A stretch of 64,000 nucleotides of DNA, taken from positions 1,736,001-1,800,000 of the forward strand of contig NZ_CP058335.1 of assembly GCF_013391105.1 (NCBI RefSeq), in the 5' to 3' direction. Below are positions 1-64,000 of this stretch, piece by piece. The notes under the pieces were generated by a model that was not told where the DNA came from, did not search any database, and saw only the letters and a list, made by a program, of their open reading frames with translations. This DNA is from Natronomonas salina (GTDB lineage: Archaea > Halobacteriota > Halobacteria > Halobacteriales > Haloarculaceae). Positions within the stretch are counted from its first letter, which is position 1; each line of letters begins with the position of its first letter. Position numbers and translations under genes: made by a program.

Positions 1-779
1 GGGATATCCAACCCAGCGGAGGCCTTCTGCTCGTAGAAGGACGTGTGGTTGGCGCCGACAAGCATCGACATAACGAAGTCCGGATCGGCCTGTTGAATGT
101 TGTTGATGACCGATCCGAACGAGGATTCCTCGAGTGGGATGAATTCCTCGCCGATGACTTCTGCGTCGTTCTCGTTGGCGAGTACCTTTACCCAGTCAGC
201 TGAGAGTTGACCGAAGTTGTAGTCTGCAGCGATAGTGTAGATCTCCGGGCCGTACTCCTCGCGGAGGTAGGGAAGCACGGTTCCGAGCTGCTGGCGTGCC
301 GTTGGCCCGACTGCGAAGGTGGTCTTGTCGCAGACACCACCTTCGTACTGGGTCGTGTAGAAGTACAGTTGTTCGTTGCGGTTGATGATTGGCCGGATGG
401 CTTCACGGGTCGCTGAGGAGTATCCAGCCCAGAGGACGTCGACCTCGTTCTCGTTGATCATCTCCCGCGTAAGTTCTTGGTATCGCTGATTGTCGGATTG
501 AGGGTCGCGGCTGTAGACTTCGATCTCTTTGCCGTCGATGCCGCCGTTGGCGTTGATCTCCTCGATTGCGAGCATCGAAGCCTTGTATTTCGGGTCCCCG
601 ACCAAGGCGAAGTTCCCCGACTGATCTTCCAGCACGCCGATTCTGACCACGTCGCTATTTCTCGCTCCGCCGGTCGAGGCGCCTTGATTGTTTTCGGTTG
701 TACACCCCGCGAGGCCGGCGACAAGTGACGCACCACCTGCCGTGATGAATCCACGACGGCTAACGGAAGGTCGCTTCAT
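1..779 (-). CDS. urtA: Urea ABC transporter substrate-binding lipoprotein (3' part outside window)
   Basis: This is the extracytoplasmic receptor of a urea/amide ABC importer (LivK/UrtA family). The frame opens with ATG at 777-779 and runs off the window at base 1, so about 259 residues are visible and the C-terminus is missing. The leader has twin arginines (SRRGF) and a lipobox LAGC around residue 25, giving a Tat-exported lipid-anchored protein. The mature part begins with a periplasmic-binding-fold strand (VRIGVLEDQSG) and contains the UrtA-type segment YFYTTQYEGGVC. It points away from the urease operon, and the rest of the transporter should lie to the left. The function is supported by both sequence and the adjacent urease genes. 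Confidence 0.88.
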   Translation of the reverse strand, partial: MKRPSVSRRGFITAGGASLVAGLAGCTTENNQGASTGGARNSDVVRIGVLEDQSGNFALVGDPKYKASMLAIEEINANGGIDGKEIEVYSRDPQSDNQRYQELTREMINENEVDVLWAGYSSATREAIRPIINRNEQLYFYTTQYEGGVCDKTTFAVGPTARQQLGTVLPYLREEYGPEIYTIAADYNFGQLSADWVKVLANENDAEVIGEEFIPLEESSFGSVINNIQQADPDFVMSMLVGANHTSFYEQKASAGLDI

Positions 780-1392
780 TTAGCACCACCCTTTCTCGTA
801 GTGCACGTGTAAACAAAAAACGCTTCTTGGCCTAGCAACCCGGAACGATTTTCGAGCATAGTTGAACTTTCGTCCATTGTCACACCTCCGAGAATCGATG
901 GTTCATAAATAAATTTTTCCACTTCAATATTATGTCTTCATTCGAATGTTCGCAATAGTATAAGGGGATTGTAGGCATAGCGAATTTTGGAATATGAAAC
1001 TACCACATCGAAAAGTGGATGAGCATAGAATAAAGATTATATATCTGATATATGGATGGATGCAGGAGAGATATGAAGCGAGCGGTAGCCCCCTTTCAGG
1101 GATGGGGGATCAATGAGTAAATCATTCTTCTCGTTGGTTGCCTTTTCCAGGTCTCAATGACACCGGCCTGATGGGAGAGAATCTGGGTACAATAATTTCC
1201 CAGTCCAAGTAACAGGTGAATCTACAGAGAAGACTTGAACATCTAACTTTACTCGATTTTTCCCCTGGAGTATTCCCACGGAATTGTTAATACACTCCGC
1301 TTTTACCATACAAACGTAGGAATACTTCTGAACATAGTGAAAATATCGCCAGTATAGGTACGCTTTGTACTACCCGGTTCCCTCCTCCGTCT
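780..1392. other. AT-rich divergent intergenic region between urtA and the urease side
   Basis: No convincing gene is seen. The stretch is clearly richer in A+T than the genes around it, particularly 900-1060. It must carry the promoter for urtA (minus strand), whose T-rich tract followed by GTTTAC lies about 30-45 bases before the ATG. It also contains a small hairpin resembling the end of an IS200/IS605 element (1089-1108, listed separately). Confidence 0.5.
1085..1119 (+). repeat. Possible relict end of an IS200/IS605-family element
   Basis: A CCCCC...GGGGG hairpin at 1089-1108, with CAGG in the loop, is followed by ATCAATGAG. The intact IS200/IS605 element in this window has a closely similar left end at 25693-25714: CCCCC, then CTTCAGG, then GGGG and TCAA. 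No transposase fragment adjoins it, so at most this is a solo end or decayed remnant. Confidence 0.35.
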
Positions 1393-1551
1393 ATGTTCGA
1401 CACACTGTTGCACCTTGGTATCGAGCACACTGACTTCAGCAGGCCAATCGTCACCGCTCTCTTCGGGTTCGTCGCGGGAACTGGCGTCGGCCTTTCTGTA
1501 AACCGTGTCTCGACGGTGCTTCGCAATCGGGTCAAGAATACTGCAGAATGA
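1393..1551 (+). CDS. Small membrane protein, 52 aa
   Basis: The frame runs from ATG at 1393 to TGA at 1549-1551. The N-terminal third is short and polar. It is followed by one hydrophobic, glycine-rich helix (roughly residues 19-38, TALFGFVAGTGVGLSV) and a basic tail rich in Arg and Asn, as expected for a single-span protein with a cytoplasmic C-terminus. It lies 81 bases upstream of ureB in the same direction and could be co-transcribed. I do not recognise a named family. Support comes from the clean start, the membrane helix and the positive-inside pattern, but chance is possible at this length. Confidence 0.5.
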   Translation: MFDTLLHLGIEHTDFSRPIVTALFGFVAGTGVGLSVNRVSTVLRNRVKNTAE

Positions 1552-1632
1552 GCCTGGCACTCAACTAATGCGAACTACACTTCAGCTCATCAAGTTGCGA
1601 ACTCTCGGGCCATCTAGAGGAGGGTTCCAGCG

Positions 1633-2016
1633 GTGACAAATTTCGTCCCAGGGGAATTACTCGCCGGTGATGACCCGATCGAAATCAATACTGATCGAGA
1701 GACGGTGACCGTAAGCGTCGAGAACACAGGTGATCGTCCGGTCCAGGTGGGCTCGCACTTCCATTTCTTCGAGACGAATCCAGGACTTTCGTTCGACCGT
1801 GAGTCAGCTTACGGGATGCGCCTCGACATTCCTGCCGGTACCGCGATTCGATTCGAACCGGGCAGCGAACGAGATGTCGATCTGGTCGCCATCGCAGGAA
1901 ATCGAATCGTGCATGGGATGGCAGGGCTCGTCGATGGTGAACTCGACGACGACGAGGTACGGGCTCGCGCACTCGAACGGGCGACCGAAGAAGACTACGT
2001 GGAGGAAAAAGAGTGA
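1633..2016 (+). CDS. ureB: Urease subunit beta
   Basis: This is a structural subunit of the nickel urease that hydrolyses urea to ammonia and carbamate. The 127-residue protein starts at GTG 1633 and opens with the family hallmark PGELL. It contains the diagnostic block [16 protein letters not shown], then the [15 protein letters not shown] segment, covering the whole beta-subunit fold. An acidic C-terminal tail of about 25 residues is typical of halophilic versions. The stop overlaps the start of ureC by 4 bases, so the two are translationally coupled. The gene order B-C-A-G-D-E-F is the one known from other haloarchaea. Confidence 0.96.
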
Positions 2017-3725
2017 CCCGAGAACTCTCCCGTCGTGAGTACACGGACCTCTTCGGAGCGACCGAGGGCGATCGGCTCCGCCTCGGTGATACATCTCTCC
2101 TGGCCGAGATTGAACAGGACCATGGAACGCCCGGAGATGAGGCCGTCTTCGGGGGCGGGAAGACGATGCGGGACGGCATGGGGATGCAGTCCGGTACGAC
2201 GCAAGCCGAAGGAGCCTTAGACTGGGTTTATTCGAACGTCGTCGTCATTGATCCGATACTCGGTATTCAGAAGGGGGACATCGGTGTTCGTAACGGCCGC
2301 ATCGCCGGTATCGGCAAAGCCGGGAACCCCGACACGATGGATGGCGTCGACGAGGAACTAGTTATCGGCCCGAGTACGGACACGATACCAGACGATGGCC
2401 TGATCGCCACCCCCGGTGCATTCGATATTCACGTCCACTTCAACAGCCCACAATTATTCGACCACGCGCTGGCCAGTGGCGTAACGACGATGTTCGGCGG
2501 TGGGTTTGGGGGCGGCGCCACCACGTGCACACCGGGGCCAAAGAACATACAGCGGTTCCTGCAGGCGGCCGACGAGTGGCCGATGAACGTCGGCTTCTAC
2601 GGAAAGGGGAACAGCAGTCAGGTCGACGGCCTCCGCGAACAGATTGAGGCAGGCGCCTGTGGACTCAAACTCCACGAGGATTGGGGGTCAACACCAGCAG
2701 CGATCGATTCTTGCCTCGAGTACGCCGAGGAAGCTGACGTTCAGGTGTGCATCCACACGGACACGCTCAACGAATCCGGATTCGTCGAACGGACCTTCGA
2801 CGCTATCGGTGAACGTGCGATACACACCTTCCACATCGAGGGTGCCGGGGGTGGGCATGCTCCGGACGTACTCGAACTCATCGGCGACGAACACATGCTG
2901 CCGTCGTCGACGAATCCGTCGATGCCCTACACGACGAATACCTTCGACGAGCACCTCGATATGGTGATGGTCTGCCACCACCTCAACCCGGACGTTCCGG
3001 AGGACGTCGCGTTTGCGGAATCCCGCATCAGGGCGGAGACGATCGCCGCTGAAGACGTACTTCATGACCAAGGGGCAATCAGTATGATGTCCTCTGACTC
3101 CCAGGCGATGGGTCGGATGGCCGAGGTCATCTCCCGGACGTGGCAGACGGCGGATAAAATGAAGAAACAGCGTGGTCCTCTCCCGGCAGATGAGGGGACT
3201 GACGCTGACAATTACCGCATCAAGCGATATATCGCGAAGTACACGATCAACCCAGCGATAGTCGCTGGCATAGATGACCACATCGGCTCGCTCGAACCCG
3301 GCAAAATGGCCGACGTCGTGCTCTGGGAGCCGGACTTCTTCGGCATCAAACCGAAATACGTCATCAAAGGCGGCTTCCCGGTATACAGTCAGATGGGTGA
3401 AGCCAACGGCTCACTCATGACCTGCCAGCCCATCAAGATGCGTCCGCGTGCAGGTGCGATGGGCACTGCAAAAAACGCTCTGTCAGTGTCGTTCGTCAGC
3501 GAAGCGGCATACGAGAACGGTGTCGATGACGCATACGGGCTAGAGACTCCCATTCGACCGGTCAGTGGAACGCGGTCAGTCAGGAAGGCCGACATGGTCC
3601 ACAACGACTACTGCCCCGACGAAATCGAAATCGACGCTCAGACATTCGAAGTATCGGTCGACGGCGAGCACGTGACCTGCGAACCGGCCGATGAACTCGC
3701 ACTCGCACAGCGCTACCACCTCTGA
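2013..3725 (+). CDS. ureC: Urease subunit alpha (catalytic)
   Basis: This is the catalytic subunit of urease, 570 residues, the usual family length. All active-site residues are visible. The nickel ligands are H140 and H142 (DIHVHF), H248 (CIHTD), H274 (TFHIEG) and D362 (SSDSQ). The bridging lysine that is carbamylated is K219 (GLKLHEDWG), and the catalytic histidine is at 322 in CHHLNP. The start is a GTG at 2013 overlapping the end of ureB by 4 bases. Nothing suggests inactivation. Assembly needs the accessory proteins UreG, D, E and F encoded just downstream. Confidence 0.98.
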
Positions 3726-3729
3726 ACCT

Positions 3730-4059
3730 ATGAAACTCAATCCGAAAGAACACGAGCGACTGACAATCTTCATGGCGGCGGAACTTGCTCGCCGCCGGAA
3801 GGAACGGGGTATCAAGCTAAACTATCCGGAGACCGTCGCGTACATCTCTGACTGGGCATGCGAACGCGCTCGGGAAGGAATGTCGGTCGCAGAGATACGG
3901 AAGGAAGCGACGACGCTGTTGACTAGAGAGGACGTCATGGATGGGATTCCAGAGATGGTCGACATGGTTCAGGTCGAACCGATGTTTCCGGATGGGACGA
4001 AACTCGTGACGATTCACGATCCGATCCGGGCCGATACAAAGGAGCAACTGGAGGAATAA
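3730..4059 (+). CDS. ureA: Urease subunit gamma
   Basis: This is the smallest urease structural subunit, 109 residues. The start was placed at ATG 3730, giving [11 protein letters not shown], which matches the conserved N-terminus of the family. A longer in-frame reading from 3691 would overlap ureC and add a non-conserved His/Ser-rich extension. The conserved segments [13 protein letters not shown] and [15 protein letters not shown] are present. The gene begins 4 bases after the ureC stop, and its own stop shares one base with the ureG start (TAATG). Confidence 0.96.
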
Positions 4060-4679
4060 TGGGGCACAGAGACGTCGCAACGGTTGGACTCGGCGGTCCC
4101 GTCGGATCGGGGAAAACTGCCATGGTGAAACGGCTGGTCCCCCGATTAGATGATGCTGGCTACAACGTGGGCGTTATCGCGAACGATATCATGACCCAGG
4201 AGGACGCTGATCGCCTTCGACAATCCTTCGATGGTGTTCTTCCGCCGGACCTCGTCGAAGGCGTCGAAACGGGAGCATGTCCCCATACTGGAATCCGCGA
4301 AGACCCCTCGATGAACCTCGCGGCCATCGACGAGTTCACGGAATCGTATCCGGAATTAGATGTCGTCCTGCTCGAAAGTGGTGGCGACAATCTCGCCGCT
4401 ACCTTCAACCCAGAGTTGGCTGATTACTTCCTCTTCGTCATCAGTGTCGCAGAGGGCGATGACATCCCTCGCAAGCGCGGGCCGGGTGTGACGCAGGCCG
4501 ATTTACTCGTCATCAACAAGACCGACCTCGCTCCACACGTCGACGCCGACCTCGAGGTGATGCAGCGTGATGCCGAGACGGTTCGCGGTGACGACCCAAC
4601 TTGCTTCACTGATTGCAAGGCCGAGGAAGGGATCGACGACGTCGTCACCCATATCGAGGAGAGTGTGCTCTTCTCATGA
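4059..4679 (+). CDS. ureG: Urease accessory GTPase UreG
   Basis: This SIMIBI-class GTPase drives nickel insertion into apo-urease. The 206-residue protein has the P-loop GGPVGSGKT at residues 12-20. Further on are the glutamate-containing [11 protein letters not shown] switch region, a Cys-Pro-His nickel-site motif ([15 protein letters not shown]) and the guanine-specificity motif NKTD. It overlaps ureA by one base upstream and ureD by 4 bases downstream (ATGA). Full length with all motifs intact, so it should be functional. Confidence 0.97.
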
Positions 4680-5575
4680 TGGCCGTCCCTGAAGCGTTCA
4701 GGTCGTACGGTGATGAACGCCTTCAGCAAGCACCAGCGTTCGGTCACGGCAAGGACGGTGTTTTTGAAGCTACGCTCGTGCGTGAGACAGGCGGTGAAAC
4801 GCGACTGCTCCGCGATTACACGAAGGTTCCATACCACCTCACTGGGACACTGGACAACGACCCGGCACCTGGCTTGACTACTCTCTGTCTTCAGGAACCC
4901 ACCGGAGGGGTGGCGCAGGGCGATCGCCATAGTATCAACGTCGAAGCACGAGCTGATGCCCGAGCCCATCTGACAACCCAGAGTGCGACGAAGGTTCACA
5001 GTATGCGGGCGAACTACGCTCATCTCGATGCGACCCTCGAGGCCGGTCCGAACGCACACCTCGAGTACCTCCCCGGGCCAACGATTCTCAACGAGGAGGC
5101 TCGGTGCCTCCAGACGACAACGGTCGACCTCGCAGAGTCTGGGTCCGTGATCGTCGGGGATCTCATGGTACCGGACGGACTCTCAGATCACGATCCGTTC
5201 TCGTTCGATCATTATCACACCCGGCTCGAAGCACGTCATGAGGAGCGTCTGATATGTGCAGATGCAGTAGACCTTCGACCGAGTGATCGCCAGCCACAGG
5301 ACCCGGCGACCGTCGGAGAGTACGGGATCATAGGGACACTATACGTCCTGGCACCCTCAGAAGATGTCGAATCGATTTCCGACGCCATATACAATCAGTT
5401 GGCCGATAATGAGTCAACGGAAGCCGGAGCATCGGAGCTCCCGTACGGAAGTGGAGTTACTGTGCGTATCCTCGGCCATCGTAGCGCGGACGTGACTAAC
5501 GCGATGACTACTGCCTGGGATACGGCGCGGAAAGCAATTTTGGGGGTCGGCGCACCTGCCGACCGGAGGTACTGA
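4676..5575 (+). CDS. ureD: Urease accessory protein UreD (UreH)
   Basis: This is the scaffold of the UreD-UreF-UreG complex that delivers nickel to urease. It has 299 residues from ATG 4676, which overlaps the ureG stop. A second in-frame ATG follows at 4679. Family features include the conserved block PTGGVAQGD near residue 80, [12 protein letters not shown] and the [16 protein letters not shown] segment. The longer upstream frame from 4613 lies inside ureG and is rejected. The stop shares a base with the ureE start (TGATG). Confidence 0.93.
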
Positions 5576-6192
5576 TGCGACAAATCGACAGCATCACCGG
5601 CAACCGATACGATGACCCAGAACTCGACGCAGCAATCCATGCCCACGAGCAGGATGGCACCCTCGAACGAGTTGTTCTGGAGCTCGGCGACCGCAAGAAA
5701 TCACGACTGCGCGTCGAGACAGACGCTGGGACCGACCTCGGGATTATCGTGGATCGGCCTGAACTCCGCGCGGGCGACGTGCTGTTCATCGATGAACAGC
5801 GGGCGGCGATCGTAACGTTCCAGCAACGAGAGGCATACGTCATCGAGTTACCAGAGCCAGCTGACGATGCGATGTGTATGGCGGTCGAACTAGGTCATCG
5901 GATCGGGAACCAACACTGGGATATCGCGCTTGAGGATCGAGCTGTCTACATCCCCGTCGAGGCAGACAAACACATCCTGGAAGATGTCCTCGAGAATTAC
6001 ATCCCAGGCGGGGCGTCGACCCGATACGAACAGGTAGACGCGGCCCTGTTCCTTGACCAACCTCGTAATCCCGAACCGGAGAAGCATGGCCATGAACACG
6101 AGCACAGCCACATTCATTCTGACCAGGGACACGAACACACTCATACCGACGCGGGAATCAACTCTCACAGCAACGAGACCGGCCATGAGTGA
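5575..6192 (+). CDS. ureE: Urease accessory nickel metallochaperone UreE with His-rich tail
   Basis: This nickel-binding chaperone hands metal to UreG. The 205 residues contain the two-domain UreE body: an N-terminal peptide-binding-like region to about residue 75, then the metal-binding domain with CMAVELGHRIGNQHW. The C-terminal 40 residues are dominated by histidine alternating with acidic residues (HGHEHEHSHIHSDQGHEH), a nickel-storage tail seen in many UreE proteins. It overlaps ureD by one base and ureF by 8 bases. Nickel binding by the tail is inferred from composition. Confidence 0.94.
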   Translation: MRQIDSITGNRYDDPELDAAIHAHEQDGTLERVVLELGDRKKSRLRVETDAGTDLGIIVDRPELRAGDVLFIDEQRAAIVTFQQREAYVIELPEPADDAMCMAVELGHRIGNQHWDIALEDRAVYIPVEADKHILEDVLENYIPGGASTRYEQVDAALFLDQPRNPEPEKHGHEHEHSHIHSDQGHEHTHTDAGINSHSNETGHE

Positions 6193-6898
6193 CACGGCCT
6201 TCCTGACAGCGATGCGATTCGCGGATTCATTCCTCCCCGTAGGGACGTACACCTCGTCGTACGCTATCGAGCAGTACATCAACGAAGGTCGAGTCGAAAC
6301 GAGTTCTGAACTCCGGTCACTCGTCGAGGCGTATCTCTGGCGAGTGATCGGCCCGGCCGAAACGGTAGCACTGGCGAACGCACACACTGCCGCAGCCGAT
6401 GAGGATCTCGAGGGCATCGTCGCGGCCGATGAGCGGCTACATGCAGCAACGATACCCACGGAGTTCAGAGAAGGATCGACACGAGCGGGGAATAAGCTAC
6501 TAGACCTCGTTACTGAGACGGATGAAACCTTGTTCGGTGGTAGCCCTGATTGCGGGACCGTTGCAGCATTCGATGAGGCCGTATCGACGAACGAGACACC
6601 AGGCAACTATCCAGTCGTGCTTGGTGTACTGACGCAGCGAGCGGGTATCGAGCGTCGAGAAGCGTGCCTGGTCGGGATGTACTCGTTCGCTTCTGATCTA
6701 CTCGGTGCGGCGCAACGTCTCGGTCGCTTCGGTCATACAGACGTCCAGTCCCAATTGGCCGATCTCCTGCCGGTGATGGAATCGGTCTGTGACGAATACG
6801 CTGATTCGGAATTATCTGACTTATCATCATTTGCACCGCTAGCAGAGACGATGAGCATGAAGCACGAACGTGCAGACCGCCGACTCTTCATGAGCTAA
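6185..6898 (+). CDS. ureF: Urease accessory protein UreF
   Basis: UreF is the partner of UreD and acts as a fidelity factor for UreG GTPase activity. ATG 6185 gives 237 residues starting MSDTAFLTAMRFADSFLPVG, and the segment FADSFLPVGTYTSSYAIEQY is the family hallmark near the N-terminus. The fold is expected to be all-helical. An upstream in-frame start at 6053 would lie deep inside ureE and is not used. This is the last gene of the operon, and a long non-coding spacer follows. Confidence 0.93.
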   Translation: MSDTAFLTAMRFADSFLPVGTYTSSYAIEQYINEGRVETSSELRSLVEAYLWRVIGPAETVALANAHTAAADEDLEGIVAADERLHAATIPTEFREGSTRAGNKLLDLVTETDETLFGGSPDCGTVAAFDEAVSTNETPGNYPVVLGVLTQRAGIERREACLVGMYSFASDLLGAAQRLGRFGHTDVQSQLADLLPVMESVCDEYADSELSDLSSFAPLAETMSMKHERADRRLFMS

Positions 6899-7829
6899 TT
6901 CAAGGGCATCGTCGAGAGTAGGTCACCAAGACACGTTGAGAGTTCATCTCGATATCGCCCGCTCAATTTGTTGGCCAGGGATAGTTGCACTGCCATTCAC
7001 AGGAGAGGCCGGTGTCTCGCCCCCCGTCGAATACCATGAGTATAAACTGTATGCGATAAAAAATGTACGTCCATTTCCCTAATCTTGTTTTAGGATGATA
7101 ATGTGGGGGTTTTATGTGCTCGGAGAGACCATGTGTCGGTGTAATGCTCGCAAGCCGCTCACGGGATGGAATCCCGGTGTTGCTCGCACCGAGTGTGCCC
7201 CTACAACCATCCTCTGAGGGGGTTGCTGAACCGTCGATGGCACGCACGGAGGTGTAAGATCAAAAATCAGATTCCACTACGTGAAACTCTGGTACCTGCC
7301 ACTGTACCATAACAACCTGTCATGAATGCGTCAGGTATCTACCTGTACATATGGTACACGTCCGCGTAATCCCAGCGGGCACTAATCCGTTTTCGCGTCT
7401 GCAAGTTGCTCCATAGACACATCACTGGAGGGTTCTATCCCTCTATTCGACTTCACACTCCTGTAAGACAATAATCCAGATAGATCCCCCGCTAGTGAAC
7501 ATCTGCAATAGTAGGAGCCTATCATTTTCATCAGGTCTGGAAGGGATACAGCTTCCTGTAATCAAGGTCATCTCGTCACTCTGAAATCCACCTGTCCCTT
7601 ATTCAACCGAGCCAGCGCTATTCACCTCCAAAATATAATATTTGCGCTGAAAACCATTCATCACATATGAATGTACACCTATTACTGTATTCAGACAATT
7701 ATCCGACACTCTTTTACGGAATCTTTGTTTATATGCAAATACCGATAGCGCTCAACGAGAATTTGACTCCAGTAGTCCCATGGAGTCCTCATTTAGCACG
7801 CGCGATTACACCCAAAGAATCCATCCACA
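6899..7829. other. Long AT-rich spacer after ureF, no supported gene
   Basis: About 930 bases carry only short, protein-unlike frames. Two dyads based on GTAC are visible: TGGTAC/GTACCA at 7290-7309 and TGTAC/GTACA at 7344-7358. A TATA-like box precedes nadE (listed separately). The base composition is lower in GC than ureF or nadE. It may be the scar of lost genes, but no homologous fragment could be named. Confidence 0.5.
7728..7735 (+). promoter_or_regulatory. TATA box, candidate nadE promoter
   Basis: The sequence TTTATATG sits in an AT-rich stretch about 95 bases ahead of the first nadE start. That would place transcription start near 7760 and give a leader of about 70 bases. Assigned by pattern and spacing only. 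Confidence 0.4.
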
Positions 7830-8735
7830 ATGGCCACAACCGAACAAAACACCGAACCCCCTGAACTAGCGACCGAGTTTCGAGATGATCTCGACATCAT
7901 CAAAGAAGAGTGCCTGTCACTCATCCGTTCAACCGTCACTGAAGCCGGTGCAGACGGCGTTGTCGTCGGATTGAGCGGGGGCATCGACTCCACGACGGCA
8001 GCCACCCTCGCTGTCGAAGCGCTCGGCAAAGAGAACGTCTATGGGCTTATCATCCCAGCCGACGCGAGTGATGACTCGAACATCAAGGACGCCCAAGACG
8101 CAGCCTTCGATCTCGGAATCAACTTCCGGACCGTTGACGTCCAGCCCGTCGTCGACGCGCTCACCGACACCATGGCGCAAGAGTACTGGCTCCGGCAGAT
8201 GGCGGCACTGTCGTTCGGGTCGGATGAGGCGGTGCAGCTCTGCGATCCGATCAAGGACCGCGACGGCTACACCGAAGCGGTCGGCAACGCCACCGCCCGC
8301 GCCCGGATGATGGCGACGTACTTCGAGGCGAACCTCCGAGACCGCCTGGTCCTCGGCACCGGCAACCGCACCGAACTGTCGCTCGGGTATTTCACCAAGT
8401 ATGGTGATGGAGGCGTGGACCTGCTGCCGCTGGGCGACCTCTACAAAACGGAGGTCCGGCGGCTCGCCCGACACCTGGGCGTCCCCGAGGACATCGTCGA
8501 GAAGCAGCCCACCGCCGGACTCTGGGCGGGCCAGACCGACGCCGACGAACTGGGCGCTCCCTACGAGACCATCGACGCGGTCCTCCGGGAACTAGTCGAC
8601 GAGGGCTGCAGCGTCGAGCGGACGGCCGCGGAGCTCGGCCTCGACCCAGAACTCGTCGCCGAGTTCGAGGAGATGTACCGCGCGGCCGCGCACAAACGCG
8701 ACGTCCCGCCGACGCCCGGGACGCACTTCAGCTGA
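7830..8735 (+). CDS. nadE: NAD(+) synthase, ammonia-dependent type (copy 1)
   Basis: This enzyme adenylates deamido-NAD and amidates it with ammonia, the last step of NAD synthesis. The 301 residues hold the PP-loop SGGIDST at 49-55, the conserved VLGTGNRTE...GYFTKYGDGGVD block and PTAGLWAGQTDADE. There is no glutaminase (CN-hydrolase) domain, so free ammonia should be the substrate. An insertion around residues 113-145, rich in aromatic and charged residues, is absent from copy 2. The 3' two-thirds are visibly GC-richer than the 5' end and the flanking DNA. A second, divergent nadE follows 34 bases later. Confidence 0.92.
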   Translation: MATTEQNTEPPELATEFRDDLDIIKEECLSLIRSTVTEAGADGVVVGLSGGIDSTTAATLAVEALGKENVYGLIIPADASDDSNIKDAQDAAFDLGINFRTVDVQPVVDALTDTMAQEYWLRQMAALSFGSDEAVQLCDPIKDRDGYTEAVGNATARARMMATYFEANLRDRLVLGTGNRTELSLGYFTKYGDGGVDLLPLGDLYKTEVRRLARHLGVPEDIVEKQPTAGLWAGQTDADELGAPYETIDAVLRELVDEGCSVERTAAELGLDPELVAEFEEMYRAAAHKRDVPPTPGTHFS

Positions 8736-8769
8736 CGATGACCGTATCCGATATCGTGTCGATGGCAGT

Positions 8770-9606
8770 ATGACTGGAGATTCCGGCAATCCGACTACCA
8801 ATCTGGATAAATCAGTCACTCTCCCGGAAGGGATGACTGTAACCCCTATGGAGGTCCGCGAGCGCGCGACGACCTTTATCGAGGCTTATGTCTCGGAATC
8901 GAATGCAAGTGGGGTAGTAGTGAATCTCAGTGGCGGGCTCGATTCGACAGTCACTGCAACCCTCACGGTTGAGGCACTCGGGCCCGAGTCTGTGTACGGG
9001 CTCGTCCTCCCCAGTAGCAAAATCGATGGAGCGACTGCGCAGGATGCTGAGGAGATCGCCGAGCTGCTGGGAATTCAGTACGACACCGTCCACCTTCAGC
9101 CGCTGCTCACCGTGATGAGCGAACTGGCGCCCGAGGAAATCGACCTCCATGGTGACCCGATCGTCCGAGGGAATCTCACTGCGAGACTCCGGATGGCATT
9201 TGCCTATCTCGCTGCAAACGCGATGGAACGGCTGGTCGTTGGAACGACCAATCGGAGTGAACTTCTCTTGGGGTATTTTACGAAGTACGGAGACGGTGCA
9301 ACGGACTTCCTCCCGCTCGGAGAGTATTACAAAACGGAGGTGCGTGCGCTCGCTGAGGAGCTTGACGTTCCAGAATTCATCCATGAAAAGCCGCCGACTG
9401 CCGCGTTCTGGCCGGGGCAATCAGACATCAACGAGATTGGTAGCTCTTATGAGTTGATCGATGCGACACTTTTTCTCCGCGTTGAGAAGGACCTCGACTC
9501 GGAAGCAATTACTTCAGAACTTGAAGTTGAGACGAATGTGGTTGAACGAATCCTCGAGCATTATCATACAACGAGCCATAAACGAGAGTTTCCGCCTGCC
9601 CCTTGA
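8770..9606 (+). CDS. nadE: NAD(+) synthase, ammonia-dependent type (divergent copy 2)
   Basis: This is a second 278-residue NadE with PP-loop SGGLDST at 54-60. It also has VVGTTNRSELLLGYFTKYGDG and PTAAFWPGQSDINE. It lacks a glutaminase domain, so it is also ammonia-dependent. Sequence and base composition differ clearly from copy 1: lower GC, and AT-ending codons are common. It is therefore a paralogue or transferred copy and not a recent duplicate. The start is ATG 8770, with an alternative in-frame ATG at residue 22. Its stop codon directly abuts a fragment of a Lon-like gene. Confidence 0.9.
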   Translation: MTGDSGNPTTNLDKSVTLPEGMTVTPMEVRERATTFIEAYVSESNASGVVVNLSGGLDSTVTATLTVEALGPESVYGLVLPSSKIDGATAQDAEEIAELLGIQYDTVHLQPLLTVMSELAPEEIDLHGDPIVRGNLTARLRMAFAYLAANAMERLVVGTTNRSELLLGYFTKYGDGATDFLPLGEYYKTEVRALAEELDVPEFIHEKPPTAAFWPGQSDINEIGSSYELIDATLFLRVEKDLDSEAITSELEVETNVVERILEHYHTTSHKREFPPAP

Positions 9607-10098
9607 TTTAGTCGGCACAAACGACCATTATTTGGTGGCCGCTCTGTCGACGCCGAGCTACTCACAACGCTAGCGAAAACATTGCTCGTGGTTCAGTCAA
9701 GAACCCATCCAGTCATTAACGCCCTTCAACGACGACGAGATGAGACGCTGGACGATTATGATATCAACGTGCAAGTTCTCAACCCTGCCGATGCTGATGA
9801 AGGCGCGGAGACGAGTGTTGGGCTACTTGTAGGGATTGTTTCTGGCATCTTGGACCGGCCGGTTCGGTCACAAGCTGTCGTGTTGGGAACGATGAGCCTA
9901 ATGGGCGAACTAGTGGCTGTGAGTTCATTGATCGACAAACTACAGTTGGCGGCAGATTCCGGCGCAAAAACGGTGCTCCTGCCAGCTAAGAACAAGGAGG
10001 ATTTAGCGAAGATACCAGATGAACTCCTCGACCAGCTACAATTGGTGTTCTATACAGATCCGTTGGACGCTGCCAGTAAAGCGATCGAGCTGGACTAA
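9607..10098 (+). pseudogene. brxL: C-terminal remnant of BrxL-type Lon-like protease (BREX)
   Basis: An open frame without a plausible start follows the nadE stop. A TTG at 9682 is the first possible start, but homology-like sequence begins before it (RPLFGGRSVDAELLTTL). The remaining ~160 residues match the C-terminal S16 Lon-like domain of BrxL. The block SGILDRPVRSQAVVLG is followed by SLMGELVAVSSLIDKLQLA, then GAKTVLLPAKNKEDLAKIP, and the end FYTDPLDAASKAIELD is typical of the BrxL terminus. The AAA+ and N-terminal domains are missing. This looks like the leftover edge of a lost BREX defence locus. Confidence 0.72.
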
Positions 10099-10318
10099 CT
10101 ACTTTGGAAATACCACCACCGAATGAGCGATTTCTCTTGAATTGGTACTCGTAGTGGAACCAAAGCAAGGTTTTTGAAACAAGATATGCTTAGTCAGGGT
10201 GAATCGCACCTGCGATGTGGATTTCGCTATGTCACAACACGAAATCCAGAAGCGGATTCGGCATGGGTATAAATACGCCCCGCTGCCGTCCGTTAAATCT
10301 GGTGCGTTCCGAAAAGGA
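10099..10318. other. Left flank of the integrated element
   Basis: About 220 bases lie between the brxL remnant and the left attachment repeat, and I see no gene in them. A strong TATA-like sequence, GGTATAAATACG, lies near 10266-10277, only about 50 bases outside the element and directed towards it on the plus strand. The motif is nearly symmetrical and could also serve the minus strand. Confidence 0.35.
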
Positions 10319-10338
10319 ACGAGCCCGACGGGATTTGA
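10319..10338 (+). repeat. Left attachment repeat (attL-type), copy of tRNA-Arg 3' end
   Basis: Twenty bases are identical to 24557-24576, which cover the discriminator base, the 3' acceptor strand and part of the T arm of the tRNA-Arg gene. Identity stops right after GATTTGA, where the tRNA copy continues with ACCC. This is the expected product of site-specific integration at a tRNA 3' end. Confidence 0.85.
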
Positions 10339-10339
10339 C

Positions 10340-10380
10340 GGTTGCAGGCCCTCTAACGTCCGTTCTCGGGCTCTGCAACC
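10340..10380. promoter_or_regulatory. Hairpin next to the left attachment site
   Basis: An inverted repeat pairs GGTTGCAG-GCCC (10340-10351) with GGGC-T-CTGCAACC (10368-10380), leaving one bulged T and a 16-base loop. It starts two bases inside the left attachment repeat, where an arm-type site for integrase or excisionase would be expected. A transcription stop is the alternative. Confidence 0.45.
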
Positions 10381-10552
10381 AGGCCCGCTCTTCGCCTTCG
10401 CGAAGACCGGCCATCCGCGCCATCGGAGTCTGTCCCGAGTCCTACCAGGGACCCACCCAGTGAGGAGCGGGGTATCCCGCATACTCAGTGTTCCTCGATC
10501 AGCGGACAGCCTCAGGGCCGGCTCTGTGCATCGTCAATGTCGACGTCAAACC

Positions 10553-11587
10553 ATGTCAACCCACATTGACGAGCTCGACCCGATCGAGCCCAGAGAAGCA
10601 CTCGAACTGTTCATGGACAAGCGACGGTCGAACAACCGCGCTCCCTCAACGCTGACGTCGAACCGTTCCCACCTTCGCATCTTCATCCAATGGCTGGAAG
10701 GACAGGGCCTCACGAACCTGAACGAGCTCACGGGACGGGACGTCTTCCAGTACCGCCAGAAGCGAGAACACGAGGATGGATTAGCCCCAGCCAGTCTCAA
10801 GGGCCAGATCTCGACGATACGAATGTTCCTCCAGTTCTGCGAAGAGATCGAGGCGCTCCCCCAGGACTTCCACCGGAAGGTAGATCCAGTGAAGCTCAAC
10901 GTCGGTGAAGAGATCAGCGACGTCGCCATCGACATTGAGGAGGCAGAGGCAATCCTCGACCACCTCCAGCGATTCGAATACGCCAGCCAGAGACACGTAA
11001 CGTTCGCACTGCTCTGGCACACCGATATGCGGACCGGAGCTCTCCATAGCCTCGATATCGATGACATCCGGTGGGACGACCGAGCACTTCGTCTCCGCCA
11101 CCGTCCGGACACTGGAACGACGCTCAAGAACAAGGAGCGTTCGGAGAGAATGGTCGCAGTGGGCTCAGATACCCTCCAGATCGTCGAGGACTGGCTAGCC
11201 CACAACAGGCCGGACACCACGGACGAATACGGCAGAGAGCCACTCATCGCCTCCCAACAGGGACGAGCCCACAAGTCGACCATCCGGCAGGTCATCTACA
11301 ACGTTACCCGCCCCTGCTACTACCAGAACGAGTGCCCTCACGGGAGAGAACCGACGGAGGAGGGGTGTGAGGCAATCCCCTATCACTCAGCAGGGAAGTG
11401 TCCAACGAGTGTCGCGCCACATGCAATCCGAAAGGGTTCGTTGACACGGGATCTGGCGAACGATCTCCCTATCGAGACGCTCAGTGAGCGGGCTGACGTG
11501 ACACCCCGGGTGCTTCGCCAGCACTACGATACGCGTACTGAGAAGACGAAGATGGAGCAGCGACGAGATGTACTCGGTCTCGATTGA
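10553..11587 (+). CDS. Tyrosine recombinase / integrase of the element
   Basis: This is the site-specific recombinase that should integrate and excise the element at tRNA-Arg. ATG 10553 gives 344 residues. An N-terminal SAM-like core-binding domain spans about 10-110, and the catalytic domain follows with R160 (DMRTGAL), H290-x-x-R293 (PHAIRKGS) and nucleophile Y325 (RQHYD). Four cysteines (255, 261, 272, 283) form a zinc-binding-like insertion ahead of the HxxR box, as in many haloarchaeal integrases. The frame is open back to 10199, but that stretch crosses the attachment site and hairpin and has no protein-like character. The HNH gene follows 19 bases later. Confidence 0.93.
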   Translation: MSTHIDELDPIEPREALELFMDKRRSNNRAPSTLTSNRSHLRIFIQWLEGQGLTNLNELTGRDVFQYRQKREHEDGLAPASLKGQISTIRMFLQFCEEIEALPQDFHRKVDPVKLNVGEEISDVAIDIEEAEAILDHLQRFEYASQRHVTFALLWHTDMRTGALHSLDIDDIRWDDRALRLRHRPDTGTTLKNKERSERMVAVGSDTLQIVEDWLAHNRPDTTDEYGREPLIASQQGRAHKSTIRQVIYNVTRPCYYQNECPHGREPTEEGCEAIPYHSAGKCPTSVAPHAIRKGSLTRDLANDLPIETLSERADVTPRVLRQHYDTRTEKTKMEQRRDVLGLD

Positions 11588-11606
11588 CCACCCGCCCTAA
11601 GAACTC

Positions 11607-12440
11607 ATGACAATATACAGTCAGCGGGCGGTCGATGTGAAGCTCGCCATTAGTGGCGACTACACACTCACGGGCAACAGAGTTCGAGGAGAGAAGAAGC
11701 AGCGAGATCGAGTATGGAAGCGCTTCGAAACTGCTGAAGGGGACTACTATTGCTCCATATGTGACGAGCAAATCGCCTGTGGACACCCAGAGAGGTCCTC
11801 GAATCTGAAGATTGGCGAATGGCATCACCTCGTCAAGCGCCAGTACTTCCCCGTCCCGAGTGAGATTGACGAGGGGAAGTACTCAGTCCGAGATCGCCGA
11901 AGTCAGCACCACATCTCGAATTGCGTCATCCTGTGTAAGAAGTGCCATAGCCAGTTAGAGGGATTAGAGAAGGGCCGACCGCACCTGATGTCCTGGCTCT
12001 GTAAGGACCTCACTGGCCTCGAGATCCCCCTCGTATTGCCAGCTGACTCTCAACTCAGAGAAGGCCAGTGGAGAGACTGGGTTAGTCTTCAGCGTGAGAT
12101 GGAGTACACCCACGAGTACAGATGTTCAGCGTGTGGCCACACTCAACAAGTGAACCGACGCATCACTATAGAACTCGAGGATGGCTCTAGCTTCGAGTAT
12201 ACCGGCAGAGACGTTCGAGCTGTCCACGTCCTCCCACCTTTCTCGGCACCAGAGCTGATCCACCACCCGTTGAACATCGAACTCCTCTGTATCCAGTGTC
12301 TGCTCGGACTAAACGGGCAACATCGAGGGAACACGTATCGGAGAGGGTGGATTGATGAGGCACCGAGTGAATGGGCTGAGACATTCAGTCCTCCTCTCAG
12401 CGGGATATGTCAACTGAGTGGCTGGAATTCAAGGAGCTAA
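11607..12440 (+). CDS. Protein with two HNH/zinc-ribbon-like modules
   Basis: The 277 residues show two treble-clef-like modules. Module 1 has C49-x2-C52, the H73-H74 pair (EWHHLV), N105 and C110-x2-C113-H114, the full pattern of an HNH endonuclease. Module 2 has C173-x2-C176, H207, N223 and C228-x2-C231, a similar layout but with a weaker catalytic His region. It lies 19 bases after the integrase in the same direction and is probably co-transcribed with it. Nuclease activity is inferred from the motif. The role could be DNA processing, defence or element mobility, and I cannot name a specific family. Confidence 0.65.
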   Translation: MTIYSQRAVDVKLAISGDYTLTGNRVRGEKKQRDRVWKRFETAEGDYYCSICDEQIACGHPERSSNLKIGEWHHLVKRQYFPVPSEIDEGKYSVRDRRSQHHISNCVILCKKCHSQLEGLEKGRPHLMSWLCKDLTGLEIPLVLPADSQLREGQWRDWVSLQREMEYTHEYRCSACGHTQQVNRRITIELEDGSSFEYTGRDVRAVHVLPPFSAPELIHHPLNIELLCIQCLLGLNGQHRGNTYRRGWIDEAPSEWAETFSPPLSGICQLSGWNSRS

Positions 12441-12455
12441 AATGGGTTCCCCTAT

Positions 12456-12821
12456 TTAGAAGCTCGCTCCAGGCTGTATCTCGTAATTGTACACACGGTT
12501 ACCATCCATCCCGGGATAAATCGCCTCGAAGTTCCAGCTCCGACCTGCTGCGAGATTATTGATGTTGTCCATTCCACTCTCAAGCTGGCTACCACTACTG
12601 TCGAGGAACACCACTTCCACGGAGGCATAACTCATGGGCTTATCGCCAGTGTTCACCGCCTGCCCGACAACGTAGAGATTCCCGTATTGTCCCCGAGCCA
12701 TCCGATGAGAACGGATTTCAAGTGCTTCCTCCGCAGCACTCCCAGTGCAGCCCGATAACCCCATCACGGTTCCCATCGATGTTGCAGCCGTTGCTTGCTT
12801 GATAAATTTGCGTCGGTTCAT
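12456..12821 (-). CDS. Small Tat lipoprotein with FxLYD-like domain
   Basis: ATG at 12819-12821 gives 121 residues. The leader MNRRKFIKQATAATSMG has the twin-arginine motif RRKF and is followed by the lipobox LSGC near residue 30, so the product should be exported folded and lipid-anchored. The mature part has beta-strand-like segments (GNLYVVGQAVNTGDKP, ASVEVVFLDSSG) ending in YNYEIQPGASF, which resembles FxLYD domains of haloarchaeal surface lipoproteins. It is convergent with the HNH gene, with 15 bases between them. A longer frame from 12959 has no leader and is rejected. The substrate or partner is unknown. Confidence 0.7.
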   Translation of the reverse strand: MNRRKFIKQATAATSMGTVMGLSGCTGSAAEEALEIRSHRMARGQYGNLYVVGQAVNTGDKPMSYASVEVVFLDSSGSQLESGMDNINNLAAGRSWNFEAIYPGMDGNRVYNYEIQPGASF

Positions 12822-13354
12822 GGTTCTATATGGATTCGATAGTTCTGGTTGTAGGTTGATTTCGTCGGTCCATTGATGACAGGAATGAGCTCGTTCAACC
12901 ATCGAACCTCTTCCCACCCCCGGATGACCCACATCACGAATGGGTACTAACTCCAACATCGAATCCCCTATGACAGCCCCTCTTTAGCAGAGATCGCAGC
13001 GATGATCTCGGGCAGTCTGTTCGGATTTGAGTCATTAGGAGTCCGACGCCGTATTGTCGCTGTTGTCTACTATCAACCCCACTAGAGTACCGACAATCGA
13101 AACAAGTGATAGATTCATCTTCACCCTTTCCTGAGAGGAGTCCCTTCAATCAGTCAATTCTTCTAAGTTGTTTCCGGCGGTACAGCAAGTGGGGTCATGT
13201 TGGACGTAGAGGGATGATTATCGCCTACCCATATCCGAGGAGTTGCTGACTAGCCTAAGCATGATCGAAGAGGGGAAGATGACCAGTGGGAGGGGACTCA
13301 CGAACCGATTCATTCAGGAGATTTAGAGAGTAGACGAGGGTGGGTATTGAACGG
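12822..13354. other. Spacer within the element, no supported gene
   Basis: About 530 bases hold only short frames without protein-like composition. It contains the upstream region of the lipoprotein gene ending at 12821. No repeat or hairpin stood out. Confidence 0.4.
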
Positions 13355-13723
13355 TCAACAGTCCATTTCCTTGCCATTGGTAGGGTCTGAATCCGCTTCG
13401 TCGGTCCGATAGGTTCCGTCCTCGCTCACGTGATAATACGCCATCTCGTAGTGGTCAACGATGACTTCTCTATCTTCGCTATCTCGGTAAGAGTGGCCCC
13501 AAGCAGATTCGACAGTATACGTCCTCCAGTCATCGTTGGCCTCGGTAGAGATAACTTCCGAGTGAGGGTCACCGGATTTTCGCTCTCGAAGGTATGACTC
13601 CTCACACTGTTCGATGGTCTCATTGGATACAGTAGGAGGTTCAGACTCTCGCAAATTACAGCCCGATAGCCCTGCGAAACTGAGAATAGTGATAATGATT
13701 GTTCTTCTGTTCACAGATTTCAA
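13355..13723 (-). CDS. Small lipoprotein of unknown function
   Basis: The 122 residues start at 13723. The leader is short: basic residues (VNRR), a hydrophobic stretch (TIIITILSFAGL) and the lipobox LSGC at about residue 22. The rest is acidic and hydrophilic with two aromatic-rich segments (DWRTYTVESAWGHSYRD and HYEMAYYHVSEDGTYR) and a terminal Cys. The pattern suggests a small beta-rich exported domain. It is the second lipoprotein in this half of the element and is on the same strand as the first. No family is recognised. Confidence 0.6.
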   Translation of the reverse strand: MKSVNRRTIIITILSFAGLSGCNLRESEPPTVSNETIEQCEESYLRERKSGDPHSEVISTEANDDWRTYTVESAWGHSYRDSEDREVIVDHYEMAYYHVSEDGTYRTDEADSDPTNGKEMDC

Positions 13724-13973
13724 TATAGCAAATTAGTAATAAGATTTCGGTGAATCCCACGTCCCTTCGTCTACCGCTCGATTCGCAGTCCCCATATAAC
13801 ACCTGATCCAGATACATTTCGGTGCAAACAACTAGATCCCCGACACTGACGATAGGGTAGCGCAATCCGATTTCAGACTGAAGCTATCGGTCTTTGAGTC
13901 ACTCCCCTCATTTCGCTGACGAGTTAGTGCCCCTTGAGGTTAAGTATCATCAATCGCTACCTGATCACAGATC

Positions 13974-14105
13974 ATGGGGAGCGATGAACTCAAGGAGTTC
14001 CGTGGGGTCCTGGAGACGGAGGGGTTGCGTGCGACCGAGCTTCTCCGAGAGTATCGAGCGCAAGAGCGGGACGATTCCAACCAACGCTCTCCTAACGAAC
14101 CCTGA
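13974..14105 (+). CDS. Small helical charged protein, 43 aa
   Basis: The frame runs from ATG 13974 to TGA 14103-14105. The sequence is almost entirely charged and helical (DELKEFRGVLETEGLRATEL then LREYRAQERDD), of the kind found in small haloarchaeal plasmid and viral proteins. A TTAAGTATC stretch lies about 30 bases upstream and could be the TATA box for a near-leaderless message. Function is unknown, and a role as an antitoxin-like or DNA-binding peptide would be guesswork. Confidence 0.5.
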   Translation: MGSDELKEFRGVLETEGLRATELLREYRAQERDDSNQRSPNEP

Positions 14106-14230
14106 CAGCCACACTCATTAGAGCGGGAACAGTGAAGATCAAGTCATCACGCTATCCGAAGATTGGTATCGAGAGTAGCAATAACGAGTTTCGACCAAGC
14201 TTGGATGCTGGTTTCAAAGAGCTTCCATGT

Positions 14231-14542
14231 TTACTGAGTTGACCCGTGGTGTGCAACTTCGTAGCTCCGAAGGTAAGCGCTGGCCACAATGAGTACGAGA
14301 GTTAGGAGGAAGAAGGAAGTTGCCACGATGGATGATGCCAGGATAGCGATTGGAGCATCACTTGACTGCTCGATCCCATCCAAGAGATAGTACAGTCCGA
14401 TAACTGCCGGTATGACAGAAACTCCAGCGAGCCACCGAGCATACGACTCAGCACTCTCCGGGAGTGCATATCCACTGGACATCTCTTCATCGACATCCAC
14501 CTTCGACATCTTGGACTGACTGGGGCTTGGATCGTCACTCAT
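14231..14542 (-). CDS. Two-span membrane protein of unknown function
   Basis: The 103 residues have a polar, acidic N-terminus of about 35 residues. Two hydrophobic segments follow: WLAGVSVIPAVIGLYYLL at about 37-54 and APIAILASSIVATSFFLLTL at about 63-85. The C-terminus is short and basic to polar. Start ATG is at 14540-14542. It stands alone between two spacers of the element. The two regular membrane helices make it credible as a gene, but no family is recognised. Confidence 0.55.
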   Translation of the reverse strand: MSDDPSPSQSKMSKVDVDEEMSSGYALPESAESYARWLAGVSVIPAVIGLYYLLDGIEQSSDAPIAILASSIVATSFFLLTLVLIVASAYLRSYEVAHHGSTQ

Positions 14543-14792
14543 AGGCTAGATAACCTCGTGATGAGAGATGAGGTGCTCAGTAGGGCAGTCCACAGACTTC
14601 GGGCCAGAACAGGTGCTCGAGCATCGCTCAGTGTCAATTAGAGGGTCAATCGATTCACGATTGAACTCATGCCAGTAAACAGATCGAGTCAGTCGAACCC
14701 ACCATTTGGTTAACTTGTTCATTGATACAATCAGTGGTCGCTTTGACTCAGCTCGCTTAAACGTACCTACGATATCGACTCTTAGTCAAGGA

Positions 14793-14804
14793 GTCAGTAC
14801 TGAC
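14793..14804. promoter_or_regulatory. Perfect 12-base palindrome
   Basis: GTCAGTACTGAC equals its own reverse complement. It lies in the non-coding region ahead of the 25-base direct repeats and could be a protein-binding site. Confidence 0.35.
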
Positions 14805-15064
14805 CAATTGAGATCGGGTTCTCCCTTCGTTTCTATGACAAGGGAGAAGGAGAGAGGGAGGATTGGGTCGAATCAGTGTTAGGGGTAGTATCAAGAGAAG
14901 AAGCAGTGAGAACACGGGGGGTCATGCTCCCTAGCCTGATCTGCCCACCCCTATCTTGCGGGTGTTACACTAGATCGAGAGCAAGGGTAGGAGCTGAGCA
15001 ACTGCAAGGTCTGCATAGACGGGGCATCCCTTCCAGTGTAGATGGTCTCGGTCTCCTTCTCTCC

Positions 15065-15089
15065 GTATAGATACTACTGTAGTTGTAGA
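15065..15089 (+). repeat. 25-base direct repeat, copy 1
   Basis: GTATAGATACTACTGTA, then one variable base, then TTGTAGA. The core ACTAC-T-GTAGT of this copy is a dyad. The same sequence with one mismatch recurs at 15559-15583. Confidence 0.75.
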
Positions 15090-15558
15090 TGGGATACCGC
15101 CCATTAACTGAAGTGGAGGCAGTAGACCGCCACACAGAGCCTGTGTTGCCCAGAGACGGGAATCGTGGGCACCCGAGAGCCATTACACACAAGGCCAAAA
15201 GAACAGCCTCTGGAGGACACCTGGACCCGTTGGGGATAACGATAGGAGGACTCCTTTCACACAGGTTGGGGCACAGCTGGTGGGTCTTAGCATCGTTTCG
15301 CCCGAAGCAAAGCAGGAAGAACACGGTGTGGTGGTGAGAGACTACACCAGTCAATGACGGCACCTTGGACTAAGATAGACACTATCGTTGCTCCCCTTGC
15401 AACGGAGGGACCAACTCTAGGTGGGATTGGACACCCCCTGGACCGTTGACCACATGGTCCCCAACTCCATCCTTTCCCCGCGGGCCGTACCAACCACGCT
15501 CAGTCGAGGGAACTCGATCTCACTGTATTGGAACAGGGCTACCATCTTGACCTCCCTC

Positions 15559-15583
15559 GTATAGATACTACTGTATTTGTAGA
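15559..15583 (+). repeat. 25-base direct repeat, copy 2
   Basis: It is identical to 15065-15089 except for one base (T for G at position 18), which breaks the inner dyad. It ends 56 bases from the 3' end of the primase gene. Confidence 0.75.
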
Positions 15584-15638
15584 CATCAGCGTCGTTGGAC
15601 CTTCTAGATGCGGTTAATAGAAGAAGAAAGCCGGTGGG

Positions 15639-16601
15639 TTACTTCCAGACGACGTACTTGCCGACAGTGTACGTGTTGGGGTTCGACGCTATCGCTACCT
15701 GAATCGTTCCTTCACCGTAGGACCTTCCATCTCGGTAGCTTACCTGACGCCACTTCGATCGGTGACGCGAGGAGGCTCGGAAGCATCGATCCATTAGACT
15801 GGCATCCTCCTGACACCAGAACGCTAGGTGCGAACAGAGCGCTAGATCAGCCTCCGATGCTGAACTGTAGCGATCAGTGCTTCCTGCTGGTGACTCCCAG
15901 AGTCGGAGCGCGTCCTTTGCACCCTCCATCCCACCAGCAGCGTACTCCTTGATCGTCCGACGGATAACGGTAGGAGTCAGCGAGAGTGTGGAGGTAGACA
16001 GTCGCTCCATGTCTACCTCGTCGCTCGGTTTAGTCTTCTTCCATCCGTGGTGGCCATCCTCATCTCGGGTCGGGAGCACCTCTCGTTGGAAGTCTTCTAG
16101 GGTCTTGCCACCGGGAGCGATGTCGGTAGCAGGACCGAGGCGTCCACCGGTGAATACGACGTACTGGTTCGCGTCGTACACTTCTACCGTTCCCGGGCCA
16201 TCGAGCTGGCCTTTGGTTAAGCGGTCTGGCAGCCTCGCTCCTTTACAGACCACGTGAAGGCCGGTACCCGACCGGCTGACCTCCGTGTAGGTATCAAGGC
16301 CGTCTATCAGGCCCTGGACAGTCTCTGAGTACTCGCCCGGGGAGCCGACGTCGTCCAGATCGATGACGACGTATGGATCATCGGGGCGTAGCACGAAGGC
16401 CGGGTCCCAGTGGGTACCTGCCGTGACGTTGAATGCTCGCCTGGAGCCGAACTGCTTTTCGGGAGTGTTCCAGCCGGACAGTGGCCTGACCGGCTTCTTC
16501 TCGTCCGTGACGATCCATTGCTCTCGCTCGAGGAGCTCGTCTGGGATGGGGTCTGCCCACCCCCACCCGTGTTCTCCTGGCTGTCCGCTCGTTCCCGACA
16601 T
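15639..16601 (-). CDS. Prim-pol type replicative primase/polymerase (NrS-1-like)
   Basis: This is probably the replication protein of the element. It has 320 residues from ATG 16601. The archaeo-eukaryotic primase core is recognisable: catalytic acids in VVIDLDD (residues 78-84), SRSGTGLHVVCKG (109-121) and VEVYDANQYVVFTGG (139-153), the classical prim-pol sequence of motifs. A C-terminal helical part (about 230-300, DRYSSASEADLALCSHLAFW) resembles the helical domain next to NrS-1-type polymerases. No helicase P-loop is present, so a host helicase is presumably used. The start shares one base with the stop of the upstream gene (TGATG), showing an operon. Confidence 0.78.
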   Translation of the reverse strand: MSGTSGQPGEHGWGWADPIPDELLEREQWIVTDEKKPVRPLSGWNTPEKQFGSRRAFNVTAGTHWDPAFVLRPDDPYVVIDLDDVGSPGEYSETVQGLIDGLDTYTEVSRSGTGLHVVCKGARLPDRLTKGQLDGPGTVEVYDANQYVVFTGGRLGPATDIAPGGKTLEDFQREVLPTRDEDGHHGWKKTKPSDEVDMERLSTSTLSLTPTVIRRTIKEYAAGGMEGAKDALRLWESPAGSTDRYSSASEADLALCSHLAFWCQEDASLMDRCFRASSRHRSKWRQVSYRDGRSYGEGTIQVAIASNPNTYTVGKYVVWK

Positions 16602-17332
16602 CAGTTCTCCTCCCCTGTCGGAGCGTAGGTCCGGAACAGGTAGGAAGCCAACGCATCCGCGTCGATTCCGATCGACGAACACGTCTCCTTGACGAGAGGC
16701 CAGTAGGCGCTCGTAGACAGCTCCTCCTCGGTGTCGACGAGAGAGATGATGGCGAACCCTATGGCTGCGCCCTTCACCCCTCCATGGTGGCGTGAGAACG
16801 CCCTGCAGTCCGTCATCACGACGCGAGATACAACGCCCTCACGGACGTGGCGTGGAACCTCGAGTTGCTGCAGTAGAGTGTCGCAGACGAGGTACTTCCC
16901 GCGGTGGGCTCGGTTCAGCCGGTGTCCGCGTTCGACTTCATCGAAGGGACACTCGGGCCAGCCGTCGATCCCCTGGTCGATCAACCAGAGGGCATCATAC
17001 CGCTCTTCTTTGTGCTCCGGAGCGTCCTCCGCGTAGAACGTGGTTCTCGCGGGCACGAACCCGGTGTTAAGATCGGGCCGGACGCCGGTGGCGAACCCTG
17101 GTGAAAGGGTGTACGCCCAGCAATCGCGGAAGCAGTCTTGTTGGGAGTGAGATCCATCGCCCGGTCGGGACGAGATGCCTCCGTCTGTGAGTAGGGTGGT
17201 GTGGTGGTGGGAGTCAGACGATTCGACTTCATCACCATGTTCATCCTCGTCATCCGGACGGGGATGGCCATGGCGGTAGCGGGCCCAGCGAGTGGACCGA
17301 GTTTCGGTTCGAGTAGATTTGGTGCGATTCAT
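16601..17332 (-). CDS. Primase-coupled protein of unknown function
   Basis: The chosen start at 17332 (MNRTKSTRTETR) gives 243 residues, and an alternative GTG lies at 17356. The first 60 residues are Arg/His/Asp-rich and probably disordered. From about 90 onward a helical domain includes GKYLVCDTLLQQLEVPRHVR and GGVKGAAIGFAIISLVDTEE, a pattern reminiscent of cyclin/TFIIB-like or helix-turn-helix folds, but I cannot establish homology. Its stop overlaps the primase start by one base, so the products are made together. This suggests a replication loader, regulator or primase partner. Confidence 0.6.
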   Translation of the reverse strand: MNRTKSTRTETRSTRWARYRHGHPRPDDEDEHGDEVESSDSHHHTTLLTDGGISSRPGDGSHSQQDCFRDCWAYTLSPGFATGVRPDLNTGFVPARTTFYAEDAPEHKEERYDALWLIDQGIDGWPECPFDEVERGHRLNRAHRGKYLVCDTLLQQLEVPRHVREGVVSRVVMTDCRAFSRHHGGVKGAAIGFAIISLVDTEEELSTSAYWPLVKETCSSIGIDADALASYLFRTYAPTGEEN

Positions 17333-17748
17333 GGTGTCGCACGCCACTCTCACCACTCTGGGAGACTACCGTAGTCTCGTTACAGGGGCCACCTTCTGCA
17401 CCTACTTCGGTGAGGTGCCAGTGACTTCCTGCAGGCGAATGGGTTGTTGAGCGGTTCGTGCGACAGTGACCCTCACTCGACCCGTTCGAAGAGGGGACCC
17501 CGGTACACAGGGTGCGTCCGTGAGTCGTTATTCACCGTCGGCGGTGTGTCGACATAAGCATTTCTAATTTGACCGACATGAAGTTGCATGATGTGCAACC
17601 TGACCCTGCTTCGGAAGATCGTCAAGTCTTAGCACGCTTGGTAGAGTGCAGTTTGTAGCGTCATTACTCGTCTCAGCTATCATGTGTACGCACGTAGACA
17701 AGATGGTTTTCATCCACCACCAATGGGGTTGTTTGCACGGTCGGGTGT
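17333..17748. other. Upstream region of the primase operon
   Basis: About 415 bases carry no supported gene. An AT-rich spot near 17560-17575 could hold the operon promoter on the minus strand, and a dyad (17583-17599, listed separately) lies just upstream of it. This arrangement suits a repressor or initiator binding site. Confidence 0.4.
17583..17599. promoter_or_regulatory. Dyad operator-like site upstream of the primase operon
   Basis: The inverted repeat GTTGCA-TGATG-TGCAAC has 6-base arms and a 5-base spacer. It lies about 250 bases ahead of the minus-strand primase operon and about 150 bases past the stop of the small DNA-binding-like protein ending at 17749, a plausible regulator. 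Confidence 0.4.
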
Positions 17749-17907
17749 TCAGCAGTCTTGCGCACTCTCTTGGTAGAGATCGAGAAGCATGTTGAGTGTA
17801 TACCAGTGAGGTGTTCGTTCGTTCGGACGGCTAGCTTCGTGGACTTCAATGAAGTGTTCGTACGTCTCTACAGGGATCGCGATCGACTTACGTCCATCTG
17901 ATGGCAT
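17749..17907 (-). CDS. Small DNA-binding-like protein, 52 aa
   Basis: The frame runs from ATG 17905-17907 to TGA 17749-17751. It begins with a short strand-like segment (GRKSIAIPVETYEHFIEV) typical of the ribbon of ribbon-helix-helix or similar small repressors. Helical sequence follows (HWYTLNMLLDLYQESAQ). It lies upstream of and on the same strand as the primase operon, in the usual place for a copy-number or lysogeny-type regulator. Assignment to the ribbon-helix-helix fold is by pattern only. Confidence 0.55.
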   Translation of the reverse strand: MPSDGRKSIAIPVETYEHFIEVHEASRPNERTPHWYTLNMLLDLYQESAQDC

Positions 17908-18232
17908 GGTGTATAGGTAGGGTTGGAACGTCTGTCCACCCCGTCTAATCCGTAGTCGAAGCGCGCCCTATAAGCCGACAGACAATACTCACCTCGTCAT
18001 CGAACTGCCGACAGGGATGCTGAGTACAGACCTCTCGAATTTTCTACACGCCTGCCCCTGGTTGAAGGAACCATCGAAACAGACCTTATAAAAAACGGAC
18101 ATCAAACAACCCCCGTGTTCTCACTGCTTCCCTGGAGAGCCATTGAGCCAAGGAGAGCTAGCCACAGCGATTCGCCCTCGTCCAGGAGCTCTGTATCTCC
18201 CAGACATGGACAAGAGATTAGCGAGACCTCCG
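17908..18232. other. Spacer, no supported gene
   Basis: About 325 bases. An AT-rich CTTATAAAAAAC tract near 18084-18095 could be a TATA box for the small regulator gene on the minus strand or for plus-strand transcription. No protein-like frame was seen. Confidence 0.4.
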
Positions 18233-18640
18233 TCAGGCTTGACTATCCCGGCCCAAGCGGGCGAGCTCATGAGCGCGACCGAGCTCCTCTCGTGATACCC
18301 ACTCGAAGACGATAGTCTCAAACTCAAGAGCAAGTTTGGTAGCCTCTTGGCGGAGGGCCCGAAGGTAGGTGTCCCTCACGCGATACTCACCGTTCATTTG
18401 TCGAATCAGGAGTTCGGAATCGCTCTTCACGGTGAGATGGTCCACCCCTTTGTCACGTGCCAAGCCCAATCCTGCGATGAGGCCTCGATACTCCGCCCGG
18501 TTGTTCGTGGCCGGACCAATTGAGTCGCTCTCTGTGTAGGTCTCATCGTTCACCTGGAGTACAACACCGTAGCCCGCTGGGCCGGGGTTTCCGCTACAGG
18601 CTCCATCGATCTCGAGCACCGCCTTTGGCTCTTTAGCCAT
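18233..18640 (-). CDS. rnhA: Ribonuclease HI family protein
   Basis: It hydrolyses RNA in RNA-DNA hybrids, for example primers. The 135 residues carry the RNase H fold with catalytic residues in order: D11 in LEIDGACSGNPGPAG, E50 in NNRAEYRGL and D74 in VKSDSELLIRQMNG. The C-terminal motif WVSREELGRAHELARLG has the histidine region but not the usual Asp of 'N-x-x-AD', a variation common in archaeal RNase HI. It sits between the replication block and the defence block of the element, and removing primers made by the prim-pol is an attractive but unproven role. Confidence 0.9.
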   Translation of the reverse strand: MAKEPKAVLEIDGACSGNPGPAGYGVVLQVNDETYTESDSIGPATNNRAEYRGLIAGLGLARDKGVDHLTVKSDSELLIRQMNGEYRVRDTYLRALRQEATKLALEFETIVFEWVSREELGRAHELARLGRDSQA

Positions 18641-18850
18641 GCTAACACCTTGGAGGCTGACACGGATATATCATATCATACAACTGATAATCGATACCAC
18701 TTCCTATACCACAACCACCACTATGTGACTAACTGTCAAGGAAGAGTCGATACGCAGGAGTAAGCGATTAAGTAACTACACCGATGAATCAATCATTACT
18801 GATAGCGTTCGAACTAAGGAATGAAACGCCACCAACCCAATCACTAAGCT

Positions 18851-19063
18851 ATGATCTATGAAGGAGACAAAGTACGTGTTGATATCCCAGATAGGGATGA
18901 CCCCGATTTCAATCTCCACCGAGAAAAAGGAACCATAATAGATGTTATAGAAGATGACGCATCTGAATTCACCGGTGATGAACGAGACTCAAAACTATTC
19001 CGCGTGGAATTGGAAACGGGTGAGATAGTCGATGTTCGATGGCGTGACTTGCGACCGATCTAA
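18851..19063 (+). CDS. Small SH3/KOW-like beta-barrel protein, 70 aa
   Basis: ATG 18851 gives a compact acidic protein. Its strands follow the small-barrel pattern: GDKVRVDIPD, then EKGTIIDVIED, KLFRVELETGEIVDVRWRDLRPI. Such one-domain proteins are frequent in haloarchaeal accessory DNA. It is convergent with the restriction-methylase gene, whose stop codon begins at the very next base (19064), so the two transcripts must overlap. Function is unknown. Confidence 0.65.
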   Translation: MIYEGDKVRVDIPDRDDPDFNLHREKGTIIDVIEDDASEFTGDERDSKLFRVELETGEIVDVRWRDLRPI

Positions 19064-22000
19064 CTACGCGTCAGGTGCGATCTCCTCGTACTTCTCCAGT
19101 ACCAAGTCAAAGTACTCTTCTGTCATCCGTCGAGGGCTACGGACTTGGTGGAAGTCCTCAAGGATGAACTCCGTCTGCTCCCTCGAGAGCTCGTATGCGT
19201 GGAAGGACGCTGCATCGATCTCGGCCTGAAGACGTTCCCGCTCACCTGGGGCAGTAGCAGGCTCAATACCCCCGAGTCGAGTGCGCATCTCCTCGAACTC
19301 CTCACCGTAGCAGTTCAGTCGAGCAGACCGGTGCGAGATGAAGTCAAACCATTCGTCTCCCTCAGTGAGACGTGGCGCCTGTGATTCAGTCAATTTGTAG
19401 TATACTACAGTAGAGTCGACCTTGGTCCTCATCAGGTAGTCGAATGGGAGGCTATTCATCAATCCCAGGGCAACGAATAGTTCCTGGTCGCTGAAAATGC
19501 GCTTGTAGACCCCATGCAATGGTGTATCTGTAAGGTCATCCTCTTCGGGTTGGATTTCGTAGGGACGGAATGTTGGTGCTTTGTCGTGACACACCACGCC
19601 CTTGGGAAGCACTGTCGTGATCATAGTTCTCTCATCCGTTGAGCGGGCAATGTCTCGAAAGGCAAGGCGGTATTCAGTACAATCGAGGAGGACGTCATCC
19701 TCCCCGAGTGGCTCGTCGCGATGGTCCTCCAGCAACTCGTTGACGAACCCGATTTGGGAACCTTGCCCCTCGAAGGCGTTGTACAGTTCGCGTTTCAAGC
19801 GACGGAAGTTCTTCTCACGAATCCTCCGTTTAGCGCTGGACTCTGGGTCAGAGTCCTCCTCGACACTCCAGAACTTGGGTTCTTCCAGATCATCAAGGAA
19901 CGTTGAGTCATACATAAACTGGTAGATGTTACTGCCACCCAACACAGGGTAATCGCCATCTGTCTCACGTTCTACAAACCGATCAGTATCGCTGCCTCGA
20001 TGGAGTTCTGCATAGGGTTCCAGATACCATTCGTCATCTGAGCGTTCGCCAATCGATGGATGTGCTAAGATCGTGTGGAGTACATCCACTTCTTCCTGCG
20101 ATTGTATGTAAGGGAAGATGCGGGCCTCGGGGGAGTAGTCTCGAAGTACCCGTCGTGGAATCGTCAACGCGTCTGCATCAAACGAGTCTAAGACCTCCAT
20201 CCCAACTTGTTGGAAGATACCTCGGAGGTCCTCTGTCCGACCATCATTTTTGAATGCGATTACACCAAAGTTGTACCTCGTGTCAATTTCCGGGAATATC
20301 CCCCGGTTCTCGAATGTGACAAGCTTCGTGATTGTTGTCTCATCCAATAGATGTGTCCGCAGATCTTTCGTTGACGCACCATTGAAGATCGCCCCAGGGA
20401 GCACCTGAGCGACGTATCCACCGGATTTCGCGAGCTGGAAGATTCGTTCAAGGAAGAGTGCCGAGAGGTCGTTCTCCGTACCTTGGGTGGACCCACCGAT
20501 TGTAGGGGTCTGCATCGTGTACTCGCTAGACTCATGGAAGTACTCCGATATGATCTCGATTTCATGCTGATACTCCTCCCACTTACCTGCTATCTCGGGA
20601 TCTTCCAAGAGGTTCTCCTGACGATCTTGTTTCGCCTCGGGAAGGAGAGACCGGAAGTCCTCATCGTAACGGGAGAAAAAGTCGTCCCGTTGAGGTGTAA
20701 GGCGGTCCCAGGGAGGGTTACCGATGATGACATCGAAGCCCCCTTCGGCGTAGACCTCTGCGAACTCGAGGACCCAGTGGAACGGAGTGTACTCCTCCAG
20801 CTCATCCTCGGTGACATCACCGACGACATCCCGGAAGTCTTGGATGATTTCCTCGTCTAATTCCGCACGGTACGTCTCCAGGAGGTCCTTGGCTCGTTGT
20901 CGGTGTTCCTCTGCACGTTCCGGGAATGCGCTGTATTGCTCGTAGAGTTCGATCTCCTCGATCACCTCCTCGTAACGTGAACGAACGGTGTCTTCCGACC
21001 AACGCTCGAAAGTGGCTAGGCCGTCCTCGGTCTCCTCGGGGAAACCAACGTAACCGATGAGCGTATTCCCCTGTCGGACGTTGAAGGTGATGTTCGGCAG
21101 TGCGATCTCCTCAACGTCCAATTCCTGGAGGTCCTCTTCGCGGAGCTCGGAGATGATAGAGAGCCACAGCCGAAGCTTTCCGATTTCGACCGCTGGCTCC
21201 ATGATGTCGACGCCGTAGATGTTGTTGGCGACCGTGGTCTTCTTGAGCCGGTGTCGGCTCGGATGCGAGTCCTGCTGGGCGTAGAGCGCCTCACGGACGT
21301 TCACTAGCTCTTCCATCACCGAGGTTAGAAAGTGTCCGCTCCCCATCCCAGGGTCGACCACGTAAAACTCGTCGATCTCTGCGAGCAGTCGTGTCAATAG
21401 ATCGCCTGAGCCCGGTAGCCCGTCGATGAGCTCGTAGAGCGTTTCGTATTGATTGAGTTCAGCTTCTGGCCAGTCGCGCTCCTCTCGGAGCACGTCCTTG
21501 AAGCGTTCGGTGAGGGCTGGTCGAACCGTCTCTTCGGCACAGAAGCGCGTGATCTCACTCGGCGTGTAGTAAGCTCCTAGATCGGCGTTCTGGTCGCCAG
21601 GATCGGTCGTGAGGTAGTTGATCGTCTTCTCGAAGACACTACCGAGGACGCTCGGATCGATGTCTGTCGGGCCACCATCGGTGGAGAACCGGTAGCGTTC
21701 AAGGAGGTCAATGATGGATTCGAGCACACTGTCTCGGACGTCGAAGTCGCGCTCGTCGACCGAGGACGATCCGCCATTGAGCTCGGGTCTGAACAATCCG
21801 CCGTTCAGATACGGGATATCTGAGTAGACATCGACGCCGGTCACTTGGGGGTCTCGATCGTCTGGCTTCTCGTTGAAGACCTCGTAGAATAACGGCTCCA
21901 AGAACGTCTTGTAGAACGTCTGAGGGTATACGCCATCTTCGTAGGTATCTGTCAGTACGTCTAGAAGGTCAGAGCGGACGATTCGCTTGTCCTCGAGGAA

Positions 22001-22915
22001 CTTGATGAAGAGTAGCCGGTTCATGAGGTCGACGGAGAACAGCCGGACATCGTCTCCGTCTGCATCCTCAGGTGGGATGATGCCTTCACCGATGAGGCTC
22101 CTTGCCCGGCGTTCCTCAGCATCCTCTTCGACCCCGAAGACGATCTGGATGTAATCATCGTAGAACGCGTCGGTGATCTCCTCCTGGGTCCGTTTGATGA
22201 CTTCCCGGGCATCGTCGATAATCGCACGGAAGTTATCGAACTCGAAGGAGCGAGCCAAGGTGGCGATCAATTCCCGGTGATCCTCAGAGACAACTTCCGT
22301 TGGCGGGGCTTGTTCGGTGGTCAGGTTCTCGAACAGCCGGAGGAAGACTGGTTGGAGGTCAACCTCCTCAATCACGCTATGGCTGTACGAGTCGGGATCG
22401 TATCTGATGAAGATCCATCGGACTCCATCTGTTGCGAACCCGTAATCGCTCTCGAACTCACGTTGGCTCAACCAGCTCTTGACCTGATCGAGACCATGTC
22501 CACGATCACGGAGAGGTTTGTTGATTGGTTCGGCTTCGATGAGCAACCGGCTTGAGGCGACGCTGTCGACGTCTCGAAGGGAGACTGCGTAGTCAGCTTG
22601 CTCTCCTCGTCCTCCGGAGAATCCTCCAGCCTCGTACCCGTACTCGTCGTAATTGAGCACATCAAGGAGAGGTTCGATTACTCGGGCCTTGGTGGTGGGT
22701 TCGGGGTCGAGTTGGTCGCGTGTGAAGTCCGACCGGAGAACGTATCTACCGGGGTCGGACCGGAAGACCTCGTCCAGTGTGTCGTCGTCAATCTGCTCTC
22801 GGAGGCGCGTAATGCTCTCGTGAATCGTCTCGATGATCCGGTTCTCGTCCTCGGTGGTTACTTCGGTCTCGAACTCCGAGAAGTCAAACACTGCCTGCGT
22901 TCCTGGGGCGGACAT
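19064..22915 (-). CDS. Type IIG-like restriction enzyme/adenine methyltransferase (Eco57I family)
   Basis: A single 1283-residue protein. The N-terminal region (about 60-180) has the layout of an HsdR-N/PD-(D/E)xK nuclease with D108 and E127, but the expected Lys is Glu129 (LLIEAEPINKPL). The methyltransferase core follows: motif X GAYYTPSEI (447-455), motif I DPGMGSGHFL (521-530) and motif IV NPPW (733-736), which marks an N6-adenine enzyme. About 500 C-terminal residues would recognise DNA. It stands alone without a separate specificity subunit. A methylation-only or BREX PglX-like role is an alternative if the nuclease is dead. It is the largest cargo gene of the element. Confidence 0.88.
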   Translation of the reverse strand: MSAPGTQAVFDFSEFETEVTTEDENRIIETIHESITRLREQIDDDTLDEVFRSDPGRYVLRSDFTRDQLDPEPTTKARVIEPLLDVLNYDEYGYEAGGFSGGRGEQADYAVSLRDVDSVASSRLLIEAEPINKPLRDRGHGLDQVKSWLSQREFESDYGFATDGVRWIFIRYDPDSYSHSVIEEVDLQPVFLRLFENLTTEQAPPTEVVSEDHRELIATLARSFEFDNFRAIIDDAREVIKRTQEEITDAFYDDYIQIVFGVEEDAEERRARSLIGEGIIPPEDADGDDVRLFSVDLMNRLLFIKFLEDKRIVRSDLLDVLTDTYEDGVYPQTFYKTFLEPLFYEVFNEKPDDRDPQVTGVDVYSDIPYLNGGLFRPELNGGSSSVDERDFDVRDSVLESIIDLLERYRFSTDGGPTDIDPSVLGSVFEKTINYLTTDPGDQNADLGAYYTPSEITRFCAEETVRPALTERFKDVLREERDWPEAELNQYETLYELIDGLPGSGDLLTRLLAEIDEFYVVDPGMGSGHFLTSVMEELVNVREALYAQQDSHPSRHRLKKTTVANNIYGVDIMEPAVEIGKLRLWLSIISELREEDLQELDVEEIALPNITFNVRQGNTLIGYVGFPEETEDGLATFERWSEDTVRSRYEEVIEEIELYEQYSAFPERAEEHRQRAKDLLETYRAELDEEIIQDFRDVVGDVTEDELEEYTPFHWVLEFAEVYAEGGFDVIIGNPPWDRLTPQRDDFFSRYDEDFRSLLPEAKQDRQENLLEDPEIAGKWEEYQHEIEIISEYFHESSEYTMQTPTIGGSTQGTENDLSALFLERIFQLAKSGGYVAQVLPGAIFNGASTKDLRTHLLDETTITKLVTFENRGIFPEIDTRYNFGVIAFKNDGRTEDLRGIFQQVGMEVLDSFDADALTIPRRVLRDYSPEARIFPYIQSQEEVDVLHTILAHPSIGERSDDEWYLEPYAELHRGSDTDRFVERETDGDYPVLGGSNIYQFMYDSTFLDDLEEPKFWSVEEDSDPESSAKRRIREKNFRRLKRELYNAFEGQGSQIGFVNELLEDHRDEPLGEDDVLLDCTEYRLAFRDIARSTDERTMITTVLPKGVVCHDKAPTFRPYEIQPEEDDLTDTPLHGVYKRIFSDQELFVALGLMNSLPFDYLMRTKVDSTVVYYKLTESQAPRLTEGDEWFDFISHRSARLNCYGEEFEEMRTRLGGIEPATAPGERERLQAEIDAASFHAYELSREQTEFILEDFHQVRSPRRMTEEYFDLVLEKYEEIAPDA

Positions 22916-23128
22916 CAGTTAGACGTCCGGCGTTCTCCCTTGCAGGTCATTAAGCTACCCCCGGTTTCGGTTGGCCTCGTCATCCCGCGAAGATTGCTCC
23001 CTCGATAACACCCCCTCCGTGTTCTCCTTGCGGTGTGCTGGAACTGAGAGTATCAAGAGGAGACTCACTTTGATTCGCACTAAGGATTTATGATGTTACC
23101 AGGTACATTGGGAGCAAAGGGTCGGGGG

Positions 23129-23551
23129 ATGACTGATATATCATCGGAGGTCATGGAGAGCCTCTATCGTGAAGAGAAGATCTTAGCGGAGGATGTCTCT
23201 TGGGACCACCGCTTCGATGCGAGGTACAGTTTGAATGCCCTGGTACATGCGATAGAGAGCGATGCTGTTCTGACCGTACGAGGAGAGATCTGGGAGAAAG
23301 GGTATAGCTTCTCTCTGCACTACAGGAACAACATCATACGGCTTTGGGACTTCAACGACCATCACCAGGGCATCGAAGGTGGCCATAAACATCCGTATAC
23401 ACCAGATGCGGAGTATGGGGAGCCGTATCCAGTAGACGATGTGTCTACTTCCGACGTGAACCAAGCGCTTATTGACTTCCTTGAAGAATGCACAATAAGG
23501 CACGAGGACGCTACCATCGACGAAATCAGGGGGATTGAGGACTATGTTTGA
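23129..23551 (+). CDS. TumE-like (DUF6516-type) protein, putative toxin half of a pair
   Basis: The frame is open from 23090. I prefer ATG 23129 (MTDISSEVMESLYREE, 140 residues) because the residues before it look non-coding. The core SLHYRNNIIRLWDFNDHHQG followed by GHKHPYTPD resembles the RYDN...HxH pattern of TumE/DUF6516 toxins, where a small His-rich strand-turn motif closes the fold. The gene overlaps the next one by 8 bases (ATGTTTGA), the tight coupling typical of toxin-antitoxin pairs. Family assignment is by motif memory and is moderate. Confidence 0.5.
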   Translation: MTDISSEVMESLYREEKILAEDVSWDHRFDARYSLNALVHAIESDAVLTVRGEIWEKGYSFSLHYRNNIIRLWDFNDHHQGIEGGHKHPYTPDAEYGEPYPVDDVSTSDVNQALIDFLEECTIRHEDATIDEIRGIEDYV

Positions 23552-24311
23552 CTGTACTGACACCATTCGTCCGGCGCTCGAGGACGCACTCGATGCCTTC
23601 GAGATCGAGCGTGATGATAACAGTTGTCGAGTCCTCACCCCCTTCCAGCAGCAAAACGGTGACCTCGTGCGACTCTGGATTCAACCGAAAGCTGGTGATC
23701 AGCTACTCATTCGAGACTACGGAGAGACCTTCGCTATGCTGGAGCTCTATGGCGTGAATCCAAAGTCCGACGCGAACAAGCCCCGTGTTCGAACCATCAA
23801 GAAGCGCTTCAATCTGGTCGATGGATTCGAGGGTGAAATCGCTGCTATCTCTCCCTCAGCTGAGCTAGGGCATCGAATTGTGGATGTGATTCAGGCAGTT
23901 CAGGCGGTCTCGTATCTGATATACACTCACCAAACCAAGCAACCGTCTCGGTTTAGAACAACTGTATCCGAGTACTTGGAAGGAGTTGGGTACGACTACA
24001 AATCACCCGCTGAAGTCCAGGGTGCTACTGAACCTCGCGAGTTCGATATTGGAATCAATCATCGTGAGCCAATGGTCCTATTGGATACCGTGCATTCGAA
24101 GCGTCCGTATCTATTGCGTCAACAGGTTGACCGCGTGAAACTCAATTGGTGGGAGATCCAAGACACGGACTATTCCCACGGTGCGATAATAGACGATGTT
24201 GATGGACTATATGAGGACGAGATAGTAGACCAGTTAACGGACTCTCTGGACTATTGTTTCCGCTGGTCTAATAAAGAAGAGATCACCCAGGAGATCCCTG
24301 TCAAAGCGTAA
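23544..24311 (+). CDS. DUF1828-domain protein, partner of the TumE-like protein
   Basis: The 255 residues start from ATG 23544, which lies within the last codons of the upstream gene. The N-terminal 90 residues match the DUF1828 pattern: SCRVLTPFQQQNGDLVRLWI, then QLLIRDYGETFAMLELYGV. A helical linker and a C-terminal alpha/beta part (DUF1829-like: FDIGINHREPMVLLDTVHSK) follow. Proteins of this type occur beside restriction and toxin-antitoxin genes. It is the last gene of the element, about 245 bases from the tRNA. Whether it neutralises the upstream product or acts on its own cannot be told from sequence. Confidence 0.6.
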   Translation: MFDCTDTIRPALEDALDAFEIERDDNSCRVLTPFQQQNGDLVRLWIQPKAGDQLLIRDYGETFAMLELYGVNPKSDANKPRVRTIKKRFNLVDGFEGEIAAISPSAELGHRIVDVIQAVQAVSYLIYTHQTKQPSRFRTTVSEYLEGVGYDYKSPAEVQGATEPREFDIGINHREPMVLLDTVHSKRPYLLRQQVDRVKLNWWEIQDTDYSHGAIIDDVDGLYEDEIVDQLTDSLDYCFRWSNKEEITQEIPVKA

Positions 24312-24556
24312 TCTCTCGGTCCTCCTATCTTCACAGGTTGTGACAGTCGTCTTCTCTTGGGGGCGGAACCAGCCGATGGATGTCGATCCCCGGTAGCTTT
24401 TTGACCCTCATCCTCGGAATAGTTATCACGATGCACGGCCGGCAGGGGGTGCGTTTCAAAATGTGGCGCGACTGTAACCAGCGGGCCCCCAGCTGCCAAA
24501 AAGGCTGTCAAGGCAACATAGAGCCTTCCCTTGATTACGAAACGAGTAAAATTATG

Positions 24557-24576
24557 ACGAGCCCGACGGGATTTGA
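24557..24576 (+). repeat. Right attachment repeat, inside tRNA-Arg
   Basis: Twenty bases are identical to 10319-10338. All but the first base lie inside the tRNA gene (discriminator, 3' acceptor strand, part of the T arm), so integration keeps the tRNA intact. Confidence 0.85.
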
Positions 24577-24630
24577 ACCCGCGACATCTTGGTCCGGAAC
24601 CAAGCACTCTGTCCACTGAGCTACGGGCTC
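24558..24630 (-). tRNA. tRNA-Arg, anticodon CCG
   Basis: Read on the minus strand, it folds as a full cloverleaf of 73 bases. The acceptor stem pairs GAGCCCG with CGGGCTC. The D stem is GCTC/GAGT, the anticodon stem is CTTGG/CCAAG with loop TTCCGGA and anticodon CCG, and the T arm is GCGGG-TTCAAAT-CCCGT. The discriminator is G and CCA is not encoded. It serves CGG arginine codons. Its 3' end is the integration target of the 14.3-kb element on its left. Confidence 0.95.
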
Positions 24631-24654
24631 CTACCAGTTCGTATCCCGGGCGCC

Positions 24655-24662
24655 GATAAAAC
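24655..24662 (-). promoter_or_regulatory. TATA box of tRNA-Arg
   Basis: On the minus strand the sequence GTTTTATCG lies about 28 bases before the tRNA 5' end, the spacing expected of an archaeal promoter. It lies outside the integrated element and so is unaffected by integration. Confidence 0.6.
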
Positions 24663-24722
24663 GGTTGTGACACGCCGGCGGCAATCCCACCCTTAATCCG
24701 GCCCCGCCACATTAGCTCTAGT

Positions 24723-24962
24723 ATGGATTATACGCTCCAGTACTACGATCTCGTCCTCGTGGCGATCATCGGTTCGATCGCTCTCGGCGGCGCCATCGGG
24801 GCCCTCACCCCGATCGCGATGCCCTTCGCCATCGTCCTCCTCGGCGCCGTCGCGATCGCCTTCATGGGCCACGCGATGTTCGTCAACGGTCCGGTCGACG
24901 ACTTCGAGGACCTCACCCAGGAGGTCGACGAGAACCCGATCAACCCCGGGCTACTCGACTAA
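24723..24962 (+). CDS. Two-span membrane protein, 79 aa
   Basis: ATG 24723. Two glycine/alanine-rich hydrophobic helices (LVLVAIIGSIALGGAIGAL, about 10-28, and MPFAIVLLGAVAIAFMGHAM, about 33-52) precede an acidic tail ending NPINPGLLD. A TTAATCC motif about 30 bases upstream may be its TATA box. High GC and codon use fit the core chromosome. This is the first gene to the right of the integrated element. No named family is recognised. Confidence 0.7.
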   Translation: MDYTLQYYDLVLVAIIGSIALGGAIGALTPIAMPFAIVLLGAVAIAFMGHAMFVNGPVDDFEDLTQEVDENPINPGLLD

Positions 24963-25051
24963 CGGTCCACGAAGCACGCACCGAACGACACCGAGTCGGA
25001 ATACCGATCTCGCAGCGAGAAAACGACGCGCAGAATTCTATCGACAGTCGA

Positions 25052-25636
25052 TTACGGCGATTCGCCGGTCTCCAGCGTCAGGTCGGACTTCGGATAGGCG
25101 ACACACGTCAGCGTGTAGCCCTCGTCGAGCTCGGGTTCGCCGAGCATCTGGTTGGTGTGGTGTTCGACGTAGTCCTCGGCGTTGCCGCCGTCGGTGATGT
25201 GGCCGGCACACGAGATGCACTGGCCTTCACGACACGCGTAGGGGAGGTCCCAGCCCTCGTCCTCGCCGGCCTCCAGCAGCGTCTCGTTCTCCTGGACCTC
25301 GACGGTCTCGCCCTCCTTGACGTACTCGACCTCGAAGACCTCGGCCTCGTCGTCGGGGATCGCCGCCGGACTGTCGTCGCCGGATTCGCCCTCCGCGAGT
25401 TCGCCCTCGCCTTCGCCCCCGGCGCCGCCGACGGCGGCGACCGCGCCGCCGCCACCGATCGACCGGTTGCCCGGCTCGGGGAAGTCGGTCTCGGGGACCG
25501 TCTCCGCGCGCCGCTCGAGGACGTCCTGGGAGATGTCCTCGCGGGGCGTCCACTCGGAGCCCTTCGAGTAGTGCAGGACGACCGCAGCGAGCGTCAGCAA
25601 CGCCCCGCCAGCGATTCCCACTGTCGTAGCAGCCAT
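25052..25636 (-). CDS. Membrane-anchored 2Fe-2S ferredoxin
   Basis: This plant-type 2Fe-2S electron carrier has 194 residues from ATG 25636. Residues 3-22 form a hydrophobic anchor, and about 60 residues of Gly/Glu-rich linker follow. The ferredoxin domain (about 100-190) has ligands C135, C140 and C143 (PYACREGQCISC) and C178 (LTCVAYP). The anchored domain should sit at the membrane face, passing electrons to a membrane or soluble enzyme. A frame extending to 25825 has no credible N-terminus and runs into the IS element. The IS200/IS605 element begins about 48 bases upstream of its start, possibly disturbing the promoter. Confidence 0.92.
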   Translation of the reverse strand: MAATTVGIAGGALLTLAAVVLHYSKGSEWTPREDISQDVLERRAETVPETDFPEPGNRSIGGGGAVAAVGGAGGEGEGELAEGESGDDSPAAIPDDEAEVFEVEYVKEGETVEVQENETLLEAGEDEGWDLPYACREGQCISCAGHITDGGNAEDYVEHHTNQMLGEPELDEGYTLTCVAYPKSDLTLETGESP

Positions 25637-25814
25637 ATCGGGTGGTTCGGACAGCCCCCTCAATAGCGTTGTGATAGAGTTACGAGCGCATACCCCCTCT
25701 TCAGGCGGGGTCAAGTGGATAATAGCGTACACCCCCACCGACGACGGCACGACTGGATTTTCCACCGATTCACCGTCAATATTAGATACCAACACTCCAT
25801 ACTGTGCAACACGG

Positions 25815-26204
25815 ATGAAGACCACACGGCACGCGACCTACAACCTCAACTACCACATAGTGTGGTTGCCGAAGTACCGCAACTCGGTACTCGCCAACGA
25901 GGTTGCAGACCGTGTGCGAACCATCCTCCACGAAATAGCCGACGACAAGGGTTTGGAGATACTCAACCTCACCGTTCAGCCCGACCACATTCACCTCTTC
26001 ATCAGTAGTCCGCCGAAAAACGCCCCCTCGCTTCTCGCCAATTGGTTCAAAGGGATTTCCTCGCGAAAATACAATCACCGCTACGCGGACAACGACGGTG
26101 AGAAGATTCGATGGACGCGGGGCTACTACGCAGGAACAGCAGGCAGCGTCTCCAGCGAGACAGTCAAGAACTACATCCAACGTCACGAGGCGGACGAGTC
26201 GTGA
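25815..26204 (+). CDS. tnpA: IS200-type Y1 transposase TnpA
   Basis: This HUH single-strand transposase cuts and rejoins the hairpin ends of the element. ATG 25815 gives 129 residues, the usual family size. The HUH motif is HIH at 58-60 (QPDHIHLFIS), and the catalytic tyrosine is Y120 in ETVKNYIQRH. The conserved N-terminal YHIVWLPKYR is also present. The stop overlaps the GTG start of tnpB. A longer in-frame reading from 25671 crosses the left end hairpin and is rejected. All catalytic residues are intact. Confidence 0.95.
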   Translation: MKTTRHATYNLNYHIVWLPKYRNSVLANEVADRVRTILHEIADDKGLEILNLTVQPDHIHLFISSPPKNAPSLLANWFKGISSRKYNHRYADNDGEKIRWTRGYYAGTAGSVSSETVKNYIQRHEADES

Positions 26205-27439
26205 CCGAACTCACCAAGACGCTGGAACTGAAACTGGTTCAGCCGAACGCACACAAGCGGCGGAAACTCCGTGAGACGCGAGAGGCGTACCAGCAGGCGC
26301 TTCACGACACGTTCGGCGCCCGATGTACCACCCAGACCGAAGCGAACGACGTAGTGGTCAACTACGACCTGTCGGGGTATGCGAAGAACGCCCTCAAGAA
26401 ATATGTCCCGCAGTTGACGACGACATACAACGCGGAAGAACTTCACGACGACCACCCTATCCGGTTCACGAACGAAGGGCTACGCCTCGACCACAAGCCC
26501 GAGAACGCAATCGAGTGGTACGTCAAGATCCCACACCATGAGGACTACCATCTCTGGCTGCCAGCACAGCCGAATCCCGAACAGCGGGGCTGGCTGGAAG
26601 CGTTGCATGCTGGTGACGCGGAGCTGGGCGAGAGTCGGCTGTTCGAGCGAGACGGGACGTGGTTTCTCCACGTCACCGTCACCCGAGACGTGGAGGATAG
26701 TTTCGAGGTGTCCGCCGAAGAACGGACGCCTATCGGAGTGGACATTGGGGAAGCGTCACTCGTTACGGTGTGTCACCGTGACGACCACGGGTCCCCAACC
26801 GCTCCTGAACTATGGGCCGATGAGGGCAAGACCGTCCGTCGGCTCCGCAAGACCTACTTCACCGCTACGCGACGGCTTCAAGAACGCGGAAGCGATCGTC
26901 TCTCCGAGTCGTTCGGTGACGACCTGTGGAGCCAGATAGACGACGTGTTTCACCGCGTCACCCGAGAAGTTGTAGAATATGCTGAGTCAATCGAGAACCC
27001 TGTGCTGGTGCTGGAAGATCTAACGTACATACGGGAGTCGATGGACTACGGTAAGTACATGAACCGCCGTCTTCATGGATGGGGATTCGCCAAACTCCAC
27101 GCTCAAATCCGCTACAAGGCCGTCGAGAAGGGCATTCCCGTTGAAACAGTGAATCCGCGTAACACGTCGAAGGAGTGCCACGCGTGTGGTGAGGTGGGGT
27201 ATCGTCCGAAGCAGGCGACGTTCAAATGCACGAACGACGACTGTTGGATGGGCGAATATCAAGCCGACGTGAACGGGGCAGTGAACATCGCAGACCGCTA
27301 CCTCGGCGGAGAGAGTCGTTCCAGAAAACACGAGAACGACGATGACTCGGCTGAGGATGGGGCGTGTTTGACCGCGCCACAAGACAGCCAAGCCGATGCT
27401 AAAACCCAGCAGGCGACGCTTGGAACGTATGCGTCTTGA
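26201..27439 (+). CDS. tnpB: TnpB, RNA-guided nuclease of the IS605 family
   Basis: GTG 26201 (overlapping the tnpA stop) gives 412 residues. The RuvC-like catalytic triad is complete: D181 in GVDIGEAS, E272 in VLEDLTYI and D356 in QADVNGAVN. A zinc finger (C326, C329, C343, C348) lies between the last two. TnpB proteins are known to be programmed by an omega-RNA made from the element's right end and to cut donor sites, which favours retention of the element. The C-terminal ~40 residues are low-complexity and acidic. Confidence 0.95.
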   Translation: MTELTKTLELKLVQPNAHKRRKLRETREAYQQALHDTFGARCTTQTEANDVVVNYDLSGYAKNALKKYVPQLTTTYNAEELHDDHPIRFTNEGLRLDHKPENAIEWYVKIPHHEDYHLWLPAQPNPEQRGWLEALHAGDAELGESRLFERDGTWFLHVTVTRDVEDSFEVSAEERTPIGVDIGEASLVTVCHRDDHGSPTAPELWADEGKTVRRLRKTYFTATRRLQERGSDRLSESFGDDLWSQIDDVFHRVTREVVEYAESIENPVLVLEDLTYIRESMDYGKYMNRRLHGWGFAKLHAQIRYKAVEKGIPVETVNPRNTSKECHACGEVGYRPKQATFKCTNDDCWMGEYQADVNGAVNIADRYLGGESRSRKHENDDDSAEDGACLTAPQDSQADAKTQQATLGTYAS

Positions 27440-27517
27440 AACCACAAGGTCGATCAGACGCTCGACCTGAAATCCCGTGGTGGGATTCCCGCCTCTTCAG
27501 GCGCGGAAGGAGGTCAA
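27440..27517 (+). ncRNA. Candidate omega-RNA 3' part / right end of the IS element
   Basis: In this family the guide RNA of TnpB covers the 3' end of tnpB and the right end, with the guide lying just outside the element. Here CCCGTGGTGGG and GCCTCTTCAGGCG form two hairpins before TCAA at 27514-27517. The guide would then be read from 27518 onward. Position is inferred from the known organisation of the family. Confidence 0.45.
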
Positions 27518-27693
27518 TCGCCCTGTTTCGGGGCAATCTGGGAGCCACCCCAGCTGCCAGCGACCGCCTGGTAGCGTGTCACGTCAGAAGCGCATCGACC
27601 GCACGAGGCCGTCACTCAGTTATTCAGTACTACGGCGCAGCGTGAAAAGGACCGCCAATTAATGTGACCGGTGCCGAAGGACCGAACAGAACG

Positions 27694-27852
27694 ATGTCCG
27701 GCTCGAGACGACACATTTGCGAGTGTGTCCACCACGAGGGTGGCATCGACTGGGGCTACAGGTCGGACGATACTCGGGTGGCAGCGGGGAAGCGAGCAGT
27801 GTCCTGGACGGGGACGTCCGAAGAGAGCACGCTATCGCGGGGGAGCGATTGA
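27694..27852 (+). CDS. Possible small protein coupled to the wHTH regulator
   Basis: The frame from ATG 27694 (an upstream GTG at 27664 is also in frame) to TGA 27850-27852 encodes about 52 residues, including HICECVHHEGGIDWGYRSDD with two Cys and three His. Its stop overlaps the regulator's start. There is no recognisable family, and the sequence just left of it is non-coding. Translational coupling is the main argument, and a chance frame is quite possible. Confidence 0.3.
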   Translation: MSGSRRHICECVHHEGGIDWGYRSDDTRVAAGKRAVSWTGTSEESTLSRGSD

Positions 27853-28160
27853 TGCCGTCCACGAGTCGGTTCGTCCTGACCGGTACGCGCGGCGGTGCCG
27901 ACCGCACGCGGATACTGCTCCTCGTGGCCGACCAGGCCCGGACCGTCAAACAGCTGGCCGACGCGATGGGGCGGGACTGCGCGACGGTACAGAGCCACCT
28001 CGAGGTGCTACAGAAGAACGACCTCGTCGATGCACGAGCGAAAGACCGGACGTACTACCGCCCGACACCGCGGGCCAGAGCGGACTGGGAGACCATCGAG
28101 AAGGCGGCGGAGAGTCTGGACCGCAAGCAGACGAGAGAGCCGAACCAGCAGCTTCTCTAG
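27852..28160 (+). CDS. Winged helix-turn-helix (ArsR-like) regulator
   Basis: ATG 27852 gives 102 residues. A central wHTH domain is clear: TRILLLVADQARTVKQLADA, then TVQSHLEVLQKNDLVDARAK and the wing DRTYYRPTPRAR. It is a short DNA-binding protein with no obvious ligand domain. Its start shares a base with the stop of a short upstream frame (27694-27852, TGATG), hinting at a coupled small gene. The next gene encodes a glutathionyl-hydroquinone-reductase-like enzyme 127 bases downstream, a possible target. Confidence 0.8.
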   Translation: MPSTSRFVLTGTRGGADRTRILLLVADQARTVKQLADAMGRDCATVQSHLEVLQKNDLVDARAKDRTYYRPTPRARADWETIEKAAESLDRKQTREPNQQLL

Positions 28161-28287
28161 GAAGCGTCTCGACCATGATATCCGCGATACTCGGTCGCCG
28201 GACCGGCGAATCACGAGCCGTAGCCGGTTTCTCGGCAAACGCACACGTCGCCAGCAGTCCTATCCGGCCAGCACGCCTAGCGTGGAT

Positions 28288-29253
28288 ATGGTCAATCAGT
28301 TCGTCGACGGCGAGTGGGTGACCGACTACGACCCGACCAACGAGGAGGGGGAGTTCGAACGCCAGCCGACGACGTTCCGCGACCGCGTCGGCAGCGAGGA
28401 CGCCGAGGCCGGCCGCTATCACCTCTACGTCTCCTACGCCTGTCCGTGGGCACATCGCACGCTCGTCACGCGACAGCTGCTCGGCCTCGAGGACTCCATC
28501 ACCGTCGACGTCGTCGATCCGTACCGCGACGACGACGGCTGGCAGTTCACCCCCGAGAAGGACAAGTGCACCCCCGACACCGTGAACGGCTTCGACTACC
28601 TCCGGGAGGCCTACGTCGAGGCCGACCCCGAGTACACCGGCCGCGTCTCGGTGCCGGTCTTCTGGGACAAACAGGAGGACACCATCGTCAACAACGAGTC
28701 CCGCGAGATCATGCGGAACCTCACGGACGTCTTCGCCGACGAGGTCGGCAACGGCGTCGACCTGGTGCCGGACGAACTCCGCGACGACGTCGATGAGGTC
28801 CTCGACGCCATCTACGAGCCGATCAACAACGGCGTCTACCGGACGGGCTTCGCCGAGAAGCAGGCAGCCTACGACGAGGTCGTCACGGAGCTCTTCGACG
28901 CGCTCGACCACTGGGACTCGGTGCTCGCCGACCAGCGCTACCTCGTCGGCGACCGGCTGACCGAGGCCGACATCGCGATGTACACCACGCTGGTCCGCTT
29001 CGACGAGGTCTACCACACTCACTTCATGTGCAACCACCAGTTCATCCGGGAGTACGACAACCTCTGGCCGTACCTCCGGGACCTCTACCAGACCCGGGGC
29101 TTCGGCGAGACGACGCACATGGACCACATCAAGGAGCACTACTACACGACCCACCCGGACGTCAGCCCCAAGCGCATCGTCCCGATGGGCCCCGACCCCG
29201 ATTTCGAGGCGGACCACGACCGGGATTCGCTTGCGGGCGAGCCGCCGGTCTAA
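28288..29253 (+). CDS. Glutathionyl-hydroquinone reductase-like (Xi-class GST) protein
   Basis: This thioredoxin-fold reductase of the Xi/ECM4 class has 321 residues from ATG 28288. The active-site Cys lies in SYACPWAHRTLV, the family hallmark, followed by VPVFWDKQEDTIVNNESREIMR, which binds the thiol cofactor. The C-terminal helical domain is complete (YLVGDRLTEADIAMYTTLVR, ending with RGFGETTHMDHIKEHYY). Haloarchaea lack glutathione and mostly use gamma-glutamylcysteine, so the physiological thiol is inferred to be different. The wHTH regulator upstream may control it. Confidence 0.9.
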   Translation: MVNQFVDGEWVTDYDPTNEEGEFERQPTTFRDRVGSEDAEAGRYHLYVSYACPWAHRTLVTRQLLGLEDSITVDVVDPYRDDDGWQFTPEKDKCTPDTVNGFDYLREAYVEADPEYTGRVSVPVFWDKQEDTIVNNESREIMRNLTDVFADEVGNGVDLVPDELRDDVDEVLDAIYEPINNGVYRTGFAEKQAAYDEVVTELFDALDHWDSVLADQRYLVGDRLTEADIAMYTTLVRFDEVYHTHFMCNHQFIREYDNLWPYLRDLYQTRGFGETTHMDHIKEHYYTTHPDVSPKRIVPMGPDPDFEADHDRDSLAGEPPV

Positions 29254-29316
29254 TTTCTTCTCGCCGTAAATCGCCGGACAGCGCCGTCCTGGGGCAGGTA
29301 CCGCCGCGTGCAATAG

Positions 29317-29325
29317 GTATATATG
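29317..29325 (+). promoter_or_regulatory. TATA box for the small protein gene at 29346
   Basis: GGTATATATGC is a near-consensus TATA box centred about 25 bases before the ATG at 29346, so the message would be essentially leaderless. This supports the reality of the short downstream gene. Confidence 0.6.
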
Positions 29326-29345
29326 CGTGTGTGTGATACACTACC

Positions 29346-29504
29346 ATGACCATGCCCGACACGAAGCGAGGTCGCGAACGGAAAGGCCAGAAGAAGCGGC
29401 AGCAGCGCCGCCGGTTCGAGATCGAGCGCGAGCTCGAGGCGCGAGAACGCGAACTCGACTTCGACGAACTCTACGAGGAAGAGGAGATCGAACTCGAGAT
29501 CTGA
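29346..29504 (+). CDS. Small charge-segregated coiled-coil-like protein, 52 aa
   Basis: The frame runs from ATG 29346 (second ATG at 29352) to TGA 29502-29504. The N-terminal half is strongly basic (KRGRERKGQKKRQQRRR) and the C-terminal half strongly acidic (DELYEEEEIELEI), joined by a helical stretch (FEIERELEAREREL). Such a dipolar helix suggests binding to nucleic acid or ribosomes through the basic half. It has a strong TATA box at leaderless spacing. No family is recognised. Confidence 0.65.
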   Translation: MTMPDTKRGRERKGQKKRQQRRRFEIERELEARERELDFDELYEEEEIELEI

Positions 29505-29643
29505 GCTCGCGGGCCTTTCAGTCGACCCGGGCGTTCCGCCATTATCCCTGTCCCGAACGCCCGGATCGGCGCCTGCGGCTCTCGCCATGGTTTCTCCGGC
29601 CGAACCAAAAACTGGATAGCGCCGCGGCTCCCATTCCCCGCCC

Positions 29644-30732
29644 ATGGACCGCCGTCAGTACCTCCAGGCCTGCCTCGGTGCCGGGACAGCGGCCGGCCTC
29701 GCCGGCTGTACCGACCTGGGCTTCATCGAGACGCAGGAACTGCCCTCCACGCCACCGGTCCTCGAGGACCGCCCGGACCGCGTCTACCACCCGACCCACG
29801 TCGACGGCATGGAGATGGTCGGGCAGGCGGAGTCCGACAACGGCGACTACGGCTTCGCGCTCGTCTACACCTACCCGCACCGTTTCTGGCGGGTCGACGC
29901 CACCACCGAGTCCGTCGACGATGCCATCCTCAAGGACCCCGACGGCAGCCAGGACGTCCACCTGATGTCGGTGCTGTGGGACCCCCAGACCGGCCGGACG
30001 CTGCCGGACGCCGGCATGAGCGTCGACATCCGCAAGGACGGCGAGGCCCTCGACGAGCAGGTCATCTACCCGATGCTGTCGCCGCGGATGGGCTTTCACT
30101 TCGGCGCGAACTTCCAGCTCGACGGCGACGGCGACTACGAGATCGCCCTCTCGGTCGGCGGGACGAGCATCCGCCAGACCGGCGACTACCAGGGCCGCTT
30201 CGGCGAGCAGGCCACCGTCACCGTCCCCTTCGAGTTCAGCACCGAGGAACGCGACAACATCGGCTTCGAGCGGACCGAGGACGAGGCCGGTGAGGCATCG
30301 CTGCCGCCGGTCATGGACATGGACGTCCCCCTCGGCGTCGCCCCGGACCCCGCGGAACTGCCGGGCACCCACCACGGCACCGCAGAGAGCGGCGACGCCC
30401 GACTCGAGGTCGTCAGCATGGAAAGTCCGCCGGCCGGCATCGACGGCGACGGCGCGTACCTCGCCGTCTCCGCCCGGACGCCGTACAACCAGCTCGTCCT
30501 CCCGCAGATGGCCCTCGACGCGACGCTCGACCGCGACGGCCAGACGGTCTTCGAGGGCGCCCTCGAGCGCACCTTCGACAGCGACCTCGGCTACCACTAC
30601 GGCGCCGCCGTCGACGACGTCGCATCGGGCGACGCGCTGACCATCGACGTCGTCACCCACCCGCAGGTCGCCCGCCACGAGGGCTACGAGACGGCGTTCC
30701 TCCAGATGCCCGCCGCGGAACTGACGCTGTAA
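29644..30732 (+). CDS. Tat lipoprotein, P19/Tp34-type iron-transport-like protein
   Basis: The 362 residues carry a twin-arginine start (MDRRQYLQACLGAG) and lipobox LAGC near residue 22, so it is exported and lipid-anchored. The mature protein contains two beta-sandwich-like parts. Features such as HVDGMEMVGQAESDNGDYG, RFWRVDATT and the Met/His-bearing SPRMGFHFGANF resemble periplasmic P19/Tp34 metal-binding proteins and haloarchaeal proteins called 'iron transporter'. A second half (about 235-362) begins PGTHHGTAESG. The substrate is inferred, not shown. It is followed by a CAP-domain protein on the same strand. Confidence 0.7.
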   Translation: MDRRQYLQACLGAGTAAGLAGCTDLGFIETQELPSTPPVLEDRPDRVYHPTHVDGMEMVGQAESDNGDYGFALVYTYPHRFWRVDATTESVDDAILKDPDGSQDVHLMSVLWDPQTGRTLPDAGMSVDIRKDGEALDEQVIYPMLSPRMGFHFGANFQLDGDGDYEIALSVGGTSIRQTGDYQGRFGEQATVTVPFEFSTEERDNIGFERTEDEAGEASLPPVMDMDVPLGVAPDPAELPGTHHGTAESGDARLEVVSMESPPAGIDGDGAYLAVSARTPYNQLVLPQMALDATLDRDGQTVFEGALERTFDSDLGYHYGAAVDDVASGDALTIDVVTHPQVARHEGYETAFLQMPAAELTL

Positions 30733-30772
30733 TCGACGCCGCAGTTTTTAGCCACCGGCGTCTACCCCGGCC

Positions 30773-31477
30773 GTGGCGCCCGCATGTACGGTCTGTGGCG
30801 ACGAGGCGACCGTCAGCGACGCCTGTCCGCACTGTGGCGCGGCGTGCTGTCCCCAGCACCGGCCGCCGACGGCCCACGACTGTCCCGGGACCGACGCCGG
30901 CGAGACGACCGGCTGGCGGCTCGACCTCGACGGCACCGACGCGACGCTGCCGGCCGACGAATCGCTCACCTCGCTGTTCCGCCCGGGACTCGGCCTCGCC
31001 GTGGTGACGCTGCTTCTCGTCGTGACCGCCCTCGGGGCCGTCGCCCTGGCCGGCCCGCTCGACGACGGCGTCGACGTGGGGACCCTGGAGACGCAGATCG
31101 AATCGATCAGCGACGACGAACGCGAAGCCCGCGACGTCGCAGCGACGACCCACGACCCGACCCTCGCCGCGGTCGCCCGGAACCACAGTCGCGACATGCG
31201 CGACCGGGGCTTCGTCGATCACACCAACCCGGACGGCCAGCGACCGCAGGACCGCGCCGCGGCGGCCGGCCTCGAGTGCCGCGTCGGCGAGAACATCTAC
31301 CAGACGCCGCGCGGCTCGCTGGCCGATTCCGAACGCGCCGTCGCCGACCACGTCGTCCGGTCGTGGCTCGACTCGCCGGGCCACCGCGAGACGCTGCTCC
31401 GTGACCGCTACACCAGACAGGGCGTCGGCGTCGCCATCGGCGAGGACGCACTCTACGTCACCCAGCTGTTCTGCTAG
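30773..31477 (+). CDS. AN1-type zinc finger plus CAP (SCP/PR-1) domain membrane protein
   Basis: GTG 30773 gives 234 residues. Residues 5-38 have the Cys/His spacing of an AN1-type zinc finger (CTVCGDEATVSDACPHCG then CCPQHRPPTAHDC). A membrane helix follows at about 73-93 (LGLAVVTLLLVVTALGAVAL). The C-terminal 130 residues form a CAP domain: HDPTLAAVARNHSRDMRDRG, FVDHTNPDGQ, ENIYQT and SWLDSPGHRETLL. The zinc finger should face the cytoplasm and the CAP domain the exterior. The function of such archaeal fusions is unknown. Confidence 0.85.
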   Translation: MAPACTVCGDEATVSDACPHCGAACCPQHRPPTAHDCPGTDAGETTGWRLDLDGTDATLPADESLTSLFRPGLGLAVVTLLLVVTALGAVALAGPLDDGVDVGTLETQIESISDDEREARDVAATTHDPTLAAVARNHSRDMRDRGFVDHTNPDGQRPQDRAAAAGLECRVGENIYQTPRGSLADSERAVADHVVRSWLDSPGHRETLLRDRYTRQGVGVAIGEDALYVTQLFC

Positions 31478-31529
31478 TCCGGGGATTCGACTCCGACGCC
31501 ACCGTCGTCCCGGGCGCCAGTTCGGACGC

Positions 31530-32588
31530 TCAGTAGAACATGATGTACTCGGAGGTCTTCCCGTAGATCGGCACGCTCCCGTAGGCCTCGATGGTGTACT
31601 CGGTCCGATTGAGGACGCCGTCGTAGACTCGCTCGTACCAGACGTTCCGACTCTCGCCGGGGTCGAGTTCGATCTCGAAGCGGAACTCGTCGGTCGTCGG
31701 CGTCGAGACCCCACCCTGGAAGGTCTCCCGCTCGAGGCCCTGGTTCACGATGTCGAACTCGACGCGGAAGTCCCAGGGGTCGGTCCGGATCTCCTCGACG
31801 CCCCGGGTGACGAGGTACGGGGCGCCGGTGACGTCGAACTCGTGGGCCGAGTAATCGCCGGTCGCACCGGGGTCGTCGACCGACCAGTTCCCGTTCGGCC
31901 CCCAGACGATGGTGGCGTGGGGCTCCTCCTCGCCGACGGTCTGTGTCTCCCGCCAGATGCCGAACCTGAGGACGTCCCAGTACCGCTCCTGGAGTTCGTC
32001 GATGACGAGCTTCCGGCAGATGTCCAGGAGCTTCTCGCGGCCCGGCGGCGCGATGCCCCGCTCCGGGTCGCCCTTCACCTCGAGGTGGACGGTGAGGCGA
32101 CCCGCACCTGCGGTGTTGTTCTGTTCCCGCTGGAGCACCGAGTGCGAGGTGACGACGCGCGGCTTCTCGACCGGCGTCCCGACGGTGAACGAACCCGTGA
32201 CGGTGTCGTCCTGGACCGTGATGGTGTACTCGTAGTAACCGTCCGGCACGTCGCTGAGCTCGATCTCCTCGACGTCCCGGGACCCCTCCACCTCCATCGA
32301 GCCCTCGTAGCCGGGTTGGTCGCCGACCACGACCTCCACGGGCACCGTTCCGTCGCCGCCGGAGTTCCCGACCTCCAGCGTGAGGGTGACGTTCGACCCC
32401 TGGATGAACCGCTCGTCGCCCGCCGAGACGTCGATGATCTCGATATCGGGTTCGGCGGCCGTCGCCGTCGGCGTCGACGTCGCCGTCGGGTCCGTCGAGT
32501 CGTCGTCGCCCAGCCCCTCGATCGACGAGCAGCCGGAGAGACCGACGGCACCGGCGGCGGCTAGGGAGAGATACTGTCGACGTCGCAT
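31530..32588 (-). CDS. Haloarchaeal Tat lipoprotein with CARDB-like domain
   Basis: The 352 residues start at 32588. The leader MRRRQYLSLAAAGAVG ends in lipobox LSGC at about 20, followed by a Thr/Pro/Ala linker typical of surface proteins. A first beta-sandwich (about 48-135: NVTLTLEVGNSGGDGTVPVEV and so on) resembles CARDB adhesion modules. A second, larger domain (about 140-352) has mixed alpha/beta character and no name I can give. It converges with the CAP-domain gene. Surface anchoring is well supported, but the binding partner is unknown. Confidence 0.72.
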   Translation of the reverse strand: MRRRQYLSLAAAGAVGLSGCSSIEGLGDDDSTDPTATSTPTATAAEPDIEIIDVSAGDERFIQGSNVTLTLEVGNSGGDGTVPVEVVVGDQPGYEGSMEVEGSRDVEEIELSDVPDGYYEYTITVQDDTVTGSFTVGTPVEKPRVVTSHSVLQREQNNTAGAGRLTVHLEVKGDPERGIAPPGREKLLDICRKLVIDELQERYWDVLRFGIWRETQTVGEEEPHATIVWGPNGNWSVDDPGATGDYSAHEFDVTGAPYLVTRGVEEIRTDPWDFRVEFDIVNQGLERETFQGGVSTPTTDEFRFEIELDPGESRNVWYERVYDGVLNRTEYTIEAYGSVPIYGKTSEYIMFY

Positions 32589-32775
32589 AGTTACCCGTTC
32601 GTAAGCGCAGTTTACACGTAAAGGAGCGGATTGACCCAGCTAACTGGCTACAATCACTGTGCGGCGGTACTGTCAGCGCCCGACGAACGGTGACGACGAC
32701 CCGCGAGGTTCAGACGGGCGCATCCGACGTTCGAGGCCTCCGGAATTCCCACCCGCGAGCGTCGTATCGCGAGAG

Positions 32776-33180
32776 CTACTCGACGTAGCGGCGCTGGAAC
32801 TCCTCGTCGGTCTTCGTGAGGTAGAGGATCCCCTCGACGATGCCGACCAGCCCCGGGATGCCGGTCCAGAAGAAACAGAGGTACAGCAGCCCCAGGCCGG
32901 TGTCGCCGAGGTAGAACCGGTGGACGCCCGCCCACCCGAGCAGGATGGCGAGGACGCCGGCCGTCACGCGGTCCTTCTCGTAGTCGGCGGTCGCCGGCTT
33001 CTGGCGGACGCCGCACTCCGGGCAGATCTCGGCCTCCTTCTTGATGATCGCCCCGCAGCTGTGACAGAACTTCTCGTCGGGGCCGGTGTTCACGCCCGGC
33101 GTCGCGGCTGGCGGCCGTTCGTCGACGTCGAACGGTTCGTCGCTGCTCGCGTCGTCTTCGGCCTCGTCGTCGGAGGGCAT
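32776..33180 (-). CDS. Zinc-ribbon TM2-domain membrane protein
   Basis: The 134 residues begin with an acidic disordered stretch. A zinc ribbon follows (CHSCGAIIKKEAEICPECGV, about 39-58), then a TM2 domain: two helices around the signature GWAGVHRFYLGDTGLGLLYL and IPGLVGIVEGILYLTKTDEE. Such proteins are common in archaea, and the domain pair is often found in membrane-quality or stress proteins, but the role is not established. It is the next gene upstream of a DUF2085 protein on the same strand reading, separated by 31 bases. Confidence 0.88.
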   Translation of the reverse strand: MPSDDEAEDDASSDEPFDVDERPPAATPGVNTGPDEKFCHSCGAIIKKEAEICPECGVRQKPATADYEKDRVTAGVLAILLGWAGVHRFYLGDTGLGLLYLCFFWTGIPGLVGIVEGILYLTKTDEEFQRRYVE

Positions 33181-33211
33181 ACCACCAGGTGGTCGGCGTG
33201 GCGATAAATAG

Positions 33212-33655
33212 CTACTGTCGAGCGTGACGGACGAACAACAGGAATCCCGCGAGGAGACCGTAGACGACGCCGATCGCGAGCACCCGCAGATCGCCCGTCA
33301 GGTACAGCGTCGCCAGGCCGACCCCATAGGCGTAGCCGAGGCCGAACCCCGTCGCGGTCCGCACCGGATTCCACCCGCGGCGAGCCGTGAACGCCGAGAC
33401 CGCCCAGTCGACCAGCGCAGGCATCGGCAGGAGCGTGACGACCCAGAGCCCGGTCGGCAGCGGCGACCCGATTAGGGCCGCCAGCAGCCCGGCCAGAATC
33501 CCCGGGTAGATCCCGAGACAGCGCGCACAGAGCCGAACCCGCCGCCCGCCGACCCGGGGGGCGTAACAGCGGTCCCACTCGCCGGGTTGGTGATGCGAGA
33601 GGAGGTACGGGCGCGTCGCCGCCAGCGCGGTCCGGACCCCGTCCCAGTCGATCAT
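33212..33655 (-). CDS. DUF2085 membrane protein
   Basis: The 147 residues have the DUF2085 hallmarks: H20-H21 and the RLCARCLGIYPG motif, in which two Cys flank an Arg at about 42-46, followed by three to four hydrophobic helices (ILAGLLAALIG, LWVVTLLPMPALVDW, GVGLATLYL, VVYGLLAGFLLFVR). The Cys/His pattern suggests a metal or heme site in the membrane, but the family has no established function. It stands directly beside the TM2 gene, same strand. Confidence 0.85.
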   Translation of the reverse strand: MIDWDGVRTALAATRPYLLSHHQPGEWDRCYAPRVGGRRVRLCARCLGIYPGILAGLLAALIGSPLPTGLWVVTLLPMPALVDWAVSAFTARRGWNPVRTATGFGLGYAYGVGLATLYLTGDLRVLAIGVVYGLLAGFLLFVRHARQ

Positions 33656-33726
33656 CGGCCCGGCTTGGCCGCGACCGACCGTAAATCCCGCCGTCTCCGG
33701 CCGGGGAGTCGCTCAGAACAGTCCGT

Positions 33727-33924
33727 TCAGGCGGAGGCGGTGTAGCCCGCGTCCTCGACGGCATCGACGAGCGCGTCGGTGTCGGCGTCGCCGTCGACGG
33801 TCGCCCGCTCGGCCTCGCGGTCGACGTCGACGTCGGTCACGCCGCTGACGCCCTGCAATGCCTCCTCGACGCTCTGTTCACAGTGCTCGCAGGTCATGCC
33901 CTCGACGGAGATGGTCTGGCTCAT
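33727..33924 (-). CDS. Heavy-metal-associated domain protein, CopZ-like copper chaperone
   Basis: A single HMA domain of 65 residues with the Cu(I) site MTCEHC near residues 10-15 and the classic beta-alpha-beta pattern (VTDVDVDREAERATVDGDA, DAGYTAS). It should bind Cu(I) in the cytosol and hand it to the CopA ATPase encoded at 34742. It is divergent from the Lrp-TRASH regulator, with 132 bases between the starts, so the shared promoter region may be controlled by that regulator. Confidence 0.93.
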   Translation of the reverse strand: MSQTISVEGMTCEHCEQSVEEALQGVSGVTDVDVDREAERATVDGDADTDALVDAVEDAGYTASA

Positions 33925-34031
33925 GGTCGAGTGTACCTACGGGCTGCAGTCTTTTGCGGGTTTCCCCTTCCACTCCAAAGTGAAACGGCGATTCGACCTT
34001 CGATTCCGAAGCCATTCCGGGCAAACCATAT

Positions 34032-34048
34032 TACGATGCAGTATCGTA
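34032..34048. promoter_or_regulatory. Dyad operator at the copper-regulator promoter
   Basis: TACGAT-GCAGT-ATCGTA is a perfect inverted repeat with 6-base arms and 5-base spacer. It ends 8 bases before the ATG of the Lrp-TRASH gene and partly overlaps a TATA-like CCATATTA (34027-34034). A bound protein here would block transcription, as in autoregulated Lrp-family genes. Confidence 0.55.
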
Positions 34049-34056
34049 GGTGCGGT

Positions 34057-34647
34057 ATGCGCGACCTCGACGAGACCGACGTCGAACTCCTCTCGTTGCT
34101 GGCCGAGGACGCCCGTCGCCCGTTCAGCGAACTCGGCGAGGCCGTCGGCCTCTCCGGCCCGGCCGTCTCCGACCGGGTGACCAGGCTGCAGGAGGCCGGG
34201 ATCATCAACCGATTCACCGTCGACGTCGACCGCTCGCAGCTCCGCGCCGGCGTGCCCGTGTTCATCCAGGTCGAACTCGACTCGGCGGCGGTCGAGACGG
34301 CCAGGGAGCGCCTGCGCGACGCCGACGGCGTCGAGCACCTCTTCGTCACCGCCGGCGGCGACGTCTGGTTCTACGCCCGCGCCGAGGCCCAGAACGTCCG
34401 CGAGTGGGTGGCGCGGCTCTTCGAGGGGATCGACCTCGTAGACTACACGGTCACGCTCGTCGACGACGTCGAGTGGACGCCGACGGTCGACGGCGTCGAG
34501 TTCGCGCTCACCTGCGCGGAGTGCGGCAACACCGTCGACAGCGAGGGCGAGACCGCCCGCATCGACAGCGAGGTCTACCACTTCTGCTGTCCGTCCTGCC
34601 TGTCCCGATTCGAGGACCGCTACCAGCAACTCGAGGAGGGCGCGTGA
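34057..34647 (+). CDS. Lrp/AsnC-type regulator with TRASH metal-sensing domain
   Basis: The 196 residues start from ATG 34057. An N-terminal AsnC helix-turn-helix (about 5-50, LSLLAEDARRPFSELGEAVG) is followed by the RAM-like alpha/beta domain (about 65-140). The C-terminal TRASH metal-binding domain has C153-x2-C156 and C177-C178-x2-C181 (YHFCCPSCLSRF). This architecture matches the known haloarchaeal copper regulator that controls a P1-type ATPase. Gene context agrees: CopZ-like chaperone divergent, CopA 94 bases downstream. It probably senses Cu and regulates both neighbours. Confidence 0.92.
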   Translation: MRDLDETDVELLSLLAEDARRPFSELGEAVGLSGPAVSDRVTRLQEAGIINRFTVDVDRSQLRAGVPVFIQVELDSAAVETARERLRDADGVEHLFVTAGGDVWFYARAEAQNVREWVARLFEGIDLVDYTVTLVDDVEWTPTVDGVEFALTCAECGNTVDSEGETARIDSEVYHFCCPSCLSRFEDRYQQLEEGA

Positions 34648-34741
34648 CCGCCGCTTTGGCATCGAAGGTTTCCGACCCCCGATAGCCCCGGTCTCGAAGC
34701 GGAAAGACGCCTAAAGATGGAGGCCCTACACTAGCACAACC

Positions 34742-37402
34742 ATGAGCACCAGGACGACCAGGCTCGACATCTCGGGGATGTCCTGTGCCAACTGCTCGGC
34801 GACGATCGAAGAGCGTCTCTCGTCGCTGGACGGCGTCGAGGAGACGAACATCAACTACGCGACCGACGAGGGGAGCGTGATCTACGACCCCGACCGGACG
34901 TCGCTGCGGGAGATCTTCGACGCCATCGCGGACGCCGGCTACGAGGCCGTCTCCGAGACGGTGACCATCGGCATCACCGACATGACGTGCGCCAACTGTG
35001 CGGAGACGAACGAGTCCGCCCTCGAGTCGACGCCGGGGGTCGTCGACGCGGACGTCAACTACGCGACCGACGAAGCGCAGGTGACGTACAACCCGGCCGA
35101 TACCTCGCGAACGGAACTGTACGACGCCATCGAGGGCGCCGGCTACGAGCCCGTCCGCGAGGACACGGACACCGATGGCGGCGGCGACGCCCGCGAGGCC
35201 GCCCGCCAGGACGAGGTTCGCCGGCAACTGCGGCTGACGCTGTTCGGCGCGGCGCTGTCGCTCCCGCTGCTCCTCTTCATCGTCGACAAGCTCGTCCTCG
35301 GCGGCGCGGTGCTCCCCGAGACCGTCTTCGGCGTCGAGTTCGGCTGGGTGGAGTTCCTGCTCGCGACACCCGTCCAGGTCGTCCTCGGCTGGCCGTTCTA
35401 CAAGAACTCCTACAAGGCGCTCGTGAAGAACGGCCGCGCCAACATGGACGTCCTCATCGCGCTGGGGTCGTCGACGGCGTACCTCTACTCGGTGGTCGTC
35501 CTGCTCGGCCTGCTGGCCAGCGAGGGGCTGTACTTCGACACGGCGGCGCTGATCCTCGTGTTCATCACCCTCGGGAACTACCTCGAGGCCCGCTCGAAGG
35601 GCCAGGCCGGCGAGGCGCTCCGGAAACTCCTCGAGATGGAGGCCGACACAGCGACGCTCGTCGACGACGACGGGACCGAACGCGAGGTCCCACTGGAGGA
35701 CGTCGAGGTCGGCGACCGGATGAAGGTCCGTCCCGGCGAACAGATCCCCACCGACGGCGTCGTCGTCGACGGCCAGAGCGCGGTCGACGAGTCCATGGTC
35801 ACCGGCGAGTCCGTCCCCGTCGAGAAGGGCGAGGGCGACGAGGTCGTCGGCTCGACCATCAACGAGAACGGCGTCCTCGTCGTCGAGGCGACGAAGGTCG
35901 GCGAGGACACGGCGCTCCAGCAGATCGTCCAGACCGTCAAGGACGCCCAGTCCCGCCAGCCCGACATCCAGAACGTCGCCGACCGCATCTCCGCGTACTT
36001 CGTGCCGGCGGTCATCGCCAACGCCGTCCTGTGGGGGACGGTCTGGTACCTCTTCCCCGGGGCGCTGGCGGGCTTCGTCGAGGCGCTCCCGCTGTGGGGC
36101 CTCGTCGGCGGCGGCCCCGCGGCATTGTCGGCCTTCGAGTTCGCGGTCGTCGTCTTCGCCTCCTCGGTCCTCATCGCCTGTCCCTGCGCGCTGGGGCTGG
36201 CGACGCCCGCCGCGACGATGGTCGGGACCACCATCGGCGCCCAGAACGGCGTCCTGTTCAAGGGCGGCGACGTCCTCGAGCGCGCGAAGGACGTCGACAC
36301 CGTCGTCTTCGACAAGACCGGCACGCTCACCGAGGGCGAGATGGAGCTGACGGACGTCGTCGCCTTCGAGGACGGCGCGCCGGTCGCCGACGGAGGGGAC
36401 CCGGCCGCCGACGGTGGCGCCGTGACCGGCCGCGAGCGTGTGGACGAGTCGACGGTGCTGCGGCTGGCGGCCAGCGCCGAGCGCGGCAGCGAACACCCGC
36501 TGGCGCAGGCCATCGTCGACGGCGCCGAGGAACGCGGCATCGAGCTCGCCGACCCCGAGGACTTCGAGAACGTGCCCGGCCAGGGGGTCCGCGCGACCGT
36601 GGAGAGCGCGGAACGACGTTCCGCGGGACAGTCGAGCGGCGACGAGCCGCGAGACGGCGACGAGATCTTCGTTGGCAACCGGAAGCTGCTCCGGGACGCC
36701 GGCATCGATCCCTCGCCTGCCGCGGAGACGATGGAACGCCTCGAGGGCGAAGGGAAGACGGCGATGCTCGTGGCGCGCGTGCCCGCTGGCACGGAGCAGG
36801 GCGAACTCGTCGGCGTCGTCGCCGACGCCGACACCGTCAAGGAGAGCGCGAAGGACGCCGTCGCCGCCCTGCAGGAACGCGGGCTCGACGTGATGATGAT
36901 CACCGGCGACAACGAGCGGACCGCCCATGCGGTCGCCGAGGAGGTCGGCATCGACCCCGACCGCGTGCGTGCGGGGGTCCTGCCCGAGGACAAGTCCGAG
37001 GCCGTCGACGCCATCCAGTCGGAGGGCCGCAAGGCGATGATGGTCGGCGACGGCGTCAACGACGCGCCGGCGCTGGCGGTCGCCTACGTCGGGACGGCCA
37101 TCGGGTCGGGCACCGACGTCGCCATCGAGGCGGCTGACGTCACGCTGATGCGCGACGACCCCCTCGACGTCGTGAAGGCCATCCGCATCTCGGACGCCAC
37201 CCTCCAGAAGATCAAACAGAACCTCGTGTGGGCGCTGGGTTACAACACCGCGATGATCCCGCTGGCGTCCCTGGGACTGCTCCAGCCCGTCCTCGCGGCG
37301 GGCGCGATGGCCATCTCCAGCGTCTCCGTGCTGTCGAACAGTCTGCTGTTCCGGCGGTACACCCCCGACCACGACTACGAGCTGCTCGGACGACTCCGGT
37401 AA
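34742..37402 (+). CDS. copA: Copper-exporting P-type ATPase
   Basis: This P1B ATPase pumps Cu(I) out of the cell. It has 886 residues. Two HMA domains lie at the N-terminus with C15/C18 (GMSCANC) and C83/C86 (DMTCANC). Membrane helices surround the ion-binding CPC motif ([14 protein letters not shown], about residue 480). The phosphorylation motif [10 protein letters not shown] (about 524) and hinge [10 protein letters not shown] (about 770) are intact, as is the TGES actuator motif. An insertion rich in Glu/Ser near 610-635 sits in the nucleotide-binding domain. It follows its likely regulator in the same direction. Confidence 0.97.
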
Positions 37403-37515
37403 CGCGGGCGAGGTGGTGGTCCGGGCCCGTTCCTATCTCTCGTTTCGCGGTTCCGCGACCGGTGCACTAGCGACACGGCGAGTCGACGAGAAGGGAAACG
37501 ACCGCGGCTTGGCGG

Positions 37516-38148
37516 TTAGACCAGGTTCCGCTGTTCGAACTGCTCGTGGAGCCGCTCCATCGACGTCACCGTGTTCTCGCAGTGCTGTTCCATGCCGCTG
37601 GTCGGGTTGAAGCAGACACTGTCGGTGGCGGTCTCCAGCATCTCGCGGTCGTTGTCGTCGGAGCCGACCGCGATCGTCTCGTCGACGGGGATCTCGTTCT
37701 CGACGGCGATCTCCTCGAGGAGTTCGCCCTTCGTCGCATCGAGGATCCGCCCGGAGACGTCGCCGGTCAGCGCGTTCTGGTCGATATCGAGCATCGGCGC
37801 CACGACCGAGTCGGCGCTGACGCCGGCGTCGGTGAGCGCGACGTCGACGGCCTGTCGCGGCGCGGCCGTGATGATGGCGACGTGGTGGTCGTTGGCCTGC
37901 AGTGCCGAGATCAGGTCGGCCGCGCCGGGGTCCAGCGCCACGCGGTCGAGGGCCTCCTTCATCTCGAGTTCGGGCAGGCCCTCCAGGTAGTCGACGCGGC
38001 GCCGGATGCTGTCCACGAGCGCGAGGTCGCCCGTCCGCGACTGCTCGGTGAGGCTGGCGACGTCGCCCGCGACGCCGGCCTCCTCGGCGAGCAGCGCGTA
38101 GGCGTCCGATTCCGCGAGCGACCCGTCGAAGTTGAAGGCTACCAGCAT
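37516..38148 (-). CDS. SerB-like HAD protein lacking the nucleophile Asp
   Basis: The 210 residues from ATG 38148 have a HAD phosphatase fold of phosphoserine-phosphatase type. Motif II is IITAAP, motif III Lys is in DATKGELL and motif IV is GSDDNDREML. Motif I reads FNFDGSL where active enzymes have DxDGT: the catalytic first Asp is Asn6. This predicts loss or strong change of phosphatase activity, possibly a binding or regulatory role. The cap region (about 15-75) is helical. It is convergent with copA and divergent from the carbonic anhydrase gene. Confidence 0.85.
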   Translation of the reverse strand: MLVAFNFDGSLAESDAYALLAEEAGVAGDVASLTEQSRTGDLALVDSIRRRVDYLEGLPELEMKEALDRVALDPGAADLISALQANDHHVAIITAAPRQAVDVALTDAGVSADSVVAPMLDIDQNALTGDVSGRILDATKGELLEEIAVENEIPVDETIAVGSDDNDREMLETATDSVCFNPTSGMEQHCENTVTSMERLHEQFEQRNLV

Positions 38149-38274
38149 ACGCGAGGGTACGCCCGGTAGGCCCATTAAATGTTGGACAGGAATCAAGTTC
38201 TCCGCAATCGGACGGGAATGGGCGCTGCTGGGAGCGATGGCATAATGACGCTGCTGGCCGTCAGTGGCACGTGT

Positions 38275-38958
38275 ATGGAGACCACCCTCGCCGATCTCCT
38301 CGAACGCAACCAGCGGCACGTCGAATCGCTCGCCGACGGTCACTTCGATGCCGTCCAGGACGGCCAGGAACCAGCCGCCGTCTCCGTCTGCTGTTCGGAC
38401 TCCCGCGTCTCCCAAGAGGGGATGTGGGACGTCGACGACGCCGGGTTCCTCTTCACCGTCGGCAACATCGGCAACCAGGTCTGGGACACCCGCGACGGCG
38501 AGCGCGTCGTCAACGGCGACGTCCTCTACCCGCTGCTGTACGCCGGCACCGACGTCGCCGTCGTCGTCGGGCACACGAGCTGCGGTGCGGTCACGGCGAC
38601 GCTGGAGGCCCACCGCGGCGAGAGCGCGGACTTCCCGCCGGGCGTCCAGGAGCGCGTCGACGCGCTCCGGCCCGTGATCGAGGCGGGGCTTGACGACGAC
38701 CGCATCGACGAGGAGCGGGAGGTCGGCCTCGTCAACCAGCTCGTCGAGTACAACGTCGACCGGCAGGTCTCGTTCCTCCGGGACAGCGGCGAACTCGACG
38801 ACGAGACCGTCCTCGGGTTCGTCTACGACTTCCAGGGCGTCTACGGCAACGAGCGCGGCCGCTGCTATCTCGTCAACCTCGACGGCGAGACGGACGAATC
38901 ACGGCTGCGCGAGGCGGTGCCCGAGGAGTACGAAGCCCACGCTCGCCGACTGCTGTAG
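38275..38958 (+). CDS. Beta-class carbonic anhydrase
   Basis: This zinc enzyme interconverts CO2 and bicarbonate. ATG 38275 gives 227 residues. A CATAAT box about 30 bases upstream places this start at leaderless spacing, so the longer frame from 38179 was not used. Zinc ligands are C40 (CSDSR, with D42 and R44 as the dyad), H100 and C103 (GHTSCGAV). The rest of the family fold is present (FTVGNIGNQV, FVYDFQGVYGNE). No urease or transport gene adjoins it. Supplying bicarbonate to carboxylases is the likely role. Confidence 0.93.
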   Translation: METTLADLLERNQRHVESLADGHFDAVQDGQEPAAVSVCCSDSRVSQEGMWDVDDAGFLFTVGNIGNQVWDTRDGERVVNGDVLYPLLYAGTDVAVVVGHTSCGAVTATLEAHRGESADFPPGVQERVDALRPVIEAGLDDDRIDEEREVGLVNQLVEYNVDRQVSFLRDSGELDDETVLGFVYDFQGVYGNERGRCYLVNLDGETDESRLREAVPEEYEAHARRLL

Positions 38959-39048
38959 CTCGGCGCGACGGGACCGGCCTCGGCCGGACGGCGCCGTCGC
39001 TATCGGAGTAGCGCTCGAAGAATCTGGTTGTCTCGCGTACTGCGGCCG

Positions 39049-39243
39049 TTACAGCCGGGTCAGGTTCGTTGCGCGCGGACCCTTGTCCGCCTCCTCGATG
39101 TCGAACTCGACTTCCTGACCTTCCTCCAGGTCCGGGCCGCCGACGTCCTCCATGTGGAAGAACACGTCCTCGTCCGCGTCGTCAGTCTCGATGAATCCGT
39201 AACCGCCGGTGTCGTTGAAGAAGTCAACAGTGCCAGTTGCCAT
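39049..39243 (-). CDS. cspA: Cold-shock domain protein (copy 1)
   Basis: A single cold-shock domain of 64 residues with RNP1-like GGYGFIETDD and RNP2-like DVFFHMEDV, binding single-stranded RNA/DNA as an RNA chaperone. The end GPRATNLTRL is typical of haloarchaeal versions. A minus-strand TATA-like GGTTATCC lies about 32 bases upstream. A second cold-shock gene, about 85% identical by eye, lies 245 bases upstream. A 17-base sequence 25-41 bases past its stop is repeated after copy 2. Confidence 0.95.
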   Translation of the reverse strand: MATGTVDFFNDTGGYGFIETDDADEDVFFHMEDVGGPDLEEGQEVEFDIEEADKGPRATNLTRL

Positions 39244-39488
39244 CTCAATTTTATCAAGACGCGGAACACGGATAACCTTTGCGAGACGGTGAGCCGCCGA
39301 TACGAGGCTCAGGGCTGCCGCTCGCCGGCGAAGACCGCCCGAAACCGGGTGCGGCGACGCCGCTGTGGGTGTAGCGTTCGAAGAATCGTGTGGCGTCTCC
39401 CGGAACAGAGTCCGCGAGGATGCCGGCTCCGCACCGGCGCGTTAGCACCGACCGAAGTGATATCAGACTGAACCGCGCGAGATCCGAC

Positions 39489-39683
39489 TTAGAGTCGGGT
39501 GACGTTCGACGCTCGGGGGCCCTTGGGGGCGTCCTCGATGTCGAATTCGATGTCCGTCCCCTCTTCGAGGTCCGGGCCACCAACGTCCTCCATGTGGAAG
39601 AATACGTCGTCGTCCGCGTCGTCCGTCGAGATGAAACCGTAGCCGCCTGTGTCGTTGAAGAAGTCAACGTTTCCTTTCGCCAT
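39489..39683 (-). CDS. cspA: Cold-shock domain protein (copy 2)
   Basis: The 64 residues start MAKGNVDFFNDTGGYGFIST and include DVFFHMEDVGGPDLEEG, with the terminal GPRASNVTRL. It differs from copy 1 at a handful of sites, mainly acid/Thr/Ser exchanges. Its promoter is strong: a CTTATATAC box about 29 bases upstream, so the message should start at or next to the ATG. The very long open frame reading through from 43151 in this frame is only the antisense shadow of the genes to the right. Confidence 0.95.
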   Translation of the reverse strand: MAKGNVDFFNDTGGYGFISTDDADDDVFFHMEDVGGPDLEEGTDIEFDIEDAPKGPRASNVTRL

Positions 39684-39707
39684 TGCAAATAGACAGATGC
39701 CCGTTGC

Positions 39708-39716
39708 GTATATAAG
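39708..39716 (-). promoter_or_regulatory. TATA box of cold-shock copy 2
   Basis: On the minus strand CTTATATAC is centred about 29 bases before the ATG at 39683, the usual archaeal spacing for a leaderless transcript. Confidence 0.65.
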
Positions 39717-39919
39717 TGTTATTAACAATGCGTAACACACTCGCGAGAGTTTTGGATGTTCGTGCCCCAGGACGACTATCGTGTAGACGAATGGTTCCGA
39801 TAGAGTCGAACCACGCAGGATTCCTGGCCGACTCGTCGGTTCGAGTTTCCCTTCTGCCGGAAGCAGGAGATACGGCTCCGCTTTCTGCCGGTCGATGGAG
39901 GTCGTGATCCAGCAGTCGA

Positions 39920-41875
39920 TCAGTCCTCGCCGTCCCGCGGCGGCCGTTCGGCGGCGCGCCGCCGCGCGTCCGCGAGGAACTCGTCGGGCAGCGACTCGAT
40001 CTCGCCGGCCTGGACGCTCCACAGCGTCGCGTAGAGCCCGCCGTCCTCGAGGAGGGCCTCGTGAGTGCCGCGCTCGACGATCTCGCCGCCGTCGAGGACG
40101 AGGATGCGGTCGGCGTCCCGGACCGTCGACAGCCGGTGAGCGATCACGAACGTCGTTCGATCCTCGGTGAGCCGCTCCAGCGACCGCTGGATGAGCAGTT
40201 CGGTCTCGGTGTCGACGGCGCTGGTGGCCTCGTCGAAGACGAGGATCTCGGGGTCCTGCAGGACCGTCCGGGCGATCGAGAGCCGCTGACGCTGCCCGCC
40301 CGACAACTTGACGCCGTCCTCGCCGACGCGAGTGTCGTACCCCTGGGGCAGTCGCTGGATGAACTCGTGGGCCTCGGCGTCCTTCGCCGCCGCGACGACG
40401 TCCTCGTGCGAGGCGTCGAACCGGCCGTAGCGGATGTTCTCGGCGACCGTGCCGTCGAAGAGGACGGTATCCTGGCTGACGTAGCCGATCGCTCCCCGGA
40501 GGTCCTCGAGGGCGTACTCGCGGATGTCCGTCCCGTCGAGCCTGATCTCGCCGTCCGTGACGTCGTAGAGCCGTAGCAGGAGCTTGCAGACCGTCGACTT
40601 CCCGGCGCCGGTCGGCCCCACGAGTGCGACCGTCTCGCCCGGTTCCGCGGTGAACGTGACGTCCGAGAGGACGAGTTCGCCGTGCTCGTCGCCCTCGGCG
40701 GCGGCCAGCGCCGTCTCCGGATACGCGAAGTCGACGTCGCGGTACTCGACGCGGCCCGCCACGTCGTCGAGCGGCGCGTGGTCGTCGGGGCCGGTGATCT
40801 TCACCGGGACGTCCATCAGCCCGAAGACGCGCTCGCTGGAGGCCTTCGCGTTCTCGTACTGGTCGACGATGTTGCTCACCTCCGCCAGCGGCGTGACGAT
40901 CCGCTGGGTGAGGAAGATGAACGTGACGAACGCGCCGACCGAGAGCTCGCCGGTGAAGGGGCCGGGCGCCCCGGAGAACAGCCAGACGCCGCCGACGAGG
41001 AACGTCGCGGCGAAGGCGACGCCGGCGAGCAGCTCCATGCCCGGCCGGTAGAGGTAGTTCAGCCGCAGGACGGCCATCGTGTGCTCGAAGTACGAGTAGG
41101 AGGCGGCGGTCACCTTCTCGGTCTCGTGGTCCTCGGTCGCCGAGGCCTTCACCAGTTCGACGCCGCCGAGGCTGTTCTCCAGGCGCGTGTTCAGGTCGCC
41201 GACGCTGGAGCGCTGGGCGACGTACCGCGGCTCGACAGCGCGCATGAACCAGAGCGTGAAGCCCACCATCGCGGGGATGACCACGAGCGTGACGAGCGCC
41301 AGCTGCCAGTTCAGGTAGACGAGGACCGCGGCGATGCCCAGCACCATCACGCCCAGGCGCGCGGAGTTCTGCAGGGCGTTGTCGAGGAAGACCTCGAGGT
41401 TCGAGGCGTCGTTGTTCAGGACGCTCATCACCTCGCCGGTCTGCTTGTCGTCGAAGAAGGGCATGTCGAGTCGCTGCATCTTCGCGAAACTGTCGGTGCG
41501 GACGTCGTGCATCACCCGGTGGGCGAAGACGTTGGCGGCGACGCCGTAGATCCAGGTGAAGACGCCGGTGACGACGAAGGAGCCGACGATGACCGCGACC
41601 GAGAACCAGAACTGCGCCTCGTCGCCGGTCGGCAGCCAGGCGTCCGGGACGAGCGGCAGCGTGTAGTCGCTCTCGCCGACGAACACCGCGTCGATGGCGA
41701 CGCCGAGCACCAGCGGCGGCAGCAGGCTGGCGACCCGCGCCGTGACGTTCGCGACCATCCCCAGCGTGAACCACTCGATCTCCCTGAGCCCGTACTCGCG
41801 GAACAGCCGCGAGAGCGGCCGGTCGACCCGGTCGCGGTAGACCTCGAAGACGCCGTCGTCGTCTGCCGTTCCCAT
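39920..41875 (-). CDS. ABC exporter, fused membrane and ATPase domains
   Basis: The 651 residues form a half-transporter of the MsbA/MDR type. A six-helix membrane domain (about 35-340) is followed by an ATPase with Walker A GPTGAGKST, signature LSGGQRQRLS, Walker B ILVFDEATSAVD and switch His in VIAHRLSTV. It should act as a homodimer exporting lipids, drugs or peptides, and the substrate cannot be read from sequence. The intracellular-loop motif FFDDKQTGEVMS is intact. It lies downstream of, and on the same strand as, an MFS transporter, 78 bases apart. Confidence 0.95.
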   Translation of the reverse strand: MGTADDDGVFEVYRDRVDRPLSRLFREYGLREIEWFTLGMVANVTARVASLLPPLVLGVAIDAVFVGESDYTLPLVPDAWLPTGDEAQFWFSVAVIVGSFVVTGVFTWIYGVAANVFAHRVMHDVRTDSFAKMQRLDMPFFDDKQTGEVMSVLNNDASNLEVFLDNALQNSARLGVMVLGIAAVLVYLNWQLALVTLVVIPAMVGFTLWFMRAVEPRYVAQRSSVGDLNTRLENSLGGVELVKASATEDHETEKVTAASYSYFEHTMAVLRLNYLYRPGMELLAGVAFAATFLVGGVWLFSGAPGPFTGELSVGAFVTFIFLTQRIVTPLAEVSNIVDQYENAKASSERVFGLMDVPVKITGPDDHAPLDDVAGRVEYRDVDFAYPETALAAAEGDEHGELVLSDVTFTAEPGETVALVGPTGAGKSTVCKLLLRLYDVTDGEIRLDGTDIREYALEDLRGAIGYVSQDTVLFDGTVAENIRYGRFDASHEDVVAAAKDAEAHEFIQRLPQGYDTRVGEDGVKLSGGQRQRLSIARTVLQDPEILVFDEATSAVDTETELLIQRSLERLTEDRTTFVIAHRLSTVRDADRILVLDGGEIVERGTHEALLEDGGLYATLWSVQAGEIESLPDEFLADARRRAAERPPRDGED

Positions 41876-41953
41876 CGTGCCGAGGGAGACGGCCGCACCC
41901 CATGTATCCCGCGATAGCGGTCGGTTCGGTCAGTCCCCAGCCGATCCGCTCGT

Positions 41954-43126
41954 TCACTGCCGGCCGATCCACAGCAGGATACCTGCCGCGACGACGAGTA
42001 CCCCCGCGAGCGCCGCGAACGCGACGGTGAAGTCGAGAGCCCCGGCCGTGAACCCCACGAAGGCGGGGCCGAGGCTGCCGACGCCCTGGAACAGCGCCCG
42101 GGCGGCCCCGAGGTCGCCGCCCGCGTTCGCGTCGGGCGCCGCGTCCAGCAGGATGGCGTCGATGACCGGGAACTGCGCCTTGTAGCCGACCGCGAAGAGG
42201 ACGATGGCGACGCCGATACCGACCAGCGACTCGGCGACGACGAGCACACCGAGGGCGGCCGCGGCGAGGATCATCCCCGCGACGGCGACGGAGTGTCTGG
42301 GGAACCGATCGCTGACCGCACCCGAGACCGGCTTGATGGCGATGCCGAAGCCGAACAGCATCGCGTAGGCGGCACTCGCCAGCGTCGGCGAGAACGCCTT
42401 CGTCTCGCGGAGGAACTCCGGCAGGAAGTTCAGCACGCCGTTGACCATGAAGTAGAACAGGACGAACGAGACGATGCTCCAGCGCTGCCGCGGCGTGGCC
42501 AGGAGCCGGCGGGCGGTCGACAACACCGCCAGGTCGGCGGCCTCGACGACGTAAGGCTCGCGATTCCAGAGGACGAACAGCGCCGCCAGCGCGGCGAGGA
42601 CGACCGCGACGGGCAGGAACACCGCACGCCACGTCGCCAGCGCGATCGCCGCGACCGCCGCGCCGGAGGCGAGCATCCCGCCGAGGTCGGTGCCCGCGCT
42701 GAAGACGCCAAGGGCCCGCCCTCGGTGCTCGACGAACAGGTCCGAGAGCAGCGCCCGCGAGGGGATGGCGTAGAGCCCCTTCCCGAGTCCGAAGACGCCC
42801 ACGCCGGCGACGAACCACCAGTAGCTCCGGGCCGTCCCGACCACGACGCACGCGCCCGCGAGGACGACCAGCGACGGCACCAGCAGCGTCGCCCGGCTCC
42901 AGCTGTCCGAGAGCCGGCCGCTCGGGTACTGGAAGACGGCGTAGACGCCCTGCAGGACGGTCAGCGCGACGCCGGCCTGTGCCAGCGTCAGCGAGAGGTC
43001 CGTCCGGATCTCCGGCAGCAACGGCGGCACCGCGAAGCGTGCAAGCTGCAGTGCCGCCCACGCCAGCGCCGTGACCGCGAGCATCCGGCCGGTGTAGCCG
43101 CCCACCAGTCGCTCCTCGTGCTGCAC
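41954..43126 (-). CDS. MFS transporter
   Basis: A major facilitator superfamily carrier of about 390 residues with 11-12 hydrophobic helices. The A-motif-like loop FQYPSGRLSDSWSRATLL between helices 2 and 3 and its repeat GAVSDRFPRHSV after helix 8 are visible. The start is uncertain: GTG 43126 (MQHEERLVGGYTGRMLAV) fits the N-terminus seen in relatives, and ATG 43084 is the alternative. A frame open to 43858 is antisense shadow. The substrate is unknown, but the pattern resembles nitrate/hexuronate-like or drug efflux carriers of haloarchaea. Confidence 0.9.
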   Translation of the reverse strand: MQHEERLVGGYTGRMLAVTALAWAALQLARFAVPPLLPEIRTDLSLTLAQAGVALTVLQGVYAVFQYPSGRLSDSWSRATLLVPSLVVLAGACVVVGTARSYWWFVAGVGVFGLGKGLYAIPSRALLSDLFVEHRGRALGVFSAGTDLGGMLASGAAVAAIALATWRAVFLPVAVVLAALAALFVLWNREPYVVEAADLAVLSTARRLLATPRQRWSIVSFVLFYFMVNGVLNFLPEFLRETKAFSPTLASAAYAMLFGFGIAIKPVSGAVSDRFPRHSVAVAGMILAAAALGVLVVAESLVGIGVAIVLFAVGYKAQFPVIDAILLDAAPDANAGGDLGAARALFQGVGSLGPAFVGFTAGALDFTVAFAALAGVLVVAAGILLWIGRQ

Positions 43127-43234
43127 GTCTCGAGTGGCGACCGGGCCCCACTTCGGTGTACGGATATCGAGACGAGGACTGCGGCGAGGGGCCGCTATGT
43201 CACGATTTATCCGTCTCTCGGCCCTACGTAGGGT

Positions 43235-43825
43235 GTGGCACCACTCGACGTGCTCGCCAGGAACGAGTCCGTGAACGCCGGTGTCGGCTGGCTGTCGACG
43301 GGCCTCGTGGCGTTCGTCGTCGTCCAGAGCGTCCTCTCTGGCGCCCTGCTGTGGGCCGGGTTCGCAGCGATCCTCCTCGCCGTCGTCGTCCTCCCGCCGA
43401 TCTGGATGCGCGACTGGCGCGTGATGGCGCCGTGGCCGCTCCTGCTCGTCTCCGCGGTCGCCGCCCTCCTCGGCGGGTACGGGCTCTCGACGGAGGTCGC
43501 CGGCTACTTCGTCGTCGCCGGGTTCGCACTGCTGACGGCCGTCGAGATAGACGCGTTCACGTCCGTGGAGATGAGCCGTCGGTTCGCCGTCGCCTTCGCG
43601 GTCCTCTCGACGCTGGCCGTCCAGGGGCTGTGGGTGATCGCCCAGTACTACTCCGACCTGTGGCTTGACACCGGCTTCCTCCACTCTCAGCGAGAGCTCC
43701 AGGTCGACATCGTCGCCGTGACCGTGGTCGGCCTCGTCATGGGCGTCCTCTTCGAGTGGTACTTCGGTCGCGTCGAGCACGTCGGAACGTACGAACAACT
43801 GGACGACACCGCTCGTTCGCCATGA
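43235..43825 (+). CDS. Multi-span membrane protein, first of a coupled pair
   Basis: GTG 43235 gives 196 residues with about five to six hydrophobic helices (for example LVAFVVVQSVLSGALLWAGF, LLLVSAVAALLGGYGL, IVAVTVVGLVMGVLFEWYFG). No Cys or His motifs are seen. The stop overlaps the start of the next membrane gene by 4 bases (ATGA), so both are made together. The pair looks like a conserved haloarchaeal two-gene unit of unknown role. Confidence 0.8.
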   Translation: MAPLDVLARNESVNAGVGWLSTGLVAFVVVQSVLSGALLWAGFAAILLAVVVLPPIWMRDWRVMAPWPLLLVSAVAALLGGYGLSTEVAGYFVVAGFALLTAVEIDAFTSVEMSRRFAVAFAVLSTLAVQGLWVIAQYYSDLWLDTGFLHSQRELQVDIVAVTVVGLVMGVLFEWYFGRVEHVGTYEQLDDTARSP

Positions 43826-44448
43826 CGCTCGGCGACCACCTGCAGCTCTCCGAGACACAGGAGTACCGCCTCGTCCGCGCCCTGCAGGTTGCGCTGGCCG
43901 TCATCCTCGGCTACGGGCTGGTGACGCTGCAGTTCGAACTGGCGGTCAACGCCGGCCTGCCCCTGGCGGTGACGTTCCTCCCAGCGCTCCTGCGGCGGGA
44001 GTACAGCTACACGATGGACGCCGGACTCGTCCTGCTGATCACCGTCGCGGTGTTCCTGCACGCCTTCGGCTCGCTGGGGTTCTACGTCTGGTTCTCGTGG
44101 TACGACGAGATCACCCACACGGTCTCGGCGTTCCTCGTCGCCGGCATCGGCTACGCGGTGCTGACGGCCCTCGAGAAGCACTCCTCGGAGATCGAGCTCA
44201 CGTCGAACCTGCGGGGCGTCTTCATCCTCGTCTTCGTCCTCGCGTTCAGCGTCATCTGGGAGGTCTTCGAGTTCGGCGCCGTCTGGGTCTCGCAGGTCCT
44301 CGGGACGACGTCGCCGGTCCAGGTGTTCGGCATCGACGACATCGTCACCGATATGGTGTTCAACGTGATCGGCGGCGTCCTCGTCGCCGTCTGGGGGACC
44401 GGCTACTTCGAGGACTTCGTCCCGTTCATCCGGCGCCGACTCCGGTGA
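43822..44448 (+). CDS. Multi-span membrane protein, second of a coupled pair
   Basis: ATG 43822 gives 208 residues with six predicted helices. Polar residues within or beside membrane spans stand out: FSWYDEITHTVSAF, VIWEVFEFGAVW and FGIDDIVTDMVFNVIGG. These conserved acidic/His-bearing segments resemble the DUF2238/YjdF-like membrane family, where they may bind metal or carry protons. It overlaps the upstream gene by 4 bases. The role is unknown. Confidence 0.8.
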   Translation: MTLGDHLQLSETQEYRLVRALQVALAVILGYGLVTLQFELAVNAGLPLAVTFLPALLRREYSYTMDAGLVLLITVAVFLHAFGSLGFYVWFSWYDEITHTVSAFLVAGIGYAVLTALEKHSSEIELTSNLRGVFILVFVLAFSVIWEVFEFGAVWVSQVLGTTSPVQVFGIDDIVTDMVFNVIGGVLVAVWGTGYFEDFVPFIRRRLR

Positions 44449-44456
44449 GGCGCCGG

Positions 44457-44786
44457 TCAGCCCGAGTCGTCGGCGTCCGAGTCGGAGCGAGACCCGTCGT
44501 CGGAATCCGGCTGGAGCTGCCGGACCAGGTTCAGGTGCATCAGGTGGAGGTGCATCCCGATCCCGAAGAGGATCAGTCCCAGGCCGACGAACGTCAGCGG
44601 CATCTGGATGGCCTGGATCGCCTGCGCGGGGCTGTCGAGGTTCGCGGGAAGGACGCCGACGACCGCCAGCAGGAACGCGATCACGATGACGCCCAGCCCT
44701 GCGCGGACGAGGCGTGAGTACCGACCGACCTGTTGAAGTCGCTCCTCGATCTCAGCGTTCGATGGGGTCGCCTCCTGTCCTGCCAT
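44457..44786 (-). CDS. Two-span membrane protein, 109 aa
   Basis: The residues before about 30 form a short helical polar segment (NAEIEERLQQVGRYSRLV). Two hydrophobic helices follow (GLGVIVIAFLLAVVGVL and PLTFVGLGLILFGIGMHL), with a His-rich loop and an acidic Asp/Ser tail. It is convergent with the preceding pair, 8 bases apart. It is unnamed but has regular membrane topology and core-like codon use. Confidence 0.75.
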   Translation of the reverse strand: MAGQEATPSNAEIEERLQQVGRYSRLVRAGLGVIVIAFLLAVVGVLPANLDSPAQAIQAIQMPLTFVGLGLILFGIGMHLHLMHLNLVRQLQPDSDDGSRSDSDADDSG

Positions 44787-44938
44787 ACTATCGAAGTCGG
44801 CCTCCAGACATTTGGATATCTGGCCGCTAGGGAACCACCCTCGAACGAACGCAGAGGCGACGACAATCAGAACGTGCGTTGATTCCAGAAAATCCCTACC
44901 CGAAAATACTTAGGCCCCCCGGTGTACCCGTTCTGGCT

Positions 44939-45658
44939 ATGGTCTCCCGCCGAACGCAGGCCGCCCTCCTCGCGGTCGTCGGCCTCCTCCTGGTCACGAA
45001 CTCCATCTGGCTGTTCCCGCACGCCGGTGAGTCCGAGTACACGTACGAGCGCTCGGAGATCACCGTCGAAGACGGGACGATAACCTACGACGGCATCGAC
45101 AACCGTCGGTTCCACCGCCGGAACAATCTCCAAGATGTCGGTTGCCAGCGGACCGATCGGGAGGGCGAACGCGCCTGCGCGTTCGACGAGTACCTCGCGG
45201 ACAACCCGCCGGTTACGGTCTCGAGACAGCTGAAGTGGGGCCATGCCACTCCCGATTTCGTCGAGATCAACGGCGACTACTATCGACGGATCCACCGACC
45301 GAACGACTCCAACGTGACGCACGACGTCACGCAAGTCCCGCCGAGGAGCGTCCTGACCCAATCCGCGGCCGACGTCTCGGGCCACTCGATCCCCGACCGC
45401 AGCACCACCACCCTGGAACACTACGCCGCCGTCAGCGGCGAGACGGTGACGTCGTTCGAGGAACTCGAGCGGGACGACCTCGGTCGCATCTACCTCCAGA
45501 ACGGGACCTTCTACACCGTCGTGGGTACCGACAGATCGATCAACCACCCCGGACCGGAGTTCCGGCAGTACCAGGCACTCCGGTACGTGCTCGGGTTCGT
45601 CGGCGTCGTTCTCCTGTTGATAGGGACCCACATTGAACTCACCCGGGAGGGCGACTAG
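44939..45658 (+). CDS. Signal-anchored exported protein of unknown function
   Basis: ATG 44939 gives 239 residues. An N-terminal helix (AALLAVVGLLLVTNSIWLF, about 8-27) and a C-terminal helix (LRYVLGFVGVVLLLIG, about 214-230) bracket a soluble exterior domain of about 185 residues. That domain has two Cys (CQRTDREGERAC), a likely disulphide. It carries repeated Asp/Thr/Asn sites. The frame from 44879 has no signal-like start and is rejected. A TTAGGC element sits about 30 bases ahead of the ATG. No family is recognised. Confidence 0.72.
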   Translation: MVSRRTQAALLAVVGLLLVTNSIWLFPHAGESEYTYERSEITVEDGTITYDGIDNRRFHRRNNLQDVGCQRTDREGERACAFDEYLADNPPVTVSRQLKWGHATPDFVEINGDYYRRIHRPNDSNVTHDVTQVPPRSVLTQSAADVSGHSIPDRSTTTLEHYAAVSGETVTSFEELERDDLGRIYLQNGTFYTVVGTDRSINHPGPEFRQYQALRYVLGFVGVVLLLIGTHIELTREGD

Positions 45659-45740
45659 CGGTCGCGAACGAGTCGGGATCAGCCCTGCCCTCGAAGCCAC
45701 CGGAAGCGGTTAGGAGGATCCAGTCCCTACTGCCGACGGG

Positions 45741-45908
45741 ATGTCCGTCCCCGAGACACTCACCTGCGAGACCTGCGACGCCGAGGTCCGCAGCGAGGCG
45801 GCCCGGCGGACGAAGACGATGGGCGGTCTCGACCCGAAGAAGTGGCAGACGCTCTGCTGTCCGCACTGCGGGAGCCGACTGAAGACCGTGTTCGTCGGTT
45901 TGGAGTAG
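45741..45908 (+). CDS. Small zinc-ribbon protein, 55 aa
   Basis: The frame runs from ATG 45741 to TAG 45906-45908. Two CxxC pairs (CETCDAEV and CCPHCGSRL) set about 30 residues apart form a zinc ribbon. A basic stretch lies between them (RRTKTMGGLDPKKW). Such short zinc-finger proteins are abundant in haloarchaea. The next gene begins one base after its stop (GTG 45910), so both are probably co-transcribed. Function is unknown. Confidence 0.75.
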   Translation: MSVPETLTCETCDAEVRSEAARRTKTMGGLDPKKWQTLCCPHCGSRLKTVFVGLE

Positions 45909-45909
45909 C

Positions 45910-46419
45910 GTGTTCCCGCCAGCCCACCCCGGCGTCGCCTACCTCCTGTACAGCGGGAGTCGCCGAATCGTCGACGAGGAAGCGCCGACGACCCTGGCGA
46001 CGCTAGCCCTCGTGGGCGGTGCGGTGCTCCCGGACCTGATCGACCAGCCCCTGTACCACCTCGCCGGGTTCCCGACGACGCGAACGATCGGCCACACGCT
46101 GCTGCTGGCACTCCCGGTCTGCCTCGCCGTCGCCCGCCTCGTTCGCCGCTCGTCGCTCCCGCAGCCGGTCGGCACGGCCTTCGCGTTCGGGTACGGCGCA
46201 CACCTGGCCGGCGACGCGCTCTGGCCGCTCGTCCTCGGGCTCCGCGACGAACTCGGGTTCCTGCTGTGGCCCGTCACCCCCATGCCCGAGTACGAGGGCA
46301 CGAAGCCGCTGGTCGATATCGGCGGGGCGACGGTCACCACGCTGTGGGTGGAACTCGTGTTGCTGGCGCTCGCGGTGGCGCTGTGGTGGAACGACGGCCG
46401 TCCCGGGAGTCCAGTGTGA
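45910..46419 (+). CDS. Membrane-bound metal-dependent hydrolase-like protein (DUF457/YdjM type)
   Basis: GTG 45910 gives 169 residues. The conserved features of this family are present: HPGVAYLLY at the start, GAVLPDLIDQP with its Asp pair, TIGHTLL and AHLAGDALWPL, each with a His or Asp that would bind a metal beside membrane helices. Four hydrophobic segments are apparent. It begins one base after the zinc-ribbon gene. The substrate is unknown, and the family is related to LexA-regulated membrane hydrolases of bacteria. Confidence 0.82.
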   Translation: MFPPAHPGVAYLLYSGSRRIVDEEAPTTLATLALVGGAVLPDLIDQPLYHLAGFPTTRTIGHTLLLALPVCLAVARLVRRSSLPQPVGTAFAFGYGAHLAGDALWPLVLGLRDELGFLLWPVTPMPEYEGTKPLVDIGGATVTTLWVELVLLALAVALWWNDGRPGSPV

Positions 46420-46613
46420 CGCTCAGGTCGCGTCCTCGGGTGATGCCCCGGTCTCAGGGACGAGCGCGCCAGCGTCGCCCGGTCCCTCGTCGTCGAGTCC
46501 ACGGACGAGTAGCGTCGCTCCGATTCGACGCTCGACACCGTTCTCACGAGGAGGATGGACGCCGCTCGTTGAACTGCGCTGTGCCGGCGGCCTGTGGCGC
46601 AGTCCCGTCGGGT

Positions 46614-46907
46614 CTAGTCGTCGCCAGCGAACCGCTGGATCGTGAGGTACAGCACGCTGAACATCACGACGAAGACGATCAGGCCCCGCAGGCCCCTGGC
46701 GAGAGTGCTCTTCTCGCTGCCATCGGCGGACTCCTCGGTCTCCGCCTCGTCGACGTCCGCTTCGTCGGTGGGCGCCACGGGCTCGCCGGTCACCTCCTGG
46801 ACGGCCTCGAGGATCGGGTCGCGGAGCGGCGAGAGCAGCCCCACGCGGACCACGTCTCTGACGACGTCCTGGACGAGTTCGCTCTCGAGATCGAGTTCGG
46901 TGTTCAT
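46614..46907 (-). CDS. Small membrane protein with C-terminal anchor, 97 aa
   Basis: The first 70 residues are acidic and helical (LESELVQDVVRDVVRVGLL). A Glu/Asp-rich linker follows. The C-terminus has one hydrophobic helix (GLRGLIVFVVMFSVLYLTI) and a few polar residues, giving a tail-anchored topology. It is flanked by spacers on both sides, and the start at ATG 46907 is clean. No family is recognised. Confidence 0.7.
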   Translation of the reverse strand: MNTELDLESELVQDVVRDVVRVGLLSPLRDPILEAVQEVTGEPVAPTDEADVDEAETEESADGSEKSTLARGLRGLIVFVVMFSVLYLTIQRFAGDD

Positions 46908-47064
46908 GGTCGCGGTCTACGTCCAGGTTCGGCCGCCGCGCCTATAATACTCCGTGGCATTGGCGTGACATCGACTACGTCGAGGCTCTCGTGACGACCA
47001 GAAAACGTTCGAGGAGAGGCCGTTCGAGACGTCCGGCGTCGCCGCCGTTCGCAGTGCGACGCGG

Positions 47065-47994
47065 TCAGTCGTCGCCGACGCCCTGCAGTTCGGTCAGCGA
47101 CTCGAGGTCGGGGATGTCCTCGGCGGCGTCCTTGATCTGCTCCATCCGCTCGACGTGCTTGTCGGTAGCGAAGGCCTGCAGCTCCGTCGGCGAGGGACCG
47201 ACGTCCTCGACGTACTCGTCCTCGGGATTGGCGGCGATCTTGTTGACGTACGGCAGGATCTCGTTGACGGTGTCGTCGAGCAGTTGCGGGTCGACGCCCT
47301 CCTCGACGAGCTCCTTGAGCTTCGCCATCCCGAAGCCGACGTGGCGGCCCTCGTCCTGCCGGATGAGCGTGAAGCCCTCGTAGAGGCCGGGGAGGTGCGG
47401 CAGCTCCGGATGGTCGCTCTCCGAGTAGGACTGCTGCATCCCGTAGTAGCCGGTCTGGGCGAGGATGCCCTCGATGACGAGGTGGTAGTGGCAGTACGCC
47501 TTCGCGAACGTCTCGGGCGAGGGGTCGTCGAGCAGGCGGTTCATCGCGTCCTCGTTGCGCTCGAAGAGCTCGTCGTAGGCGTCGTTGAACCACTTGTCGT
47601 CGGTCGGCGAGGAGCGCTCGAAGCCGAGTTCGTCCTCGGCGTGGTGGATGACCTCCCGCCAGTAGCGGTCGAAGTGGTCGGTGTGTTTGGCCTCCTCGTA
47701 GATCTGCGTCGTGACGAACATCTGGTCGTCGATGTCGTCGAGGGCGGTCGCCAGCGGCGCGAGGTCCTCGGTGACCGCCTGCTCGCCGGCGCCGAACCGC
47801 GCGACGCCCATCCGCATCCCGTCGAAGTGCGACTCCGCCTCGTCGACGGTCTGCAGGTGGTCGACGAGCGCCGCCTTGTCGGCCTCGAGGTCGATGTCGA
47901 AGGGGTCCCAGTGTCGTTCCACCGCGTTCCGGTAGTAGCGCGTCCCCCGACTCTCCCGGTCCAGCTGGAGATGCCGCGTGTTATCGATATTCAT
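47065..47994 (-). CDS. R2-like ligand-binding oxidase (R2lox)
   Basis: This ferritin-fold Mn/Fe protein is related to ribonucleotide reductase R2 but acts as an oxidase. The 309 residues include metal ligands E71, E101 and H104 (EEAKH), E175, E215 and H218 (RQDEGRHVGFG). The two residues that form the characteristic Val-Tyr ether cross-link in this family are also present at matching spacing, V74 and Y170. The R2 radical-transfer tail is absent. No large RNR subunit is nearby, which supports R2lox over NrdB. The in vivo substrate is unknown. Confidence 0.9.
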   Translation of the reverse strand: MNIDNTRHLQLDRESRGTRYYRNAVERHWDPFDIDLEADKAALVDHLQTVDEAESHFDGMRMGVARFGAGEQAVTEDLAPLATALDDIDDQMFVTTQIYEEAKHTDHFDRYWREVIHHAEDELGFERSSPTDDKWFNDAYDELFERNEDAMNRLLDDPSPETFAKAYCHYHLVIEGILAQTGYYGMQQSYSESDHPELPHLPGLYEGFTLIRQDEGRHVGFGMAKLKELVEEGVDPQLLDDTVNEILPYVNKIAANPEDEYVEDVGPSPTELQAFATDKHVERMEQIKDAAEDIPDLESLTELQGVGDD

Positions 47995-48103
47995 GGTCGG
48001 TGCTTCCTTTGCGAGCCACCACCATAGGTGTTCGACCGCGCACTGCAGGTTCGTTGAAAAGCCGGCCGTCGAAGTACAGGGACGGGCCCGGCGTCGCCGT
48101 CGG

Positions 48104-48838
48104 TCAGAACGTGTAGGCGAGCATCACTTCGTCGACGTGGTCGTCGCCGATGGTGTAGTGGTCCTTGCGGACGCCCTCGGTCTCCCAGCCGTTGTTCTCG
48201 AGGAAGGCCAGCGCGCGGTCGTTCGTCGTCGGGACGCTGTTGTACACCTTCCGGTAGCCGTTGGCCTCCGCCCAGTCGAGGGCGCGCTCGGTGAGGCGGG
48301 TGCCGATGCCGTGGCCCTGGAACTCGCTGCGGACGCCGACCGTCAGCTGGGCGTTGCTCTGGAGCTTGTCGAGCTGCGGGAGGTCGAGGTGCGACCAGCC
48401 GACGACCTCGCCGTCGACCGTGGCGACGAAGAAGACGCGAGACTCGGCGGTGTTGTGCCGGTTGACGGCGTCCTCGTAGAGGAGCTGTTCGGCGATGGAC
48501 TCGGCGACGACGTACGTCTCCTCGCTGGTGACGTCGCGGATGGTGTTGATGAGGCTCTCGAAGTCGGCCTGGCGGGCCGGCCGGACGACGTACTCGAGGC
48601 CGTCGTCGGTCGAGTACGCCTCGACGGAGCCGACGTCAAGGGCGACCTCCAGGGTGCCGCCGTCGTCCTCAAGGTAGCCGCGGGACTGCAGCCGCTCGAG
48701 GGCGTCCTGGAACTCCTCGGGGGGCAGCGACGTCACCTCGCGGACGCGGTGTCGCGCCGCCGTCCCGTGGCGCTCGACGAACCGGTAGATCTCCTCGCCG
48801 GCCTCGCTCTCGAAGGTCGGCCGATCGCTGGTCTCCAT
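48104..48838 (-). CDS. GNAT-family N-acetyltransferase with N-terminal winged-helix-like domain
   Basis: The 244 residues start at ATG 48838. The first 75 residues form a helical domain like a winged helix (GEEIYRFVERHGTAARHRVR then LERLQSRGYLEDDGGT). The GNAT domain follows (about 80-244), with the acetyl-CoA binding loop VRSEFQGHGIGTRL and the downstream YRKVYNSVPTTNDRALAFLE. It should acetylate an amine, and the target is unknown. The N-terminal domain may confer nucleic-acid or protein binding. Confidence 0.88.
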   Translation of the reverse strand: METSDRPTFESEAGEEIYRFVERHGTAARHRVREVTSLPPEEFQDALERLQSRGYLEDDGGTLEVALDVGSVEAYSTDDGLEYVVRPARQADFESLINTIRDVTSEETYVVAESIAEQLLYEDAVNRHNTAESRVFFVATVDGEVVGWSHLDLPQLDKLQSNAQLTVGVRSEFQGHGIGTRLTERALDWAEANGYRKVYNSVPTTNDRALAFLENNGWETEGVRKDHYTIGDDHVDEVMLAYTF

Positions 48839-49019
48839 ATCGGTGGGACGACCGGCACGTCTTTGAGCCTTTGGTTCTGGTTAGCACGGGGTCCGACCGG
48901 AACGGCGCGACCCGACGCCGACCGGAACGGCGCGTAAGTGCGGCCTTCGCCCCCGCGCTGCCTCGAGACCGCCGGACTACGGGAAGCGTACTAAAGGAGC
49001 GGTCCGACGTCGTGTCGGT

Positions 49020-49544
49020 ATGGCCGAACTGCTGCGCCAGGCCGAGGAATCGTCGAGCGACGACCGGCCGTCGATCGTCCACTGGATCGGTCGCGGCGTC
49101 CAGGGCGGACTGGTCGCGACGTTCGTGATGACCGCGTTCCGGCTCCCGCTGATGCGGTCGCTCCCGCCGTCGGCGAACTTCTGGGCGAAGTTTGTCCGGG
49201 GCGGCGACCCCGAGGACTACCCGGTCGCCGGCCTGCTGCTCCACCTCGTCTACGGCGTCACGTCCGGCGCCGTCTTCGGCGGACTTTTCGGCTTCCTGGA
49301 CTCCGAACGGCCCATCGAGGCCGAACAGCGCGGCATCATGTGGGGTGCGGTCTACGGCATGGGCCTGTCGGCGTTCGGGTCGCGCGTCATGCTCGAGGAG
49401 ATCCTCGACATCCGGCTCGACGAGGACGAACTCACGCTGTTCCACGCCGGCCACCTCGTCTACGGCCTCACGCTCGGCGCGTGGGTCGGCTCCCGCGGCG
49501 AGGGCGCCGACGACCCCGAGGAGGAGTACGACTACGAGGACTGA
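49020..49544 (+). CDS. DUF6789-type membrane protein
   Basis: ATG 49020 gives 174 residues. The family-like core has a Gly-rich first helix (GVQGGLVATFVMTAF), then LLLHLVYGVTSGAVFGGLFG, GIMWGAVYGMGLSAFGSRVM and HAGHLVYGLTLGAWVG. The repeated HLVYG motif is striking. The C-terminal tail is acidic. Four membrane helices are expected. Members are widespread in haloarchaea but have no defined function. Confidence 0.75.
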   Translation: MAELLRQAEESSSDDRPSIVHWIGRGVQGGLVATFVMTAFRLPLMRSLPPSANFWAKFVRGGDPEDYPVAGLLLHLVYGVTSGAVFGGLFGFLDSERPIEAEQRGIMWGAVYGMGLSAFGSRVMLEEILDIRLDEDELTLFHAGHLVYGLTLGAWVGSRGEGADDPEEEYDYED

Positions 49545-49629
49545 CCGGCGAGCCCAGGGCTCTGGAGTGAGAGCGACTGCAAAAAGGGCGGCCAGAGTGC
49601 CCTTGTGAATCGCGGTGCTGCGGGGCGAC

Positions 49630-49908
49630 TTACTGCTGCTGTTCGATCGCCTGCTGGACGCGGCGGACGATGCCGGAGGCGCCCTGCTGCTCCAGTTTCT
49701 CCTCTATCTTGTTCAGGCGGAAGTAGCTCGCGAAGGCCAGCAGCGTCGGCGGCCACAGCCCGATGAACAGGCCCTGCTCCTTGTCGCCCTTCCCGTAGAA
49801 CGCCGCCCAGGCGAGCAGGACGGACGCACCTGCGGTCAGCACCAGCGGATCGATGGCGGTGCTCTTCGACGCTTCTTTCGACTCCTTCATCTGCGATTGG
49901 TTCTGCAT
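49630..49908 (-). CDS. Small membrane protein, 92 aa
   Basis: A polar Lys/Ser/Gln-rich start precedes two hydrophobic segments (PLVLTAGASVLLAWAAFYG and LFIGLWPPTLLAFASYF). The C-terminus is amphipathic and helical, ending in EQQQ (LNKIEEKLEQQGASGIV). It is convergent with the DUF6789 gene, 85 bases apart. Unnamed. Confidence 0.7.
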   Translation of the reverse strand: MQNQSQMKESKEASKSTAIDPLVLTAGASVLLAWAAFYGKGDKEQGLFIGLWPPTLLAFASYFRLNKIEEKLEQQGASGIVRRVQQAIEQQQ

Positions 49909-50197
49909 GCATAGGTACTCGCGCCGCTTTGCCCTTTGTTAGCAACAGGGTGCGAACGGAAAGCCAGGGCACCTCAGAGTAAGACCGCCGTACATCGCTC
50001 GCGGCGGTCGCAGCGAGCGCTCGGAACGCGGTCGGTCCCGATGGAAGTAATCAGCGGTCCGAGCCGGTGACAGAACGCGGTTTCAGGCGTTGCGCCGGGC
50101 TTTCCCGGGAGTAACGCGAACGTACATTTTGATTGACGTGTTGGCGGTCGGGAAGCCGACGTATACTAATCCGGCTGTCGCGGCTACGTCCATCCGC

Positions 50198-50689
50198 ATG
50201 AGCATGGACTCAATCGAAGACCTGTTCGAGCACCAGCTGGAGGACATCTACTTCGCCGAGAACGAGCTCCTGGACGCCCTCGAGGAGCTCGCAGAGCAGA
50301 CCGAGAACGAGGAGATCGCGTCGGCCTTCGAGGAGCACCACGAGGAGACCGAGGGCCACGTCGACCGCCTCGAGGAGGTCTTCGACATCATCGGCGAGCC
50401 GCCGGAGACCGAGGAGTGCGAGGCGATCCAGGGACTCGTCGAGGAGCACGAGTCGTTCCTCGACGAGGACCCCGAACAGCACATCCTCGACGTCCACAAC
50501 ATCAACGCCGCCGAGAAGACCGAGCACTACGAGATCGCGGCCTACGGGAACCTCGCGTTCCTGGCCGACCAGCTCGGCTACGACGAGGCGGCCGACCTGC
50601 TGGGCCAGAACCTCGAGGAGGAGAAGGAGGCCCTCGAGAAGCTCAAGGACCTCACCGAGTCCTACGACTACCAGCAGATCCCCGCGTAA
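50198..50689 (+). CDS. Ferritin-like DUF892 (YciE/YciF) protein
   Basis: The 163 residues start from ATG 50198. A TATA-like TATACTAAT box about 30 bases upstream supports this start over 50090. It is a four-helix ferritin-like bundle with carboxylate/His positions: FAENELLDALEELAEQTENE, EEHHEETEGHVDRLEEVF, EKTEHYEIAAYGNLAFLADQ and EEEKEALEKLKDL. The bacterial YciE/F relatives are stress-induced and bind metal. It is very acidic, as expected of a halophile. Confidence 0.92.
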   Translation: MSMDSIEDLFEHQLEDIYFAENELLDALEELAEQTENEEIASAFEEHHEETEGHVDRLEEVFDIIGEPPETEECEAIQGLVEEHESFLDEDPEQHILDVHNINAAEKTEHYEIAAYGNLAFLADQLGYDEAADLLGQNLEEEKEALEKLKDLTESYDYQQIPA

Positions 50690-50753
50690 CGCGGTTCGTG
50701 GCCGGAAACCCCGCTTTTTTGCCCGAGAGCGCCGACGTGGCTCCTGAGAGCTG

Positions 50754-51638
50754 ATGGTCGAGGTCCCGCCGGAGGTCGAGCAGGTGTCCGAGGAGTACAG
50801 CCAGCTCGCCGAACCGGCCGCCTGGGGCATCTTCGCGTTCGTCGTCGCCTACCTCGTCGGACAGCTGGTGGTCAGGCCGGCCATCATGCGCGTCATCCGC
50901 CGGCGCAACCAGCGGAACCCGACGCTCGTCGACGCCGTCGGTCGGTACACGCGGCTGGCGATCCTCGTCCTCGCGGCGATCATCGGCCTCGCGTTCTCCG
51001 GGTACGGCGACCTCCTCTCGGGGTCGGCGCTCGTCATCGCGGCAGCGACGCTGGCGCTGGGCGTCGCCGGCCAGGAGGTCATCGGCGACCTCGTCAGCGG
51101 CCTCTTCCTCGTCGTCGACCCGGACTTCAACGTCGGCGACTGGATCGAGTGGGAGGAGGGCGCTGGCGTCGTCGAGACCATCCGGTTCCGGGTGACGCGC
51201 GTCCGGACCGCCGACAACCAGGTCATCGTCGTTCCCAACACCACGCTCGCGACGTCGGCAGTGACCCACCCATACAACCGCAACCGGATCCGCATCGGCG
51301 CCGAGTTCGGCATCTCCTACGACGACAGCATCGACGCCGCGGCGACGGCGCTCCGCGAGGAGGTCGAAGAACTGGAGGGCGTCCTCGAGACGCCGCGGCC
51401 CCAGGTGGTCGTCGAGGACCTCGGGGACAGCGCCGTCCACCTCCGCGTCTTCTTCTGGCTGGAGGACCCGACGCGGAAGAACGTCATCAGGACGCGGTCG
51501 ACGTACATCCGTCGGGTCAAGGAGCGCCTCGAGGCGGCGGGCATCGGCGTCAGTCCGCCCTCCGAACACGATCTCTCGGGGGCCCTCCACATCGACGGTG
51601 ACCGGGACCCGGGTCCGGACCCGGGCTCCGAGCCCTGA
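50754..51638 (+). CDS. MscS-family mechanosensitive channel
   Basis: ATG 50754 gives 294 residues. Three N-terminal helices are seen, the third with the Ala/Gly-rich pore pattern (ALVIAAATLALGVAGQEVIG DLVSG, about 94-118). The beta domain follows (NVGDWIEWEEGAGVVETI, RTADNQVIVVPNTTLATSAV), then the alpha/beta C-terminal vestibule domain. The last 30 residues are Asp/Pro/Gly-rich. It opens under membrane tension to release solutes upon dilution, a core need of halophiles. It lies 64 bases after the DUF892 gene. Confidence 0.94.
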   Translation: MVEVPPEVEQVSEEYSQLAEPAAWGIFAFVVAYLVGQLVVRPAIMRVIRRRNQRNPTLVDAVGRYTRLAILVLAAIIGLAFSGYGDLLSGSALVIAAATLALGVAGQEVIGDLVSGLFLVVDPDFNVGDWIEWEEGAGVVETIRFRVTRVRTADNQVIVVPNTTLATSAVTHPYNRNRIRIGAEFGISYDDSIDAAATALREEVEELEGVLETPRPQVVVEDLGDSAVHLRVFFWLEDPTRKNVIRTRSTYIRRVKERLEAAGIGVSPPSEHDLSGALHIDGDRDPGPDPGSEP

Positions 51639-51743
51639 GACAGCACGTCCCGGTTAAGCCGACCGTAGTCGCCACCGGCGGAGGCGTCGCCGGCAAACCG
51701 TGTCGGGTCGTTATGAAGCGTCGAGCCGTATTCGCCGACCGTA

Positions 51744-52394
51744 ATGAGCGACCCTCCGACCGACCCGAACCGCAGCGCCGGGAACGACACCGACGAGCGG
51801 ACGGACGGTGATCGACGCCCCGACCCCGACAGCCAGGTGACGGGCACTGACCGGCTCGGAGCCGGGGACGCCCGAGCGGGCGCCGATACGAACCGGCACC
51901 GGTCGGAGGACTCGCCGACCACCAGTTCCAACCGCCGGCCGTCCGAGCGGACGGACCCCGCCAACACCGACCCGGAGCAGGGCCGCGTGGACACGGACAG
52001 GAAGGGTCGTGCGCGCGCCGACACGGACGCCGTCAAGTGGCTGAGCGGGGTCGTCTCGCTCATCGGGCTGTGGATCGCCGCCTCGGCGTTCCTCTACGAG
52101 ACGGCCCGGGTGTCCCAGTGGAACAACGCCGCCACGGGCGGTGCGATATTCCTGCTCGCCGGCTACGGCTTCTACCGGATGTCGAAGGACCGCCGACCGG
52201 ACGTCGGGAGCACGAGCCTCACGTCGCTGCTCGGGCTGTGGGCGATCGCCGCGCCGTTCCTGCTGGCGTACGGGAGCGCCGCGCTCGTCTGGGGTACGAT
52301 GGCCAGCGGAATCGCCGTGGCCATCCTGTCGGGGTACAACGCCTACGAGAGCCGACGGACGGACGCCCCGCGCGGTTCGAGCGCCCGCGCCTGA
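51744..52394 (+). CDS. SPW-repeat membrane protein with long disordered N-terminus
   Basis: Of 216 residues, the first 90 are Asp/Arg/Thr/Pro-rich and disordered. They are followed by four helices with the SPW-repeat pattern (VKWLSGVVSLIGLWIAASAF, AATGGAIFLLAGYGFY, SLLGLWAIAAPFLLAYG, ASGIAVAILSGYNAYE). The domain is widespread but of unknown function. The high Thr/Asp disordered stretch faces either side of the membrane and might be modified. Same direction as the MscS gene upstream. Confidence 0.8.
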   Translation: MSDPPTDPNRSAGNDTDERTDGDRRPDPDSQVTGTDRLGAGDARAGADTNRHRSEDSPTTSSNRRPSERTDPANTDPEQGRVDTDRKGRARADTDAVKWLSGVVSLIGLWIAASAFLYETARVSQWNNAATGGAIFLLAGYGFYRMSKDRRPDVGSTSLTSLLGLWAIAAPFLLAYGSAALVWGTMASGIAVAILSGYNAYESRRTDAPRGSSARA

Positions 52395-52418
52395 CGCGCT
52401 GACCGTCCCGGTGGACGG

Positions 52419-52676
52419 TCAGTTGGTCGCGGACCCGTACGTCTCCGTCTCGAGTCGGTCGACCCGGTACTGTGCGAACTGGTAGGACACGAGCAGCGCC
52501 GAGAACGCCAGCATCACGGCGGCGAAGGGCACCGAGACGAGAAAGGAGAGCCCGTGGACGACGCTGTTGAGCAACTGGACGGCGGCGACGACGATCGGCG
52601 TGGCGACGAACAGGCCGCTCCGGACGGGATCGGCACGGACCATCTCGAGGACGGTAGGGTGGTCGGGAGACGGCAT
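52419..52676 (-). CDS. Two-span membrane protein, 85 aa
   Basis: Start ATG at 52676. Two hydrophobic stretches (GLFVATPIVVAAVQLLNSVV and FLVSVPFAAVMLAFSALLV) are joined by a short loop, with a polar start (PSPDHPTVLEMVRADPV) and a C-terminal QYRVDRLETETYG. It is convergent with the SPW gene, 24 bases apart. Similar small proteins are frequent in haloarchaea. Function is unknown. Confidence 0.72.
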   Translation of the reverse strand: MPSPDHPTVLEMVRADPVRSGLFVATPIVVAAVQLLNSVVHGLSFLVSVPFAAVMLAFSALLVSYQFAQYRVDRLETETYGSATN

Positions 52677-52819
52677 AGGGGAGTCTTACCCGGCCTGCGA
52701 CACCGAGGAGTAATACGTTTTCGGGTGGGACCGAGGCGGCGGTCCGAGCGCTGTCGCACGCGCGGACGCGTGCTACGGTCGGGTGAAACGCTTTTAGGCG
52801 GACGTGACGACGTTGGAGT

Positions 52820-53476
52820 ATGAACTACGACGCCGTCGTCTTCGACAACGACGGCGTGCTCGTCGGGCGGACCCACTACGAACGGTTACACGAAGCCGCC
52901 TGGGACGCCTTCGAGGAGGTCGGCGTCCCGGACCCCGACCCCGAGCACGTCGAGTCCATGGTCGTCGGCGTCTCGCCCGACGACGTCCGGAAGGTGTGTA
53001 CGACCTACGACCTCGACGCCGCGGAGTTCTGGGCGACGCGGGACCGGGTCGCGGCGGACGTCCAGCGCGAGGAGATCCGCGAGGGCCGCAAGCGCCTCTA
53101 CGACGACATCAGCACCATCGCGGACCTCGACCAGCCGCTCGGTATCGTCTCCTCGAACCAGCAGGCGACCGTCGACTTCGCCCTCGAGCACTTCGGTGTC
53201 GCCGACCTGTTCGACGCGGCCTACGGCCGGGAGCCGACCGTCGAGAGCCTGCGCCTGAAGAAGCCCGAACCGCACTACATCGAGCGGGCGCTCGCTGACC
53301 TCGACGCCGAGACGGCGCTGTTCGTCGGCGACAACGAGAGCGACGTCCGGGCGGCCGAGGCCGCCGGCGTGGACTCGGCGTTCCTCCGCCGACCGCACCG
53401 CATCGACCACGAGCTATCGGTCGACCCCACCTACGACCTCGACTCCCTGCACGACCTCCACGGCGTCTGTCGGTGA
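52820..53476 (+). CDS. HAD-superfamily hydrolase (phosphoglycolate phosphatase-like)
   Basis: The 218 residues carry motif I FDNDGVL (D9/D11), motif II VSSNQQAT, motif III Lys in RLKKPEPHYIERAL and motif IV FVGDNESDVRAAEAAG, all intact, and a helical cap (about 18-80). It should be an active small-molecule phosphatase, with phosphoglycolate or sugar phosphates as typical substrates. A CTTTTAGGC TATA-like box precedes the ATG by about 30 bases. Confidence 0.9.
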   Translation: MNYDAVVFDNDGVLVGRTHYERLHEAAWDAFEEVGVPDPDPEHVESMVVGVSPDDVRKVCTTYDLDAAEFWATRDRVAADVQREEIREGRKRLYDDISTIADLDQPLGIVSSNQQATVDFALEHFGVADLFDAAYGREPTVESLRLKKPEPHYIERALADLDAETALFVGDNESDVRAAEAAGVDSAFLRRPHRIDHELSVDPTYDLDSLHDLHGVCR

Positions 53477-53530
53477 GGCCAGACCCGGCTCGGTCGACGT
53501 CGCGTCGGGTCCGTCGACCCGGGGGCTCGA

Positions 53531-55252
53531 TCAGTCCTTCCTGACGAAGCGGCCCTGGTCGTCGCGCTCCAGGTTCTCCGAGGAGTTCTTGCCGCCGCGA
53601 CTCCGGTCCTCGTCAGTCAGCCCGCTATCGCTGTCGTCCTCCTCACCTTCGTCGGACAGCGCTTCGGACTGTTCGTCGGCCTGGCCCTCGGACTGCTCGT
53701 CGGTCCGCTCTTGTGACTGCTGTTCCGCCTGCTCTCCGAGTTCCTGGCTCTCTCCTTCCTCGGACTCCTGGTCCTCCTCCGCTCGACCGCTCTGTTCCGC
53801 CTGGTCTGCAGTTCGGTTCTGCTCGGTTTCGGGCTCCTCCTGACGGTCGTCCCTTTCGCGGTCGGCGTCGCCCTGTTCCTGCTGGCCACCCGTTTCCTGC
53901 TCGTGCTCCCCTCCGTCTCGTTCCTCGTCCAATCGCTGTGCGTCCCGGCCCCACGGCTCGGCGTTCCGGCCCTGCTGGCCGCGGCCCTGTGAGCCAGGGG
54001 CTTGATCTCGCGAGTGCTGGCCGCCCGTCCGCTGCCGGTCCTGCTCCGGGGAGTGTTGATTAGTTGGCCTGCCCTGCTGTGTTCCTCCCGATCGGTGCCC
54101 ACTGTGACCGCCCGACGGGGCGTTCTGGTGGCTCTGTCGCTCCGGTCGACCCTGCCGACCGGCGGCCTGTCCCTGGTGGCTCTGCGGTCCGGACTGGACG
54201 GGACGTTGGTTCACCTGGGACTGCTGCTGGCGGCCACCCCGCTGTCCCGACTGATCGGCCTTCGGCGGGAGCGCCTCGTGACCGGTGGGGTGCTGACTGC
54301 GCCCCTGCCCGCCACCTTGCCGATCGGCCGAGCCACCCTGCTGGCCTCCCTGTCCCTGGAACTGCTCGCCCTGCTGTCGAGTCGGCTGGGGATTCGGCCC
54401 TCCCTGTGGAGACGGCTGTCGACCCCCGGACCTCGGCGGCTGCCGGCCGGCGGACTGCGACGGTGGCTGGTTCTGGGGTTGCGGTGGCCGTTGGCCGCCG
54501 GAGGGCTGGGGCTGCTGGCCCTGGCCCGACGGCCCGGACTGTCGCTGTCCACCCTGTCGACGCTGCCCTCCCTGCGGTTCCTGCGGTCGTCCCCCCGTGG
54601 GCTGCTGGCCCTGTGGCGTCTGTTGGCTCTGCGGTGGCTGTCGGTTCTGCGGTGGCTGTTGGGCTTGCCGAGGAACCTGTCCCTCCGGCGGTCGCTGGCC
54701 CGCCGGGGGCTGGGTACCGCGGTTCTGCTGCCCGCCGGGCGACGATCGGTGGCTGACGGCCTGTTGCTCCGGGGGATGCTGCCCTTGAGGCGGCGGTCCG
54801 CCCTGCTGACCGGACTGCTGCTGTCCACCGGGTGGCCGACTGGGTCGCTGTCCCGACTGCGGCTGGTTACCAGGGTGGCCTCCGGACTGTGGAGGTTGCT
54901 GACCCTGGTGGTGATGCTGCTGACTGGACTGGTGCTGTCGTCCCCGAGTCTGGTCCTGAGCAGCAGGGGGCTCGCCCCGCGTCCCGCCCTGCTGGACACC
55001 GGACTGCTGTCCACCCTGCTGTTGTGGCGCCGGTTGGCCGCCTTGCTGGCCCCGGCGGGGCTCGTTCGAGCTGCCCTGAGGAGGTTGCTGCCTCTCACCT
55101 GGCTGGCCGGATTGGGATGGCGGGTACTGCTGTCCACCTTGCTGCTCTCTGCCCCTGCCCTGCTGGTCCGGCGGCTGCCGACCGCCCGACTGGTCGCGTC
55201 GGCCACCGTGCTGTCCGCCTCGGCCCTGGGTACCGCGGTCCTGCTGGTGCAT
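53531..55252 (-). CDS. Long Gln/Gly-rich, prion-like disordered protein
   Basis: ATG 55252 gives 573 residues. About 400 residues are built almost wholly from Gln, Gly, Pro, Arg, Ser and His (repeated QGGQQ, GQQP, PPQ, QSG), without any hydrophobic core. The last 150 residues turn into Glu/Asp/Gln-rich repeats and end with a short mixed tail (ENLERDDQGRFVRKD). There is no signal peptide or membrane helix. A GTTTAATC TATA-like box lies about 40 bases upstream on the minus strand, supporting this strand over the leucine-rich antisense frame. A second protein of this kind lies at 60162. Phase separation, matrix or desiccation protection are guesses. Confidence 0.72.
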   Translation of the reverse strand: MHQQDRGTQGRGGQHGGRRDQSGGRQPPDQQGRGREQQGGQQYPPSQSGQPGERQQPPQGSSNEPRRGQQGGQPAPQQQGGQQSGVQQGGTRGEPPAAQDQTRGRQHQSSQQHHHQGQQPPQSGGHPGNQPQSGQRPSRPPGGQQQSGQQGGPPPQGQHPPEQQAVSHRSSPGGQQNRGTQPPAGQRPPEGQVPRQAQQPPQNRQPPQSQQTPQGQQPTGGRPQEPQGGQRRQGGQRQSGPSGQGQQPQPSGGQRPPQPQNQPPSQSAGRQPPRSGGRQPSPQGGPNPQPTRQQGEQFQGQGGQQGGSADRQGGGQGRSQHPTGHEALPPKADQSGQRGGRQQQSQVNQRPVQSGPQSHQGQAAGRQGRPERQSHQNAPSGGHSGHRSGGTQQGRPTNQHSPEQDRQRTGGQHSRDQAPGSQGRGQQGRNAEPWGRDAQRLDEERDGGEHEQETGGQQEQGDADRERDDRQEEPETEQNRTADQAEQSGRAEEDQESEEGESQELGEQAEQQSQERTDEQSEGQADEQSEALSDEGEEDDSDSGLTDEDRSRGGKNSSENLERDDQGRFVRKD

Positions 55253-55481
55253 GTGGTAGCTCGGCTCAAGGTACGCGGAGGAGCGATTAAACGACGGCCA
55301 CCGTTCACGCGGATGGAACCTGAAAGCCCCCGCTAGGAGGGTCCGACCCGTCTGTTAATCCCAGCAGCGCCCGCGAAGCGCGGTCTTACTATCCGTGGAA
55401 TCCGAACGGAAACCCGGTGCCACGCGGTACGTCGGTCGTACGACCCGGCTCTTTTTGTCGCCCGAGAAACAACAATCTCCC

Positions 55482-55766
55482 ATGTCGGAACTCGACCAGC
55501 TCGCGGTCACGATCGGCAAGATGGGTGAGGGCGACTGGAAGCTCTCGATCGAGGACGGCGAGACGATCGAGACCACGCTCACCGAGGTCGACGTCGACGA
55601 GAACCGCGGCCTGGAGGCCGAGGGCCGCAACGAGGACGAGGAGTTCCTCGTCGAACTCACCAGCGGCCCCCAGCCCGGCGGGCCGATCCGGCTCCGCAAG
55701 CGTGGGATGAGCGACGAGAGCTGGGAGGAGGTCGGCGAGCTCGCGGACGCCAACCGCCTCGACTGA
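55482..55766 (+). CDS. Conserved-looking small acidic protein, 94 aa
   Basis: ATG 55482 gives a beta-rich protein: LDQLAVTIGKMGEGDWKLSI, IETTLTEVDVDENRGLEA, FLVELTSGPQPGGPIRLRKR. The composition is strongly acidic and it has no signal or membrane segment. The frame upstream of the ATG (from 55395) is non-conserved in character. It is convergent with the cupin gene. Unnamed. Confidence 0.72.
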   Translation: MSELDQLAVTIGKMGEGDWKLSIEDGETIETTLTEVDVDENRGLEAEGRNEDEEFLVELTSGPQPGGPIRLRKRGMSDESWEEVGELADANRLD

Positions 55767-55771
55767 GCGGA

Positions 55772-56254
55772 CTACTCCTCGCCCGCCCAGTAATCGACGT
55801 CGTCGTCGCGGCGGTAGTAGCCGTGGACGCTGCGCTCGTCGCGACCGCCGGGCGGCGAACCGACGAACACCCCGACCTTCTCGGAGTCCGGATACACCGT
55901 CACGTCCGGGTCGTTCATCGTCGAGACCGCCAGGTACCGTAACGGTTCGTCGGAGTCGTTGACGACCCGGTGGCCACCCTCCGCCCCAGACGGGAGCGCG
56001 ACGTAGTCGCCCGCAGCGAGCGGTGCGGTCCCGTCGTCGTGCCGGAGCGTCCCGCAACCCTCGAGAACGAACAGCGCCTCTTCGTTGGCGGTGTGGTAGT
56101 GGTAGGGCCACGACCGCCGCCCCGGCGGAAGCACGTAGAGGCTGCAGCCAATCTCCTCGCCGCCGGCCGCCTCGGCGAGTTGCTTCCGTCTGAACTCGGT
56201 CTCCCCCCGCTCGGTCGTCGACCACTCCTGGTCGTCGACGTTCGTCTTCTCCAT
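55772..56254 (-). CDS. Cupin-domain protein
   Basis: ATG 56254 gives 160 residues. The cupin barrel shows motif 1 YHYHTANEEALFVLEGCG, with the two His and Glu metal ligands, and motif 2 LAAGDYVALPSGAEGGHRVVN, with the final His. This supports a metal-binding small-molecule enzyme or sensor. It belongs to the phosphomannose-isomerase-like cupins often annotated only by fold. Start alternatives further upstream add an Arg-rich non-coding stretch. Confidence 0.9.
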   Translation of the reverse strand: MEKTNVDDQEWSTTERGETEFRRKQLAEAAGGEEIGCSLYVLPPGRRSWPYHYHTANEEALFVLEGCGTLRHDDGTAPLAAGDYVALPSGAEGGHRVVNDSDEPLRYLAVSTMNDPDVTVYPDSEKVGVFVGSPPGGRDERSVHGYYRRDDDVDYWAGEE

Positions 56255-56610
56255 GGGGGCTCGCAGCGACCCCACCGAGGTAATTCTTCGCCTGGTCTGG
56301 CGCGCGCATCCCGACGGCCCAAACTCGGGCCCAGTACCCGGTGGAAAGGACTCCCAAACATGGTACAGATTCACCGACCAGACCGGTAAGGTGGTAGTAA
56401 TATTACCCTAAACCAGCCTTAGAAGCCTGTAGGACCCGATATGGGAAATACGCCCAGGTAGCAACTCAATACCCCCGATATTCAACCACAGCCAACCATC
56501 ATCCTGTCATCAAATATTCACAATCGTCGATTACTTAACCCCTGACGCGAAGTAAGCAGTGTGTTCCAGGTAGCGAATCTTCAATCAGTATCGAACGGAG
56601 GCAACCAGCG

Positions 56611-56925
56611 ATGATGTGGCAGGACTTCATCTTCCTGGCGGGGAGTTCCCTGTCGGTGATGTTCCTCTACCCGACCCTCCGTGATACGGCAGCGCGCGTC
56701 CCGCGGGCGACGAGCATCCCGTCGATGACCATCGGCGCCGTCTACTCGATGACGTTCTTCACGATGGGGATGACGTTCTCCGCGCTGGGCTCCTTCGGCG
56801 CCTGCACCATGTGGTCGCTCATCGCGCTCCTCCGTGCCCCCGACGACAGTTCGCTCCGTGAGACCATCGCCGCCCGACTCGGTCGACTGGAGGAAGACCT
56901 GGACGCGGCTCCGAACGGTAACTGA
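56611..56925 (+). CDS. Membrane protein, 104 aa
   Basis: ATG 56611 (a second ATG follows immediately) gives two to three hydrophobic helices (FIFLAGSSLSVMFLYPTL, MTIGAVYSMTFFTMGMTFSA, GSFGACTMWSLIAL), unusually rich in Met and Thr. A short amphipathic helix with acidic tail follows (LRETIAARLGRLEEDLD). The 215-base upstream spacer is AT-rich, including ATTACTTAACCC, a possible promoter. Unnamed family. Confidence 0.7.
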   Translation: MMWQDFIFLAGSSLSVMFLYPTLRDTAARVPRATSIPSMTIGAVYSMTFFTMGMTFSALGSFGACTMWSLIALLRAPDDSSLRETIAARLGRLEEDLDAAPNGN

Positions 56926-57103
56926 AGCCCTTCCGAACTCGAAGACCGGACGCAACGACCCGAGACGAGACCGCGCTGCTTCTACGACGAATCCAGATCG
57001 ACGCTCCCGGAGACGAGCTGGTGAGAGCGCCGGCTCCGAGCTATCGGCTCGTTCGAAGTATCCCCCAGAGAAATACCGAAGCCGGAACCGCCGGGCCGAC
57101 GAG

Positions 57104-57798
57104 TTACTCGTCGGGCTGGTACTCGACGGTGACCGTCTGCATCCCGTAGATGTCGTCCCAGTCCTTGTCCTGGTCCATCAGCAGCACCAGGAGCTCGTGT
57201 TCGCCCGGCTCGGCGCCGTTCTCCTCGAAGGCGCCCTGCGGCACGGTCAGGGTGTACCTGCCGGAGGACTCGTGTGAGAGCTCCGGGGAGCGCTCGACGA
57301 GCGCGCCCTCGACGTAGGTGAACCGGGAGTCGTTCTCTGTGGCGGCGTCGAGGTAGACCAGGAAGAACGGCTCCCCCCGGACCGTCCCGTGCTCCGCCGG
57401 GTCGACGTCCGGCATCGACGTGTTCGCCGTGACGTCGAGGCGGAACGAGGCCGATCCGCCGTCGCCGCCACCGTACCCGGTGACGTCGATCGACTGGATT
57501 CGCTCGCCCTCTTCCTCGTCCATGTTGTTCTGCAGCGGCGTGTTCGGTTGCTCCGGTTCCGACCAGGACTCCTGTGGGGTCGCGGTCGGCGTCGCCGTAG
57601 CCGTCGCAGTCGCAGTCGGCGTCGCGGTCGCTGTTTCGGTCGGTCGACGTTGCTGTCGGTGTCGCCGTCTCTGTCGGCGTGGCCGTGTCGGTGGCCGTCG
57701 GATCGTCGGTCTCCTCACCGCCGCCGAAGGGGCCGACGCAGCCCCCCGAGCAAGACCAGACAGACCACACCCACCGTGATGAGAGCTCCTCGCTTCAT
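57104..57798 (-). pseudogene. Frameshifted lipoprotein gene with G-run and TPTA repeat
   Basis: From ATG 57798 the frame encodes a lipoprotein leader (MKRGALITVGVVCLVLLGG) but shifts at a run of six G (57741-57746 region), where one base fewer would give lipobox LLGGC. The next frame runs through GGGEETDDPTATDTATPTET and shifts again inside the Thr-Pro repeat (near 57640-57650). There the third frame carries the mature domain (GSASFRLDVTANTSMPDVDP, ending VTVEYQPDE). Both shifts are one extra base in the same direction. The C-terminal domain is well preserved. Either the gene is phase-variable, newly dead, or there are sequencing errors in repeats. Confidence 0.65.
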
Positions 57799-58197
57799 TC
57801 CACCCTACGTCAGGTTACGAGGAGGATTATTATGAGGTCGTTAACTGCTTGCCTAGGCGCCGATACATTCCCGCTGTCCGTCGCCCACCAGGTCGGTCCG
57901 CTAGGGGACGGACTCGTGATGACGCGCTCCTCGTTCCTCTCAGGTAGTAGATATTGCGCTTGTTCGCACACGTGCGAGTCATCGAGTCGATCTAGCCACT
58001 GTCGAGCGGTATCGCAAATTTCGGGGTCGGAAGGGTCGATGGAAACCGTCGGTTACTGATTTCGCCTAGATGTCGGATACAGCGCCGGAATCGTCCGAAT
58101 ACGTCCGTTCTAAGACAGTCCTACACGGACGTACGTCGGTCTTACCACTCTACACGGTCGGGCGGGTATATCACTACCAACAACTTTCTGGGGAGCA
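57799..58197. other. Spacer with a start-less open frame
   Basis: About 400 bases. On the minus strand one frame stays open from a TAA near 58055 to TGA at 57810-57812, reading ICDTARQWLDRLDDSHVCEQ and PERNEERVITSPSPSGP, which looks protein-like, but no start codon precedes it. It may be a gene remnant. The right end carries the promoter of the surface-protein gene. Confidence 0.3.
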
Positions 58198-59730
58198 ATG
58201 TCCCCGACAAGGCGACAGGTCGTGAACGCCATCGCAGCAGGCGCAGTCGTCCCGGTCACTGTCGCGTCCGCAGAAGCGCAAGAACAGGATTCCCAGGATT
58301 TCTCTCCCGATATCACTATCCACTCGAACAATCTGGTCGCGACGATCGGCGCGCGCGACGACGACGTCGACCCCGACACGGTGAGCATCACCACCGCCGA
58401 CGGTGAGACCCACACGTTCGACGGCGCCGCTCGGGACGAGTGGAACGCCGGCAACGAGTTCGACGTCGGATACACGAACGGCTCGTCGCGCGCACGCATC
58501 GGTAGCTGGCAGGGCGTCATCAGGGAGGTCACGGCGACGCGCGGCGACGAGTCCGTCACCGAGACCAACGACCGCGCCAGCAGCCTCGAGGTGTCCTGCT
58601 CGATGTGGCAGACGCCGGACGAACCGCCCAGGCATCTCGCCGTGGTCTCGGAGGGCGCCACGAAGCAGTTCCGGAACCGCGGCGGTAGTGGTCCCGACGC
58701 AGAGCGACGATACGGCTCGCCAGGCCGCTCGCTCCAGAGGGTCGTCGAGCACAACCCCGAGGTCGAGATGGAGGTTCAATTCGAGGGCTGTTCGCCCGGT
58801 TCCGAGAAGGCGCTCCGTTTCAACTGCACCAGCGTTACCGTCGAGGAAGAGGAACTGATCCATGGCGAAGATCGGATCGACGACGTCCGCCTCGAGTTCA
58901 CCGACGGGTCGAGCGAGAACCCGCCCGGGACCGCCGACGACGCCGACAACGGCGCCTACGAACTCCCGGTGACCCTCGAGGGCACCGGCGATAACGCCGG
59001 AAAAGTCATCGATAAGCTCCACTTCAAGGTTCTCGGAGACCAGTACAGCTACGCCAACCTCGACTCGGCGAACTGTTCGCCCGAGACGAGCGGCCAGCAG
59101 GACTCCCAGGAGAGCGACGGGACGGACGAGCAGCAGAACGAAAGCGACGACTCCCCCGACGATTCCACCGAATCGGGTTCCACCAGCGACGACAGCACGA
59201 GCAGCGATAATACGAACGAGGACACCCCGAGTGACGACAGCACGAGCAGCGGGAGCACGAACGACAGCACGAGTGACGACGACTCGTCCGGTGGCTCACA
59301 GCCGTCGTCGGACTCGACGAGCGCACAGGACTCGTCGAGCGGCGGCTCCACGAGCGGTGGTGGCACCTCGAGTCGGAGTACGTCCGGCGGCTCGACGAGC
59401 AGTGACCTGTCCGCCGATGGGACCCCCACTCCGACGGCCGACTCCGACACGTCGACCGTGAGCGTGAACCGGACGGAGGAGCAGCACATCCAGCTCAACA
59501 CCTCGTCTACCCCGGAGAACACCACCCCGACGAACGCGTCCCGGACGAACGCCGCCGCGGAGGCGAGCAACGAACCCTCGACCGCGACGGCGACCTCGGA
59601 GCTCACCGACGCCGCCGGCGCGGAGGACCAGCCAGGCCTCGGATTCGTCTCCGGGCTCGGTGGACTGCTCGGCTTCGGCGAGCTCGCGCGACGCCGCCTC
59701 GGTCGCGACGAGGACGGGGACGAGGAGTAG
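58198..59730 (+). CDS. Ser/Thr-rich surface protein with C-terminal sorting-like tail
   Basis: ATG 58198 gives 510 residues. A twin-arginine leader (TRRQVVNAIAAGAVVPVTVA) ends near ASAEAQ. The exterior domain (about 30-300) is beta-rich with four spaced Cys. A stalk of about 160 residues made of Ser, Thr, Asp and Gly follows, suited to O-glycosylation. The end QPGLGFVSGLGGLLGFGELA then RRRLGRDEDGDEE has the layout of archaeosortase substrates (PGF-CTERM: PGF motif, hydrophobic stretch, basic residues), but the motif reads PGLGF and an acidic tail follows. It may be cleaved and lipid-anchored, or simply membrane-anchored. Confidence 0.75.
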   Translation: MSPTRRQVVNAIAAGAVVPVTVASAEAQEQDSQDFSPDITIHSNNLVATIGARDDDVDPDTVSITTADGETHTFDGAARDEWNAGNEFDVGYTNGSSRARIGSWQGVIREVTATRGDESVTETNDRASSLEVSCSMWQTPDEPPRHLAVVSEGATKQFRNRGGSGPDAERRYGSPGRSLQRVVEHNPEVEMEVQFEGCSPGSEKALRFNCTSVTVEEEELIHGEDRIDDVRLEFTDGSSENPPGTADDADNGAYELPVTLEGTGDNAGKVIDKLHFKVLGDQYSYANLDSANCSPETSGQQDSQESDGTDEQQNESDDSPDDSTESGSTSDDSTSSDNTNEDTPSDDSTSSGSTNDSTSDDDSSGGSQPSSDSTSAQDSSSGGSTSGGGTSSRSTSGGSTSSDLSADGTPTPTADSDTSTVSVNRTEEQHIQLNTSSTPENTTPTNASRTNAAAEASNEPSTATATSELTDAAGAEDQPGLGFVSGLGGLLGFGELARRRLGRDEDGDEE

Positions 59731-59743
59731 CCGGCAACCCCTC

Positions 59744-60085
59744 TTAGTCGCCGATATCTTCGTTGAAGGCCTCCTGCGAGAGTTCCTCGAGGATCTCCTG
59801 GACGTCCTCGACCGTCTCGTCGTCGACGTCGTCCATCGCCTCGACGCTGTGTGCGCCGCCGTGTGCCGTCTGAAGCGCGTTCTCGTTGAGGTCCCCGTCC
59901 GGCTCCACGACGGGCAACTGCAGGTCGGTGAACGCGTCTGGCGGGAACCCCGACTCGGACATGACGAAGTGATCGGCGATCTCTCCGAGGTCGTCGGTGT
60001 CGAAGTCCTGTTTCTGTGGCGCTGACCACTCGTCGGTCGTCGTCCCCGAGTACTCGGGTTCGTGGACGTCGTAGTCTGCCACCAT
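59744..60085 (-). CDS. Acidic protein of unknown function, 113 aa
   Basis: ATG 60085 gives a strongly acidic soluble protein. It has an aromatic N-terminus (ADYDVHEPEYSGTTTDEWSA), a central segment with possible fold (LGEIADHFVMSESGFPPDAF) and a helical C-terminus (DDETVEDVQEILEELSQEAF). It has no signal peptide. It lies just ahead of the second Gln-rich gene but on the same strand downstream reading, with 76 bases between them. Convergent with the surface-protein gene. Unnamed. Confidence 0.65.
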   Translation of the reverse strand: MVADYDVHEPEYSGTTTDEWSAPQKQDFDTDDLGEIADHFVMSESGFPPDAFTDLQLPVVEPDGDLNENALQTAHGGAHSVEAMDDVDDETVEDVQEILEELSQEAFNEDIGD

Positions 60086-60161
60086 CGCGTCGGCTACTAG
60101 GGGACGGGAAACGAAAAATCGAACGGCGGCTCACGAACCCCTGAACGGTGCGTCCCAGCGG

Positions 60162-61460
60162 CTATCGCTGCTGCTTGTCGATGTCCTGGTTGATGGGCGA
60201 GTGCTCGGCGTCCATCTCGTGGGCGTGGCCCTGGCTGTACTGCTGCTGGCCCTGGAACTGGCCGGGGAACTGCTCGGCCTGCTGCTGGACGTCCTGCTGG
60301 CCGGGGCGACCGCCCTGCTGCTGTTGGGTGGGCTCACCGAAGGACTGCTCGCCGCCCACGTACGCGTCGTTCTGCTCGTGGCGGGCTTCGCCACCGTACT
60401 GGAGCCCCTGGTCGACCTGCTGGTTGCCCTGGCGCTGCTGGCCGTACTGCTGGCCCTGCTGGTTCTGTCGGCCCTGCTGGTTCTGCTGACGCCGCTGTCT
60501 GCCCTGCTGCTGGCCGAACTGTCGGGACTGGCCACCCTGCTGGCCACCGCTCTGCTGCTGTCCCTGCTGGGTCGACCCCTGCTGCGTCCGGTAGTTCTGG
60601 GGCGTCCCGTGATTCTGCTGGCTCTGCTGATTCTGCTGGGACCGCTGGGACGAGCCCTGCTGGGACTGCTGGCGCTGGTCGTCGCTCGGCTGGCTCAGGT
60701 AGCTCTGCTGGCCACCCAGGTGCGTCCGCTGGCCCTGGTCCTGCTGAGAGCGCTGTCCCTGCTGACTACCGAACTGGTTCTGCTGGCCCTGGTTGGACTG
60801 CTGGCCGCCGAACTGGGTCTGGTCCCGCTGCTGGCTGTATTGCTGGGACTGGCCACCCTGCTGCTGTCCCTGCTGGGTCGAACCCTGCTGCGTCCGGTAG
60901 TTCTCGGCCGTCCCGTGCGGCTGTTGGCTCTGCTGGTGCTGCTGACCCTGCTGGTTCTGCTGGCTTCCGAACTGGTCCTGGTGGCCACCGAACTGCCGCT
61001 GCTGGTTCTGGCTCACTTTCTGCTGGCGGCCACCCTGGGACCTCTGGCCGGACTGCTGGCGCTGGCCCGACTGCTGGCCGTGCTGTCGGTACTGGTCCTG
61101 GCCGGACTGGCGGCCCTGCTGGGACCCCTGGGAGTGGGTGGGCTGCTCGGAGAGTTCCTCCTGTCGCTGCTGCTGAATCTCCTGTCGCAGCGGTTCCTGG
61201 GACTGCTGGTTCTGACGACCCTGCTGGTTCTGCTGGCCGCCGAACTGTTGTTGCCGATTCCTGTTCTGACTCTGCTGATGCTGTCCCTGCCGCTGGTTCT
61301 GCCCCTGGTGCTGCCGATTCTGGCCCCCCTGTCCCTGCTGGCTATACCCCTGCTGGTACTGCTGACCGTACTGCCGTTGCTGGTCGTCCCTCCCGTCCTC
61401 GTCGTCCTGGCCTTCCCGATACGCCTGCGGATTCGCGTGTCGATGTGGATTCTGACTCAC
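60162..61460 (-). CDS. Second Gln-rich, prion-like protein with internal repeats
   Basis: The start was set at GTG 61460 (MSQNPHRHANPQAYREG), since the frame back to 61526 has a hydrophobic, unrelated start. The 432 residues are dominated by Gln with Gly, Arg, Ser, Asn, His and Tyr. A 102-residue unit is duplicated (NYRTQQGSTQQGQQQ occurs twice, 306 bases apart). The C-terminus has a more ordered segment (QYSQGHAHEMDAEHSPINQD). Tyr/Arg/Gln-rich composition is that of phase-separating proteins. It has no export signal. Most Gln codons are CAG, so the antisense strand reads as a leucine-rich frame, which is rejected. Confidence 0.7.
   Translation of the reverse strand: MSQNPHRHANPQAYREGQDDEDGRDDQQRQYGQQYQQGYSQQGQGGQNRQHQGQNQRQGQHQQSQNRNRQQQFGGQQNQQGRQNQQSQEPLRQEIQQQRQEELSEQPTHSQGSQQGRQSGQDQYRQHGQQSGQRQQSGQRSQGGRQQKVSQNQQRQFGGHQDQFGSQQNQQGQQHQQSQQPHGTAENYRTQQGSTQQGQQQGGQSQQYSQQRDQTQFGGQQSNQGQQNQFGSQQGQRSQQDQGQRTHLGGQQSYLSQPSDDQRQQSQQGSSQRSQQNQQSQQNHGTPQNYRTQQGSTQQGQQQSGGQQGGQSRQFGQQQGRQRRQQNQQGRQNQQGQQYGQQRQGNQQVDQGLQYGGEARHEQNDAYVGGEQSFGEPTQQQQGGRPGQQDVQQQAEQFPGQFQGQQQYSQGHAHEMDAEHSPINQDIDKQQR
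60552..60611 (+). repeat. Internal repeat in the Gln-rich gene, copy A
   Basis: About 60 bases are almost identical to 60858-60917, encoding HGTPQNYRTQQGSTQQGQQQ on the minus strand. The spacing of 306 bases (102 codons) keeps the frame, as expected of a segmental duplication within the coding sequence. Confidence 0.7.
60858..60917 (+). repeat. Internal repeat in the Gln-rich gene, copy B
   Basis: Copy of 60552-60611, differing at a few bases and encoding HGTAENYRTQQGSTQQGQQQ on the minus strand. Confidence 0.7.
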
Positions 61461-61737
61461 GGTGATCACAGGCGGGGAGTACCCGCTACCCGGAACGACG
61501 CCCGGAACCCGGATAAAGCGGTCCAATAGTTTCCCTGGTAAGGTCGCCTCGCCGCTACCAAATCGGGGATTACGGCCCCGTCAGCGGCGTCGAATCCGCC
61601 CGCGAGCGCCGGGTCTCGCGAGTACGGTCGACGTAACGGCGAGCGTGAACGGAGTGGTCACGACCGGGCAAACACGCTATCGGCTCGATTAGCCAGCCGG
61701 CAAACACGGCTTTCGGCGCACGTAACGACGTACCGAT

Positions 61738-61938
61738 ATGGATCGGAACGTCGGCGGCATCGATCGCTGGCTCCGCGTCGCGGTGGCGCTCGCGCTGCTC
61801 GGGTTCGGCTATCGGAACCGCGAGTCGAGAACGGGGACGCTCGCGTTCCTCGCCGGCAGCGACCTCCTGGCGACCGCAGTCATCCAGCGGTGTCCGGTGA
61901 ACGCGCTGCTCGGCGTCGATACCTGTCCCGGGTCGTAG
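61738..61938 (+). CDS. DUF2892 (YgaP-transmembrane-like) protein
   Basis: The 66 residues begin with the family hallmark MDRNVGGIDRWLRVAVALAL. Two hydrophobic helices are joined by a short basic loop, and the end TAVIQRCPVNALLGVDTCP carries two Cys, also typical. It is the membrane segment found in YgaP-type rhodanese relatives, here alone without rhodanese. The ATG at 61738 directly follows a purine-rich spacer. The role is unknown. Confidence 0.9.
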   Translation: MDRNVGGIDRWLRVAVALALLGFGYRNRESRTGTLAFLAGSDLLATAVIQRCPVNALLGVDTCPGS

Positions 61939-61958
61939 ACGGCGACCCGCGGACGGTC

Positions 61959-62294
61959 CTATCGGTTCCGGTTGCGCTCGCGCTCCGGTTCGCGTTCCGG
62001 CTCGCGCTCCGGCGGACTCGAGGACGACGGACCGAAACCTCGAACCGCGATCACGATGATGGCCAGCGCGAAGAACGCGACCAGGAGCCAGCGACCCATC
62101 TGCGTGCTGAGAGCGCTGACCACCATCCCGAGCAGGTCGATGCCGACTGCCTGCCCGAGCGCGAACAGCAACAGGACGAACCCGAAGACCGCGAGGGCGA
62201 TCCGGAGCGTCGATTCCGCGAACCACTCGCCGGCGCGTTCGGTGCGACCTCGCTCGACGGTCTCGTCGTTCGCTCCGCCTCCGGTGCGTGACAT
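61959..62294 (-). CDS. Two-span membrane protein with Arg/Glu/Pro repeat tail
   Basis: ATG 62294 gives 111 residues. Two hydrophobic helices (LRIALAVFGFVLLLFALGQA and WLLVAFFALAIIVIAV) are followed by a tail of repeated PEREPERE-type tetrapeptides ending RNRNR, encoded by a short tandem DNA repeat near 61970-62010. It is convergent with the DUF2892 gene. Unnamed. The tandem repeat could vary in number between strains. Confidence 0.72.
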   Translation of the reverse strand: MSRTGGGANDETVERGRTERAGEWFAESTLRIALAVFGFVLLLFALGQAVGIDLLGMVVSALSTQMGRWLLVAFFALAIIVIAVRGFGPSSSSPPEREPEREPERERNRNR

Positions 62295-62423
62295 GATACC
62301 ACGTACGCGGTCGATAGGGATTAGTACACACCACCTAGAGAAAGTATGGTTCGCTGACATCTACGGGAGATGGGTTCGCAGACTGCGACCGGTTCGGAAC
62401 GACCTTCGAGGGGTCGGCGCCGC

Positions 62424-62585
62424 TCAGTCCTGATTGGTCGAGACGGCCGACACGACCGTGACGAGATCGCCGTCCTCGAACTCCCGCCGGCACCCCTCAC
62501 AGAGCTGGAGCGTCTCCGTCGCCGCCTCGACGTACTCGATGCGCACCGTCTCCGCGTCGTCGTGACCGCACTCTGCACACGCCAT
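62424..62585 (-). CDS. Small zinc-finger protein, 53 aa
   Basis: The frame runs from ATG 62583-62585 to TGA 62424-62426. It has two CxxC motifs: CAECGHDD near the start and CEGCRREF at about residue 29. A strand-rich linker lies between them (ETVRIEYVEAATETLQL). This is the classic layout of short haloarchaeal zinc-finger proteins. It is a single gene below the minimum length of many gene callers. Function is unknown. Confidence 0.75.
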   Translation of the reverse strand: MACAECGHDDAETVRIEYVEAATETLQLCEGCRREFEDGDLVTVVSAVSTNQD

Positions 62586-62907
62586 GATCAGTTACCGAGT
62601 CCCCCACGCTGGGTTCGGTCGTCGGACTGTTCGACCATGCTCTCGGTTGCAGTCCCGTCGTCGCCGCACGTGCCAGAAAACCCTGGGCCACCGGTCGAGG
62701 GAGCGCCTCGGTCGAGCGACGTCATTACCTCCGACAGAATCTAAGCCCGTATAGTGATTTCGAATTTCGCAATCCCTTGAGTTACGAAAACCACAATCCG
62801 AAGGTTACGGATTTCTTACCGAGGTCCGCCGAACGTTGTCTCAAGTGGTAAGTAACGGCGATACCGTTTCGGAAGTCGGAACCGGACGCGCTCGGCTCGC
62901 TTCGCGA
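62586..62907. other. Spacer between zinc-finger and Lrp genes
   Basis: About 320 bases and no gene. An AT-richer stretch at 62755-62815 includes the dyad AATCCG-AAGGTTA-CGGATT (62795-62813). It could be an operator or a stop signal for the Lrp gene, which ends about 95 bases away. Confidence 0.4.
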
Positions 62908-63423
62908 TCAGACGTCGTAGACCGCCTCGTCGTCGCTGCCGCTGACGTCCTGGGTACCGAAGTGGTTGAAGGGCCGGAAGTAGTGGTGGCGGATCAGCTC
63001 CTCGCTCTCGACGCTCAGCCCCATCTCGTCGAGCGTCCGAGCGATCCGGGTGAGGTCGTCGTGGCGGGGGGCGACGGCCTTGACCTCGACGTTCTCGCGG
63101 CCGGTCATCACCTCGTGGACCTCGACGACCCCCTCGATCTGGAGCGCTTCGCGCGCCAGGTCCTCCCGATCGACGATCGGCGCCGTGCACATGATCCGTA
63201 TCTGCAGCTGGTAGCCCGCCAGCTCGTAGTCCACCATCGGGACGTACCCCTCGATGATCTCGCTTTGCTCCATCTTGTCGATGCGGTTCCGCACCGTCCC
63301 GTCGGTCACGCCGACGCGGTCGGCGATGTCGACGGCCGTCAGGTTGCGGGCGTCCCGCTGGAGCAACTGGAGGATGGCGCGGTCGACGTCGTCGAGCGGG
63401 GTGTACTCGTGACTGGCGCACAT
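62908..63423 (-). CDS. Lrp/AsnC-family transcriptional regulator
   Basis: ATG 63423 gives 171 residues. The AsnC-type helix-turn-helix (about 10-60) has DDVDRAILQLLQRDARNLTA and then RVGVTDGTVRNRIDKMEQSE. The RAM ligand-binding alpha/beta domain follows (about 70-150, VVEVHEVMTGRENVEVKAVA). Such regulators respond to amino acids or similar metabolites and often control themselves. No metal-binding TRASH domain is present, unlike the paralogue at 34057. The target is not obvious from the neighbours. Confidence 0.92.
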   Translation of the reverse strand: MCASHEYTPLDDVDRAILQLLQRDARNLTAVDIADRVGVTDGTVRNRIDKMEQSEIIEGYVPMVDYELAGYQLQIRIMCTAPIVDREDLAREALQIEGVVEVHEVMTGRENVEVKAVAPRHDDLTRIARTLDEMGLSVESEELIRHHYFRPFNHFGTQDVSGSDDEAVYDV

Positions 63424-63748
63424 GCCTCACGTGAGGGGGCGACCACCCTTGGAAGCTGGGTGGCGGTCGAACGGGCGCGAGGAGACATCGAGTCACCCGC
63501 CGGTCGTACCAGAAGGGTCGGATTCGGTCGGTCCGATCAGCGGTCCCGAACTGGGTCGCGACTTGGGGGGTCGCCAGAAACATCGAAGATCAACCACTCG
63601 GTCCACGACGGCAGCTGTGCCGGATTATCGGCGAAGGTGGACCTGCGGACGTTCAGCTACGCGTACGAGCTCGAAAGGAAGGGGGAGCGTCCCTCCGGAC
63701 GCCGACGCGCCCGGCAGGGTCGACGACGCTGCTAGCGCGGCAGTGTCG
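63424..63748. other. Spacer upstream of the Lrp gene
   Basis: About 325 bases, and I see no convincing gene. It contains the promoter of the minus-strand Lrp gene. Plus-strand open frames here are shadows of the regulator and are Arg-rich. Confidence 0.4.
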
Positions 63749-64000
63749 TCACTCCGGCGGCCGACCACTGGACGGGCCGGTTCCGGAGTCCGGGTCGCGA
63801 CCGGCGCCGGACGACGAGACCTCGGACTTCCCGGAGCGCGCCCAGCGGTCGATGTTCTCCCGGACGTAGTCCTGGCCGCCGAGGCCGAAGGAGATACCGA
63901 GGCCGAGTGCGAGCGCGACCGCGAGGCCCCAGGCCATCGCCCGCGCGAACACGAACAGGATGCCGACGTCGATACCCATCGTGTCGAGGCCGATCACGAT
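63749..64000 (-). CDS. Conserved TM-helix (MscS-related) protein, C-terminal part
   Basis: The frame enters from beyond base 64000, so the N-terminus is missing. The visible 83 residues include a hydrophobic helix (VFARAMAWGLAVALALGLGI) and GGQDYVRENIDRWARSG, the repeat pattern of 'conserved TM helix' proteins related to small mechanosensitive channels. A disordered Ser/Gly/Pro tail follows. An internal GTG at 63997 should not be taken as the start. Confidence 0.75.
   Translation of the reverse strand: MVIGLDTMGIDVGILFVFARAMAWGLAVALALGLGISFGLGGQDYVRENIDRWARSGKSEVSSSGAGRDPDSGTGPSSGRPPE

Follow-up and report, generated by a model that had tools for sequence, protein, structure and literature searches.

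The region analysed is a 64,000-nucleotide stretch of the Natronomonas salina genome (contig NZ_CP058335.1), hereafter called the window, in which a long reading frame on the minus strand, P0001, begins with an ATG at 55252, remains open for 573 codons and ends with a stop codon at 53531-53533. This agrees with a preliminary description of the locus, which had recorded an intact frame of 1.7 kb and had named no strand. The relevant features, each with its basis, are the following.

53531..55252, minus strand: P0001, a Gln/Gly/Pro/Arg-rich disordered protein of 573 aa (open reading frame, composition and pLDDT)
53963..55252, minus strand: residues 1-430 of P0001, basic and Q/G/P-rich (R+K 45, D+E 19, Q 118, G 88, P 63; counts)
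53627..53962, minus strand: residues 431-542, acidic and E/D/Q-rich (counts for residues 431-573 and structure prediction)
53534..53626, minus strand: residues 543-573, conserved C-terminal module SGLTDEDRSRGGKNSSENLERDDQGRFVRKD (tail search, alignment and profile)
55285..55291, minus strand: TATA-like TTTAATC, 39 to 33 bases upstream of the P0001 ATG (inferred promoter)
50198..50689, plus strand: DUF892 (YciE/YciF-like) gene, 3 kb from the P0001 gene (family match)
60162..61460, minus strand: second Q-rich frame, GTG start at 61460, about 432 aa with 39% Q (likeness of composition only)

The Gln/Gly/Pro-rich composition first reported for P0001 is confirmed by the residue counts, with 137 Gln (23.9%), 103 Gly (18.0%) and 65 Pro (11.3%) among the 573 residues, to which 58 Arg (10.1%) can be added; residues 431-573 are net acidic (R+K 16, D+E 53). 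The protein is extremely hydrophilic (GRAVY -2.11), and as no 19-residue stretch exceeds a mean hydropathy of -1.12, it has neither a signal peptide, as had been stated earlier, nor a membrane helix. Single-sequence AlphaFold2 gave a mean pLDDT of 43.7, a value that supports disorder, although such models of disordered proteins are poor anyway, and predicted helices at residues 478-488 and 493-520 with low confidence. A beta hairpin modelled at the RDDQGRF end of the protein (pLDDT 74-82) was rejected, as it was not recovered confidently in the five-module protein of Halosimplex pelagicum. Together, these data support a cytosolic protein that is predicted to be almost wholly disordered. The earlier claim that nearly all of the protein is of low complexity holds for most of P0001 but not for its last 31 residues, which form the conserved module. 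P0001 has no family match in Pfam, NCBIfam or PHROGs, and a full-length search of 60 genomes returned one other match (G026), which was dropped as a relative, the matched frame containing only 1% Q.

Coding status of the frame

A frame of this composition might be spurious, the true product being encoded on the opposite strand or not existing at all. Indeed, an antisense frame of 444 aa overlaps P0001, a simple codon-score gene caller missed P0001, and the codon bias is about equal in the sense (0.191 bits per codon) and antisense (0.206) frames, compared with 0.863-0.941 in five neighbours, the training set for these values being six genes, one of which, a cupin gene, was read in the wrong frame; the two strands cannot be told apart by their codon bias here. 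Among 2000 random sequences of matched dinucleotide composition, 77 leave a given frame open for as long, so the openness of the frame is weak evidence. Synteny across the genus was also discarded as support, since the small neighbouring gene at 55482-55766 occurs in two of 20 genus genomes, its own included, in a setting that is not the same. Taken singly, neither the codon bias nor the openness of the frame nor its neighbourhood supports a P0001 gene. On the other side, it is only in the sense frame that the tail of P0001 finds matches in other genomes, and leucine in the antisense product would be encoded by CTG 118 times and by CTC 31 times, whereas the neighbours use CTC 69 and CTG 25 times. 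Furthermore, the TATA-like box that starts 39 bases before the ATG is correctly placed, and such pentamers are scarce in the window, being found in just 171 of 18,280 stretches of 26 nt, which agrees with the earlier remark that the frame has a plausible promoter. We regard a spurious frame as very improbable.

The preliminary description had named conservation of the frame in relatives among its checks, and this one was passed in genus g13, where six species (four are Halosimplex records) carry the gene between the same neighbours. In DNA-level alignments of these species, made without codon information, 174 of 182 gaps were multiples of three, a number that repeats with a three-base period favour to some degree, and the third codon position was the most changeable in all 15 species pairs; the frame is thus kept while the repeats vary in length. 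In the tail (27 codons), pN was below pS in 15 of 15 g13 pairs and, often by little, in 13 of 15 pairs of P0001 with the others. The gene was found in none of the other 19 genus genomes (at E<=0.1, counting matches that lie in a Q-rich frame), so that frame conservation is shown for the relatives and not for P0001 itself.

Several other frames of unusual composition were seen in the same genome. The second Q-rich frame of the window carries internal repeats of the form HGTxxNYRTQQGSTQQGQQQ. A third Gln-rich protein (378 aa, 39% Q) is encoded between core metabolic genes near 728.5-729.6 kb of C1 (L104:9456-10592, minus strand), and two more Gln-rich frames lie near proteasome-like genes, one at 4886-5560 (minus strand) of locus L105 (C1 822.5-842.4 kb) and one near 832 kb (L090). 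The module was found neither in the second Q-rich frame of the window nor in the Q-rich gene at 729 kb. By a CAG pattern search, the genus mates have almost no such Gln-rich genes. In addition, the plus-strand frame at 58198-59730 encodes a protein rich in Ser, Thr and Asp, whose N-terminus opens with a signal-like RR segment and whose C-terminal part has a hydrophobic stretch and then RRRLGR; it looks surface-anchored.

The C-terminal module and its family

The preliminary description had missed the conserved module at the C-terminus of P0001, the haloarchaeal family that carries it and its link to the DUF892 stress proteins. The module is about 28 residues long and has the form x-L-T-x-E-x-R-x-R-G-G-x-x-S-x5-R-D-x-x-G-x-F, and an alignment of twelve tails contains seven invariant columns. 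When P0001 was left out of a profile of 46 modules, its tail still scored 27.4 bits, compared with 7.0 for the best among 300 shuffles of the P0001 sequence, which places P0001 within the family.

The tail search finds long Q-rich frames across the Haloarculaceae. Among 146 genomes of the taxonomic family, the tail search returned a match at E<=1 in 30, and a Q-rich frame was seen at the match in 15 (its own genome included); in loci cut short, L024 for one, the frame seen is perhaps not the matched one. At E<=1e-6, nine of 391 genomes of the class matched, every match lying in a long frame. The named members are from Halosimplex aquaticum, H. carlsbadense, H. salinum, H. pelagicum, Haloarculaceae archaeon H-GB1-1, Halostella pelagica and a Halobacteriales MAG; two further module matches come from a Phycisphaerales MAG and a MAG labelled Pacearchaeota. 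P0001 has one copy and its relatives one to six, with 47 modules in 17 proteins, 13 of them C-terminal, in counts for which the search pattern itself fixes some columns. Judged from sequence, the module defines a haloarchaeal family of Q/G-rich proteins with one to six copies each, a family that we define here. P0001 is an outlier within it, having less Q, more P, an acidic block and a single module. An N-terminal head common to P0001 and the family was also considered and rejected, as 160 of 1000 shuffles scored as well.

Neither P0001 nor the module matched any entry in Pfam, NCBIfam or PDB (for the module, no solved chain at E<=10) or in PHROGs. None of 21 stretches from viral contigs was confirmed, and plasmids likewise yielded no match. 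The literature searched held no match for haloarchaea with a glutamine-rich protein or with low complexity or disorder.

Module-bearing DUF892 proteins and the KGG repeat

In the Phycisphaerales MAG (G460), a DUF892 protein (PF05974, E 9e-53) carries repeated copies of the module in its disordered tail, and the same fusion is present in a second genome of that order (G870). Such fusions were found in two of 201 genomes of the order and in one of 246 in a phylum-wide sample; a third genome of the order gave a weak module match (9e-4), with no Q-rich or DUF892 frame seen. The DUF892 proteins of loci L100 and L106, from two genomes of one bacterial order, have long RGG/D-rich tails with one to three modules and a KGG-like GGQHSHGG end.

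Among the 146 genomes of the taxonomic family, DUF892 scored over the cut-off in 12 of 15 module-positive genomes and in 34 of 131 others (Fisher p 6e-5, kinship ignored), where module-positive denotes the 15 genomes with a Q-rich frame seen, the 15 others of the 30 with a tail match having been dropped for loci without one; without the seven g13 genomes and the weak DUF892 matches the co-occurrence has p=0.016. In the other 20-kb loci examined, the module gene had no DUF892 gene nearby, and none of ten haloarchaeal DUF892 proteins examined carries the module. As far as sequence comparison can tell, it is the bacterial fusion, not a shared operon, that ties the DUF892 gene of the window to P0001.

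In E. coli, the DUF892 genes yciE and yciF adjoin the KGG gene yciG. KGG proteins are characterized in PMC7161692 as disordered, RpoS-regulated stress proteins, and another report (PMC6727835) presents YciF as a stress-inducible, ferritin-like protein. The module was compared with the KGG repeat and rejected as a KGG repeat. The Pfam KGG family matches neither P0001 nor its relatives at E<=10, and it matches none of 97 genomes of the haloarchaeal class, while three control genomes do match. The likeness in hhalign is limited to 11 columns with a probability of 9-14%; none of 100 column-permuted KGG profiles reached the real score of 14.85, the best coming close at 14.31.

Possible function and related systems

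The reading that we favour, at a probability of about 0.45, is that P0001 is a cytosolic, disordered, hydrophilin-like general-stress protein. Its long Gln/Gly body would act as a bulk hydration or shielding polymer, which may keep other proteins soluble when water activity falls, as in desiccation or salt shifts, while specificity would lie in the module, as a motif for docking or homotypic contacts possibly common to the ferritin-like DUF892 stress protein encoded 3 kb away. A repeat number that varies beside a constant module is in keeping with a polymer in which length counts for little and the end for much.

A prion-like protein or condensate scaffold, whose Q/G-rich body phase-separates or forms amyloid-like fibres, would be closer to the earlier description, in which the composition was likened to that of condensate- or gel-forming proteins. 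Gln makes up 24% of P0001 and 30-48% of its relatives, Q/N density rises to 52 per 80 residues in the relatives and to 44 in the second Q-rich frame of the window (P0002), and a basic body with an acidic end could give complex coacervation; however, the cytosol of haloarchaea contains molar salt, which would screen charge-driven coacervation. An older threshold for prion-like domains is at least 30 Q/N per 80 residues, and the densest 80 residues of P0001 contain exactly 30, just at this limit. Gln accounts for all but 13 of the 150 Q/N residues of P0001 (Asn 2.3%), and the aromatic stickers and low proline content of prion-like domains are missing (Y+F+W 4 of 573, with Pro as given above). 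The likening to condensate formers is therefore not borne out, prion-like behaviour of P0001 is poorly supported and we hold this reading to be unlikely; as the family tail also occurs on bacterial stress proteins, a stress protectant is likelier than a prion. The relatives with 34-48% Q and 2-6% aromatics and the second Q-rich frame are better prion-like candidates than P0001. Archaeal prion domains have been tested elsewhere. Among the papers listed on archaeal prions, none concerned a haloarchaeal protein of the P0001 kind.

It is rather improbable that P0001 is translated but largely useless, the outcome of a neutral or selfish expansion of repeats in which a small functional module came to be surrounded by products of CAG/GGN slippage. 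Length and repeat content do vary freely among the six g13 species, codon bias is weak and three more Q-rich frames exist in the genome, yet the frame is conserved in the relatives and the module is conserved across genera and into bacteria. An even smaller likelihood attaches to a nucleic-acid-binding protein, in which RGG and RDxxGxF elements would contact RNA or DNA with the Q-rich body as a spacer. Arg amounts to 10% of P0001, and the short motif of the module end recurs as RDExGQF near the start of two proteins of other haloarchaea (L055, L059), which look like winged-helix DNA-binding regulators; P0001, however, has three RGG triplets only and matches no known nucleic-acid-binding family, and the module matches no solved chain at E<=10.

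A bolder form of the stress-protein reading, which we consider doubtful, is that haloarchaea possess their own class of long Gln/Gly stress polymers, addressed by an RGG-S-RDxxGxF module also found on DUF892 proteins across domains of life, and that polymer and ferritin-like cage might come together as a protective body when water or oxidative stress sets in. The module offers, in any case, a short peptide handle not only on the Q-rich family but also on the DUF892 stress proteins, which are poorly understood. A conserved Gln/Gly-rich, partly basic disordered family in haloarchaea would also provide a natural test of such chains at molar salt, in contrast to the description of Gln-rich proteins as mostly eukaryotic and to the expectation that the haloarchaeal cytosol favours acidic proteins. 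The eukaryotic bias is stated in a low-complexity survey (PMC11132505), where Q-rich domains appear as a markedly eukaryotic feature.

Since neither the protein nor the module has a match in databases or literature, P0001 is best placed among disordered stress proteins as a variant. Hydrophilins are delimited by Gly above 6% and hydrophilicity above 1, limits that P0001 far exceeds in Gly content and mean hydropathy; it differs from hydrophilins and LEA-like proteins in being much longer, dominated by Gln and provided with a conserved terminal module. With prion-like domains of the yeast Sup35 and human FUS type it shares Gln-rich low complexity, but it is almost devoid of Asn and aromatics and contains much Pro. 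The module occurs in the tails of DUF892 proteins (PF05974; YciE/YciF) of two bacterial genomes, whereas P0001 has no DUF892 domain or PF05974 match. KGG proteins (PF10685; E. coli YciG and YmdF) resemble it as disordered proteins with a small glycine-rich repeat containing GGQHS, encoded beside DUF892 genes in E. coli, but where the KGG unit has its second half, the module of the P0001 family has RDxxGxF.

Follow-up and report, generated by a model that had tools for sequence, protein, structure and literature searches.

The window, a stretch of 64,000 nucleotides (G000:C1:1736001-1800000), comes from a haloarchaeal genome of 3.75 Mb in the family Haloarculaceae, which includes Halosimplex. 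On its minus strand, an uninterrupted ORF (P0001) encodes 432 amino acids from a GTG start codon at 61460, or possibly from an in-frame GTG at 61469. The features that concern P0001 and a second Gln-rich gene (P0002) are as follows.

60162..61460, minus strand: Gln/Gly/Arg-rich protein P0001, 432 aa, predicted to be disordered (ORF, codon score, composition, structure prediction)
60330..60410, minus strand: motif A (QGLQYGGEARHEQNDAYVGGEQSFGEP), common to Gln-rich proteins of other genera
60547..60648, minus strand: 34-residue duplication, copy 2
60853..60954, minus strand: 34-residue duplication, copy 1 (306 nt from copy 2, 85% identical)
61511..61518, minus strand: TATA-box-like CTTTATCC, about 50 nt upstream of the P0001 start (consensus resemblance only)
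53531..55252, minus strand: second Gln-rich protein P0002, 573 aa (ORF, codon score, composition)
53534..53623, minus strand: motif B (GLTDEDRSRGGKNSSENLERDDQGRFVRKD), C-terminal, common to Gln-rich proteins of other genera

Coding status and internal duplication of P0001

Both strands are open at the P0001 locus. The P0001 frame has the highest codon score among the six frames (GC3 0.87, LOD +0.34), compared with a LOD of +0.20 for the Leu-rich ORF that overlaps it on the plus strand (60201-61529). In homologous pairs from other genomes, pN/pS is 0.35-0.57 in the sense frame, the lowest of the frames, and 1.06-1.55 in the codon-aligned antisense frame of the same pairs; dN/dS in homologous pairs is 0.19-0.49. 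Because the best codon score coincides with constraint on the sense frame and none on the antisense frame, P0001 is a coding gene of the minus strand, under purifying selection in its family. The Leu-rich ORF was ruled out as a gene by its lower codon score and by the lack of antisense constraint in relatives; it is a by-product of the CAG codons opposite. Of the Gln codons in P0001, 161 are CAG and 6 are CAA, a ratio like that of other genes, and the Gln residues are interspersed, with no run longer than four, which rules out a slipped CAG microsatellite or polyglutamine tract. An assembly artefact is unlikely because the frame is open across 432 codons and has relatives in other genomes. Thus, the Gln-rich ORF proposed by the first-pass annotation is real.

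The same annotation described a duplicated 102-residue unit at 306-nt spacing. The spacing is correct, but the duplicated unit is a segment of 34 residues (102 nt) with the core QQSQQxHGTxxNYRTQQGSTQQGQQQ, the copies of which lie 102 residues apart. They are identical at 87 of 102 nucleotides, compared with a maximum of 71 among 300 codon shuffles, and the remainder of the 306-nt offset shows background identity (0.24-0.55), so that P0001 contains a single small internal duplication.

Composition, predicted disorder and comparison with known systems

P0001 consists of 167 Gln, 63 Gly, 34 Ser, 33 Arg (7.6%), 21 Asn (4.9%), 13 Tyr (3.0%), 2 Lys, no Cys and other residues. The Gln content of 38.7% (167/432) compares with a median of 2.4%, and the pI of 9.2 with a median of 4.4, among 460 proteins predicted by the gene finder at this and related loci. 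Tyr, in which the protein had been called rich, is not enriched in absolute terms. Charged residues make up 15% of the sequence. A GRAVY of -2.26, an ILVM content of 3.2%, a charge-hydropathy relation on the disordered side and an AlphaFold prediction from the single sequence (mean pLDDT 48, pTM 0.22) together point to a disordered protein.

Hydrophilins are defined by a Gly content above 6% and a hydrophilicity index above 1 (PMC11277543). P0001, with 14.6% Gly and an index of 2.26, lies above both values and differs from hydrophilins and LEA-like proteins by its 39% Gln, its near absence of Lys and its lack of any Pfam match. The low-complexity regions published for haloarchaea are strongly acidic, with 34% D/E on average (PMC6821194); P0001 is likewise a low-complexity protein of a halophile, but it contains 7.4% D/E and is basic. 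Like the sticker-and-spacer domains of the FUS/FG type, it has scattered FGGQ/YGQQ-like stickers, Q/G/S spacers and Arg, but aromatics, the stickers expected in FUS-like condensates, account for just 5% (22/432) and are not conserved among relatives, in which Tyr plus Phe range from 0.5 to 5.1%. The spacing of the aromatics in P0001 is slightly more even than chance, 4.6% of shuffles being as low.

The Michelitsch and Weissman threshold for a prion-like domain is reportedly at least 30 Q/N per window of 80 residues. The best such window of P0001 contains 44, and as a description of composition the label "prion-like" given by the first-pass annotation stands. P0001 shares predicted disorder and this Q/N content with the yeast Sup35/Ure2-type and archaeal prion-like domains, and archaeal domains of this kind that form amyloid have been reported, at least as PMC8086366 cites them (Zajkowski et al. 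2021). The whole of P0001, however, is the domain: it has no folded effector domain that a switch could control, its Gln is accompanied by Gly, Arg and His rather than by Asn, charged residues are present, and all but motif A diverges fast in the family. A role as a prion-like amyloid with switching between heritable states is for these reasons improbable.

The basic pI of P0001, together with its Arg content and near absence of Lys, would be expected of an Arg/Gly/Gln-rich binder of nucleic acids, such as a condenser of the nucleoid or of mRNA. The wider haloarchaeal Gln-rich set is mostly basic, nearly lysine-free and cysteine-free, with the pI of relatives reaching 12; P0002, however, is acidic overall (pI 5.9), so basicity is no rule of the set, and molar KCl screens charge. 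No known nucleic-acid domain is present, and this role is considered rather unlikely. In other organisms, Gln-rich repetitive proteins are generally known to form matrices that are adhesive or cross-linked, but the hydrophilic body of P0001 begins at the start of the ORF with no visible Sec/Tat signal, membrane anchor or sorting signal, which makes an extracellular or cell-surface matrix protein very unlikely.

Relatives of P0001 and P0002

Searches with the whole protein found only P0001 itself, both by HMMER in 60 genomes and by pattern plus tblastn in genome and viral contigs, because low-complexity correction hides such proteins. Comparison with Pfam (E<=10), NCBIfam (E<=0.01), PHROGs (E<=1) and PDB (E<=10) gave no match; no viral or plasmid homologue was confirmed in IMG/VR or PLSDB, where low-complexity filtering limits searches; and literature searches turned up no relevant work on haloarchaeal proteins that are Gln-rich or prion-like. 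Relatives were reached by a search for the codon pattern of QQxQQxQQ, the hits of which cluster in a minority of the 146 genomes of the family, and then by profiles of short C-terminal motifs. Motif A, short and C-terminal in P0001, was first recognized as common to P0001 and one Gln-rich protein of genome G117; its consensus is QGLQYGGEARH...VGxEQxFGxP, and the family is defined here by a C-terminal GL[QR][YF]GGxxRHxxxxxxVG inside a Gln-rich protein, as is found in P0001. The profile identifies Gln-rich proteins in 8 of the 146 genomes (G000, G117-G119, G141, G143, G145, G146) with E-values from 8e-33 to 2e-10, and in an order-wide search the next best match after the true set has an E-value of 0.006. 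The profiles of motifs A and B were built partly from sequences of this genome, P0001 itself among them, so that matches in this genome follow by construction and those elsewhere are the real test; for motif A these come from seven Haloarculaceae genomes that belong to Halosimplex (including H. pelagicum and H. salinum) and another genus, making three genera overall. In the Halosimplex relatives, motif A is the end of the protein.

The position of the motif-A gene is kept within a genus and not between genera. In G118 it lies in a chromosomal setting that in G086 and G090 is occupied by motif-B genes, with surrounding genes named by eye as thioredoxin, CysK-like, ThiI-like, methionine adenosyltransferase-like, CYTH-like and FKBP-like. 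All other searched members of the window's own genus lack the motif-A gene, and therefore P0001 is dispensable in its genus. This patchiness, together with the fast divergence outside motif A and the short indels that separate close relatives, is what would be expected of a product of low-complexity drift with no selected function beyond solubility. Such drift is unlikely, given that dN/dS in the family is below 0.5, motif A is kept across genera and the gene keeps its position within a genus. Conservation of motif A would also be needless in a nitrogen-storage protein comparable to seed prolamins or cyanophycin granules; such a protein would require few conserved positions, and P0001 has 1.74 nitrogen atoms per residue (median 1.33), but no clearly nitrogen-linked genes were seen adjoining it, and storage is judged an improbable role.

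P0002 ends 4.9 kb from P0001, which bears out the report of a second Gln-rich gene 5 kb away on the same strand. Its motif B (GLTxEaRSRGGKHS...ERDxxGxF) differs from motif A and is present in 14 of the 146 family genomes (E<1e-4), and beyond this family it occurs sparsely in four others of the order; occurrence is patchy for the families of P0001 and P0002 alike. The stress-induced KGG repeat that motif B suggests was rejected, there being no Pfam match at E<=10. Many motif-B relatives carry a related unit, 'GGQHSA..QQRDQQGQFTGHQ' ('GGQHS...RDxxGQF'), in up to 7 copies; across the family the number ranges from 0 to 7, and it varies between sister species. Repeat expansion and length variation, which the first-pass annotation had attributed to P0001, are thus features of the P0002-type family.

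That the two genes form a shared system, as was also suggested, is partly supported by their co-occurrence across genomes: motif B is present in seven of the eight motif-A genomes (p ~1e-7 if genomes are treated as independent, 0.013 if counted by genus). No other genome was found in which genes of the two types are neighbours, and their adjacency is confined to this one. Because at least five Gln-rich proteins are scattered in this genome, the chance of two genes lying within 6.5 kb of each other is about 0.04 (calculated for five), and proximity alone is weak evidence for a system. Two nearby candidate partners were rejected: the 113-aa gene downstream of P0001 (59744-60085) has homologues in three other genomes with no Gln-rich neighbour within 1.5 kb, and the membrane gene at 56611-56925, considered as a fixed partner of P0002-type genes, adjoins one elsewhere only in G119 among the 30 loci checked. 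Neighbours of osmotic or stress type in the window include an MscS channel (50754-51638) and a DUF892 ferritin-like protein (50198-50689). In the left part of the window (1-28000), GC content is 0.51-0.60, compared with 0.64-0.71 further right, and a tRNA-Arg is located at 24558-24630; this part is possibly an integrated element.

Gln-rich tails and a possible scaffold-client arrangement

Further Gln-rich genes of this genome were found by a scan for CARCARNNNCARCAR followed by reading of the matches, and one phasin-like ORF was named by eye.

G000:C1:195996-197027: further Gln-rich protein (CARCARNNNCARCAR scan)
G000:C1:728455-729591: further Gln-rich protein (CARCARNNNCARCAR scan)
G000:C1:3631028-3631999: further Gln-rich protein (CARCARNNNCARCAR scan)
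G000:C1:827385-828368: CBS-domain protein with Gln-rich N-terminus (CARCARNNNCARCAR scan)
G000:C1:831953-832995 (L218:10954-11995): phasin-like ORF, Gln-rich tail in another frame

In relatives from another genus, the phasin-like domain and the Gln-rich tail share one ORF; a relative of the phasin-like ORF had no Pfam match. Elsewhere, in the window, a lipoprotein-like gene (57104-57790, minus strand) is split over three frames, with its signal peptide, its lipobox with TPTETAT repeats and its mature domain in separate frames, which may stem from indels in the sequencing, from decay of the gene or from a repeat tract in it. The apparent frame splits in this gene and in the phasin-like one at 832 kb mean that indel errors may be present in the assembly; the frame of P0001 is open throughout.

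Several other genera encode proteins resembling the Csp1 four-helix bundle of the copper-storage type (NCBIfam TIGR04401, E 6e-8, below its cut-off) that have Gln-rich tails, and a Gln-rich gene adjoins 10 of the 16 scored loci of this kind, compared with none of 12 loci of tail-less Csp-like paralogues (Fisher p 0.0009, kinship ignored). This pattern suggests that like-composed tails and scaffolds may work together; it comes from other genera, and the Csp-type partner genes are unlinked to P0001. The only Csp-like protein found in this genome matches the query weakly, with an E-value (2.3e-15) like those of the tail-less class, and the roughly 7 kb on either side of it contain no ORF with more than 12% Gln.

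Acidity is the expected means by which the proteins of haloarchaea remain soluble in molar KCl, and a mostly basic set of Gln-rich disordered proteins under selection breaks this rule. The best reading of the Gln-rich set is that of apparently undescribed, patchily distributed haloarchaeal disordered proteins of hydrophilin or condensate type, perhaps forming a scaffold-client system; judged from their sequences, they are probably hydrophilin- or condensate-like helpers in very salty cells. P0001 itself may be, on a tentative reading, a cytoplasmic disordered Q/G/R-rich protein that remains soluble in molar salt or assembles reversibly into a condensate or gel. Counted for this explanation are the coding status and selection, the predicted disorder, the hydrophilin-like values, motif A across three genera, the Gln tails on CBS-domain and phasin-like proteins, the Csp tail-and-neighbour pattern and the neighbours of osmotic or stress type; counted against it are the few aromatics, the absence of a link between Csp-type partners and P0001, and the sister species that lack the gene. 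The long Q/G/R body would act in the manner of a hydrophilin or of a condensate scaffold, so that components of the cell are protected or concentrated under salt or drying stress; motif A would dock a specific partner; and Gln-tailed proteins (CBS-domain, phasin-like, Csp-like) would join the same phase as clients. The more specific arrangement, in which the Gln-rich proteins condense through Q/G/R contacts, each directed by its own C-terminal motif, and the Gln-tailed Csp-like, phasin-like and CBS-domain proteins enter the condensate, is speculative and somewhat unlikely. If true, it would constitute a membraneless compartment with a chemistry opposite to that of the surrounding acidic proteome. 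If the proteins separate into phases or are protective, they would provide a genetically tractable archaeal setting for condensates or hydrophilins under screened electrostatics, and the Csp tail-and-neighbour pattern makes recruitment through like-composed tails directly testable.

Two further observations concern other loci. In one genus (g6, L056-L060), the genes that surround the Gln-rich ones are of HalOD1, CBS, phasin-like and sensor type, and several have Gln-rich tails. At L219:7665-10870, within G000:C1:2868000-2886000 of this genome, a pair of neighbouring proteins of secreted type contains CAGCAGAGCCAGCAG at steps of about 174-180 nt, a spacing that suggests a repeat of roughly 58 residues.
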